Source: Phycisphaerae bacterium (lineage in GTDB: Bacteria; Planctomycetota; Phycisphaerae; JAJVII01). From it: a stretch of DNA of 44,319 nucleotides. The DNA lies in the NCBI GenBank assembly GCA_022072085.1, contig JAJVII010000023.1:1-44319 (forward strand), in the 5' to 3' direction. Numbering within the stretch: position 1 is the stretch's first letter; every line of letters begins with the position of its first letter. The translations under genes were made by a program, and so were the position numbers. Of this stretch, positions 1 to 44,319 are shown in pieces. Below the pieces are notes generated by a model that saw only the letters and a program-made list of their open reading frames with translations, did not search any database and was not told the DNA's origin.

Positions 1-2
1 AG

Positions 3-92
3 AGTTGGCGAGCATTGAACGGCAGCAAGCTGATTGCCGACGTGATCGCCGGCGTCGCGTTCGTTGATGGAGTCAAACAGATCGCCGCCTGA
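3..92 (+). CDS. C-terminal fragment of an unidentified protein
   Basis: An open frame enters from the left edge and stops with TGA at 90-92, giving 29 residues that begin SWRALNGSKL and end GVKQIAA. The phrase resembles the tail of some transposases, but I could not place it in a family. It is followed by about 240 bases in which I see no gene. Too short to assign a function; it is listed because the frame is open up to the window edge. Confidence 0.35.
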   Translation, partial: SWRALNGSKLIADVIAGVAFVDGVKQIAA

Positions 93-335
93 TCATGATG
101 CCATCAACAACTTTTGACAATAGCTCGCAGGAAGAGCACCGAGCCGATGCCTGCTACCAGATTCATAGCTTGCCCCGAGTGCCCCACATGTTGGCCAGCC
201 GCACGGCCAAAGTCAACCGATATCGGACACGGGCCTGTCGCCAGCGAACGGGGCCGGCAGGCAAAACGGCATGGGCAGGGGCCAAACGGAGGCAGGCCGG
301 GGGGCGGCCTGGCCGGCAAATGTGGGCGCAGTGCA

Positions 336-698
336 TCACGTCTTGCGGTTGTCCATGCCTTGGATCAGGCCGGAGATCATCTTGGCGATCTCCTCCAATC
401 GATCCCGAAGGAGGGCATGCTCCTGGTCGCCAAGGAATCCGCGACGACGGGCAACCTCAATCAATGGCACGCATTCCTGCACCGAACTGCGAGCGATGAC
501 GAAGAAGTTCCGGCGGTCGGCCTTGGTGAATCGGCCGTTGCCCTCGGCAAGGTTGGTCGCGATTGACAGGGCGGCGCGGTTGAGTTGATCAGTCAGGAAG
601 TAGTAGCCGCGAGGAAACTTCTCGGCCAAGGCTGCGACCTGGTCGGCGAGATCGACCGCCTTCTGATAGACCTGAAGGTTCTCGAACATGAAAGGCAT
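336..698 (-). CDS. four-helix bundle protein (23S rRNA intervening-sequence type)
   Basis: A 120-residue protein with the pattern of the four-helix bundle family first found in 23S rRNA intervening sequences. It has an N-terminal FENLQVYQKA helix, a central FLTDQLNRAALSIATNLAEG segment, and a later helix with F-V-I-A-R-S-S-V-Q-E. I chose the ATG at 698 because GGAGG lies six bases upstream and the family begins there; the frame stays open 40 codons further back. Family members are small, probably oligomeric and basic, and most have no known role (bAvd is a relative). It sits downstream of tRNA-Pro on the same strand, behind a pair of imperfect inverted repeats that may mark it as an acquired unit. 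The family call is firm, the role unknown. Confidence 0.88.
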   Translation of the reverse strand: MPFMFENLQVYQKAVDLADQVAALAEKFPRGYYFLTDQLNRAALSIATNLAEGNGRFTKADRRNFFVIARSSVQECVPLIEVARRRGFLGDQEHALLRDRLEEIAKMISGLIQGMDNRKT

Positions 699-720
699 GG
701 CGGGCCTCCGGAGAAGAATG

Positions 721-840
721 AACAGGTGATCAGGTGAACAGGAGACCGCAGGTGAGCAGCCAACGCGCCGGGGCCATCCTCGGTCTTCTCTTGGCCTCTT
801 CTCCCTTCGCCTGTTCAACTGCTCTCCTGCTCACCTGCTC
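721..840. repeat. imperfect inverted repeat of CAGGTGA units
   Basis: The left arm (721-742) carries AACAGGTGATCAGG. The right arm (810-840), read on the other strand, carries GAGCAGGTGAGCAGG. Both are built from a repeated A(A/G)CAGG(T/A)GA unit. The pair lies between tRNA-Pro and the four-helix bundle gene. It could be a mobile-element remnant or a locally expanded repeat. Confidence 0.5.
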
Positions 841-841
841 T

Positions 842-876
842 ATTGAAAGAGCCGCTCGATGAGCGGCTCTTTCAAT
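842..876 (-). terminator. perfect 16-bp hairpin after tRNA-Pro
   Basis: Bases 842-857 and 861-876 are exact reverse complements around a GAT loop. The stem ends on the discriminator base of tRNA-Pro, so the hairpin directly follows the mature tRNA. There is no clear U-tract, so it may act in termination or in tRNA 3' processing. Confidence 0.5.
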
Positions 877-951
877 CGGGGCGACAGGATTCGAACCTGC
901 GACCTCTTGACCCCCAGTCAAGCGCGCTAAACCAGACTGCGCCACGCCCCG
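876..951 (-). tRNA. tRNA-Pro (anticodon GGG)
   Basis: On the minus strand the sequence starts CGGGGCG and ends CGCCCCG plus A73, closing a seven-pair acceptor stem. The anticodon stem CTTGA/TCAAG encloses CTGGGGG, giving anticodon GGG. The GGTTCGAATCC T-arm is intact. CCA is not encoded. Confidence 0.95.
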
Positions 952-1057
952 GTGATTTCCAGCCATTCTAACGGGTCTGCCAGCTTTATCAATCCCCAAT
1001 TGGCCGCCGGGAACAATGCGACGAGGCTTCGCCGGCGATGGACCCGGGATGCAGCTC

Positions 1058-3001
1058 TCACGCCGACTCCCGGCTGGGGCGGGAGGCGACGGACCAGAGG
1101 CCCGCCGCCACGGCCAGCAGCAAGAGCACGCCGGCCCAGCCGCATTGCCAGGGGGCGCCGATCGCGATCTTCTCGCTCCAGCCCAGGGCCGCCGGGATGG
1201 CGATGAGGATGCCCATGATGGCCTCGCCGGTGATCAGGCCGGCGGCGAACAGCAGGCCGCCCTGCCCCGCGGGCCGGTTACGACTGCGGTGGCGGCGAGC
1301 AGCCGCCGCGGCAATCAACCCGCCGGCGAAGATCGGCACGGACATGTGGAACGGCAGGTAGATGCCGACGGCCACAGCCAGCACGGGCATGCGGAATGTC
1401 GCCTTACGCGAGGCCAGCCAGAGATCGGCCAAGATGATCGCGACGGCCACGGCGCCGCCGACAGCGATCATCGCCCAGGGCAGGTCGCGGGCAAAGACGC
1501 CGCGTGCGATCGACGCCATGACGCTCGCCTGCGGAGCGGCCAGTCCGCCCGGCTGCCCGATCGGGTGGGCCGCGTTGAGCAGCTTGAGGACCGGGGCGAT
1601 GACGAACGCCGCAGCGACGACGCCAACGGCTTCCATGAGCTGCTGTTTCCAGGGGGTGGCGCCGACAAGTCGGCCGGCCTTGAGGTCCTGCATATTGTCC
1701 CCGCCGATGGCGGCGGCGCAGCAGACGACGGCGCCGATGAAGATGGCGGCAGCCGGACCGGCTTCGTGCCCGCGGCCGACCAGCACCAGCAGCAGGAGGG
1801 CCGCGACCATGACGGTGGCCATCGTCACGCCGGAGATGGGGTTGCTGCTGCTGCCGACCAGGCCGGCCATGTACGCGGCGATGGCCGAGAACAGGAACGC
1901 GGCGGCCAGCATGACGACGGCCATCAGTGCGGCAACGCCGGGTCGGCCGGTGACGTAGTCGAAGAGGAAGTAGAGCGGCACGACCGCGACAAGCGTGCCG
2001 ATGACGACCCAGTGAAACGGCGTGTCGCGTTCCGTGCGGTCGATGCCGGCCGACCCCTCGGTGCGCAGATGCCGGTAGGCCGAGATGCTCGCCCGCACGC
2101 CGCGGGCCAATGGGCCGCCCATCCGCAGCAGGGCCCAGAAGCCGCCGACCAGCATCGCCCCGACGCCGATGAATCGCGTCTGATCGCGGTAGATGGCGGC
2201 GACGCGTTCCAGCGCGGTCCCGTCGGCCGGCCCGTGGCCAAGGGCGTGCACGATGGGAATCGCGACAAGATAGTCAATTGCACCGCCGAGGAAGACGAGC
2301 GCGGCGATGTTTAGGCCGACGATGTAGCCCACGCCGAGGAGCATCGGCGAAAGGGCGACGCCGCCATACGCCAGGGCCCGGCCGCGGCGGACGGCGCCCT
2401 GCACGACGCCGGGCAGGATTGCGATGGCCTCGGCTGCCAGCTTGAACAGGGCCGCGGCGACAGCCGCCAGGGCCATCAGTTTCACGCCGCGGGCCCCGCC
2501 GGCGCCGGCGCGGTCGCCGACCTTGAGCACCTCAGCCGTCGCAACCCCCTCGGGGAATCGCAGCGGGTGTTCGACGATCAACGCACGGCGCAGCGGAATG
2601 GTGAACAGCACGCCGATCAGCCCGCCCAGGCCGGCGATGATCGTCGTCTCCCAGTAGCTGAAGTCGCTCCAGGCGCCCATCATGACCAGTGCGGGGATCG
2701 TGAAGATCACGCCGGCGGCGACGCTCTCGCCGGCCGACGCCGCCGTCTGCACGATGTTGTTCTCAAGGATATTGCTGCCGCGAAACAGCCGCAGCAGGCC
2801 CATGCTGATGACCGCCGCCGGGATCGACGCCGAGACCGTCATGCCGGCGAACAGGCCGAGGTAGGCGTTGGCGGCCCCGAGGATCACCGAAAGCGCCACG
2901 CCAAGCACGACGGCCTTGACCGTCAGCTCCGGCAGCGAGCGCGACGCGGGGACGTAGGGTTCATCTTCGGGTCCGGCGTCGCGCGGCGGCTGAACGTTCA
3001 T
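1058..3001 (-). CDS. OPT family oligopeptide/metal-chelate transporter
   Basis: A 647-residue integral membrane protein of the OPT superfamily (the bacterial YSL-like branch), which imports peptides or metal-siderophore-type complexes with protons. Support comes from the N-terminal pattern VLGVALSVILGAANAYLGLF (from about residue 31), the following NIVQTAASAGES signature, and more than a dozen hydrophobic segments up to the C-terminus. The length is normal for bacterial members. The start ATG at 3001 has GGAG seven bases upstream. It lies 24 bases after a TIM-barrel-like gene on the same strand, so the two are probably co-transcribed. The substrate cannot be read from sequence. Confidence 0.9.
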   Translation of the reverse strand: MNVQPPRDAGPEDEPYVPASRSLPELTVKAVVLGVALSVILGAANAYLGLFAGMTVSASIPAAVISMGLLRLFRGSNILENNIVQTAASAGESVAAGVIFTIPALVMMGAWSDFSYWETTIIAGLGGLIGVLFTIPLRRALIVEHPLRFPEGVATAEVLKVGDRAGAGGARGVKLMALAAVAAALFKLAAEAIAILPGVVQGAVRRGRALAYGGVALSPMLLGVGYIVGLNIAALVFLGGAIDYLVAIPIVHALGHGPADGTALERVAAIYRDQTRFIGVGAMLVGGFWALLRMGGPLARGVRASISAYRHLRTEGSAGIDRTERDTPFHWVVIGTLVAVVPLYFLFDYVTGRPGVAALMAVVMLAAAFLFSAIAAYMAGLVGSSSNPISGVTMATVMVAALLLLVLVGRGHEAGPAAAIFIGAVVCCAAAIGGDNMQDLKAGRLVGATPWKQQLMEAVGVVAAAFVIAPVLKLLNAAHPIGQPGGLAAPQASVMASIARGVFARDLPWAMIAVGGAVAVAIILADLWLASRKATFRMPVLAVAVGIYLPFHMSVPIFAGGLIAAAAARRHRSRNRPAGQGGLLFAAGLITGEAIMGILIAIPAALGWSEKIAIGAPWQCGWAGVLLLLAVAAGLWSVASRPSRESA

Positions 3002-3025
3002 GTCGGGGCTCCAGTGGCAGTGACG

Positions 3026-5098
3026 TTACGATTCGACAGCCAGCACGACCGTCCGCCCGGGCTTGACGTGGACAGTGCCGGCCAAACGACCCCGTGCCGG
3101 GGCGAAAGCGACGTCGGCCTGCGGGCGCAGCTGCCGGACGGTCAACTTCGCCGCCCGTCCAGACAGACCCAGCGCCGCCAGGTCGATCGACACCCGGGCG
3201 CGGGCAGCCCTGCGGGCAGGGTTGTGCAGGGTGAAGAAGAGTCGGCCTGGACGGTCGCCAAAGCGCTCGATCCACAGCCCGTTGGCCGACGCGTGCGGGA
3301 CGAAACGATAGCCGGCCTCAGCCACACGCCGCATGACGGGCATCAGTTCGTGCAGTTCCGCCCGGCGGTCCCGGCGGGTTCCCGGCGCCATGCCGAAGGC
3401 GAGCAGCTTGTCGGCCTGCGCAAGCCAGGGGGCCCTTCCGGCTGGCAGCCAGCCGCCGCCGAAGAAGATCGGTTTGCCGCCCAGCATCAGGCGATGCGAA
3501 CTGAGGCGCTCCAGGTCGTAGTTCCACGGATGCCGCTCGCGGAAGTAGACGTCAATGAACCGGCCGCAGTAGAGCATGGAGTGGTCGAGGTTGACGTTGG
3601 CCATGACCAGCCCGCCTTTGGCGTGAACCCTGCGGGAGAGGTCGCGGGCGAACTGCCAGTCGCCAAACCCCTTGACCTGGCAGAGTCGGCCTGTCGTCGG
3701 GTCGAACGTCGGAGCGAAATCCATGGCCGCGATGTGGTCGCGGCGGAAGTTCAGCCGCCGGAAGCCGCCCCAGTCGTCCAGGGCGTCCCAGGCGAAGTTG
3801 CGCGGCCCCCGGAAACCGCGTTCGTCCCAGCGGCGGATGTAGCGGAACTGCCAGTCCATCGCCAGCGTGTAGCGGTTGGGCGCGGGCAGGTTGGGGTCCA
3901 TGTTGCCCGGCATCAGCCAGCAATGATAGTGCGGCGGGGCGTAGAACGTCCGCTGCAACTTCCCGCGTTCGTCCTCCAGGCAGCTGTTGACGCCGGCGCG
4001 GGCGACCTCGCGGTGCGACGCCCCGCACATCTGGTTGTTGGCGGCGTAGCAGCCGGGCAGGCGGCCGGCAGCCTGGGCCCGCAGGCGGGCGAGCTGCTCG
4101 TCGGGCGTGTCGGTCGCTTCGCCCTCGTGGAACCAGTACCACGGCCCACGCCAGTGGAAGACATCCACCCCCCATTTGCGAGCCAGGTCGGCTGAGCCCC
4201 GGCTCATCTGCCCGTCGTAGGCCTGGTAGTCGTTCTCGGCGTAGACCCAGCCGAAATCTTCGACGTTCTCGGGCACGACCACGCCGGCCCGCTCGGGGTT
4301 GGGCATGACCGTGCTGTTGCCGTGCCGCGTCGCCGCGGTGCGGGTGATCGCGGGGAAGAAGCGGTGGAACCGCTCGGCCGCCGACCGGATGCCCCACGCG
4401 CCGTCAACCGGGTAGATGACAAAGCGGAAGTCGGCCCGGCTGGGCCCGCGGCTACGGATCGGCGTCAGCCCCACGGCGAAGGTGACCGACAGGCCGTTGT
4501 CGCCGGCGCCGAACCGGAAGACGCGCGGTTCGTCCAGCGGGTCCGCGATCGCCAGCCCCCCTGCCCCGCGCGTGACGCAGGCGAAGGGCAGGCGGCTCAT
4601 CGGGATGCAATAGGGCCGATGGTCCTCGTTGGCGAACCGGTCGCCCTTGACGCCGAGATAAAGGTAGTCGTCCCGTCGATTGGGCAGCCGCGCGCCGCGG
4701 GCGATACGGGCTGACCGAACGGCCGTGTTTTGCCAGGTCCAGCCGACCAGTCCGGCCGGCAGCGTGAAGGTCACATAGAGGCCGCGGTCGACGCCGCTGG
4801 CATCGGACACACAGCCGCGCACGTCGATGAACCGCCCGCCCTTGATGTCGGCCTGTATCGAGAGGGCGCTGTGCATAGCGTTCCCGTTGAATCGCAGCGA
4901 GCGGCCGTGCCGACGACATCGGCCGACGACTTGGCCCCAGTCGCGCCGCCGGCCTCGCGGCTGGAGCACTTCGACGATAGAGAATCCGCCGGGGCCCGCC
5001 GACGGCAGCTTGCGGCGGCCCAGCCGAACGGCCTCGACTATGCCGTCGTCGCCGATCGACAGTTCCAGTCCGCCCTCGCAGCCCACCTTGCGCGTCAT
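3026..5098 (-). CDS. putative glycoside hydrolase-like protein, family unassigned
   Basis: A 690-residue protein without a family I can name. The N-terminal third is beta-rich (ELSIGDDGIVEAVRLG) like a sugar-binding sandwich. It is followed by a segment with an A-A-E-R-F-H-R-F-F pattern and a probable barrel with many aromatics (DVFHWRGPWYWFHEG, then FGGGWLPAG near the end). A C-terminal all-beta domain resembles those closing GH barrels. No secretion signal is seen, so it is probably cytoplasmic. ATG at 5098 is preferred over an upstream in-frame ATG because AGGA precedes it by six bases. It sits upstream of the OPT transporter and divergent from the GH88 gene. The role in carbohydrate breakdown is inferred from architecture and neighbours. 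Confidence 0.6.
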   Translation of the reverse strand: MTRKVGCEGGLELSIGDDGIVEAVRLGRRKLPSAGPGGFSIVEVLQPRGRRRDWGQVVGRCRRHGRSLRFNGNAMHSALSIQADIKGGRFIDVRGCVSDASGVDRGLYVTFTLPAGLVGWTWQNTAVRSARIARGARLPNRRDDYLYLGVKGDRFANEDHRPYCIPMSRLPFACVTRGAGGLAIADPLDEPRVFRFGAGDNGLSVTFAVGLTPIRSRGPSRADFRFVIYPVDGAWGIRSAAERFHRFFPAITRTAATRHGNSTVMPNPERAGVVVPENVEDFGWVYAENDYQAYDGQMSRGSADLARKWGVDVFHWRGPWYWFHEGEATDTPDEQLARLRAQAAGRLPGCYAANNQMCGASHREVARAGVNSCLEDERGKLQRTFYAPPHYHCWLMPGNMDPNLPAPNRYTLAMDWQFRYIRRWDERGFRGPRNFAWDALDDWGGFRRLNFRRDHIAAMDFAPTFDPTTGRLCQVKGFGDWQFARDLSRRVHAKGGLVMANVNLDHSMLYCGRFIDVYFRERHPWNYDLERLSSHRLMLGGKPIFFGGGWLPAGRAPWLAQADKLLAFGMAPGTRRDRRAELHELMPVMRRVAEAGYRFVPHASANGLWIERFGDRPGRLFFTLHNPARRAARARVSIDLAALGLSGRAAKLTVRQLRPQADVAFAPARGRLAGTVHVKPGRTVVLAVES

Positions 5099-5264
5099 TC
5101 GCTGTCCTACCCCGAAGTGAAGTTCCGCCCCTGACAGCGCCCATGATACCCATCGGAACAAGGCGGGCAACGGGCGACATGCCCTTGGCATTTGGGGCGG
5201 AGGTGACTATCATGTGGCCCTTTCACGCGAACCGACCAACGGGCGAATACCCACGGAGGATTCC

Positions 5265-6638
5265 ATGAAGGTTGACATGAAAGTCCGGCCGGCCGACCTG
5301 GCCAAGCCGATCCGGCGCGTTTTCGAACTGGCGGCGGCAAAGGTCCGCTCGATCGACCGGAACTGGGATTCAGCCAAGGGGACGCCAGTCTTCACCGTCC
5401 AGGGCAAGTATACGACCCGCGGCTGGACCGAGTGGACGCAGGGGTTCATGTACGGCTGCCCGATCCTCGTCTTCGACGCCACCGGCGACCGCAAGCTGCT
5501 GGAGATGGGCCGGTCGAGCACGCTGAAGTTCATGGCGCCGCACGTCACGCACGTCGGCGTGCATGACCACGGCTTCAACAACCTTTCCAGCTACGGCAAC
5601 CTGCGGCGGCTGATGCGCGAGGGGCGCGTCAAGCATGACGCCTGGGAGATGAACTTCTACGACATGGCCATCAAGTGCAGCGGCGCCGTCCAGGCGGCCC
5701 GCTGGTCCGAGGCCCCCGGCGGGCTGGGCTACGTCTACAGTTTCAACGGGCCGCACTCCCTGTTCGTGGACACGATCCGCTCGATGCGGATCCTTGGCCT
5801 GGCCCACCAGCTCGGCCACGTGCTCATGGGCGAGTGCGACAAGCGAATCTCGCTGCTCAACCGTTCCGTGCGGCACGGGCTGTCTACGGCCAAGTGGTGC
5901 GTGTGGTACGGCGAAGGCCGCGACCACTACGACGTCCGCGGCCGCACGGCTCACGAGGCCATCTTCAACCGCAACGACGGCAATTTCCGCTGCCCCTCCA
6001 GCCAACAGGGCTACTCGCCCTTCACCACCTGGACGCGGGGCCAGTCGTGGGCGATCTGCGGGTTCGCCGAGGAGCTGGAGTTTTTCAAGGGGCTCGACGC
6101 GGCCCAGTTCAAGGCGGCCGGCCTGCCCGCCAAGGCCGAGGTCGTCAAGGCCTACGTCAAGGCGGCCCGAGCGACCTGCGACTTCTACATCAACGACGGC
6201 ACGAGTCTGGACGGCGTCTGCTACTGGGACACCGGCGCGCCGGGGATGGCGAAATTCGACTGGCAGAACACTGACGCCGACCCGTTCAACGAATACGAGC
6301 CGGTCGATTCGACCGCGTCGGCCATCTCGGCGCAGGGGCTGATCCGGCTGGGCAACTACCTCGGCGGGGCGGCGGGGCGGAAGTACGTGCAGGCCGGCCT
6401 GACCGTCGCCCGCACGCTGTTCGACGAGCCTTACCTCTCGACGAAGTCCAACCACCAGGGCCTGCTGCTGCACTCGGTCTACCACTGGCCCAACGGCTGG
6501 GACTACGTGCCCCCGGGCATGAATATCCCCTGCGGCGAGTCGAGCATGTGGGGCGACTACCACCTGCTGGAGTTGGCCAACCTCATCAAGCGGATGGCCG
6601 AGAAGGGCCCGTACCCGACGTTCTTCGATCAGAAGTAG
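5265..6638 (+). CDS. glycoside hydrolase family 88-type unsaturated glucuronyl hydrolase
   Basis: A 457-residue alpha/alpha-barrel enzyme of the GH88/GH105 group. These remove the unsaturated uronic acid left at the non-reducing end of oligosaccharides by polysaccharide lyases, through hydration of the double bond. Visible signatures are VHDHGFNNLSSYG, with a likely catalytic Asp101, a second conserved Asp169 in FVDT, and the hallmark W-T-R-G-Q-S-W-A around 260-270. I chose ATG 5265 because GGAGGA lies just upstream; an earlier ATG at 5214 lacks a ribosome site. No signal peptide is seen, so it probably acts in the cytoplasm on imported oligosaccharides. It is divergent from the hydrolase-like/OPT pair and convergent with the SDR gene. 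GH88 fits better than GH105, but I cannot be certain. Confidence 0.85.
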   Translation: MKVDMKVRPADLAKPIRRVFELAAAKVRSIDRNWDSAKGTPVFTVQGKYTTRGWTEWTQGFMYGCPILVFDATGDRKLLEMGRSSTLKFMAPHVTHVGVHDHGFNNLSSYGNLRRLMREGRVKHDAWEMNFYDMAIKCSGAVQAARWSEAPGGLGYVYSFNGPHSLFVDTIRSMRILGLAHQLGHVLMGECDKRISLLNRSVRHGLSTAKWCVWYGEGRDHYDVRGRTAHEAIFNRNDGNFRCPSSQQGYSPFTTWTRGQSWAICGFAEELEFFKGLDAAQFKAAGLPAKAEVVKAYVKAARATCDFYINDGTSLDGVCYWDTGAPGMAKFDWQNTDADPFNEYEPVDSTASAISAQGLIRLGNYLGGAAGRKYVQAGLTVARTLFDEPYLSTKSNHQGLLLHSVYHWPNGWDYVPPGMNIPCGESSMWGDYHLLELANLIKRMAEKGPYPTFFDQK

Positions 6639-6644
6639 TTCGAC

Positions 6645-6706
6645 GTTCGAGGTTCGACGTCGGACAGCGCCGGCCACCGACCCTTCTCCGACTTCGAACT
6701 TCGAAC
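6645..6706. repeat. GTTCGA repeat hairpin between convergent genes
   Basis: Arm 6645-6664 (GTTCGAGGTTCGACGTCGGA) pairs with 6687-6706 at 18 of 20 positions, around a 22-base loop. Each arm is built of a GTTCGA unit repeated about every seven bases. It fills the space between the ends of the convergent GH88 and SDR genes and could act as a two-way terminator. It resembles low-complexity intergenic repeats of large environmental genomes. Confidence 0.6.
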
Positions 6707-6727
6707 TGTCAACTTCAAACGCTCTTA

Positions 6728-7525
6728 CTACAGCCGGGGGATGCCGAAGCCGCCGCCGACCTCGATGACCTGGCCGGTCGAGTAGGCGAAGCAGCCCTGC
6801 GCCAGCGCGACGACCGCCCGGCCGATGTCCTCGGGCGTACCCCAGCGGGCCTGCGGCAGCAGCCCCTGCTCGTGGATCAGCTTGTCGTACTTCTCCTTCA
6901 CCACCGAGGTCATGTCGGTGGCGATGATGCCCGGGCGGATTTCGAATACCGTGATGTCGTGCTTCGCAAGCCGGTCGGCGAACAGCCGGGCGGCCATGCT
7001 CACGCCGGCCTTGCTCAGGCAGTATTCCGCGCGGCCGGTCGAGCTGACCGTCGCGGAGATCGAGCTGATAAAGACGACGACGGGCTTCTGCGAACGACCG
7101 GCCTGGCGGATCATCTGGTTGGCGACGGCCTGGGTGAGGAAGAAGGGCCCGCGCAGGTTGATGTTCATCAGCCGATCGTAGCTCTCGGCCGTCATCTCCA
7201 GCATATCCATGCGCACCTTCGGTGCGACGCCGGCGTTGTTGACCAGTACGTCGATGCCGCCGAAGGCGCGGACGGCTGACTCGATGACGCGGCGATGGTC
7301 GTCCATGCTGGAGACGTCGCCCTGGACGGGCAGGCAGCGGCGACCGAGTTCTTCGACGCGGTCGGCCACCTCATAGACGCCCTTGGCCTTGTTGTTCGGG
7401 TCGGCGACGATATCGTTGGCGACGATGTCATAGCCCGCCCCGGCCAGCGCCAGCGCAATGCCCCGACCGATGCCCTGCCCGGCCCCGGTGACCAGGGCGC
7501 ACGGCGTGTTGCTCTGCTGGACCAT
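6728..7525 (-). CDS. short-chain dehydrogenase/reductase (SDR)
   Basis: A 265-residue classical SDR using NAD(P)H. The cofactor motif TGAGQGIG is at residues 13-20 and NNAG at 96-99. The catalytic Ser is in SSIS (153-156), with Tyr168 and Lys172 in the Y-C-L-S-K active site. The C-terminus has the usual GQVIEVGGG. It resembles 3-oxoacyl-ACP reductase-like sugar or ketone oxidoreductases. The neighbours suggest it reduces or oxidises a uronate-derived keto sugar, but the substrate is not determined by the sequence. The start ATG 7525 has a GAGGAG site. It is divergent from the GH94 gene, with 220 bases between them that must hold both promoters. Confidence 0.88.
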   Translation of the reverse strand: MVQQSNTPCALVTGAGQGIGRGIALALAGAGYDIVANDIVADPNNKAKGVYEVADRVEELGRRCLPVQGDVSSMDDHRRVIESAVRAFGGIDVLVNNAGVAPKVRMDMLEMTAESYDRLMNINLRGPFFLTQAVANQMIRQAGRSQKPVVVFISSISATVSSTGRAEYCLSKAGVSMAARLFADRLAKHDITVFEIRPGIIATDMTSVVKEKYDKLIHEQGLLPQARWGTPEDIGRAVVALAQGCFAYSTGQVIEVGGGFGIPRL

Positions 7526-7745
7526 GTTCGCTCCTCTGTTTCTCCCCTGCCCCGCCGAGAGCCGACGGGCGAAGGGGCTGCAACATTCCGCATCCGCCAG
7601 ATCGAACCACAGAATAGCGCCTGCCGCCGCCTTGTCAACGGTCCGGCTGCACGCCCGCCTGCGATTCCACTCGCCGCGCCGCCTGACATTGCCAGCCGGG
7701 CGTCAATCAGCTATTCTCCTGCGTAAATCCAAGGAGGACCGCACG

Positions 7746-10064
7746 ATGCAATTCGGACGCTTCAGTGCCGACCGCAGCGAATACATCGTCTCCCGCTTCG
7801 ACACGCCGCGGCCGTGGCTGAACTGCATTCACAACGATGCTTACGGCATGTTCCTCTCGCAGACCGGGTTCGGCTACTCGTTCTACCGCGACTCGATGGC
7901 CGTAAAGATCAACTACATCGACATCTTCGGCTACGTGCCCAGCCATCCGCAGACGGGCAAGTTCGTCTACCTGCACGACGCCGACGCCCGGCGCTGCTGG
8001 CCCGCGATGCCCCTTCACTCGGGCAAGGGTTACTCGGGCTATCGCTGTCGTCACGGCCAGGGTTACACGCGGATGTCAGCCCGGCGCAACGGCATCGAGG
8101 CCGAGCTGCTGTTTTTCGTCCCCGTCGGCCAGGATCCGGTCGAACTGTGGGAGGTGACGCTCCGCAACCGCAGCCCCCGCCCGCGGCGGATCGTCGCGTT
8201 CCCCTACCAGCAGTGGCAGCTCACCGCCCCGACGGGCATCACCGACACGCTGACCTACACGCGGGCCGACTGGCGAGCGGACCTCGGGGCCATCGTCGCC
8301 CGGCAGACCAACCCGACCTCGCCGCTGATGTACGACGCCTTTATGGCCGCCGACTTCGACGTCCAGGGCCACGATTGTTCCTGCGCCGCGTTCCTGGGCG
8401 AGTATGCAGCCCTCGACCAGCCGGTCGCTCCCGTGGCCGGCGCCTGCACGGGCTCTGGCGGCAGCGGCGAGCGGATCTGCGGGGCCCTGGCCCATGCTTT
8501 CGAAATCCCCCCCGGCGGCGAGGTCAGCTTCCGCGTGCTCACCGGCGTCAGCTTCGCCGACCCGGAGGTGCGCCAGCTCAAGCAGAAGTACCTCGGCCAG
8601 GCCGAGTCGGCGGCGGCATTCGCAGCCGTTACTGAATTCTGGGCTTCCATCCGCCGGCGTCTGACCTGCAAGACGCCCGACCCCGTTGTCAACCAGATGG
8701 CCAACAGTTGGGTCAAGCAGCAGAACTACCTGACCAGCCGATGGTGCCGCGGCGGCTACCGCGGCTATCGCGACGTGCTCCAGGACGTGATGGGCATCGC
8801 TCCGCTGGACGCCCCTTACGCCCGGCACTGGCTGATCGAGACCCTGCGGCGGCAATACGCCAACGGCCTGTGCGTCCGCGGATGGAACCCGATCTCCAAC
8901 AAGCTGGACAGCCGCCTGCACCGCGACTCGCCGATCTGGATTCCGCTGACGCTGTCGGCCATCCTGCGTGAGACAGGCGAGATGGCCCTGCTGGACGAGG
9001 CCGTCGGCTATCTCGACAGCGGCGAGGGGACGGTCTTCGACCACGCAATGGCCGGCATGAAGCGATTGCACGAGGAGCGGGCCGCCAACGGCCTGTGCCT
9101 GATCGGCGACGGCGACTGGAACGACTCCCTGGACGAAATCGCCCGCCGCGGCAAAGGCCAGTCCGTCTGGCTGACGATGGCCGCCGCTTATGGCATGGAC
9201 AGGCTGGCCGAGGTGGCCGCCGCCGGCGCCCGGAGCGAACAGGCAACTGCACTGCGGGCCTGGGCCGACGAAATGCGAGCCGCCGTCAACGCCCACGGCT
9301 GGGACGGCCGGTGGTACATCTATGCGATCACCGACGACGGCGAGCCCGTCGGCTCGGATGCGACGGCTGAGGGCAAGATTCACCTGAACGTCCAGACGTG
9401 GGCCATCTTCAGCGGCACGGCCACCGGGGATCGCCTGGCGTCCATCCTCAAGGTCATCGACGAGGAACTCGATACGCCCTTCGGGCCGGTGCTGATCCAC
9501 CCCGCCTACACGCGCTACACGCCGGGTATCGGCAAGGTGTCGGGCAAGAACCCGGGGCAGGCGGAGAACGGGCCGATCTACTCCCACGGCGTCGCATTCA
9601 AGATGCTCGCGGACTTCCACCTCGGCCGCGGCGACAAGGCGTTGGCCAGCTACCTGAAGGCCTGCCCCGCGTCGCAGCCGGACCCCGCTCGCTTCCAGGG
9701 CGAACCCTACGCGGCGTCGCGCTATCTGATCGGCCCGTCGTGCCCCCAGAGGTTCGGCGCGTCGCCCTACTCGTTCTTCACCGCCTGGGGCCCGTGGACG
9801 TTCCAACTTCTGTATGAGCGGATGCTGGGCGTGCGGCCGGATTTTGTCGGCCTGCACATCGACCCCTGCGTCCCGTCGGCCTGGACGCGCTTCGATGTCG
9901 TCCGGCCGTGGCGCGGCGCGACCTATCGCATCGCCGTGACCAACCCGGACGGCGTGCAGCGCGGCGTGAGGCGTGTGACCGTTGACGGCCAGCCGCTGGC
10001 CGGCGCCGTCGTTCCAGACTTCGCTGACGGCCGAGAACACCGCGTGGCGGTAAGGATGGGTTAG
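7746..10064 (+). CDS. GH94-type glycoside phosphorylase (cellobiose/chitobiose phosphorylase-like)
   Basis: A 772-residue protein with the glycosyltransferase-36/GH94 layout. An N-terminal beta-sandwich carries N-D-A-Y-G-M-F-L-S-Q-T-G-F-G-Y-S-F (about residues 30-50). An alpha/alpha-barrel follows, with RGYRDVLQD and G-D-W-N-D at about 456-460, where the family has its catalytic acid. A small C-terminal beta domain closes it. Members split beta-linked disaccharides with phosphate to give a sugar-1-phosphate and a free sugar. ATG 7746 is the right start because AAGGAGG precedes it; the frame is open further back but overlaps the divergent SDR gene. There is no signal peptide, so it is cytoplasmic. 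Which disaccharide it uses (cellobiose, chitobiose, laminaribiose or another) cannot be read here. Confidence 0.88.
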   Translation: MQFGRFSADRSEYIVSRFDTPRPWLNCIHNDAYGMFLSQTGFGYSFYRDSMAVKINYIDIFGYVPSHPQTGKFVYLHDADARRCWPAMPLHSGKGYSGYRCRHGQGYTRMSARRNGIEAELLFFVPVGQDPVELWEVTLRNRSPRPRRIVAFPYQQWQLTAPTGITDTLTYTRADWRADLGAIVARQTNPTSPLMYDAFMAADFDVQGHDCSCAAFLGEYAALDQPVAPVAGACTGSGGSGERICGALAHAFEIPPGGEVSFRVLTGVSFADPEVRQLKQKYLGQAESAAAFAAVTEFWASIRRRLTCKTPDPVVNQMANSWVKQQNYLTSRWCRGGYRGYRDVLQDVMGIAPLDAPYARHWLIETLRRQYANGLCVRGWNPISNKLDSRLHRDSPIWIPLTLSAILRETGEMALLDEAVGYLDSGEGTVFDHAMAGMKRLHEERAANGLCLIGDGDWNDSLDEIARRGKGQSVWLTMAAAYGMDRLAEVAAAGARSEQATALRAWADEMRAAVNAHGWDGRWYIYAITDDGEPVGSDATAEGKIHLNVQTWAIFSGTATGDRLASILKVIDEELDTPFGPVLIHPAYTRYTPGIGKVSGKNPGQAENGPIYSHGVAFKMLADFHLGRGDKALASYLKACPASQPDPARFQGEPYAASRYLIGPSCPQRFGASPYSFFTAWGPWTFQLLYERMLGVRPDFVGLHIDPCVPSAWTRFDVVRPWRGATYRIAVTNPDGVQRGVRRVTVDGQPLAGAVVPDFADGREHRVAVRMG

Positions 10065-10109
10065 ATTTGACCGCGCGGCCGCTTGTCGCTAGAGTGTTCC
10101 CCTGCCCCC

Positions 10110-10197
10110 GGAGAGGTGACCGAGTGGCCGAAGGTGCAGCACTGGAAATGCTGTGTACTCCAAAAGGGTACCGCGGGTTCGAATCCCGCCCTCTCCG
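10110..10197 (+). tRNA. tRNA-Ser (anticodon GGA)
   Basis: The acceptor stem GGAGAGG (10110-10116) pairs with CCTCTCC (10190-10196), with G73 following. The anticodon loop CTGGAAA gives GGA. A long variable arm, typical of serine tRNA, and the GGTTCGAATCC T-arm are present. CCA is not encoded. Confidence 0.95.
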
Positions 10198-10262
10198 TTA
10201 ACCGGCCCTGCCGCCGAGTCGGCTTGGCCGTCCTGCCGCCGCCCGCCTGCAAGGAGGCGCCG

Positions 10263-12326
10263 ATGAGCAAGCCCCACCGCCCGTGGTGGCGCGACGAGGG
10301 CATCCTCGACCTGGACCACCAGCACGAGCCGCTGGCATTCATCTATCGGCGCGGCGGCGGCCTGGAGCCCGCCGCCCTGGAGGCCCGCACCGACCGCCAG
10401 TTTAGCGAGCAATGGGTCAAGGAGCACGCCCTCTGGGGCAACTTCCTGGAGACCTGCTTCTTCAAGGGCTTCGGCCTGGAGTTCGAAGCCGAGGAGATGG
10501 CCCGAACGAAGCGGTTCATCGAGCACTGCCACCGCTACGGCCTGCGCGTCGGCGTCTACACGCAATGGGGCAGCCTGTTCAACGAGACATTTTTCCAGGA
10601 AGTGCCGCAGGCTCGAGAGTGGGTCCAGATCGGCGTTGACGGGCGGCCGATCGAGTACGAGGACCGCGTCAACCAGTACTACCGCTGGCGCGGCTGCCCG
10701 GGCAACCCCGACTTCCTCGACTACATCCGCAAGGTCGTCCGCGTCGCCATCGACGAGTTCAACGTCGACGTCGTCTACTTCGACAACATGTGCCTGTTCG
10801 AGTATCACGACACGCTCTGTTACTGCGAGCACTGCCAGCGCGGATTCCGCGAACATCTGGCCGCGCAGTATCCCGACCCCGCCGAACTGTTCCGCCGCAT
10901 GGGCCTGCGCGACGTGCGCGGCGTCTACTGCCCGCCGCTTCGCCCGTGGAGACAGCACACCGAGCAGTTCTTTCCGCTCAAGGACCCGATGATCCAGGAG
11001 TTCGTCGAGTTCCGCTGCCGCCAGTTCGCCGACGCGTGGCAGGCGATCTACGAGTTCATCCAGTCGGTCAACCCGTCGGTCGGGCTGATGGGCAACCCGA
11101 GTTTTCCGCGCAAGTACAACGAACGGCTGACCGGGGCCATCGACCTGTGGATGCTGCGGCGGACCCCGGCGATCTACTACATGGAGAACGCTGTCCGCAA
11201 TATCGGCGTCCGCAACGGAGCTGTGGTCTCCAATATTCGCGGCTACCGCTATGGCCGAGCCCTGGGCGAGAACGTCACGTTCGTGCCGTGCGGCGGGTCA
11301 GCAGTGCCCGGCCTGACGCTGGCCGAGTGCCTGGCGTTCAACGACGGCCGCGGCAAGACCGGCTGCAACCCCGAAACCGACGGACCCATGCTCGAGTTCT
11401 ACCACGCCCATCGCGAAGAGTTCTATCGCGACGTCGCACCGGCGGCCGAGGTGGCCGTCCTTCGGCACGACGTCTCGCTGACCTGGCGATGGCACGAGGC
11501 GTTCACCGTGATGGAACTGGCCCAGCAGCAACTGCTGGCTGCCGGCATCCCCTGGATGCCGATCTGGGAGCACCAACTCGATGCCGCGACACTGAGCGGC
11601 TTCAAGGCGCTCGTCGTGCCCGGCTGCGCCTGCGTCAGCCGCGAGCAGGCCGACTCGATTGCCCGGTTCGCCAACGCCGGCGGCGGCGTAGTGGTTCTGG
11701 AGAACGCCGGCACGTGGGACGAGTGCCATCGCATGATCGAGCGATGGCGGTTCGCCGACCTGTTCGGTCTGCCGGCCGATCACCCGATGTCGGGGGTTGA
11801 CTACGTCGACCGCGGCAACTTCACGACGTTTGCCCGCGCCGCCAGGCCGATCAAAGCTACTGTCGGCAGCGGCCGGGCAATCTACCTGCCGCAGATCCGC
11901 CACACGCGGGAGCCCGTGCTCACTTACGCCGAAATCGGAGGCTACGACAGCTTCATGCACCTGCGGCTGGGGCGGAACTGGCGCGCCCTGCCGCGGGCCG
12001 TGGGCGAGGCGGCCGGCGGGCTGACCGTCACGGTCCAGGGCCCGGCAACGCTGGCGGCCGAACTGCTGGCCAAGGACGGTGGGCGGCTGCTGCTGCACCT
12101 CGTCAACTACGATCGCAAGCCCGCGCCGGCCGGCGCGGTCGTCCGGCTCGGCCGCGGCGTGCGGGTGACAGAGGCGATGCTCTACACGCTGCCGCGCGGC
12201 GGCAACGCCGGCAAACGGCTGGCCGTCGTCGGCGGCAAGGGACGCAACGCGGACAGTCTGATCCGCCTGCCGGCCATTCAGCGATATGCCCTTGCGGTCC
12301 TGGACCGGAAAGGTGCCCGCAAGTGA
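10263..12326 (+). CDS. TIM-barrel glycosidase-like protein with GH42-type trimerisation domain
   Basis: A 687-residue protein whose first half looks like a TIM barrel: [11 protein letters not shown], then [14 protein letters not shown], where an acidic residue sits at a strand end as in glycosidases. A Cys-rich C-Y-C-E-H-C follows. The second half (about 390-560) resembles the beta-galactosidase trimerisation domain, a glutamine-amidotransferase-like fold, with [19 protein letters not shown] and a G-G-G-V-V-V-L-E pattern. No signal peptide. I prefer ATG 10263, preceded by AAGGAGG. Earlier in-frame ATGs, back to 10083, fall in or before the tRNA-Ser gene. The stop overlaps the GTG start of msrB, so the two are translationally linked. 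A role in sugar breakdown is inferred; the family is unassigned. Confidence 0.65.
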
Positions 12327-12730
12327 GCGAGGCGGATTACGAGGACACGCGAAGCGAACAGCAGTGGCAGGCCGACCTGACCCCTGAACAGTTTCGCATC
12401 CTCCGCAAGAGGGGGACCGAGCGGGCCTTCACCGGGCAATACTGGGACGAGCACGCTTCAGGCAGCTACGTCTGCGCCGGCTGCGGCCAGCCGCTCTTTG
12501 CCAGCGACGCGAAGTTCAACTCCGGCACCGGCTGGCCGAGCTTCTCCCAGCCCAGCAACAACGACGCCGTCGCCGAGCACACCGACAGTTCGCACGGCAT
12601 GGTGCGGACGGAAGTGGTGTGCAGTCGGTGCGGCGGCCACCTGGGACACGTCTTCGACGACGGCCCGCCGCCCGCGGGCAAGCGATACTGCATCAACTCG
12701 GCGTCGCTCAAGCTGGTCGCGCCCAAGTAG
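12323..12730 (+). CDS. msrB: peptide-methionine (R)-S-oxide reductase MsrB
   Basis: A 135-residue MsrB, which reduces the R-sulfoxide of methionine in proteins using thioredoxin. It shows two zinc-binding CxxC pairs (CAGC and CSRC), the G-T-G-W-P-S-F substrate loop, [11 protein letters not shown] and the catalytic Cys in R-Y-C-I-N-S. The length is standard for a single-domain MsrB. The start is GTG at 12323, overlapping the TGA of the previous gene in GTGA, which argues for coupled translation. It is a housekeeping repair enzyme with no obvious link to the sugar genes apart from shared transcription. Confidence 0.96.
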
Positions 12731-13013
12731 CCGGTCGGCAATCCGCCACTTGCATCCAATACCCCCGCCCACGAGGCGACTCGGCCGCTCCTTGTTTTTG
12801 CGGATTTTGGTGGAATTCCTTAAATCCCCCCTCCCTCTGCCCGATAGATCAACTGGGAGACTTCAGCGCCTGGGGTGGGACCCGGGGGACCGAACATCGT
12901 TCGTGCTGGATCGGCGCCAAAGTCCCAAGGCTCGTGCGAGCCCGGGCTATGCCGCTGCACCCGATGCAATGCGGCCCCGAACGCTCCAGGCCCCGACCCT
13001 GGAGAGGTGTGTC

Positions 13014-15344
13014 ATGGCGGGTACACGACTGAAAGTCCTCCTGGTCAGCGACCTGGAGGCGACGATCGGCCGGGTCAGTTCGGCAGTTCCCGACTGGCCT
13101 GACATTGCACTTCAAACCGTAGCCGAGAGCTGCTCGGCCCCTGACGGCTGCGACGGCGGGCCGCCGGACGCAGTGCTTGTGGACGTGACAGGCGGCAGAA
13201 CCGACGCGTTGCGGCGGCTGGCCGGTCGCTGGCCTGGGGCTCCTGTCATCGCCCTCTCGGGGTCAGATGACCCGGGCTTCGCCGGCGACTGCCTTTCCCT
13301 GGGCGCCCAGGACATCCTTCCGCTCACGCCGCGAGGTCTGGCCAGGCTCGGACCCGTCATCGAGCAAGCCATCCTGCGCAGCCAGGCCGCCGAATGCGCT
13401 GTCGTTGCCGAATCGTCCGGCCTGACGCCTGTCGCCGGTCACCCGGAGGAGTTCCGCACGCTCTTCGAGGCGGCGCCCGCGCTGATCGTGCAGATCGACC
13501 TGGACGGCCGACTGCTTGCGGTGAACCGGCAGTGCCATTCCCTCCTGGGCTATCGTCCGGAAGAGGTCGTCGGGCGGCGGTTCCAGGACCTCGGCATCAT
13601 CGCGCCCGAGGACGCTCCGACAACCCTTCGGCTGCTGGCTGAGGCGGTTGACGGCCGGTTCCTCCACGATCCCTTCCAACTGCGACTGATCCACGCCGAC
13701 GGCCATCCGGTCGAGGTTGAGGCGGCCGCCAGTGGACTGCACTGCGCCGGACGTCTGACGGGCATTCTGGCGGTCGTTCACGACATCGGCGCCCGCAAGC
13801 AGGCCGAGGCCGAACGGGCCCGATTGCAGGCCGCCATCGAACAGTCCGACGAGTGCGTCGTCATCACCGACGCCCAGGGCGTGATCCAGTACGTGAATCC
13901 GGCGTTTGAGCGGATCACCGGCCATTCCCGCGAGGAGGCCATCGGCGCCAAGCCAAGCGTCCTCAAGAGCGGATACCACGACGAGGCGTTCTACTGCCAG
14001 CTCTGGCGAACCATCACCAGCGGACGAACCTGGCATGGCCAGTTCGTCAACCGCCGCAAGGACGGGACGCTGTATCAGGAGGTCGCCAACATCTCGCCGA
14101 TCCGCGACGCGGACGGCCAGATCGCCAGCTTCGTCGCCGTCAAGCGCGACATCAGCCAGGAAGTCGCCCTCGAAGCGCAACTTCGTCAGGCCCAGAAACT
14201 CGAGGCCGTCGGCGAACTGGCCGGCGGCATCGCCCACGACTTCAATAACCTGCTCACGGGCATCGGCGGATACGCCCAGATCGCCGCTGACCAACTCCCG
14301 CCCGATCACCCGGTGGTCGGGGAACTGCGCGAGATCAGCGGCTTCGTCGACCGGGCAGCCGCCATGACCCGCCAGTTGCTCGCGTTCAGCCGCAAGCAGA
14401 CCCTCGAACCGGTTCCGCTGAACCTGGACAACCTGATCGGCGGCGTGGCCAAGATGATCCAGCGGATGATCGGCGAAGACATCCAACTGGAGGTCCGCGG
14501 CACCGAAGGGCTGGCCAGCGTCCAGGCCGACCGGTCACAGATCGAGCAGGTTCTGCTCAACCTGGCCGTCAACGCCCGCGATGCCATGGCTGGCGGCGGT
14601 CGGCTGATCATCGAGACGGCCAACACCTCTCTGGACGACGAGTATGCCCGCGCCCACGTCGGCGTGACGCCCGGCGACTACGTGATGATCGCCGTCAGCG
14701 ACACCGGCTGCGGCATGGACGCCGCGACGCGGGCGCGCATCTTCGAGCCCTTCTTCACGACCAAGCCGGTCGGGCGCGGAACCGGCCTGGGGCTCTCGAC
14801 GGCCTACGGCATCATCAGGCAACATGGCGGGAACATCTGGGTCTACAGCGAGGTCGGCCGGGGGACGACCTTCAGAGTTTACCTGCCCATGGTGGCGGCG
14901 CAGGCCACGGACCTCCAGCTCAAGCCCGAGAGCGGCGAAGTCCCCCGCGGCAACGAGAACATCCTGCTGGTGGAGGACGAAGAGGCCGTGCGGGCCCTCG
15001 TGCAGCGGCTGCTGACGCACCATGGCTACACCGTGCTGGCAGCCGACACGCCCGAGGAGGCGATGGAACTCTTCCGCTGCTACTACGACCGGATCGACCT
15101 GTTGCTGACGGACGTGGTCATGCCGGGGATGAACGGCAAACAGCTCTACAATCTGCTCTGCCGCGAACTGCCGGACCTGAAAGTGCTCTACATGTCGGGC
15201 TACACCGACCGGGCCATCGCCTGCCACGGCGAACTGGACGCCGGCATTGTTCTGCTGCAAAAGCCCTTCTCGCCCGACGGTCTGGCCCGAAAGGTCCGCG
15301 AGGCGCTCGACGGCGACCGCCAGCGGCAGGCGATGTCCGCATAA
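13014..15344 (+). CDS. hybrid sensor histidine kinase (pseudo-receiver, two PAS, HisKA, HATPase, REC)
   Basis: A 776-residue soluble hybrid kinase. Residues 1-120 look like a receiver domain that keeps an Asp (VLVDVT) but lacks the usual N-terminal acidic pair. Two PAS domains follow (about 145-265 and 270-395; [13 protein letters not shown]). Next come the HisKA H-box G-G-I-A-H-D-F-N-N with phosphorylated His408, and the ATPase with [16 protein letters not shown] and G-T-G-L-G-L-S. A C-terminal receiver has phospho-acceptor Asp700 in [12 protein letters not shown]. No membrane segments are seen, so it senses an internal signal. ATG 13014 has GGAGAGG upstream. No separate response regulator gene is next to it; it is convergent with the DUF1571 gene, seven bases away. 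The cognate output is unknown. Confidence 0.92.
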
Positions 15345-15350
15345 GCCAGC

Positions 15351-16154
15351 CTACTTCAGGCCGGTCTTCTCCAGCGAGAAGTTCGCGTCGGTCAGCCCTG
15401 CGTTGAACTTCACGTCGACGAACTTGTAGCGTCCCCGGGCCACGCCGGCGGCGTCCCACGTCTCGACGTAGAGCGGCAGCAGCCACTGGCGATCGATGTA
15501 GAGTTTCAGGTGCGGGTTGTCGAAGCGCCCGCTCGGTTTGGCTTCGGCGATGAAGCTCTCGACGACCAGCGTGTCGCGGTCTCCCACCTTGGCGCTGCCG
15601 TTGACCTTGAACTTGAGGATCCTGTCGGTCTCGGCCGTCTTGAACGCCGCCACCATTCGGCCGACGCTCCGCTTGAAGCCGAACTCGTCGATGAACCGCA
15701 GCGTCTTGGCGCGGGCCAGGGCGCTGCGCGGCTCGGCCCACACGTTCAGGGGAATCAGCCCGGAGGTCCGCACCCGCATCCGGTTGTCCCACTTGCCCTC
15801 GACATAGAGGGCCTTGCTGGCGCCGTTGGGGTTCTCCACGGTCTCGGTGTAAACCGAGAAGGGGCTGTCCTTGAACCAGCAGAGCACCTTCTGCTCGTCG
15901 CCGAACGAACCGGCCGGGTCGAGGCGCTCCTGCTTGTAGAGCGTGCAGGTGTAGTCCTTCACGTTGGCGTCATACCACTTCAGGCCGTCAGCCAGCACGC
16001 CCAGCGGGTCCTGGCTGAACCGCTTGGCCAGGGGGTCATTGGCCGCCGCGGGGCTGACCTCCACGATCTCGGAAATGTTCTTCCCCTCGCACCCGCCCAG
16101 CAGCAGGGCCCCCGCCAGAACGCCGACAGCCGTCATTGCCCATGTCGCCTTCAC
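15351..16154 (-). CDS. DUF1571 family lipoprotein
   Basis: A lipoprotein of the DUF1571 family, common in planctomycetes and of unknown function. The fold is probably a beta-barrel related to LolA/outer-membrane lipid-carrier proteins. The core has DYTCTLYKQER, then FKDSPFSVYTETVENPNGA and a C-terminal L-P-L-Y-V-E-T-W. With the GTG start at 16154 the signal peptide is ideal: Lys2, a hydrophobic run and the lipobox L-L-G-G-C at position 22. The GTG has GAGGAG six bases upstream, whereas the in-frame ATG at 16160 is abutted by that same site; an ATG at 16184 is also possible. The protein is expected at an outer-membrane or periplasmic face. Confidence 0.85.
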   Translation of the reverse strand: MKATWAMTAVGVLAGALLLGGCEGKNISEIVEVSPAAANDPLAKRFSQDPLGVLADGLKWYDANVKDYTCTLYKQERLDPAGSFGDEQKVLCWFKDSPFSVYTETVENPNGASKALYVEGKWDNRMRVRTSGLIPLNVWAEPRSALARAKTLRFIDEFGFKRSVGRMVAAFKTAETDRILKFKVNGSAKVGDRDTLVVESFIAEAKPSGRFDNPHLKLYIDRQWLLPLYVETWDAAGVARGRYKFVDVKFNAGLTDANFSLEKTGLK

Positions 16155-16204
16155 TTGCATCTCCTCGTGTTCCACCCCAGGCAATCATCATAGTCCGCAC
16201 CAAC

Positions 16205-16236
16205 AAAAAGGGCCCGTGCGTTTCGCCGCACGGGCC
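16205..16236 (-). terminator. rho-independent terminator of the zinc-ribbon gene
   Basis: Arms 16211-16220 (GGCCCGTGCG) and 16227-16236 are exact complements. On the minus strand the stem is followed by CTTTTTG, a proper U-tract. It lies 20 bases after the stop of the gene ending at 16256. Confidence 0.8.
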
Positions 16237-16255
16237 TGTCCTGTCATTTGGCCGA

Positions 16256-16510
16256 TCACCCGCTGATCGGGAAGATCCGCCGCGGGATTACAAACCGCTC
16301 CCAACTGCACCCGCGGCACTTGGGACAGCGCCCGTCCGCGGGAATCTTTGCAATGGGCGGCTCATAGCCGCAATAATGGCACATCACGGTCACCTGGTTG
16401 GCCGGCGGCTCAAGGGGCTGCGTCGTCGGCCGGTGCGTCCGGGTCGCCCTTTGGAGGCGAGCGGAGCGCAAGGAGCGTTGCAGCTTGACTTCACCAGCTC
16501 GGGACTTCAT
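16256..16510 (-). CDS. small zinc-ribbon protein
   Basis: An 84-residue protein with a basic N-terminal half (KLQRSLRSARLQRATRTHR) and a C-terminal zinc ribbon: C44-x2-C47 in MCHYCGY, and C62-x2-C65 in RCPKCRG with a further Cys68. The start ATG at 16510 has AAGGAG five bases upstream, which favours the longer form over an internal ATG at residue 43. It has its own terminator, so it is a monocistronic gene. No function can be named; proteins of this type bind nucleic acid or act as metal-site adaptors. Confidence 0.65.
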   Translation of the reverse strand: MKSRAGEVKLQRSLRSARLQRATRTHRPTTQPLEPPANQVTVMCHYCGYEPPIAKIPADGRCPKCRGCSWERFVIPRRIFPISG

Positions 16511-16914
16511 AGCCGCTCCTTTCTGCTCTCGCCATTGAAGGAATCCCTGTTCCGACGTCGCGTATCGTTATGTATGGACGCCTGAAACAACCAAACGTTT
16601 GGGAAAACAGCCGGAAACTTTGGGGATTCCATCTACTGGAGCGCCGCGGTTGCATGCCGGGCATGGCCCTCCCAAATCAAGGTTCCTCCCCTACTTATGA
16701 ATTATGGCACAAAACCGGGCTCTGTCCAGAATTTCCCGCAGTCCCGGCGTTTCCACCCAATTCACACACGCCCGCACAGGTCCGCCAGGGGCTCGCCCGG
16801 ACGCTTCAGCCATCACTTCTATCGGTTCATGAGTGGATTCGGGCCCAGCTATTCCCCCGACTTGACCCAGGCAGCCCCCGCCCCGCTTCCCCGGCGCCCG
16901 CAGCGCCGCTGCGA
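16511..16914. other. 404-base stretch without a recognised gene
   Basis: This stretch lies between the zinc-ribbon gene start and the end of the MFS gene. Long open frames cross it on both strands, but they are compositional shadows of the MFS gene extending out of frame. It must contain the promoter of the zinc-ribbon gene; I see no clear -35/-10 pair, RNA gene or strong hairpin. Confidence 0.5.
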
Positions 16915-18264
16915 CTATCCCGGCCGCGAGCTTGTCCCGTCGCCCGCCGACATCAGACCCGGGGCGGTCATCGGACTGAGCCCCTTGGCCTCGTACATCG
17001 GGCGGACCTGCATGCGGATATTCGCCAGGCGGCCGGCGAACCAGAGCGAGCAGATCAGGCAGCCGACCCCGCAGCCAGTGATCGTCCAACTCATCCCCAC
17101 CCTGTGAGCCAGCGCCCCGCTGGTCAGGGCGCCGATCGGGATCATCCCGAAGAATGCCATCGTGAACAGGCCCATCACACGCCCGCGCTTGTCGTCGTCC
17201 ACGATCGACTGGAGCACCGTGTTGCCCGAGGCCATCATCAGCATGTTGGACAGGCCGAAGCAGGCCATCAGCGGCAGGCTCAGCCAGAGCCGCTGCGACC
17301 AGGCAAAGCCGATCATCGCCAGCCCGACGACGAACGCCGCCGCCGCGATTACCCGGTCCAGGCCATGTACTGTCGCCCGGCTGGCCAGGTAGAGCGCCCC
17401 GCACAGCGCCCCCACCCCCGAAGCCGAATAGAGCCAGCCCAGAACCATCGGCCCGCCGCTGAGCACTTTGTCGGCATACGCCGGCACCAGCGTTCCCAGC
17501 GCCGTCGTCATCATGCTGGACAGGCCGATCAGAATCAGCAGCGTCCGGATGGGCCCGAAGCCCAGGGCGTAGCGGAACCCGTCGCCCAGCCGATGGAGCC
17601 AGTGCGGCTGCCGCCCGCGGGGCACGTCGGTCGGCAAACGCATCGCCAGCAGCGACGCGATCACCGCCAGGTAGCTCACCCCGTCCGCCAGGAAGCAGTA
17701 GCCCGCCCCGGCCGTTGCAATCAGCAGCCCGCCCAGCGAAGGGCCGATCAGCCGGGCCATGTGAACCATCGAACTGTTCAGGGCGATGGCGTTGGGCAGG
17801 TCCTCCCGACTCTGAACCATCTCGACGATGAACGTCTGGCGGCACGCCCGCGCGACCACGTCCACCAGCCCCTGCACGACCGCCAGGCCGACAAGCTGCC
17901 AGACCCGGATGACGTGCCCGATCGCCAGGCCCGCCAGCATGAGCGAGACCAGCGACGAAAGAACCTGCGTCCAGACCAGCAGCTTGCGTCGGCTGACGCT
18001 GTCGATCAACACCCCCGCGAAGGCCCCCAGCAGCAGCGTCGGAATCTGTCCTGCGAACCCCACCACGCCCAGCACGAGGAAGGACTTGGACAGTTCCCAC
18101 GCCAGCCAGTTGATGCCGATTCGAGTCATCCACGTGCCGATGACCGAAACGCTCTGGCCCGCAAAGTAAAGTTTGTAGTTCCGCCCGCGCAGCGCGCGGT
18201 AGATGAACCGCAAGCCCCCTCTGCCCGGGGCGATCGGGCTTCCAGATTCACCGGGCCGGGTCAT
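16915..18264 (-). CDS. MFS transporter (EntS/MFS_3-like exporter)
   Basis: A 449-residue major facilitator with 12 predicted membrane helices. The N-terminal half has F-A-G-Q-S-V-S-V-I-G-T-W-M (about 35-47), typical of the EntS/MFS_3 branch, and the A-like motif GVLIDSVSRRKLL between helices 2 and 3. The second half has DDKRGRVMGLFTMAFFG. Members export siderophores or drugs in exchange for protons. The gene starts 105 bases after the stop of thiC on the same strand, so it could be read from the thiC promoter. The substrate is unknown; thiamine-related export would be speculation. Confidence 0.88.
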   Translation of the reverse strand: MTRPGESGSPIAPGRGGLRFIYRALRGRNYKLYFAGQSVSVIGTWMTRIGINWLAWELSKSFLVLGVVGFAGQIPTLLLGAFAGVLIDSVSRRKLLVWTQVLSSLVSLMLAGLAIGHVIRVWQLVGLAVVQGLVDVVARACRQTFIVEMVQSREDLPNAIALNSSMVHMARLIGPSLGGLLIATAGAGYCFLADGVSYLAVIASLLAMRLPTDVPRGRQPHWLHRLGDGFRYALGFGPIRTLLILIGLSSMMTTALGTLVPAYADKVLSGGPMVLGWLYSASGVGALCGALYLASRATVHGLDRVIAAAAFVVGLAMIGFAWSQRLWLSLPLMACFGLSNMLMMASGNTVLQSIVDDDKRGRVMGLFTMAFFGMIPIGALTSGALAHRVGMSWTITGCGVGCLICSLWFAGRLANIRMQVRPMYEAKGLSPMTAPGLMSAGDGTSSRPG

Positions 18265-18369
18265 ACCGACAGTCCACTTCTGCCCGCGGAAATCGGCGCG
18301 CGGCAGGGAGCCATCATACGACCCGCAGGCCAGCGGTAAAGGGAGAATGCAGAACGCAACGCTGGCGTG

Positions 18370-20298
<1,929 letters not shown>

Positions 20299-20473
20299 TC
20301 ACTGGACGCGAGGGATTCACCCCCGTTGACGGCCGCTCCTGCACGGCTCGCGTTTTCGCCGCGCCGGCTGCGGATTTCAACGGTTGCAGGTCGAGGGCGT
20401 CCATCACGCCGAACCATTGCAGCGACCCCGCAAGGGTCGGCGACGATGGCGAGAACGCAAGCGGCGAAAATGC

Positions 20474-21136
20474 TCACGCGAACAGGTTGATGACCTGGCC
20501 TGCCGGCAGCGGCGAGGCATAGGCCGTCGGCGGGGGCGGCGGCGGGAGTTGGCTGGGCGTCGGCGCGGGCTTGTCCCAGGGCCAACCCAGTGGCGGCGGG
20601 GCGAATCGCGGCGCGGCGTTGTCCGCGGCCGGGACTTGACCGACCATGCGGCCGCCCTGCTCGCTCGGTCGAATGCCTGCGGCGGCGTGGCACTCAGCCT
20701 GCCGCGACGCGCCGGCCAACTGGAGGCCGACCAGCGGGTTGGTTCGATGCGAGTGCCCCGCTCCGCTGATCCGCAGACGCGGATGCGACGCGTTGGCAGC
20801 CGACACGACGCCCAGGCGCTGACGCGGATGAGCCGGCTGCGACGCACGGACGCCCTTGCCGATGAATCGCCGGGCCAGCCGGGCGGCCATGCTGGGGTTG
20901 ATGTGCTGGAGGAGCGTGCCGACCTTGCCGCCCAGGCGGGTCTTCTGACCCTTGACGGCCATGCTCGGCCCGCCGATGGCACGCAGGAGGCTGGAAACTC
21001 GGCCGTCGAGCATGGGATCGCCGCTGACGGCGGCGGCGCCCTTGGCCGCCCCGAGGTTCGCGTCGATCGAGCCGACCAGGGAACTGGCCTGCCCGATTGG
21101 CGCCGAAGCCGCGATGCCCACTGCGAAACTCGACAT
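20474..21136 (-). CDS. hypothetical protein with proline-rich C-terminus
   Basis: A 220-residue protein I do not recognise. The N-terminus (SSFAVGIAASAPIGQASSLV) is small-residue rich but not a convincing signal peptide. The middle is basic and the C-terminus is a proline-rich tail (PSQLPPPPPPTAYASP). The ATG at 21136 has GAGGGAGAG just upstream, which supports a real gene. A competing plus-strand open frame through the same bases reads into queA and lacks family content. No function can be given. Confidence 0.5.
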   Translation of the reverse strand: MSSFAVGIAASAPIGQASSLVGSIDANLGAAKGAAAVSGDPMLDGRVSSLLRAIGGPSMAVKGQKTRLGGKVGTLLQHINPSMAARLARRFIGKGVRASQPAHPRQRLGVVSAANASHPRLRISGAGHSHRTNPLVGLQLAGASRQAECHAAAGIRPSEQGGRMVGQVPAADNAAPRFAPPPLGWPWDKPAPTPSQLPPPPPPTAYASPLPAGQVINLFA

Positions 21137-21343
21137 CTCTCTCCCTCTCTGCCGGGAAAGAGATGCAATGGCTGTGCCAGCCGGCGGCCGCGCGAGGGGA
21201 TTGCCTGGGCCGTCCTTTCGCGGATCGCCAGGGCTCGATTTTATCGGCGAAGTCCGTCTGTGCCGCCTCTGCCGCCCGCGCCGGGATGTCGCGAAACGTC
21301 AACAATCTGGCCGAGGGGTGTTGCTTTCTGTAAACTCGGCGGC

Positions 21344-22381
21344 ATGGAACTCGACCTGTTCGACTACGACCTGCCGCCCGAGCGCATTGCCCAGGAGCCG
21401 CCGACTGACCGCGCGTCGGCCAGGCTGATGCGGCTGGATCGCACGACCGGCGCGACGGCGCACCACGTGGTCCGCGACCTGCCGCGGCTGCTGCGGGCCG
21501 GCGACCTGCTGGTGCTCAACGACACCGCCGTCGTGCCCGCCAAGCTCACGCTGCACCGCAAGAGCGGGTCGCGCATCGACGGGCTGTTCCTGCGCGAGGG
21601 CGAGGAAGGCCGCTGGCTGGTGCTGCTGAACGGCCGCGGGCGGCTGAAGGAAGGCGAGGAGTTGCTCACCGACAAGGTCTGGCTCGCCCTGCGGCTGGAA
21701 CGTCACATGGAGGGCGGCCAGTGGGAGGCGGCCGTCGAGTGCACCGCCCCGCCGCACACGACGCTGGAACTGCTCCAGGCCGTCGGCGCAACGCCCCTGC
21801 CCCCCTATATCCGCCGCCAGACGCCGCAGCCGCTGGACGCGGCCCGCTACCAGACGGTCTACGCCAATCGCCCCGGCGCGGTGGCCGCCCCCACCGCCGG
21901 GCTGCACTTCACGCGTGAGTTGCTGGACGAACTGCGGGCCGCCGGCGTGACGACGGCGCAGGTCACGCTGCACGTCGGGCTGGGCACGTTCGAGCCGATC
22001 CGCGAAACGCAGATCGAGCAGCATCACATGCACAGCGAATGGTTCAACTGCCCCGCCGACACCGCCGACGCCGTCAACCTCGCCCGCGCCGAAGGCCGCC
22101 GCGTCGTCGCCGTCGGCACGACCAGCGTCCGCGTGATGGAGAGTTGCGTCGCCGACGGCCGCGTCATCCCGCGGACCGGCTGGACCGACCTGTTTCTCTA
22201 CCCCGGCTGCCGGCTGGCCGCGACCGACGCGATGCTGACCAACTTCCATCTCCCCCGCTCCAGCCTCCTGATGCTGGTGTCCGCCTTCGCCGGCCGCGAG
22301 CGAATCCTGGCCGCCTACGCCGAGGCGATCCGCGAAGGCTACCGCTTCTTCAGCTACGGCGACTGCATGCTGATCGAATGA
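21344..22381 (+). CDS. queA: S-adenosylmethionine:tRNA ribosyltransferase-isomerase QueA
   Basis: A 345-residue QueA, which transfers the ribose of SAM onto 7-aminomethyl-7-deazaguanine in tRNA to make epoxyqueuosine. Family blocks are plain: FDYDLPPERIAQEP at the start, VLNDTAVVPAKL, PTAGLHFT (about 186-193), H-V-G-L-G-T-F and, at the end, LTNFHLPRSSLLMLVSAF. The length is standard. The frame is open some 300 codons further upstream, but homology begins at ATG 21344. The 3' end overlaps the convergent PD-(D/E)XK-like gene by 32 bases. No other queuosine gene is present. Confidence 0.97.
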   Translation: MELDLFDYDLPPERIAQEPPTDRASARLMRLDRTTGATAHHVVRDLPRLLRAGDLLVLNDTAVVPAKLTLHRKSGSRIDGLFLREGEEGRWLVLLNGRGRLKEGEELLTDKVWLALRLERHMEGGQWEAAVECTAPPHTTLELLQAVGATPLPPYIRRQTPQPLDAARYQTVYANRPGAVAAPTAGLHFTRELLDELRAAGVTTAQVTLHVGLGTFEPIRETQIEQHHMHSEWFNCPADTADAVNLARAEGRRVVAVGTTSVRVMESCVADGRVIPRTGWTDLFLYPGCRLAATDAMLTNFHLPRSSLLMLVSAFAGRERILAAYAEAIREGYRFFSYGDCMLIE

Positions 22382-22919
22382 ACTTGGTGAACTCCTTCCA
22401 TTCGCCTGCATGAACGCGCTTTCCGCGCCTGTTGCGCAGGCAGAAGGCGCGGAACGGCTTCATTTTACTGTGTGTTATCTGCCAGTAGTCAGTTCCAGTT
22501 CGGTGTCTTGGCGAACTCTCTTCAAAGATAAAGAGGGCCTGCCGAATCTCGGGGTAGCTCGCCTGAACAACTTCAAAGTGCTTCCTTAGTTTGCGGACGT
22601 CTTCCTCGGGATTCTTTGAGAATGCCACGCCGACGGCCTTCACTTCAATTGCGCACCTGACGTCCTTGGCCGGGAATGCGTTTGTGCGACTGAACGGTTG
22701 CGATTCCTTATCAACTACCAGGAGGTCGAATTCACGCCTGCATCCCGCTATGAAAGCGTTCGGTGGACTGATCTTGAGACGTGACCCAATCTCCTTGCCC
22801 AGAAATGACCGCAGAATGCGGCAACAGGCATCTCCGTTGCACTTGCCGCCGCATCCAAGGTCTCGCACTGCATCAAGAGCACTCAGCATTTTCTCTTGGG
22901 CTTTGTCATAGCGCGTCAT
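22350..22919 (-). CDS. hypothetical protein with PD-(D/E)XK-like nuclease motif
   Basis: A 189-residue protein of unknown family. The N-terminal part has five cysteines within twelve residues (C-G-G-K-C-N-G-D-A-C-C-R). The centre shows a restriction-endonuclease-fold signature: Asp65 in EFDLLVVDK, then Glu92-x-Lys94 in A-I-E-V-K-A, followed by an amphipathic helix. This suggests a metal-dependent nuclease fold, although such folds can also be inactive. GC is visibly lower than in the neighbours and its 3' end runs 32 bases into queA, both consistent with recent acquisition. The ATG at 22919 has GGGAG upstream. Other readings, such as a DNA-binding adaptor, are possible. Confidence 0.65.
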   Translation of the reverse strand: MTRYDKAQEKMLSALDAVRDLGCGGKCNGDACCRILRSFLGKEIGSRLKISPPNAFIAGCRREFDLLVVDKESQPFSRTNAFPAKDVRCAIEVKAVGVAFSKNPEEDVRKLRKHFEVVQASYPEIRQALFIFEESSPRHRTGTDYWQITHSKMKPFRAFCLRNRRGKRVHAGEWKEFTKFIRSACSRRS

Positions 22920-22957
22920 GTGATGACTCCCTTGGTTAGTTCAACTCGACGTACCCG

Positions 22958-23473
22958 TCACGCCTCGCCGTGCTGGTGGCGGACGCGGGCGTCCGTATCG
23001 GCCGATGGCGAAAGCAGATCGAGGGCGTGGCGGATGGCCGGCAGGAGGGCATCGAGGCACTCGGCCGCCCCTGCGGGCGAACCGGGCAGGTTGACGATCA
23101 AGCAGCGCCCCCGCACCCCGGCCAGACCGCGTGAGAGGATCGTCATCGGCGACTTGTCGAAGAAGCGGCCTCGCATCACTTCGCCGAAGCCCGGCAGCTC
23201 GCGGTCGATGACCCGCCGCGTGGCTTCAGGCGTCACGTCGCGCGGGCCGATGCCCGTTCCGCCGGTGGTCACGATCAGCGAGGTGCGGGCGCTTAACTCG
23301 GTGAGCGCCGCCGCGATCGTCTGCTCGTCGTCCGGCACGACGCGGCGCTGTGGCGGATAGAAGGCGCCCGTCGCCCGCAGCCGTTCAACCAGCAGCGGGC
23401 CGGCCTTGTCGTCCCGCTCACCGGTGCTGGCGCGATCGGAGGCGACCATGATGACGGCGGTGAACTGCTGCAC
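22958..23473 (-). CDS. moaB: molybdenum cofactor biosynthesis protein, MoaB/MogA type
   Basis: A 171-residue member of the MoaB/MogA family, which adenylates molybdopterin before metal insertion. It shows VASDRASTGERDDKAGP at the start, the TTGGTGIGPRDVTPEA nucleotide loop at about 69-84, and a conserved L-I-V-N-L-P-G-S-P. MoaB and MogA cannot be told apart safely. The start is a GTG at 23473, 20 bases after ruvB, at the end of the housekeeping run. No other molybdenum cofactor gene is nearby. Confidence 0.92.
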   Translation of the reverse strand: MQQFTAVIMVASDRASTGERDDKAGPLLVERLRATGAFYPPQRRVVPDDEQTIAAALTELSARTSLIVTTGGTGIGPRDVTPEATRRVIDRELPGFGEVMRGRFFDKSPMTILSRGLAGVRGRCLIVNLPGSPAGAAECLDALLPAIRHALDLLSPSADTDARVRHQHGEA

Positions 23474-23493
23474 AACATCGCCCCGGATACAAA

Positions 23494-24534
23494 TTACTCG
23501 TCGAAAAGGGACTCGCCTTCGGACCCGTCGCGGACGGGCGGCTTGCGGCCGAGGTGTTTGTACGCGGCGTCGGTCGCCAGGCGGCCCTTCCGCGTGCGGG
23601 CGAGCATCCCGATCTGGAGCAGGTAGGGCTCGACAACGTCCACCAGCGTGTCCACGTCCTCATTGAGCGTGGCGGCGATGGCCTCGATGCCCACCGGCCC
23701 GCCGCGGTAGGTTCCCATGATCGTCGCGAGGTATTCGCGGTCTAGGCGGTCCAGGCCGGCTTCGTCCACGCCCTCGAGTTTCAGCGCGTCGGCAGCCACG
23801 GTCCGGGTCACCGTGCCGTCGCCCTTGACCTGGGCGAAGTCGCGAACACGGCGGAGCAGGCGGTTGGCCACCCGCGGCGTGCCGCGCGAGCGGTCAGCCA
23901 GCAGCTTGAGCGCCGCGGGTTCGGCCTCGATCTTCAGCAGCCGGGCCGATCGGCTGAGAATCTCAACGAGGTCGTCCGCGGCGTAGAACTCCAGGTGGTG
24001 CGTGATGCCGAACCGCGCCCGCAGCGGGCCCGACAGCAGCCCGGCCCGCGTGGTCGCGCCGATCAGCGTGAACGGCTTGATCGGCAGGGTTATGCTCTTG
24101 GCGTGCATGCCGCTGTCGACGGTGAACTCGACGCGGAAGTCTTCCATCGCCGGGTAAATGTATTCCTCGACAGCCGGCCCGAGGCGGTGAATCTCGTCGA
24201 TGAATAGCACGTCGCCGGTTTCCAGGTTGGTCAGCAGGCCGACCAGATCGGCGGGGCGCGTCAGCGCCGGCCCGCTGGTCAGGCGGCAGGCGGCGTTCAT
24301 CTCGTTGGCGATGACGTGGGCGAGCGTCGTCTTGCCCAGCCCCGGCGGGCCGTGCAGCAGGACGTGTTCGATGGGCTCGCCGCGCCCGGCCGCCGCCTGG
24401 AGCGAGATGGACAGTTTCTCGACCAGGTCGCGTTGGCCGATGACCTCGCCCAGCTTCTGCGGGCGCAGCAGGTTCAGCGGGACCTCTTCGTCGGGCCCCA
24501 GCGATTCGCCGGTGACGATGCGTTCGCGTGCCAA
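23494..24534 (-). CDS. ruvB: Holliday junction branch migration helicase RuvB
   Basis: A 346-residue AAA+ motor that, as two hexamers on RuvA, drives branch migration at Holliday junctions. The Walker A is GPPGLGKT at 62-69, Walker B is in VLFIDEIHRL, sensor 1 is G-A-T-T-R-A-G, and the C-terminal winged helix has RGGPVGIEAIA. The start is TTG at 24534; no better start is present before the conserved L-R-P-Q-K-L-G-E-V-I-G-Q block. The region where a ribosome site should lie is filled by a CACAGAG-type repeat. It is separated from ruvA by one small gene. Confidence 0.97.
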   Translation of the reverse strand: MARERIVTGESLGPDEEVPLNLLRPQKLGEVIGQRDLVEKLSISLQAAAGRGEPIEHVLLHGPPGLGKTTLAHVIANEMNAACRLTSGPALTRPADLVGLLTNLETGDVLFIDEIHRLGPAVEEYIYPAMEDFRVEFTVDSGMHAKSITLPIKPFTLIGATTRAGLLSGPLRARFGITHHLEFYAADDLVEILSRSARLLKIEAEPAALKLLADRSRGTPRVANRLLRRVRDFAQVKGDGTVTRTVAADALKLEGVDEAGLDRLDREYLATIMGTYRGGPVGIEAIAATLNEDVDTLVDVVEPYLLQIGMLARTRKGRLATDAAYKHLGRKPPVRDGSEGESLFDE

Positions 24535-24538
24535 GATT

Positions 24539-24570
24539 CACCACAGAGAGCACAGAGGACACAGAGAAAG
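24539..24570. repeat. CACAGAG-type low-complexity repeat
   Basis: Bases 24539-24570 consist of the units CACAGAG, CACAGAG and CACAGAG with small insertions (CCACAGAGAGCACAGAGGAC, then ACAGAGAAAG). The same motif is familiar as a scattered intergenic repeat in many environmental bacterial genomes. Here it ends four bases before the ruvB start codon. Confidence 0.65.
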
Positions 24571-24591
24571 ACAACCTGTCGCGATGCCCAA

Positions 24592-24915
24592 TCATTCGCC
24601 GTCTTGGGTGGCAATCTGAAGCCCGCATCTTGGGCAGTATTGGCGATATCCGCCCACCAAGAAGATCATATAGAGGATGCCGGGCAGAAAGAAGAAGAGC
24701 GTGAGTAGTATCCCTGTCAGCAGTGAGCCTCGATGCTCGGCCCTCGATGGACCGGCATAACCGCAGTTCTGATTAGGGCAGATAATGTAACGACTTCCCT
24801 CTTGCCCAGGCATTACAAGCCGGGTCTTGCAGGTGGGGCACTTGAATTTTCGCCCAGCCCACGCATCATCGCCCTCAACCTTCCCACCGCACCCAGGACA
24901 TTGGACACTCAACAT
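24592..24915 (-). CDS. zinc-ribbon membrane protein
   Basis: A 107-residue protein. An N-terminal zinc ribbon (VQCPGCGGKV, then FKCPTCKTR) is followed by a second cysteine pair (CPNQNCGY). Two hydrophobic stretches (LLTGILLTLFFFLPGILYMI) form one hairpin or one long membrane segment. A last CPRCG lies at the C-terminus, so up to four Cys pairs flank the membrane part. ATG 24915 is chosen over an upstream TTG because GGAGAAGGGGA precedes it. It sits between ruvA and ruvB on the same strand. The function is unknown; the context suggests only shared transcription. Confidence 0.7.
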   Translation of the reverse strand: MLSVQCPGCGGKVEGDDAWAGRKFKCPTCKTRLVMPGQEGSRYIICPNQNCGYAGPSRAEHRGSLLTGILLTLFFFLPGILYMIFLVGGYRQYCPRCGLQIATQDGE

Positions 24916-24943
24916 TCCCCTTCTCCCTTTCTTCAACAACCAA

Positions 24944-25561
24944 TCACAGGTTCCTCACGCGGTACACTTCCTGGATCAGTCGCTGGGCCGAGTCGATCGA
25001 GGGGTCGCGGGCGACGGCCTTGCGAATCCACTGCTCGGCTTCGGGGCGGCGTTCGCCGAGTTGGAGCAGAACCTCCAGGGCCTCGGACTCGAAGCCGGCC
25101 ATCGGCTTGGTGGCCGCCTCGACGACCTCGCCGGTGGCAAACCGCTCCAGCTTACCCTTGAGCGTCGCAATCACCTTGTCGGCCGTCCGCCGACCGATGC
25201 CGGGCAACTCAGCCAGCAGGGCCGCCTGCCCCGATTCGATGGCAGCCGCCAGACGCCCGACCGGAATCGTCATCGCACGCAAGGCCTTCCGCGGGCCCAG
25301 CCCATCCACGGTGATGAACAGCTCGAAGAAAGCCTTGTCGTCGGCCCGGAGGAAACCGATCAGCCGCGGGACGATCTGGCCGCCGGCGGCCGATCCCTCC
25401 AGGTAGTTGATCGTGAACAGCGTCACAGGTTGGCCCTGAAGGCGGCTGAGCCGCTCGATGTCGGCGCCGGGGACGAGCAGTTCGTAGCCGACGTCCGCGA
25501 CGACCAGCAGGATGCGGTCGGTCCCGACGTGCTCGATCGTGCCTTTGAGCCTGGCGATCAT
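24944..25561 (-). CDS. ruvA: Holliday junction branch migration protein RuvA
   Basis: A 205-residue RuvA, the tetramer that binds the Holliday junction and loads RuvB. The OB-fold N-terminus starts MIARLKGTIEHVG. The two HhH motifs are visible (FFELFITVDGLGPRKALRAM, then LAELPGIGRRTADKVI). The C-terminal RuvB-contacting domain has E-A-L-E-V-L-L-Q-L-G-E. The length is normal. It lies 52 bases after ruvC and 28 bases before the small zinc-ribbon gene, all in one direction. Confidence 0.97.
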   Translation of the reverse strand: MIARLKGTIEHVGTDRILLVVADVGYELLVPGADIERLSRLQGQPVTLFTINYLEGSAAGGQIVPRLIGFLRADDKAFFELFITVDGLGPRKALRAMTIPVGRLAAAIESGQAALLAELPGIGRRTADKVIATLKGKLERFATGEVVEAATKPMAGFESEALEVLLQLGERRPEAEQWIRKAVARDPSIDSAQRLIQEVYRVRNL

Positions 25562-25613
25562 GTCGCGTGACCTGCGTATCCGCGAGCCTCGGCCCGCGGC
25601 CCGGAAGAGGAAA

Positions 25614-26117
25614 TCAACGGGCCTTGCCCAATCGACTGGCGGCGCACAGGGCGATGGCCATGGCGTCGGCCACGTCCGGCGGCTCGGGCGGCGCGGGCAA
25701 CGCGAACGCGTCGGCCACCGCCCGCTGCACCTGGGCCTTAGAGGCGTGCCCGGCGCCGGTCAGGTGCTTCTTGACCGTGGTCGCGGGCACGTCCATCGTG
25801 CGCAGGCCCCGCACGCCGGCCGCCAGCAGCACCGCGCCGCGGGCATGGCCCATAAGGATGGCCGTCCGCGGGTGCTTGTAGTGAGCGTAAAGCTGCTCGA
25901 CCGCCAGACAGCCCGGGGCGAACTCGTCCATGACCGCAGCCACCGACTCGTGAATCTGCCGCAAGCGGTCAGCCAGCGGCACGCGGCTGGAGGTGCGGAT
26001 GACCCCCGCCTCGACCAGCCGACAGCGTCCGCCCCGCCCCGTGGCCGCGTCGATCACGGCGTATCCCGTGCGGTCCAGGCCCGGGTCGATGCCGAGGATG
26101 ACGATGCCTGAGGCCAT
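25614..26117 (-). CDS. ruvC: Holliday junction resolvase RuvC
   Basis: A 167-residue RuvC, the nuclease that cuts Holliday junctions symmetrically. The catalytic acids are in place: Asp in ILGIDPGLDRTGY, Glu in L-A-V-E-Q-L-Y, and two Asp in D-V-A-D-A-M-A-I-A. The conserved GHARGAVL block is present. ATG 26117 starts at the family N-terminus; the frame is open further back, inside cysS, but the translation there is a shadow. It begins 11 bases after the cysS stop. Confidence 0.97.
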   Translation of the reverse strand: MASGIVILGIDPGLDRTGYAVIDAATGRGGRCRLVEAGVIRTSSRVPLADRLRQIHESVAAVMDEFAPGCLAVEQLYAHYKHPRTAILMGHARGAVLLAAGVRGLRTMDVPATTVKKHLTGAGHASKAQVQRAVADAFALPAPPEPPDVADAMAIALCAASRLGKAR

Positions 26118-26128
26118 GGGCGTCCGTG

Positions 26129-27610
26129 CTATTCCTTCCGCCAGATCGTGCCGTCGGAGCGGTCCTCCAGGACGACCCCGATCTCGGCCAGCCGGTCGCG
26201 GATGTTGTCGGCCAGGGCGAAATTCTTGCCGGCCCGGGCCTGCTGGCGCAGCTCGATGAACAGCTTCATCAGGCTGTCCGCGAGGGCGTCTGACGTGGCG
26301 GCCTTCCGCGGCGGCTGCTCGAACAGGCCGATGATCCGGCCGAGTTCGACGATCATCACCGCGCCGCCCAGGGCGAAGCTGAGTCCCTCGGCGCGGCCCT
26401 TGGATTCCAGATGCTCTTCGTCGATGTAGCGGTTGACCAGGCCGGCCAGGTCGTGCAGCACGGAGATGGCGCCGGCGGTGTTGAAGTCGTCGTCCATCCG
26501 CTCCATGAAGGCAAGCTTCTGCACGAGGCACTGCTGGGCGAAGTCGCGGTCGGAGGCCGCCTGCGACTCATCTACCAGCCCTTCCAGGTGCAGGTCGGCG
26601 GTGTAGACCGAGGAGTCGGTCATCCGGGCGATCCGCTCGAATAGGCGGTAGAACGAACTCAACTGCTTGTTGACCGCAGCCATCGCCTCGTCGTTGAACT
26701 CGATGGGCCGACGATACTGCGTTGAGAGCACGAGGAAGCGGATGGACTCGGCGCCCTGGCTGGCCAGCAGCTCGCGGATCAGCGGCGCGTTTCGTTCGCT
26801 GCGGGCGGCCTTCTTGGTGTTGATCCGCGTCAGGCCGTTGTGCAGCCAGTATTTCGCGAACGTCTTGCCGGTAGCCGTCTCGGACTGGGCGATCTCGTTC
26901 TCGTGATGGGGGAACTTCAGGTCCATCCCGCCACCGTGGATGTCAAACGTCTCGCCAAGATACTGCATGCTCATCGCGGAGCATTCGATGTGCCAACCCG
27001 GCCGCCCCTTGCCCCATGGGCTGTCCCAGGCCGGCTCGCCCTCGCGGGCCGACTTCCACAGGACGAAGTCGCCGGGGTTGCGCTTCCGGTCGGCCGACCG
27101 CAGCTCGCGCGTGCCGGCGGCCTGCTCGCCCGGATCGCGATGCGTGAGCTTGCCGTAGTCGGCGTCGGCGGCGATGTCAAAGTAGACGTCCCCGTCGATG
27201 GCGTAGGCGGCACCGGTTAAAGCCAGCCGCTCAATCAGCCGAACGATCGCGTCGATGTGCTCGGTGGCCTTGGGCATCAGGTCAATGCTGTTGACGCCCA
27301 ATTCGCGGAGGCACTGGAGATAGTCGTCGGTGACGCGCGTGGCGATGGCCTCGACGGTCTCGCCGGTGGCCTTGGACTCCTCGATCAGCTTGTCGTCCAC
27401 GTCGGTGATGTTGACGATCCAGGTGACCTGATAGCCCTTGAACGAGAGATACCGCTTGACGGCGTCGAAGATGATCGGTCCGACCGCATGGCCGATGTGG
27501 CTGTAGCGGTAGACGGTCGGCCCGCAGAGGTAGATCTTCACCTTGCCGGGCTCGACCGGGGTGAACAGTTCCTTCTCGCCGCTCATCGAGTTATAGACAC
27601 GCAGGGTCAT
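26129..27610 (-). CDS. cysS: cysteinyl-tRNA synthetase with an altered KMSKS motif
   Basis: A 493-residue class I synthetase that charges tRNA-Cys. The HIGH motif is intact (S-H-I-G-H, 38-41). The zinc ligands fit Cys29, Cys210 (GWHIECSAM), His235 and Glu239 (FPHHENE). The N-I-T-D-V-D-D-K block and C-terminal DALR-like region are present. The usual KMSKS signature is replaced: at 267-271 the protein has KAARS, followed by E-R-N where others have L-G-N. The surrounding residues align without a gap (I-R-E-L-L-A follows), so this is not a frameshift. The first Lys, a basic fourth residue and the Ser are kept. It lies between ispF and ruvC in one transcription unit, and I see no second cysS in this window. 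Confidence 0.95.
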   Translation of the reverse strand: MTLRVYNSMSGEKELFTPVEPGKVKIYLCGPTVYRYSHIGHAVGPIIFDAVKRYLSFKGYQVTWIVNITDVDDKLIEESKATGETVEAIATRVTDDYLQCLRELGVNSIDLMPKATEHIDAIVRLIERLALTGAAYAIDGDVYFDIAADADYGKLTHRDPGEQAAGTRELRSADRKRNPGDFVLWKSAREGEPAWDSPWGKGRPGWHIECSAMSMQYLGETFDIHGGGMDLKFPHHENEIAQSETATGKTFAKYWLHNGLTRINTKKAARSERNAPLIRELLASQGAESIRFLVLSTQYRRPIEFNDEAMAAVNKQLSSFYRLFERIARMTDSSVYTADLHLEGLVDESQAASDRDFAQQCLVQKLAFMERMDDDFNTAGAISVLHDLAGLVNRYIDEEHLESKGRAEGLSFALGGAVMIVELGRIIGLFEQPPRKAATSDALADSLMKLFIELRQQARAGKNFALADNIRDRLAEIGVVLEDRSDGTIWRKE

Positions 27611-27647
27611 AGGCTATCTCGTCGAACACATCCCCCTGACTCGCGTT

Positions 27648-28157
27648 TCACACGCCCAGCGGGACCAGCAGCGTGACCGCGGTGCAGGACATGGCCTGCA
27701 ATCGGCCGATCTCGCCCAGCCGCTCGGCCGTCTTGGCCTTTACGTTCACGTCTGTCACGCCCAGGCCCAGCAGCCCGGCCAGGGCCGACCGCATGAGCAC
27801 TTTGTAGCCGGCCAACTTCGGCTGCTCGGCAACGATCACCACATCCACCTGGATAGGACGATAGCCCGCCTCGACGACAAGTTCCAGCGTCCGCTTGACG
27901 AGTTCGCGACTGTCGACGCCTGCGTAGGCCGGGTCGGTGTCGGGAAACTGTTGGCCGATGTCGTCCAGGCCGGCGGCGCCCAGCATGGCGTCGATAATGG
28001 CGTGCAGGACCATATCGCCGTCGCTGTGCCCCATCAGGCCCTTGTTGTAGGGGACCTGGACGCCGCACAGGATCAGCGGCCGCTCGGGAACCAGCTTGTG
28101 CTGATCCCACCCGATGCCCACGCGCGGCCAGACATGGCTTGCGCTCGCCTCTTCCAT
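27648..28157 (-). CDS. ispF: 2-C-methyl-D-erythritol 2,4-cyclodiphosphate synthase IspF
   Basis: A 169-residue IspF, the fifth step of the MEP isoprenoid pathway, which forms the cyclic diphosphate with loss of CMP. The metal site is visible as Asp and His in IGWDQHK and His in GHSDGD. D-I-G-Q-Q-F-P-D-T-D-P-A, then D-V-N-V-K-A-K-T-A-E-R-L-G, are family blocks. ATG 28157 is the first start that leaves only a short extra N-terminus (EEASASHVWPR); the ribosome site is weak. The gene sits between dnaA and cysS on the same strand. Confidence 0.96.
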   Translation of the reverse strand: MEEASASHVWPRVGIGWDQHKLVPERPLILCGVQVPYNKGLMGHSDGDMVLHAIIDAMLGAAGLDDIGQQFPDTDPAYAGVDSRELVKRTLELVVEAGYRPIQVDVVIVAEQPKLAGYKVLMRSALAGLLGLGVTDVNVKAKTAERLGEIGRLQAMSCTAVTLLVPLGV

Positions 28158-28268
28158 CGCGGCCACGTTAGCAGAAAAGCAGGCGTCGGGCAACGGGTCG
28201 CGGGCGGCACAGGTACATGAAGCGGGCGGATCGTCTCGCCATCCCTGGTAGGACGAACCGCCCGCCGG

Positions 28269-28293
28269 CCGGCTCCCAATCCGTGGGAGCCGG
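28269..28293 (-). terminator. 10-bp perfect hairpin right after dnaA
   Basis: Arms CCGGCTCCCA (28269-28278) and TGGGAGCCGG (28284-28293) are exact complements with a five-base loop, one base beyond the dnaA stop. There is no U-tract on the minus strand, so it may be a partial terminator or a message-stabilising stem between dnaA and ispF. Confidence 0.5.
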
Positions 28294-28294
28294 G

Positions 28295-29737
28295 TTATTG
28301 CTCCATTTCCTTCTCGATGCGATCCACGACTTCCCGCGTCGAGAGCGACACGGCGCCGTCGCTCGTCTGCCACTCCAACACGAGGTCGTCAGCCAGCCGC
28401 TTGTCGATTCGTCGGCAGGCCTGAATCACCGTGGCGTGATTCTTGTTGCCCATATACTTGCCAATGTCGGGGAAGCTCAGGCCTGTGTGCTTGCGGGCCA
28501 GGTACATCGCGACCGATCGCGCGGTGCTCACCGTCCGGCTCTTGCGCGAACTGTGCAGGTCGGCTGGACGCAGGCCGAAGTAGGTCGCCACCATGGCCTC
28601 GACGTCGCCCAACTTCACCGCCGGCGCGATGGTCGAGATGTGGTCGCTGAGCATCGTCCGCACGCTTCCCAGGCTGAGCGGGCCGCTGTCGATGGAGCGG
28701 TAGGCCAACAGCTTGAACAGCGCCCCCTCGAGTTCGCGAACGTTGTCCTCGACGTTCTGGGCGACGAAATCGACGACCTCGGCCGACACAGACAGGCCGA
28801 GTTCGCCGGCCCGCCGCTTCAGGATCGTCCGGCGTGTCTGGAGGTCGGGCTTGTCGATCCGGGCGACCATGCCGGAGATGAACCGGTTGACCAGCGGCTC
28901 AGCCAACTGCCCGATCAGCTTGGGATGGGCGTCGGAGGCCATAACGATCTGGCGGCCGGCGGTGTTGATCTCGTTGAAGGTGTGCAGGAACTCGCTCTGG
29001 GTCGCCTTCTTGTCGGACAGGAAGTGAACGTCGTCGATGACCAGCACTTCCAGTTGCCGGAAGCGGGCCCGGAAGGCGTCGAGTTTCTTGCTGCGGATGG
29101 CCCAGAGGAACTGGTTGGTGAATTCCTCGGCCGACACGTACATCCACCGCATCTGCCGGTCGTTGAAGGCCTTGCAGACGCCCTGGAGCAGGTGCGTCTT
29201 GCCCAGCCCGCATCCGCCGTGGATGAACAGGGGGTTGAACTGCTTGCCCGGGTCGGCCACGACCTCGCTGGCGCACTGGTAGGCCAGACGGTTGGAGTCG
29301 CCGACGACGAAATCCTCCAGCCTGAACTTCAGCCGAATGTCGCCGCCGGCCGGGTGATGGAGTTTGCCGTTCCCGTGGCCGTTTCCATTGCCGTTGCTCC
29401 GCTGGGGCGGGGTCGCACGCTCGATCTGGCGCGAGACGGAGTTGGCCTGATGATCCAGTTGCCGCTTGCGCAAGTTGGCGAAGAGCGTCGGGTCCACGGT
29501 GGTGTGAATCTTGGGCCGCTTGCCGATGACGTCGGACGCCGCGGCGGCGATGTCGTCGGCAAAATGCTTCTCGATCCACTGCCCGATGAACTGGTTGGGA
29601 ACGCTGACCTGAAGGTGCTCGCCGTCGAGGCGAAGCCGCGTGGAATTCTTGAACCACACCTGGTACTTGCGGGGACCCACTTGATCGCAGATCTGCTTGG
29701 CGATCCTGTCCAGGCAGCCTCGTGTGTCGGCGTTCAC
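28295..29737 (-). CDS. dnaA: chromosomal replication initiator protein DnaA
   Basis: A 480-residue DnaA, the AAA+ protein that binds DnaA boxes and opens oriC. Domain I begins C-L-D-R-I-A-K-Q-I. A linker domain II contains an Asn-Gly-rich run (GNGNGHGNG). The Walker A is GGCGLGKTHLL and Walker B is VIDDVHFLSDK. Domain IV has the DnaA-box helix-turn-helix with L-A-R-K-H-T-G-L-S-F-P-D-I-G and N-H-A-T-V-I-Q-A-C. The start is GTG at 29737 with GAGGAG six bases upstream; an in-frame ATG at 29809 adds residues outside the family. Neighbouring non-coding DNA looks like an origin. Confidence 0.97.
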   Translation of the reverse strand: MNADTRGCLDRIAKQICDQVGPRKYQVWFKNSTRLRLDGEHLQVSVPNQFIGQWIEKHFADDIAAAASDVIGKRPKIHTTVDPTLFANLRKRQLDHQANSVSRQIERATPPQRSNGNGNGHGNGKLHHPAGGDIRLKFRLEDFVVGDSNRLAYQCASEVVADPGKQFNPLFIHGGCGLGKTHLLQGVCKAFNDRQMRWMYVSAEEFTNQFLWAIRSKKLDAFRARFRQLEVLVIDDVHFLSDKKATQSEFLHTFNEINTAGRQIVMASDAHPKLIGQLAEPLVNRFISGMVARIDKPDLQTRRTILKRRAGELGLSVSAEVVDFVAQNVEDNVRELEGALFKLLAYRSIDSGPLSLGSVRTMLSDHISTIAPAVKLGDVEAMVATYFGLRPADLHSSRKSRTVSTARSVAMYLARKHTGLSFPDIGKYMGNKNHATVIQACRRIDKRLADDLVLEWQTSDGAVSLSTREVVDRIEKEMEQ

Positions 29738-30029
29738 ACCAGACTCCTCTTGCGTATCGAGTTCGGCTACAACTTTCAGAGGTGAACGTCGCGGACTCCG
29801 ACGCTGCACCGGTCCGAATGCTCATGAACGATCAGACGACCTGGCCAACGGGCGGATTCGATTCGCTTTGAAAACCGGAAACCGGAACGTCCGCTGCAGA
29901 ACTTCACGGCCGGACGCCCGTCGTGTTGCGTTCGACTCTCTGGACATTCGAGATCGCCCCTGACGAATCGCTCATTGCATTCACGAGAGCAAATCTAACG
30001 TCGCGCCGACACACAGTCAACGAGACTCT

Positions 30030-30145
30030 GAGTGCATTCTTTTCCACCGCGCTGCAAGTGAGACGCCGACAGGACTTGTCGCGCAAAAATTTTCTTTCGC
30101 TCACCGGTTGTGCACAGCCGCCGGCGATACTGTGGAAAACTTGTG
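30030..30145. other. candidate replication origin (oriC)
   Basis: This is the 476-base gap upstream of dnaA (29738-30213). Within 115 bases there are TTTTCCACC (30040-30048), TGTGGAAAA (30131-30139, the reverse of the DnaA box variant TTTTCCACA) and TTGTGCACA (30108-30116). An AT-rich run AAAAATTTTCTTT lies between them (about 30085-30097). Position next to dnaA plus these sites suggests oriC; no box is an exact TTATCCACA. Confidence 0.45.
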
Positions 30146-30213
30146 AATGGACCGCCCTTGCCTCGCGACGAGTCCGGCAGGCCCTCCGGCGACGAAGCAA
30201 AGCACCAGATCGC

Positions 30214-30816
30214 TCACCCCAGCGGCTGGCCCCATCGTCCGCCATAGGCGATCTCTTCCAGCGCCAGTCGCTTGCGAGGCGAAGTCTCGGACTTCACGAA
30301 CTCCTCGGCCAACGTTCCCGGCTCCGCCGCGTATCCCAACGCCAGCGCCGCCACCGGCTCGAACTCTGCCGGGATGTCGAAGGCGCGGCGGACCGCGTCC
30401 AGATCGACGCCGCCCATCTGGTGCATGCAGAGACCCATCGCCGTCGACTGCAAGGCCATCTGGCAGGACGCAGCACCCACGTCGTACATCCAGACGCGAT
30501 TGGGCTTCTCGTTGTGGCTGAAATGCGGTTTGCCCACGGCGAACATCAGGACCGGAGCCGCCTTGGCCCAGGACTGATTCCGCGGCGTCAGGCAAGCGAC
30601 GGCCACCTGGAACCTGGCTGCATCTTCTTTCCTCACAACGATGTATCGCCACGGCTGTTCGTTGAACGACGACGCCGCCCATTGGCCGGCCGACAGGATC
30701 GTCTGCAGGTCCCGCGCGCTGACGGGCCGATCGGAGAACGCACGCGGGCTCCATCGCAGGAAGATCGGCTCGATGAGAGGCGCAACGGTGTTAGCCGGGT
30801 TGGACTTGCGGGACAT
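30214..30816 (-). CDS. nitroreductase family protein
   Basis: A 200-residue FMN-dependent nitroreductase-fold enzyme. It has the N-terminal phosphate-binding R-W-S-P-R-A-F-S-D-R (about 22-31), Q-W-A-A-S-S-F-N-E-Q-P-W-R, and near the end Y-G-G-R-W-G. Such enzymes reduce nitro groups, quinones or enones with NAD(P)H; the physiological substrate is not known. ATG 30816 has AGGAGGAG upstream, while the frame stays open 58 codons further back without family content. It faces away from the origin region and follows a hypothetical gene on the same strand. Confidence 0.9.
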   Translation of the reverse strand: MSRKSNPANTVAPLIEPIFLRWSPRAFSDRPVSARDLQTILSAGQWAASSFNEQPWRYIVVRKEDAARFQVAVACLTPRNQSWAKAAPVLMFAVGKPHFSHNEKPNRVWMYDVGAASCQMALQSTAMGLCMHQMGGVDLDAVRRAFDIPAEFEPVAALALGYAAEPGTLAEEFVKSETSPRKRLALEEIAYGGRWGQPLG

Positions 30817-30913
30817 GAGACTCCTCCTGTCTGGTCGGCCAACTCTGTATTGGGGATGTTCAATCGGAGAGCGGCGTGCCGAGCTTTGCCGCCTCCAGCC
30901 GACAGAACGCCGG

Positions 30914-31534
30914 TCATGCCCCCTTGGCCAGGTGTTCGTCAAGCACGCCGAGGATATCCCGCCATTGGCAGGATACCTCCGGAAATTCATAGGTCAGCAG
31001 GTCGCGCAGAAGCACGAGGTCGTTGGCTTCCAGCGCGGCCTTCACCTCGGCCAGCTTGCCGGTCAGGTCGCGGATCGCCTGTTCGAGGGACTTGCCCTTC
31101 AGCTGGATTGCCCGCAGGTCCAGTCGGTTGAGTTCCACCGCCTGGCTGACCGCCTCCTGGGCGGCCTTGAACAGACCGAGGCAGCCAGCCAGCCGCTCCA
31201 TCGCCTTACCGAGTTGGCCGGCAGTGAGCTGCTCGGCGACCGCCTGCTGCATCAGCGAGCACTCCTCGAACAGGGCCGCCACCTGGGCGATGGCGTCGCG
31301 GGCAAGCCGCCGCGGACAGGCCGTCGTGAAGGCCACCTGTTCGACCTGATCGCAGGGGCGCGCCGACCATTCGTCCAGTTCGTCCGCGCCCAGTTCATGG
31401 CCGCGCACGCTGATGGCCGCCAGGATCCGCTTGCGGACGGCAGCGACTTTACGGACGCGGTCGATGACCTCCCTCAACGGCTGGGAGATGCCGATGTCCA
31501 TGTCCAGCGGCTTGTCGTCCAGAGTCACGCGCAT
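30914..31534 (-). CDS. hypothetical alpha-helical protein
   Basis: A 206-residue protein without a recognised domain. It opens MRVTLDDKPLDMDIG and is mostly helical, with a region rich in Leu, Ala, Glu and Lys in the second half (KGKSLEQAIRDLTGKLAEVKAALEAND), suggesting coiled-coil packing. I take ATG 31534 because GAGGGG lies six bases upstream and the nine residues before it look untranslated; the frame starts at 31561. It is probably cytoplasmic. It lies 65 bases after the metallopeptidase-like gene and 97 bases before the nitroreductase, all on the minus strand. The function is unknown. Confidence 0.65.
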   Translation of the reverse strand: MRVTLDDKPLDMDIGISQPLREVIDRVRKVAAVRKRILAAISVRGHELGADELDEWSARPCDQVEQVAFTTACPRRLARDAIAQVAALFEECSLMQQAVAEQLTAGQLGKAMERLAGCLGLFKAAQEAVSQAVELNRLDLRAIQLKGKSLEQAIRDLTGKLAEVKAALEANDLVLLRDLLTYEFPEVSCQWRDILGVLDEHLAKGA

Positions 31535-31599
31535 GCGGTGCCCCTCGTTCCTCGCTAACATACGGGCGAGATACAGCCGTCAATGGGTCGTCACCACAA

Positions 31600-32814
31600 T
31601 CAGGGCGAATCCTCGGGCCGTCCGTCAGAGCTCTCCTGCCCCTTGCGAGCCCAGGCGAACCATTGTCGTTCCATCTGCACCTGCCAGCCGGGCTGGTTGT
31701 CCAGCATCAACAGGCGCCCCAGCGCCACCGAGGGCTTCTGCCCTTCCTTGAGTTGCTCCAGCAGTTCCTTCATTTGAGCATCCGTCAACAGCGAACGCAA
31801 GAACCGTGTCAGGCTCGTCGCCTGGACGTAGAAACTGCGATTGCCCTGCTCGACCCGTGGGTTGATCTGGTCGATCATGTCTGCCAGGGGCAACTGCTTC
31901 TCCGCATCCAGCAGTTCCACCATGCGGCCGGCCAGCGCCTGGCCGTGGTCCACCTCCGCCGAGCACGCCAGCCCCTCGTCCAGCCACAGCGGGCACGGCT
32001 GCTCGCCGAAATACTCCCGCAGCATGACGTGGGCCAACTCGTGCGGCAGCTCGCGCGAGAGCAGTTGCCCACGGAACCGATGCTCGTCGTCCACCTGGTA
32101 GAGTTGGATCAGCCGCCTGGCCGATCCGTCGGCGTTCAACCGGAACGTGAACGAGCCCCCGCTCCAGTGCGGAGACTGACTGGCGGCCAGGAACGCATTG
32201 CGATCCGAGTAGACGACCAGTTCGATGCGGTGGGGATACAACTGCCCGCCCAGCACCGTGCGGCGGACCTGCTCCATGATCGCCTCAGCCCGCTTGGCCA
32301 GCACGTCGGACAACATGGGGTTCCACGTCGTGATCTCGAAATGCTCGGTCTTCCGCTGGGCCTCCTGGTCATAGACCACGCTCATGCGGACGGTCTGTTG
32401 AGGGGTCAGCGCATAGAGGTCCTCGCCAGCCGGTTCCGACCCAGCCGCCGGCGGAGCCGCCTGTCGGGCCAGCCGCGTCACGGCCTCGGCCGCAATGTCG
32501 GCCGACCGCTTGTCCAGGCCCCCGGTCAGCGCCGCCTGGTACAGCTTGCGGGCTACGCTCGGTCGGCCGGCGTGTTCGTAGGCGTCCGCCAGCATCATCT
32601 GAAGCCGGGCATTTCGCGGATACCGGCTGAGCAGGTTGGCCAGCCGCTCGATGGCTACCTCGTATTGTCCGTTGGCGAACGCCCCCGCGGCCGCGTAGAA
32701 GCTCGGGTCGTTGTCCAGCGGATCGGCCGCCCGCGCCGGGACGGCTGGCCCCGCCAACGCCGCAGCCATCAGGAGCAACGCCACGAGAGACGCCCTGTTT
32801 CGCCGTCCGGCCAT
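31600..32814 (-). CDS. secreted TPR protein with HExxH metallopeptidase-like domain
   Basis: A 404-residue exported protein. Residues 1-29 form a signal peptide ending A-R-A. TPR-like helices follow (about 35-100: A-I-E-R-L-A-N-L-L-S-R-Y-P-R-N). The second half carries HELAH at 258-262 and a glutamate 18 residues on in LWLDEGLA (Glu280). That is the gluzincin pattern (peptidase MA-like, DUF1570-type), so a zinc site of two His and one Glu is expected. It is probably periplasmic. It starts four bases after the preceding gene, so the two form an operon. Protease activity is inferred; family members with known function are few. Confidence 0.8.
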   Translation of the reverse strand: MAGRRNRASLVALLLMAAALAGPAVPARAADPLDNDPSFYAAAGAFANGQYEVAIERLANLLSRYPRNARLQMMLADAYEHAGRPSVARKLYQAALTGGLDKRSADIAAEAVTRLARQAAPPAAGSEPAGEDLYALTPQQTVRMSVVYDQEAQRKTEHFEITTWNPMLSDVLAKRAEAIMEQVRRTVLGGQLYPHRIELVVYSDRNAFLAASQSPHWSGGSFTFRLNADGSARRLIQLYQVDDEHRFRGQLLSRELPHELAHVMLREYFGEQPCPLWLDEGLACSAEVDHGQALAGRMVELLDAEKQLPLADMIDQINPRVEQGNRSFYVQATSLTRFLRSLLTDAQMKELLEQLKEGQKPSVALGRLLMLDNQPGWQVQMERQWFAWARKGQESSDGRPEDSP

Positions 32815-32818
32815 CCCG

Positions 32819-34165
32819 TCACCCGCCCACGCTCTGGAGCTCCCCCTGGAGCGTCCTGCGCATGGCCTTGGTCGTCGCCAGGTCGTCCTGGGTCCAGCCG
32901 ATCACCAGCTTGAATTCCGCCTTGTACTGCACCGCCAGGTTCAGCACGGCCTCCAACTCGGCCTGGATGTCGTCCAGGACCTTCAGCATCACCTTCAGGT
33001 TGCGAATGTAGTCCCGTTTGTCGCCGGTCTTCAGGTCAAGCTTCAGACGTTGATTCAGCCCGTCGAACCGCTGAGCATTCGACTCAGCCCGGGCCTGGTG
33101 AATGCGGACCATGCCCCGGGCGGCCTCCACGCGATAGCTTCGAGCGATGTCCGCGTCGATGGCGTCGGCCTTTCCGAACTGCTGGTCCGCCTGCCGGTAG
33201 AGCGTCGTTGCCCGGGCGTCGTCGGTAATCTCGGCGTTCTTGGCCTGGTCCATGATCTCCTGACCGGCGGCGATGATCGCCTTGGCGCGTTCCCGCAGTG
33301 CAATCTCCAAGACGTTATCGCGTGCCAGAGAGCAGAATCCGGACCGCCGAATGGCGCCGCTCTCCTCCCCGTTCCGCGCCTCCATCTCGGCGAAGCGGTC
33401 CAATTGCACCAGATATAGTCCGCTGGGGTTGTCGCCGAGCACCTGCGCGATCGCGGAAGATCGTTGGCGACCGGGATCGGACTCGGCTGACGCATCGGCC
33501 AGCCCCTGGTAGTCCGCACGCGCCTGGCTGAACATGCCCAGCCGCCGCGCCGCCTGCGCCGTGATTCGCAGCACCGCGACTCGCTGGTCGGGGGTGAGCA
33601 ATCCGTCCAGCGTCTGGCGCCCGCCGCGCAGCGCCGCCTCGTTCATGTCCGCGTCCAGCCAAGCGTTGAGGTGGCCGATGACCGCGGGCACGTCGCACCA
33701 GCCCGAATCGATGAACAGCCTGCCCAGAGCGAGGTTGGCCGGCATGTGGCCGGGATCGATCTCGACGGCCTTGGCGAAAAGCTCTTTGGCGTTGCGGGTC
33801 AGGTCGTGCGCCTTGGCCCATAGCCCCAGTTCGTAGAAGCCCTGCGCATCGCGTGGAGAGAGTCTGGCCTGCCGCTCGGTCAGTTCGGCGAATGGATCCT
33901 GGCCGGATTCGATGCGGGCAATGCGATCCCGATCCAGCGTGATCGAACCGTTTGGAACTTCGACGATCACCTGGTCTCCGTCGATTCGGACCTTGCCCTT
34001 GTAGGAGCTTCCGTCCAGCATGTAGACGGTGTCGGCCCGCAGGGCCGCCGACAGGACCGCCACCGCGACGGCGACGGCCGCGCACCAGCGTCCTGACCGC
34101 GTCGAACTTGTGTCCGTCAAGATCAAGCAGAAGCCCCGCCCCCCCGGACATTCCAGTGCCCCCAT
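32819..34165 (-). CDS. hypothetical exported TPR-containing protein
   Basis: A 448-residue protein with a hydrophobic N-terminal stretch (CAAVAVAVAVLSAAL) ending at a likely cleavage site before DTVYMLDG. The next segment (S-Y-K-G-K-V-R-I-D-G-D-Q-V-I-V-E) looks like the small beta domain found before TPR arrays in planctomycete proteins. TPR-like helices then follow (AKELFAKAVEIDPGHMPANL). The long C-terminal part is helical, with much Gln, Asp and Ala. ATG 34165 is the start nearest the signal sequence, with a weak ribosome site. It leads a two-gene operon with the HExxH protein, suggesting a joint role at the cell envelope. I cannot say which. Confidence 0.7.
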   Translation of the reverse strand: MGALECPGGRGFCLILTDTSSTRSGRWCAAVAVAVAVLSAALRADTVYMLDGSSYKGKVRIDGDQVIVEVPNGSITLDRDRIARIESGQDPFAELTERQARLSPRDAQGFYELGLWAKAHDLTRNAKELFAKAVEIDPGHMPANLALGRLFIDSGWCDVPAVIGHLNAWLDADMNEAALRGGRQTLDGLLTPDQRVAVLRITAQAARRLGMFSQARADYQGLADASAESDPGRQRSSAIAQVLGDNPSGLYLVQLDRFAEMEARNGEESGAIRRSGFCSLARDNVLEIALRERAKAIIAAGQEIMDQAKNAEITDDARATTLYRQADQQFGKADAIDADIARSYRVEAARGMVRIHQARAESNAQRFDGLNQRLKLDLKTGDKRDYIRNLKVMLKVLDDIQAELEAVLNLAVQYKAEFKLVIGWTQDDLATTKAMRRTLQGELQSVGG

Positions 34166-34326
34166 CCCCGAATCTATTATGCTAAGTCCACCGGAGCAAT
34201 GATTCAACCTGAAGTTGAAACCAGGCCCCTGGGCCGCCTGGGCGTCGGGGTTTGCCCTCGCCAAACGGTCCGCGCGGGCAGCAGCCCGACGGCGCAAGGC
34301 GTGTTCTCATCGCAAGCCGGGCACGG

Positions 34327-34378
34327 ATGTTGTCGAAAATCAACATTGGGGACACTCGATGTTGACCGAAATCAACAT
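34327..34378 (+). promoter_or_regulatory. paired upstream dyads, probable enhancer sites
   Basis: Two copies of ATGTTG-N8-CAACAT occur at 34327-34346 and 34359-34378. The spacers are TCGAAAAT and ACCGAAAT, so even those resemble each other. The copies are offset by 32 bases, about three helical turns, placing both on one face of the DNA. The nearer centre lies about 130 bases upstream of the -24 element, where sigma-54 activators usually bind. Confidence 0.75.
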
Positions 34379-34498
34379 CTTCCCATGTGCAGAGCCCTGA
34401 TGAGCGGCCTTAACGAATTTTGTCAGATGCGTACAACACACGTTCATGAAATGCGTTACGGGAGCAATCCCATGCCGACTTGGAAATCGGGCGGCCAC

Positions 34499-34514
34499 TG
34501 GCACGCAGTTTGCA
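34499..34514 (+). promoter_or_regulatory. sigma-54 (RpoN) promoter of the PEP-CTERM gene
   Basis: TGGCAC (34499-34504), five bases, then TTGCA (34510-34514) match the -24/-12 consensus at every key position, with correct spacing of GG and GC. Transcription should begin near 34525, giving a leader of about 128 bases before the ATG at 34653. A seven-pair inverted repeat (34522-34528 with 34557-34563) lies at the start of that leader. Confidence 0.85.
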
Positions 34515-34652
34515 TGCTCTCTAGGCCGAGATTGAGAGGAGAAGCCAGTGAGCCACCGGCCTAAGTGAGAGAACCAAGCCGCAGGCTCCAGTGAGAGACT
34601 CCTCCTCCTAGTTCCGACAACCTAATGAATGTGTCCTGCTGGAGGGACCGCG

Positions 34653-35435
34653 ATGTTCACACGCAAGGATTGCGCGTCGACGTACCGGAATGTTTGCGCC
34701 CTGTTTGCGGTTGCGGCCTTGATGGCACTGATTGCCGCCCCGGCGCAGGCCGCTCCGTATGTCTGGGACTTCGGCAACCCGCCCGCGGTCGCCCCCACCA
34801 TCCAGAACATCATCGACAACTACGACGGCACCTTCATCGTCGGCGACAAGCAATTCACCAATTGGCGGGTGCAACCCAACCAGGTCGGCGGCGCAGTGGC
34901 CCCCGACGCTGCCGGCACGAGCATCGCGGGCGTCATTCGCAGTGGCGAGTATGGCCTGAAGATCACCGCCGGCTGGGTCGTCACCGGCAGCCAGATTTCC
35001 GACACCACGATCGTCTACAAGGTCACCGCGTTGGCTGAGGGCGTCAAGATTCACGACAACACATTGGAGATCTCCAACGCCGGCGCCGCCAACGGCGGCA
35101 TCGCCAGCGTCAGCGAGTATGTCTATGACGGCGACCCCGACCTTGGCGCAAACCTGATTCAGCAGGAATACGTCTACCACGTTTCGCCGGCCAACCAACT
35201 CCTCTCGGACCATCAGGAGTTCCCCGAACAGTACATCCTTTCCTCCGTCTGGGTCCAGAAGGACATCGCGGTCAGCGGCGTCACGCCCACGGGCAACGCC
35301 CACCTGAGCGTGATCTACCAGACGTTCAGCCAGACTGTGAACGTCCCTGAGCCGGCCACGCTGCTGTTGCTCGGCTTGGGCGGGACGACTCTGGCCGGGG
35401 CGGGCCTCCGTCGCAAGCGGATGGCAAAGGCGTAA
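34653..35435 (+). CDS. PEP-CTERM sorting domain protein
   Basis: A 260-residue secreted protein. Residues 1-33 form a signal peptide (hydrophobic core ALFAVAALMALIAAP, cleavage after A-Q-A). The body is beta-rich with no named domain. The C-terminus is a classic PEP-CTERM: V-P-E-P at 231-234, a hydrophobic stretch and a basic tail (LRRKRMAKA). Such proteins are cut and anchored or released by an exosortase, usually with exopolysaccharide, and help build biofilm or floc matrix. ATG 34653 has GGAGGGA upstream. The gene has a sigma-54 promoter and a strong terminator, so it is a self-contained unit. The exosortase is not in the window. Confidence 0.93.
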   Translation: MFTRKDCASTYRNVCALFAVAALMALIAAPAQAAPYVWDFGNPPAVAPTIQNIIDNYDGTFIVGDKQFTNWRVQPNQVGGAVAPDAAGTSIAGVIRSGEYGLKITAGWVVTGSQISDTTIVYKVTALAEGVKIHDNTLEISNAGAANGGIASVSEYVYDGDPDLGANLIQQEYVYHVSPANQLLSDHQEFPEQYILSSVWVQKDIAVSGVTPTGNAHLSVIYQTFSQTVNVPEPATLLLLGLGGTTLAGAGLRRKRMAKA

Positions 35436-35464
35436 GCCTACAGGCCGCATCCGAACCTGTCATA

Positions 35465-35495
35465 GGCCCCCGATCCGTCGGGGGCCATTTTTTTC
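35465..35495 (+). terminator. rho-independent terminator of the PEP-CTERM gene
   Basis: Arms GGCCCCCGA (35465-35473) and TCGGGGGCC (35478-35486) form a perfect nine-pair stem with a four-base loop. It is followed by ATTTTTTTT, a strong U-tract, 30 bases after the stop codon. Confidence 0.92.
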
Positions 35496-35608
35496 CGCAA
35501 GTGCTCGGGCCGATATTCCCGATAGCTCCTTCGACGCAAAAGGGGTTGCAAAGAATCGAGGCCCGGCTAGAATATCGCGCAGTTGTCGGCTGGCCAAGGC
35601 CGGCCCTC

Positions 35609-35680
35609 GCGGGTGTAGCTCAGTGGTAGAGCGTCACGTTGCCAACGTGAATGTCGTGGGTTCAAGTCCCATCACCCGCT
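35609..35680 (+). tRNA. tRNA-Gly (anticodon GCC)
   Basis: The acceptor stem GCGGGTG (35609-35615) pairs with CACCCGC (35673-35679), with discriminator T at 35680. The anticodon arm TCACG-TTGCCAA-CGTGA gives GCC. The GGGTTCAAGTCCC T-arm is intact. CCA is not encoded. Its 3' half is the integration site of the adjoining element. Confidence 0.96.
35634..35680. other. attachment site (att) in the 3' half of tRNA-Gly
   Basis: The integrase frame ends inside the tRNA, on the opposite strand, at 35634, so the shared att core lies within about 35634-35680. This is the usual use of a tRNA 3' end by tyrosine integrases. I found no second copy of the tRNA 3' end in the window, so the other att site must lie beyond 44319. 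Confidence 0.75.
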
Positions 35681-37319
35681 TCGAGTGAACGCCGTTGACA
35701 CGAGTTGTCAGCGGCGTTTTTGTTTTGCTGCCGCAAGCACTTACGACTGCCCCGCCCTTCTGAATCACGTTCTCCGCTCCGACTGCCTTTTTGACAGGAA
35801 TTGCCTCGCTTGCACACGAAAAGCCGTTAGCTTGTGCAAGCAGCAGTGCAAGCGGGTTTCCGCCCTCGGCCGCCTTCGATGGGTCGTTCGTGACGCTTCC
35901 GCCGGTCAGCGGCAGAGCCGGCAAAGAATCTAGCGCGCCTGCCACGTCCAGCAATTGCGGGTCTGTGTAGACGTTCGCGGTTAAGGCCGGGTCCGAGTGC
36001 CGCATTGCCGCTTGTGCGGTTCGTAGCGAAACCCCGCCCTTGCTTAAGAGCGTGCCGAACGTGGTGCGCAGCGCGTGAACGTCCACGGTCCAGCCTCGGC
36101 CGTCTCGCTTCTCGATTCGCACCTTGCCCGTCGTCGCGTCCTTCACGCGGCGAGCGATTCCTGCGGCCACAAGGTCGCGGTCAAGAATGACGTTCAGTGC
36201 GGCCGGCACGTTGAATAGCGGCGTGTGCGTTGGCAACGCGACCGGGACAGGCTGCCCCTCGCGTTTGGCGGCCTCCTGGGCGGCTCTGAGCTTATCGGCC
36301 GTCCATTGTTCCAGGTCCGCCGCAAGATCGCGGCGTAGGGCAATCCTGCTGCCCTGGCGGTTCTTCTCGTCGGCCGCATGAAGAACGGCGGATGGCGTGG
36401 GGCAGTCAAGTTCAAGCTGGCCGACGGTCAGCGACGCAAGCTCGCCTTTGCGCAGTCCGGTCAAGACCAGCGTCTTGTAGATCAACGCGCGTTCCCTGCC
36501 CTTGAAGTCCAGGCGTTCGCGGACCTCGGGGCGAACCTTGGCCACCGCCTGCCCTTTGCGTTCGCCGGTGCGGACGGTCAAGGCTTCTATCAGCGGGCGG
36601 CGGCGGGCCACGTCGAGCAATCGGACAAGTTCGGCCTCGGTCAGCGCCCGCCGCTGTCGTCGCGGGTCAGCCTTTGCATTGGCAATGGGCACGTCGGCGA
36701 ACGGGTTGGCCGTGGTGCGCCCAGTTCGGCGACACCAGTTGCCGAAGCCTACGGCGGATTCGCGATAGCCGTTGCGGGTCGCCGCAGACATTCCCTCGGC
36801 CTGCCGCTGGGCCAGCCAAGCGACCAGCTTGTCAGCGGACAGGTCGGCCAGTCGCCGAGCCTGGCAGTCGTCAGCGATTCGGGCCAACCGGCTTTCGACC
36901 TGGGCAATTCTGGCCGGCGCTCCGCCCTTGGCGGTCAGGTGGGCAACAAAGGCGGCGACGTGAACGGTCAAGGCCGTGTTCTGGTGGTCGATGGCGGCGT
37001 CCTGGGCGGCGGTCAACACCTTGCCCTTGACCAGTTCCGCCCGGCGGACCAGTTCGGCCAGCACGTTGCGGGCGGCGGTTGCGTCGCGGCAGCCCGTCGC
37101 GGTTTCGCGTAAGATGCCCTGCCCGTCGCGGTATTGGGCGGTGTAGGTGGCCGCCTCGATCAGCAGCCGGGCCGTGCCGTCCTTGCCGCAAGTCACCCGC
37201 GCTGTTCGCGTCTTGCCCTGCGCGTCCTTGAACCGCGCAAGCTGCTCGCCTTTGCGGGTGAACACCGCTGCGCCTTCGGGCAGCGGCTTGGTGAACGTCT
37301 TCTTGAACACGGTGGCCAT
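35634..37319 (-). CDS. tyrosine-type site-specific integrase
   Basis: A 561-residue phage-type integrase. A SAM-like core-binding domain lies at about 115-205. The catalytic domain follows with Arg290 (LTGLRKGEL), Lys319 (A-D-E-K-N-R), His415 and Arg418 (DVHALRTTFG), His441 (MRHSDP) and the nucleophile Tyr451 (N-V-Y-T-D-P), so all key residues are present. After about 470 there is a 90-residue tail without catalytic motifs. Its last dozen residues (MGLEPTTFTLAT) are the antisense translation of tRNA-Gly. ATG 37319 lies just after the XRE gene stop, so the two are co-transcribed. It should integrate and excise the element at the tRNA. Confidence 0.95.
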   Translation of the reverse strand: MATVFKKTFTKPLPEGAAVFTRKGEQLARFKDAQGKTRTARVTCGKDGTARLLIEAATYTAQYRDGQGILRETATGCRDATAARNVLAELVRRAELVKGKVLTAAQDAAIDHQNTALTVHVAAFVAHLTAKGGAPARIAQVESRLARIADDCQARRLADLSADKLVAWLAQRQAEGMSAATRNGYRESAVGFGNWCRRTGRTTANPFADVPIANAKADPRRQRRALTEAELVRLLDVARRRPLIEALTVRTGERKGQAVAKVRPEVRERLDFKGRERALIYKTLVLTGLRKGELASLTVGQLELDCPTPSAVLHAADEKNRQGSRIALRRDLAADLEQWTADKLRAAQEAAKREGQPVPVALPTHTPLFNVPAALNVILDRDLVAAGIARRVKDATTGKVRIEKRDGRGWTVDVHALRTTFGTLLSKGGVSLRTAQAAMRHSDPALTANVYTDPQLLDVAGALDSLPALPLTGGSVTNDPSKAAEGGNPLALLLAQANGFSCASEAIPVKKAVGAENVIQKGGAVVSACGSKTKTPLTTRVNGVHSKRVMGLEPTTFTLAT

Positions 37320-37322
37320 GTC

Positions 37323-37541
37323 TCACCCTTTCGTCTGTCGCGTGGGTCGGCACTCGATCCCAAAGTAGGCGGCGAGTCGGTCGGCCATGTCCAGCCGCAA
37401 GGATTGTTCGCCGGCCACAAACTTCATAAGCGATTGGCGTTTGACTCCGGTTGCCCGCTCGACGGATCGGAATGATTCAGCCGCGAGTATCGCCTTCTTC
37501 AATAGGTCCGTCATTGTGGGATTGTGCTTGACCTTGCTCAT
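37323..37541 (-). CDS. XRE-like helix-turn-helix regulator
   Basis: A 72-residue DNA-binding protein. The helix-turn-helix is visible as S-V-E-R-A-T-G-V-K-R-Q-S-L-M-K-F, followed by L-R-L-D-M-A-D-R-L-A-A-Y-F-G, as in short XRE/Cro-type repressors. I take ATG 37541; an in-frame ATG at 37592 would add 17 residues that look like promoter DNA (a TTGACA lies there). It ends four bases before the integrase start. It is the natural candidate for binding the dyads just upstream of it, and thus for controlling integrase expression. Confidence 0.8.
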   Translation of the reverse strand: MSKVKHNPTMTDLLKKAILAAESFRSVERATGVKRQSLMKFVAGEQSLRLDMADRLAAYFGIECRPTRQTKG

Positions 37542-37592
37542 GTAATACTTCTTACCACACTTATTGCCGATGTCAAGTCCATTCTCGCCCAA

Positions 37593-37704
37593 CAGTCGGG
37601 CCGGGCAGTCCGGCCCGACTGGATACCCTTATGGGTAGAGCGCAAGTAGTTTGCGCCGACAAGTGCCGCCGTTTGCGCCTGTCAGGGCGCAAGTACTTTG
37701 CGCC
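37593..37704. promoter_or_regulatory. dyad-rich control region upstream of the xre-integrase pair
   Basis: Two near-identical dyads, GCGCAA-N5-TTGCGC, lie at 37640-37656 and 37687-37703. The shared TTTGCGCC also occurs at 37672-37679. A perfect 11-bp inverted repeat (37593-37603 with 37611-37621) and a small TACCC-TTAT-GGGTA dyad (37624-37637) lie between them and the XRE gene. A TTGACA-like -35 (37571-37576, minus strand) follows. Likely roles are repressor operators or replication iterons. Confidence 0.55.
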
Positions 37705-38095
37705 TGTCGCCGTCCTGGGCCAGGGGCCGAATTCGGTAGATGCTGAACCCGCGATTCAGCCCGCCACGGTGAAGCACGTCCAGCAGCCCGGCCCGCTCAA
37801 GCCGCTTGATCGCCATGCCGACCGTCCGCTTACCGAGACCAGCACGTTTGGCGATGAACGATTGGGCGCTCCTGGCGGTGTCAGGGCGGGCGTCGCGGAA
37901 CAGGACGAACCAGACAAGGGCGTCGGTCCTGGGTAACTTGGCCAAAGTGCAATCGACAAAGGCGTTGAACGCGGCGAACCGCTGCCCGGCCCGGCCGCCA
38001 TGCCCGGCCTCGGGGGGTTTGCGTTCGTCCTGGCAATCGGGGGGCAGCAGAGGCGGCAGTACGTCGCATCCTTCGAGCCGTTCAGCCCTGGTCAT
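37682..38095 (-). CDS. winged-helix/HTH protein of the replication module
   Basis: A 137-residue protein. The C-terminal two thirds look like a helix-turn-helix of the replication-initiator or MarR-like type: A-Q-S-F-I-A-K-R-A-G-L-G-K-R-T-V-G, then A-I-K-R-L-E-R-A-G-L-L-D-V and a wing (R-G-F-S-I-Y-R-I). I choose ATG 38095, which overlaps the end of the ATPase gene by 14 bases; the frame is open further back in that gene's shadow. It is the last gene of the replication operon. It may bind the repeats beside its own 3' end, one of which lies in its last codons. Confidence 0.65.
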   Translation of the reverse strand: MTRAERLEGCDVLPPLLPPDCQDERKPPEAGHGGRAGQRFAAFNAFVDCTLAKLPRTDALVWFVLFRDARPDTARSAQSFIAKRAGLGKRTVGMAIKRLERAGLLDVLHRGGLNRGFSIYRIRPLAQDGDRRKVLAP

Positions 38096-39047
38096 CGTCG
38101 GCCCCTTCCTCGCCTGCCGGCGGGGTTCGATCCCAAACAGCACGTAACGCGTCACGGAACTTGCCCTTACCAGCCTGTGCGGGGTCGCCGGCTGAATCAG
38201 GGGCGGTGAACAGTTGGCGCGTGCGGTCGAATCGCAAGGCGATGTCGCGACACTCGCCATAACGGTCCTTCAAGTGTTTGAGCGTCACCGCGTCGGCGTC
38301 GCCCTCCTCGTCCGGCGTCAGGATGAATGCGGAGTCGGCCCCGAATTCCAGTTCGGACGATTCGCGGAACGATGCCAGGCTCAAGCCCTCGCCGTAGGAG
38401 TTCCGGCCGCGTGAGTCCTTCGACCGGCCGACAGCGGAAACAACGATCACGGCCACCCCGACGGCCGCAAACTGCCGCATGTAGTCCATCGTGGCATCGA
38501 CTGAACCGCGTTTGTCGCCGTGGTCGCCTGGGGGCCGAATACGCTGTATGTAGTCCAGCACGATCAGCCCGCCCTGCCCGCCCACGCCGAAAGCGTCAGC
38601 GGTGGCAGCCACGTTGTCCAGGTCGAACGGCGGCTTGAGGAAGCAGAGCCGGTCGGCCAGCGGTTCAAGGGCGCTCATCGCCGTTGCTATGCGGTCGCCG
38701 TGGTCCTTGGTCAGCCGGCGGTATCGAATCAGGTTGAGGGGGATTCCCGACAGGCGGGCAAGCTGGCGGTCCAGCAGCATCGCCGGCAACATCTCGACGT
38801 TGCAGATAACCGCCCGAAGCGTGGGCGTCAGCCGCAAGGCGTCAATCACGGCCTGCATGGTGAACGCGGTCTTGCCCGCGCCCGGCGCGCCGCCGAACAG
38901 GTTGACCAGTCCCGGCCCTACTTCAATGCGGCGTAGCTCGCCGTCGCCGATGGGGTAGAGTGTCGGGGCTTTGCCGGTCAGCACGTCCTCGCGCCAGCCG
39001 GGCCAGAGGTCGCCGGCGGTAGTGTAGTTCGCTCGCGGCGTGGTCAT
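38082..39047 (-). CDS. RecA/DnaB-like replicative ATPase (helicase-like)
   Basis: A 321-residue P-loop ATPase of the RecA/DnaB type. It has Walker A GAPGAGKT at 53-60, Walker B L-I-V-L-D with Y-I-Q at about 161-168, a DnaB-like C-N-V-E-M segment, and a sensor-like VSAVGRSKDSRGR at about 205. DnaB-style helicases of phages and plasmids share this core without the N-terminal primase-binding domain, which is absent here. Its ATG overlaps the primase stop (ATGA), so expression is coupled. It probably acts as the replicative helicase with the primase. A RepA-like hexameric helicase is another fitting name. Confidence 0.82.
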   Translation of the reverse strand: MTTPRANYTTAGDLWPGWREDVLTGKAPTLYPIGDGELRRIEVGPGLVNLFGGAPGAGKTAFTMQAVIDALRLTPTLRAVICNVEMLPAMLLDRQLARLSGIPLNLIRYRRLTKDHGDRIATAMSALEPLADRLCFLKPPFDLDNVAATADAFGVGGQGGLIVLDYIQRIRPPGDHGDKRGSVDATMDYMRQFAAVGVAVIVVSAVGRSKDSRGRNSYGEGLSLASFRESSELEFGADSAFILTPDEEGDADAVTLKHLKDRYGECRDIALRFDRTRQLFTAPDSAGDPAQAGKGKFRDALRAVWDRTPPAGEEGADDDQG

Positions 39048-40024
39048 GTCGCGTGTTCCTTATGTCGGAGTCCGCAATCAATCACGCGGCGCACCTCGGA
39101 CGGTGATAGGCCGCTATCGCGACCCGCCTCGGTCAGCAGCTCATAGGCAAGGTTGGCGGGGCAGCCGAGTTCGGCCAGATTCGCGGCGGCACTGAACAAG
39201 CGTTTATGCCGCTCTCCGTTGGTCGCGCCATTGCGAATGAAGTCAAGAGTGCGTCGGTTCAGGGTCGAGGGGGCGGGGGTTGGCCCGACTTGTCGGGCCG
39301 CCCCCGCCCCCGACTGAACGCGAGCCTCGTCAGTGGCCTTCGTCCAGTCTTCGACCATTCGGGCGGTGTAAGCGTCGTCGGCTGTCGGCAAGGGAACGTC
39401 GAACGGGGCCGGCTGGGTCGCCTGGGCAAGAATGGCGGCGATGTCCAGCCGCTGCAACTCGGCCAGCGAGACAAGACGCTTGTATAACCCCGCTTTCGGG
39501 TGCCGCGAGTTCGGCGCCCTGAACGCCCGGACCCTGTCGTAGATGGCGGTGTCGATCTCCGCCCCGACCTCGGCGGCGAGCGTTTCGCAGAATCGCCGGG
39601 CTATCCGGTGAAAGTCAGTCGTGGGCGCGGGGTTCCACGGCGAGCAAGGCAGCCCGACGTGGAACCCCTTCGCGCCCGAGAAGAACAGCAGCAACGAATC
39701 GGCCGGCAAGCCGTATCGGTCCACCAGCGATGCCGCCAATCGTCTCGCGTCAGCCTGGGCGCGGGGCAGATCGTCGGCCCGGTCGATGTCCCACCAGATC
39801 ACGGGGGCGGAGCACAGGCCGGCAAAGCCTTTGGTTGTGCCCGTCCGTTCAAGGTGTTGGCGGAAGTCCTGGCCAAACGTGAACGCGGATAGGTAAGATT
39901 CGCGGTTCACCTCGGCCAGTGCATCGCACCGGGCATAGGCGGCGTAGGCAGTGGCGAAGTCGATCAGGTGTCGCCGACCTGCGCAGTCGCCCATGATCCG
40001 AAATCCGTATGGCGTTCGGTTCAT
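39044..40024 (-). CDS. archaeo-eukaryotic-type (AEP) primase
   Basis: A 326-residue protein with the three catalytic motifs of the AEP fold. The metal-binding DxD is in W-W-D-I-D (Asp79, Asp81). SGxKGFH is at 116-122. A third Asp lies near 158 in G-A-E-I-D, followed by basic residues (R-A-P-N-S-R-H). A C-terminal segment (T-L-D-F-I-R-N-G, then AYELLTEAG) resembles PriCT-like helical domains. It should lay down primers for the adjacent helicase. ATG 40024 is taken over 40039 because family content begins there. The stop overlaps the ATPase start. The mobile-element context fits replication of an integrative element. Confidence 0.82.
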   Translation of the reverse strand: MNRTPYGFRIMGDCAGRRHLIDFATAYAAYARCDALAEVNRESYLSAFTFGQDFRQHLERTGTTKGFAGLCSAPVIWWDIDRADDLPRAQADARRLAASLVDRYGLPADSLLLFFSGAKGFHVGLPCSPWNPAPTTDFHRIARRFCETLAAEVGAEIDTAIYDRVRAFRAPNSRHPKAGLYKRLVSLAELQRLDIAAILAQATQPAPFDVPLPTADDAYTARMVEDWTKATDEARVQSGAGAARQVGPTPAPSTLNRRTLDFIRNGATNGERHKRLFSAAANLAELGCPANLAYELLTEAGRDSGLSPSEVRRVIDCGLRHKEHAT

Positions 40025-40035
40025 GGCGTGGCCCC

Positions 40036-40581
40036 TCAAATGGGTATCCCGTCGTCAGGCGTAACCGCTTTGGCGGGCAAGCCCGCTTCGTCGGCTTCGC
40101 CTCTGGGCGAAGGGGTTGCGGCGGGCTGGGCCGCCGGGGCGAACGGGTCCGGTCCTGGCGTATCGACGCCCAGCACGTCGAACGACCGAACGCGGTTGTA
40201 GTCGGCCTGGCCGTCGTCCTGGCGGACCGTCACCCGGACGCGACACCGAATGCCCTGCCGCAACGGCCGGTCCAGTTGGTCGAGCGTCGTAATGCCGAGT
40301 TTGCCAAGGTCGCGCTTGGCCATCGGCATTGCTGCCGGGGTCAGCCAGATGTCATGCCAGACTTGCCGGCCGGCGTACTCGCCCTCGATCACTTTGAAGG
40401 TGAGCTTGTAGCCGGGCGTCTCGTTCTGCCGGCTGGTAAAGCATTCGCCCGATACGATGTGGGCGACGTACTCGCCAGCCGGCAGTGGCACGAAGTCACC
40501 TGCCGGCTTGGCGGCGTCGAACGCCTGGGCCAGCGAGTCCCGGTTGACGTTGGCCAGGATGTCAGAGAGTCGGTTACTCAT
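40036..40581 (-). CDS. DUF669 family protein (single-strand DNA-binding-like)
   Basis: A 181-residue protein with the DUF669 pattern: F-V-P-L-P-A-G-E-Y-V-A-H-I, then PGYKLTFKVIEGEYAGRQVWHDIWLT and A-K-R-D-L-G-K-L-G-I. Phage DUF669 proteins sit next to helicase and primase genes and are thought to bind single-stranded DNA or aid recombination. The C-terminal 50 residues are Pro/Ala rich, with an acidic end (PDDGIPI) like SSB tails. ATG 40581 overlaps the stop of the excisionase-like gene (ATGA), and the gene ends 11 bases before the primase. Confidence 0.82.
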   Translation of the reverse strand: MSNRLSDILANVNRDSLAQAFDAAKPAGDFVPLPAGEYVAHIVSGECFTSRQNETPGYKLTFKVIEGEYAGRQVWHDIWLTPAAMPMAKRDLGKLGITTLDQLDRPLRQGIRCRVRVTVRQDDGQADYNRVRSFDVLGVDTPGPDPFAPAAQPAATPSPRGEADEAGLPAKAVTPDDGIPI

Positions 40582-40841
40582 CTCCCACCCCCGTTGCGGC
40601 AGTTGGGGCAGCCGGCGGCGATCCAGTCCAGGACAGCGGCCCGCGACCAGCGGACCAAGCCGCCCAGCTTGACCGGGCGGGGCATCCTGCCGGCGTCGGC
40701 CAGCCGGTAGACGTGCCGGGTCGAGCAGGTCAGCAAGGCGGCTACCGCCTCCACGTCGAGCATTGCGGACAGTTCGCGGGGTGTCCTGCCCCCGCCGCCG
40801 GTGTTCGCCCCGGCGGTCGCGTCTTGGGTGGCTTGCGTCAT
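40578..40841 (-). CDS. excisionase/AlpA-type helix-turn-helix protein
   Basis: An 87-residue protein with a winged MerR/Xis-like HTH: V-E-A-V-A-A-L-L-T-C-S-T-R-H-V-Y-R-L-A-D-A-G, then P-R-P-V-K-L-G-G-L-V-R-W, the standard wing, and a final C-P-N-C. AlpA and Xis proteins of this type direct excision of integrated elements and often switch on the integrase. ATG 40841 has GGAGG seven bases upstream. It is the first gene of the replication operon; its stop overlaps the DUF669 start, so excision control and replication genes are expressed together. Confidence 0.85.
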   Translation of the reverse strand: MTQATQDATAGANTGGGGRTPRELSAMLDVEAVAALLTCSTRHVYRLADAGRMPRPVKLGGLVRWSRAAVLDWIAAGCPNCRNGGGR

Positions 40842-40973
40842 GGCAAAGCCTCCGATTGGGTTCCGGGCGGCGTGTCGGCCACACGGCGTGGCTGACTATC
40901 CTGGCCCGCTACTGACCGCGAACCGGACCGGGCGGACCGTGGGCGGACCGGGCGAGAATCCGGTAGGCGCAAA

Positions 40974-41005
40974 TGAAAACCCCGGAAAAGCCGGGCTTTC
41001 CGGGG
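40974..41005 (-). terminator. rho-independent terminator between the two element operons
   Basis: CCCCGGAAA (40980-40988) pairs with TTTCCGGGG (40997-41005). On the minus strand the stem is followed by TTTTC. It lies 38 bases after the stop of the gene ending at 41043 and separates the Res-side genes from the replication operon. Just downstream (about 40925-40952) are three GGACCG repeats of unknown meaning. Confidence 0.82.
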
Positions 41006-41042
41006 AAAAGATTCCTCAGAGAAATTCTAGCGATGGTCCGGT

Positions 41043-41504
41043 TTAGTCCGCGTCGGACGTGCCTTGACGGTCAATGTCGCGGTCCCGCACAACGGATCGA
41101 CCGGCCTGCCGGCCCCTTCGCGGCTTGTTCTTCTGCTCACCAAGGGCCTTGCGAGCGCTGCGAAGATACCTGGTCCATGTCTCGTAGGCGGGCAACTTGT
41201 CGCCGGAATCGAGGTGGGCAGCTAACCAGTCGTAGGCCTCGCGGTCTTTGGTTATCGGCATGGCCGACTGTTCGACAGCATAGGCATATTGCTGGTAGGC
41301 CTTCCGCTCGGCGGGTTCCAATGGATCGGTCGTTGGGGCGTGGGCGGCCACTTCGCCTCGCCCGTCCTGGTGGGCAGGTGGGGCAGCCGGGGCGACAGTC
41401 GGCGCGGCGGCTGGGGCTGGTTGGCCGAAGCCGGGGATTGCCTTCTGCAAGTCGAGCCTCACGTCCTCGACGAAGACTTGAAGCATTACGCGTTCAGATT
41501 CCAT
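41043..41504 (-). CDS. hypothetical protein (probably longer at its N-terminus)
   Basis: At least 153 residues. It opens M-E-S-E-R-V-M-L-Q-V-F-V-E-D-V-R-L, has a Pro/Ala linker (PAPAAAPTVAPAAPPA) and ends in a basic, acidic-tipped tail (RRGRQAGRSVVRDRDIDRQ). No domain recognised. The frame stays open upstream to the stop at 41619-41621 and reads like protein (E-E-Y-V-I-L-A-A-I-H-Y-H-V-Y-G-A-S-R). A GGAGGAG site sits at about 41604-41611, so translation may really begin at a CTG (41594) rather than at the ATG. Confidence 0.55.
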   Translation of the reverse strand: MESERVMLQVFVEDVRLDLQKAIPGFGQPAPAAAPTVAPAAPPAHQDGRGEVAAHAPTTDPLEPAERKAYQQYAYAVEQSAMPITKDREAYDWLAAHLDSGDKLPAYETWTRYLRSARKALGEQKNKPRRGRQAGRSVVRDRDIDRQGTSDAD

Positions 41505-41618
41505 GCCGCGTGTGTGCTCAGATATCCAAATTCTGCGCAGAAGCGGATCAATCTGGCGGCTGGCCCCGTAGACGTGGTAATGGATGGCGGCCAGGATGAC
41601 GTACTCCTCCAGGAGCGA

Positions 41619-41981
41619 TTACTGCCGGGTGCGAACTACGGGCAGTGGAAACGGCGGGGCTACAAGGTGCTTGGTCAGTTCGATTGGCCAGTATCCGACG
41701 TTGGGGCGGCCCTGGTCAAAGTCCCGGCGAAGCCACACCATGCCGGGCGGGGTCTTGTGAACATGCCGCAACGGGTGCGACAGTGGCAGGCTGGCGAGCT
41801 TGGCTTTGTATTGCTCTTGGGCGTCGCGGTGCGCACGGACTCTGTCGCGCGCGGCGCGGTCTTGCTCCGCCCACTTGGCCAAGAACGCGCAGAATCGGCC
41901 TTTCACCGCCTCGTTGCGTACAAGGTCGTCAACGGCCTTGGCGACGCCTTCAACGATTTCGGGATAGCTCAAGTCGTTCAC
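41619..41981 (-). CDS. hypothetical protein
   Basis: A 120-residue protein starting at a GTG (41981) with AGGG six bases upstream. The N-terminal half is helical and charged (Y-P-E-I-V-E-G-V-A-K-A-V-D-D-L-V). The middle has A-R-D-R-V-R-A-H-R-D-A-Q-E-Q-Y and the C-terminal third is richer in Pro, Trp and His (H-V-H-K-T-P-P-G-M-V-W). I recognise no domain. It lies between Res and the next unknown gene, 24 bases after the Res stop. Both unknowns may be accessory parts of the restriction locus or of the element. Confidence 0.5.
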   Translation of the reverse strand: MNDLSYPEIVEGVAKAVDDLVRNEAVKGRFCAFLAKWAEQDRAARDRVRAHRDAQEQYKAKLASLPLSHPLRHVHKTPPGMVWLRRDFDQGRPNVGYWPIELTKHLVAPPFPLPVVRTRQ

Positions 41982-42005
41982 GACATGCCCTGGGCGGGTT
42001 GGTGC

Positions 42006-44132
42006 TTACGCCAAAGCCGCCAGCCCGGTTTCTATTGCCGTCCAGTCCTTCTCCACAACCCACACGAAGACGCTTTGGCCGTCGGAACGTCCGGCCCACA
42101 GGTCGCCGATTTCCTTCTTGTGCGGCTCGGCCAGGGCCAACTTGGCGTTCTTGTACTCGATGAGCGCTACGCGCCCGTCGTCCAACTCCGCCACAAAGTC
42201 GGGGAAGAATCGGCCCGGCGAGAGTGGCAGGCTAAATCCGCCGCCGCCATTCTGCGGCTCAAGGTTGCGCACCCAGCGTTTGACGTTCTTGCAGTCGTCG
42301 ATCTTTCTGGCGCAGTCGGCCTCATCGTCATTCATGTCGCCGATCAGAGCGAAGGCGTGCTTGCCAAGATCGTAAAGGCCACGGTCGTAGCGACGGTAGG
42401 GGCAATAGTCTTCCTCTGCGAGGGGCCATGCCATGTCCATCGAGGTTGCGAGCGACCGGGAGGACGTGCCGGCAATCAGCATGTTCGCGGCCTCCCGAAT
42501 CTGCTGCCGTCCGTGTTCGGCGATTCGGCGAATTAGCACGTCCGCCAGGTCATGCCTCTTGCGAACGAGAATCCGGGGATCGGCCTTCCGGTCGGTAATC
42601 AGGTAGTCAGCGACACGCAACAGCCAAGCTTGGCTTTCGGCCTTGGAGAGTGTGGCATAGGCCCCGCCGTGGTGGAGTTCCGCGTCGAGCCAGCGGACGA
42701 GTTCCGGCTTGCTCCAATCGTCGCTCTCGGGGGCAAACGTCAGTTGGCGGACAATGACTTCCTGGACGCCGCCGATGTGCATCCCGCCCCGTGCGGCTAA
42801 ATCAACGGTGGTGCGGTCGCCAAGGCTCAAGTCGGTGGAGAATTCGCCAGGGGCAACGGCGACATTGCAGGCGTCCAGGTTCCACGAGAATTCATCCAAC
42901 TCGGCCGGCTCAAAGAGCAAACTTCGCTTGCCGTCCGTCACGACAAGTTGGGGGAGGCGCAGCGGGGGCGCGTATTGGTCGAGCAACTTCGGCACGGTCC
43001 CTACGCCGCGCTCGGATTGCCAATAAGCTTCCACGGCGGTACGGTCGGCCTCGGTGGGCAGCGCATCGCGCAGGGCAATGGTTTCCTCGCGTGTCAACGA
43101 GCCTTGGACATGCAGCGTGCGCGATCCGGGGTCGTATTCAACCTTCCCACGAACCGCCGGTGGCAGGGCCTTGGCCGGAACGGGGGCAGAAACCGGAATC
43201 GTGGCAGACGGCAACATGCCCTGGGCCTGGGCCGTCCGATGGACCCTGAACGCATCGCCGACCGATTGGGCATCGAATCCGCACCGACTGACGAGGCTGT
43301 CGCACAGCTTCTTGGCGGTCTGCACCACGTCGGGGCTTTGCACCACGGCATAGGCGCGGTCGAGTTGGGGAACGCCGGTCGGCAGGGCTTCCGGCATGCG
43401 AAGCACGCGACCTAGAAGCTGCTCAACGGCCGCTTCGGTGGCAACATTGCCGACCGAACCGAGGACGTAGGCAAACGGGCAATCCCAGCCCTCACGCAAC
43501 TTGTCAACCGTTATGACGTACTGGACCTTGCAGTCTTTGGCGCGGAGATCCTCGGCCCCCAGGTCGTCATGCTCGCCGGTGGCAATACGGATGTTCTCCG
43601 GGGATACCTTCATCTGCTCGACGAGGGCCGTCTTGATGGCGTCTACGGTGTGGGTTTCCCGCGTCCTGCTTTTCGGCTGGGCCTGAATCAAGGCAATGGG
43701 ACGGATGAAGCGTCCGCTCCGCTGGCCCCACGCCTGGCACAGACGGTCCAATGCGGTTCGTCGCTCCACCGTCAGGGCCAACACGTCGAGCCAGTTATCC
43801 CGCGATTCCAACTCGACGGGCAGCTTAATCATGCCCTCGCGTTTCAGTTGCAGTGCCGATACGGCGTGCAAGACATTGCTCGCATATTCTTCCTTCTCGG
43901 GGTTATGCTCCTGCTGCGGGGTCGCGGTCAGTTCCAGCACGGCCAGCGGGCCGAACCTCGCAAGCGAATCAAACGATACGCGGGTTCGCGCGTTGTGGGC
44001 CTCGTCCATGATGACGATGGGGCCGCGCAGCTTCATGGCGTTCGCGAGCGACAGCGCCACGCGCCCGCCGTTGCCGTTGGGTTCGGCCAGTTGGTCGCGG
44101 ACCCAAGCGGGCAGATTCGTGAAATGGTCCAT
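42006..44132 (-). CDS. type III restriction enzyme Res subunit, N-terminally truncated (probable pseudogene)
   Basis: At least 708 residues of a superfamily 2 helicase-nuclease as in type III restriction Res subunits. It shows DEAH at 43-46 (M-D-E-A-H-N), a helicase motif E-L-T-A-T-P-Q, motif V/VI-like segments (V-D-K-L-R-E-G-W-D-C-P-F, then E-Q-L-L-G-R-V-L-R-M) and a C-terminal endonuclease pattern (F-F-P-D-F-V, then I-E-Y-K with Glu659 and Lys661). The Walker A part and the DNA upstream of it are missing. The frame stays open back to 44199 and then meets an IS-like end with an in-frame TGA at 44202. Without its ATP-binding motif the enzyme should be inactive. No Mod methyltransferase gene is seen here. 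Confidence 0.8.
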   Translation of the reverse strand: MDHFTNLPAWVRDQLAEPNGNGGRVALSLANAMKLRGPIVIMDEAHNARTRVSFDSLARFGPLAVLELTATPQQEHNPEKEEYASNVLHAVSALQLKREGMIKLPVELESRDNWLDVLALTVERRTALDRLCQAWGQRSGRFIRPIALIQAQPKSRTRETHTVDAIKTALVEQMKVSPENIRIATGEHDDLGAEDLRAKDCKVQYVITVDKLREGWDCPFAYVLGSVGNVATEAAVEQLLGRVLRMPEALPTGVPQLDRAYAVVQSPDVVQTAKKLCDSLVSRCGFDAQSVGDAFRVHRTAQAQGMLPSATIPVSAPVPAKALPPAVRGKVEYDPGSRTLHVQGSLTREETIALRDALPTEADRTAVEAYWQSERGVGTVPKLLDQYAPPLRLPQLVVTDGKRSLLFEPAELDEFSWNLDACNVAVAPGEFSTDLSLGDRTTVDLAARGGMHIGGVQEVIVRQLTFAPESDDWSKPELVRWLDAELHHGGAYATLSKAESQAWLLRVADYLITDRKADPRILVRKRHDLADVLIRRIAEHGRQQIREAANMLIAGTSSRSLATSMDMAWPLAEEDYCPYRRYDRGLYDLGKHAFALIGDMNDDEADCARKIDDCKNVKRWVRNLEPQNGGGGFSLPLSPGRFFPDFVAELDDGRVALIEYKNAKLALAEPHKKEIGDLWAGRSDGQSVFVWVVEKDWTAIETGLAALA

Positions 44133-44193
44133 CAGGTAGCCGTCGTCCTGGTAGACCTTCCGGTTGGCCTCGTCGTCAATCCGATAGCTCTGG

Positions 44194-44319
44194 GTAAGAC
44201 TTCACCCGTCTGCAACGGATTCTACGGGTAGTGGCGGGAGTTGGCCAGAGGTCAGGTAGGCGCGCAGGGCGTTGGCGATGGTGGTCATCGGGTCGTGGCC
44301 GCGGAGCCGCAGGGTGCGG
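44194..44319 (-). mobile_element. right end of an IS66-like insertion sequence (partial)
   Basis: The Res-like reading stops matching at 44194. From there the plus strand begins GTAAGACTTCACCCG, like the GTAA-starting terminal repeats of IS66 elements. Just inside lies the end of a transposase-like frame. IS66 elements make 8-bp duplications, which would be the eight bases 44186-44193. Confidence 0.5.
44202..44319 (-). CDS. C-terminal fragment of a transposase-like protein
   Basis: 38 residues run in from the right edge and stop at TGA 44202-44204. They include L-R-L-R-G-H-D-P-M-T-T-I-A-N-A-L-R-A-Y and G-Q-L-P-P-L-P. The G-(Q/K)-L-P-P-L-P ending is familiar from some IS66-type transposases of planctomycetes. 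Most of the gene is outside the window, so identification rests on this short tail and the neighbouring GTAAG end. Confidence 0.45.
   Translation of the reverse strand, partial: RTLRLRGHDPMTTIANALRAYLTSGQLPPLPVESVADG

Follow-up and report, generated by a model that had tools for sequence, protein, structure and literature searches.

What switches on a gene for an exported PEP-CTERM protein that lies behind a sigma-54 promoter and a pair of inverted repeats, and do these repeats mark a wider set of genes? The question is raised by a locus in a 44,319-nucleotide stretch of DNA from a Phycisphaerae bacterium (hereafter the window), which corresponds to contig C48 of a draft genome that totals 5.49 Mb, is split into 72 contigs and is 97% complete. 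Some planctomycetes carry dozens of PEP-CTERM genes. A sequence-only reading of the window had placed the gene in a matrix-protein regulon driven by a sigma-54 activator, with the dyad ATGTTG-N8-CAACAT as its binding site, and had pointed to the PrsK/PrsR two-component system. Our analysis bears out the regulon and the motif but not the attribution to PrsK/PrsR. The explanation that we consider probable is that this control region serves one of many genes in a large sigma-54 regulon of exported PEP-CTERM proteins, run by a two-component system encoded on contig C56.

Control region and gene in the window

The following features were located in the window:

34327..34346, no strand assigned: upstream dyad ATGTTG-N8-CAACAT, ATGTTGTCGAAAATCAACAT, putative enhancer site 1; exact match, one of the 23 exact copies in the genome
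34359..34378, no strand assigned: downstream dyad, ATGTTGACCGAAATCAACAT, putative enhancer site 2; exact match
34499..34514, + strand: sigma-54 -24/-12 promoter TGGCAC-N5-TTGCA, TGGCACGCAGTTTGCA; exact, matrix score 29.3
34525, + strand: predicted transcription start, 12 bases past the C of the -12 GC, from sigma-54 promoter geometry
34653..35435, + strand: gene for an exported PEP-CTERM protein of 260 amino acids, with a GGAGG ribosome-binding site just before 34653 and a hydrophobic N-terminus
35343..35420, + strand: PEP-CTERM sorting signal, VPEPATLLLLGLGGTTLAGAGLRRKR; TIGR02595 31.3 bits (cut-off 16), PF07589 30.1 bits (cut-off 20.7)
35464..35495, + strand: probable intrinsic terminator, read from the sequence as CCCCGATCCGTCGGGGG with a run of T after it

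Both dyads and the promoter element are present exactly as first described. The dyads are offset by 32 bp, and the gaps between the dyad end and the T of TGGC measure 152 bp for site 1 and 120 bp for site 2, so that the earlier wording of about 130 bases upstream was fair. Even with two mismatches allowed, only 0.61 matches to the dyad would be expected in the window, compared with the two exact copies found. The -24/-12 word alone constitutes weak evidence, since a second exact copy occurs in the window at 21164-21179; the score of 29.3 for the promoter at 34499-34514 derives from a matrix built from 81 sites of the same genome. The encoded protein combines a C-terminal PEP signal, a transmembrane stretch and a basic tail, with PF07589 at residues 231-255 as its sole Pfam match, and its open reading frame also extends to an alternative upstream start at 34629. 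Directly after this gene, the region 35634-44132 resembles a mobile element or prophage, as judged from integrase-like, helicase-like and primase-like open reading frames.

A predicted genome-wide sigma-54 regulon

Across the whole 5.49-Mb genome, ATGTTG-N8-CAACAT occurs 23 times exactly and the reversed pattern not once; with up to one mismatch, the counts are 67 and 2, respectively. The consensus of 59 copies reads ATGTTG(C/A)-N6-(G/T)CAACAT with an A/T-rich middle. The copies are not randomly placed, as 22 of the 23 exact dyads lie approximately 90-165 bp upstream of a -24/-12 element. By matrix score, a sigma-54 site is found 60-260 bp downstream of 21 of the 23, while such intervals make up 2.6% of the DNA fetched. 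At C6:146453, the exact dyad is followed 122 bp on by a weaker -24/-12 element (AGGTACGCCAATTGCG) and then by a gene. The remaining copy (C56:21260) has no recognised sigma-54 site and is positioned 44 bp before the kinase gene of a histidine kinase-response regulator operon. All statistics beyond the whole-genome counts are based on 80 stretches (~0.69 Mb) plus the window; these stretches were picked around dyad copies, sigma-54-like sites, PEP-CTERM hits and activator genes, and are enriched for these features rather than a random sample. The matrices were trained on the same sites that they score, a weakness from which the whole-genome counts and the reversed control are free. The genome encodes rpoN in one copy (PF04552, C12:74258-74731, E 7.3e-65), whose absence would have counted against a regulon, and an exosortase (PF09721, C8:86626-87399, E 5.5e-56).

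The geometry of these promoters is constrained. Measured to the -24 element, dyad distances fall into groups at 86, 95-101, 108, 113-122, 127-131, 140 and 148-149 bp, placing the dyads in helical phase with the promoter (period 10.3-10.4 bp, R = 0.60; none of 20,000 jittered sets scored as high). Where two dyads lie within 120 bp of each other, 25 of 31 pairs are spaced 31-33 bp apart and some 21-22 bp, and the pair in the window is typical. In six aligned upstream regions, conservation is confined to the dyads and the -24/-12 element. A gapped-palindrome search of the 34 sigma-54 promoters without a good dyad returned no repeated second motif.

A dyad lies 60-260 bp upstream of 57 sigma-54 promoters, and the open reading frame immediately behind at least 43 of these promoters is a PEP-CTERM one. 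This number is a lower bound, because the simple, automatic choice of reading frame failed at apparent frameshifts (C34:1901, C16:73539) and at contig ends (C57:29429, C70:1024). A PEP-CTERM gene follows 41 of 55 sigma-54 sites that have a dyad versus 12 of 34 that lack one (Fisher p = 0.00035). Viewed from the genes, a dyad-bearing sigma-54 promoter lies within 2.6 kb of 45 of the 92 PEP-CTERM hits, and for roughly half of the PEP-CTERM genes the scan showed none. A few members of the regulon are not PEP-CTERM genes. These counts, together with the helical phasing, support a sigma-54 regulon made up mostly of PEP-CTERM genes, which the dyad marks genome-wide and nearly always in phase with a -24/-12 element. 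That the products would reside in the matrix, as the term matrix protein implies, is suggested by the known role of PEP-CTERM tails and by the presence of the exosortase. With a site, a promoter and a candidate activator for more than 40 surface-protein genes, the regulon provides a way into the question of how these bacteria construct their surface or matrix.

Several individual loci deserve mention. At C30:65524 and onwards (L042:11515-11620), a dyad sigma-54 promoter is followed within ~65 nt by an intrinsic terminator (GCCCGGAACCGC...GTCCGGGCATTTTT), with no obvious open reading frame; the locus adjoins the apparent 3' end of glmS on the opposite strand and might encode a small RNA, with an unremarkable fold (z -0.9). 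Strong dyad-sigma-54 promoters around C45:39820 (L079) and C3:91184 (L074) apparently drive only very short peptides, one of ~35 amino acids (MTGGWWTNSGLSLGGLGGLGGWKRPKPRPKKPARG) and, in the latter case, a hydrophobic one of ~22 amino acids (MGFFRRKYRIVLLTLATFIALC). Behind a strong dyad pair and sigma-54 promoter at C37:25461 (L077) lies a gene for an 83-residue protein with no Pfam match, just downstream of another sigma-54 activator gene. The PEP-CTERM genes behind dyad promoters at C34:1901-3303 and C16:73539-74901 look frameshifted, with signal and start in different frames, which could reflect either assembly error or decay. Strong sigma-54 promoters that lack a dyad (on C38, in L037 and L078; C27:13552, C33:77508, C64:6126 and others), several of them before multihaem cytochrome genes, probably belong to the regulons of other activators.

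The candidate activator

Very probably, the dyad is where a two-component activator docks in order to turn this gene set on through sigma-54 RNA polymerase. The genome encodes 13 clear sigma-54 activators, and two of them, on C56 and C18, have a dyad in their own control region. The C56 operon combines a soluble PAS histidine kinase with an NtrC-type response regulator, the latter composed of a receiver (PF00072), a sigma-54 interaction domain (PF00158), an AAA+ lid and a Fis-type helix-turn-helix (PF02954). The C18 protein is receiver-less and consists of AAA+ and helix-turn-helix domains only.

The placement of the dyad before the C56 operon is conserved. In G197, a member of the same family but of another genus and the nearest relative compared, the regulator orthologue is 85% identical and an exact dyad lies 36 bp before its kinase gene. 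Further away, in the distant planctomycete family f15, the orthologous operon of G090 follows a one-mismatch dyad by 86 bp; no good dyad was found before the kinase gene of G074 of the same family, where the contig begins close upstream. Among ten other orthologues of the class, eight (G002, G032, G053, G071, G087, G132, G159 and G181) have the core GTTG-N8-CAAC upstream of the kinase gene or H-box, against an expectation of ~0.003-0.004 each; this expectation takes no account of dinucleotide bias, and several genomes have uncertain kinase starts. Orthologues of the regulator across the phylum, with those of G197 and f15 among them, group in a single clade (support 100/100) and were detected in 65 of 197 phylum genomes (E <= 1e-125). 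The regulator is thus far more widespread than the dyad-plus-sigma-54 architecture and must serve other targets elsewhere. For this reason, presence or absence of the regulator alone was dropped as a means of choosing the binder, and the binder was chosen by the position of the core ahead of the regulator's own operon.

An alternative, which we regard as unlikely, is that the C18 activator itself binds the dyad and activates both its own gene and the PEP-CTERM genes, with the C56 operon as merely one more target. Autoregulation is common among such sigma-54 activators, and the C18 protein, whose gene carries a dyad, could be the binder: at C18:38263 the dyad is identical to the second dyad of the window and is followed 99-100 bp on by a strong sigma-54 site. 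In G197, the orthologue is 71% identical and likewise has dyads and a sigma-54 promoter. However, a C18 orthologue did not turn up among the activators of f15, although the genomes of that family have the same dyad and PEP-CTERM promoters, and it is before the kinase-regulator operon that the dyad core extends across the class. The recognition helix IARPRLYRK of the C18 activator also differs from the INR(T/S)TL(Y/F)KK of the C56 regulator clade. Because f15 has an orthologue of C56 but none seen of C18, because the C56 orthologues form one clade and because the core precedes their own operon, we favour the C56 regulator as the probable binder. The C18 activator then looks like an amplifying target.

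We propose that the soluble PAS kinase of C56 senses a cytoplasmic signal and that the phosphorylated regulator would bind ATGTTG(C/A)-N6-(G/T)CAACAT in dimeric form, in most cases at a pair of sites separated by three helical turns, and would build a ring there on the same side of the helix. Through DNA looping, the ring could contact sigma-54 polymerase at TGGCAC-N5-TTGCA, with ATP hydrolysis opening the promoter. The product would be exported and its tail processed by the exosortase. The same circuit would turn on the C18 activator, which may strengthen the response or carry it to additional promoters.

PrsK/PrsR and the distribution of the system

Control of PEP-CTERM genes through sigma-54 has been described before. 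Among the species that they discussed, Haft et al. (2006) found the sigma-54 motif in Proteobacteria alone, with an upstream 17-mer ending in TTTACA (motif 1) ~63 nt before the promoter (motif 2) (PMC1569441). RpoN dependence has been shown for one gene, pepA of Aquincola (PMC9850573), and the PrsR-type regulator DVUA0057 of Desulfovibrio vulgaris binds PEP-CTERM targets (PMC3333781). In the literature searched, we found no planctomycete counterpart of this control.

The regulon described here shares the logic of proteobacterial PrsK/PrsR: -24/-12 promoters stand before many PEP-CTERM genes, an upstream enhancer motif is sometimes repeated, and an NtrC-type response regulator is encoded beside a histidine kinase. 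It is nevertheless highly improbable that PrsK/PrsR itself controls these genes, as the sequence-only reading had suggested. In an NCBIfam scan of ten of the 13 regulators (all except L011, L016 and L010, whose 89% paralogue L008 was included), the C56 regulator obtained the best score against the PrsR model TIGR02915, yet its 418.7 bits fall short of the cut-off of 502.6, and it scores higher against AtoC (479.4, cut-off 714), so that no named family fits. PrsK (TIGR02916, cut-off 300) is absent from the 25 best NCBIfam matches of the C56 kinase, and the f15 kinase reaches 91 bits. Genes for TPR proteins that follow the orthologous f15 operon match PrsT weakly, at 59-62 bits, whereas the cut-off is 312.2 (TIGR02917). 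Moreover, the site is the dyad at 86-152 bp and not the proteobacterial 17-mer at ~63 nt, the host belongs to another phylum, the kinase is a soluble PAS protein, and an extra receiver-less activator lies inside the regulon. Since membership fails wherever it was tested (regulator score, kinase, site and spacing), we conclude that the system works like PrsK/PrsR but should not be filed there.

Among other known systems, the C56 regulator resembles NtrC/AtoC/ZraR-type activators with an autoregulated operon in its domains, its palindromic upstream sites and the dyad before its own operon, while a regulon of tens of PEP-CTERM genes sets it apart. The C18 activator has the bare AAA+ and helix-turn-helix architecture of PspF-like proteins, although it lies inside the regulon behind a dyad and, at 240.4 bits, remains below the PspF cut-off of 443.55. 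The activator of the regulon is likely another NtrC-type two-component regulator, widespread in Planctomycetota, and the system as a whole is very probably a planctomycete equivalent of a circuit known until now mainly from Proteobacteria. That sigma-54 and two-component control recur here with another regulator and another site suggests more than one origin of this logic for exported surface proteins. It is very unlikely that the dyads instead serve as an operator for a repressor, or as some other element that has nothing to do with sigma-54 and lies near these promoters by chance: inverted repeats of this size are typical of repressors as well, and the dyad before the C56 operon, with no recognised sigma-54 site, could be a repressor site there, but distances of 86-152 bp and helical phasing to the -24/-12 element fit a looping activator and not an operator that overlaps the promoter.

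The arrangement, as opposed to the regulator, is rare. G197 contains 13 exact dyads (reversed control 0), several of which precede sigma-54 sites and PEP-CTERM genes, while the rest of the class shows background dyad counts of 0-3. In the phylum sample, the f15 genomes G074, G090 and G009 have dyads and sigma-54 sites with at least one PEP-CTERM gene behind them, and under the strict pattern the full dyad-plus-sigma-54 architecture was found in 4 of 392 phylum genomes. A scan of GTDB contigs for the dyad together with a sigma-54 site yielded 19 loci, several of which, in Rhodocyclaceae, Exilispira and Spirochaetae, are followed by unrelated genes and could reflect chance or other activators. 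In any related genome, the motif allows the regulon to be listed from sequence alone.

A broader reading, which we offer tentatively, joins these observations. Two or more distant planctomycete lineages might have taken up an autoregulated NtrC-type regulator, itself widespread in Planctomycetota, as the master switch of a large surface-protein regulon, with the logic of PrsR in Proteobacteria but a different regulator and site. The C18 activator could then form a feed-forward arm, genes for PilZ proteins (c-di-GMP receptors) could be shared targets in relatives, and a few promoters would drive short peptides or a small RNA in place of PEP-CTERM genes.

Two further groups of loci were observed in other genomes. 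PilZ-like genes stand behind dyad and sigma-54 promoters in G197 (PF07238) and, as judged by eye, in G074 and a Planctomycetota MAG (L158:670-1255, L162 on the minus strand, and L121), a possible link of the regulon to c-di-GMP. In three planctomycete MAGs (L106, L119 and L120), a dyad and, after a gap of 118-119, a sigma-54 promoter precede a thiE-like open reading frame, and in two of the three a second dyad lies 91-92 bp further up.
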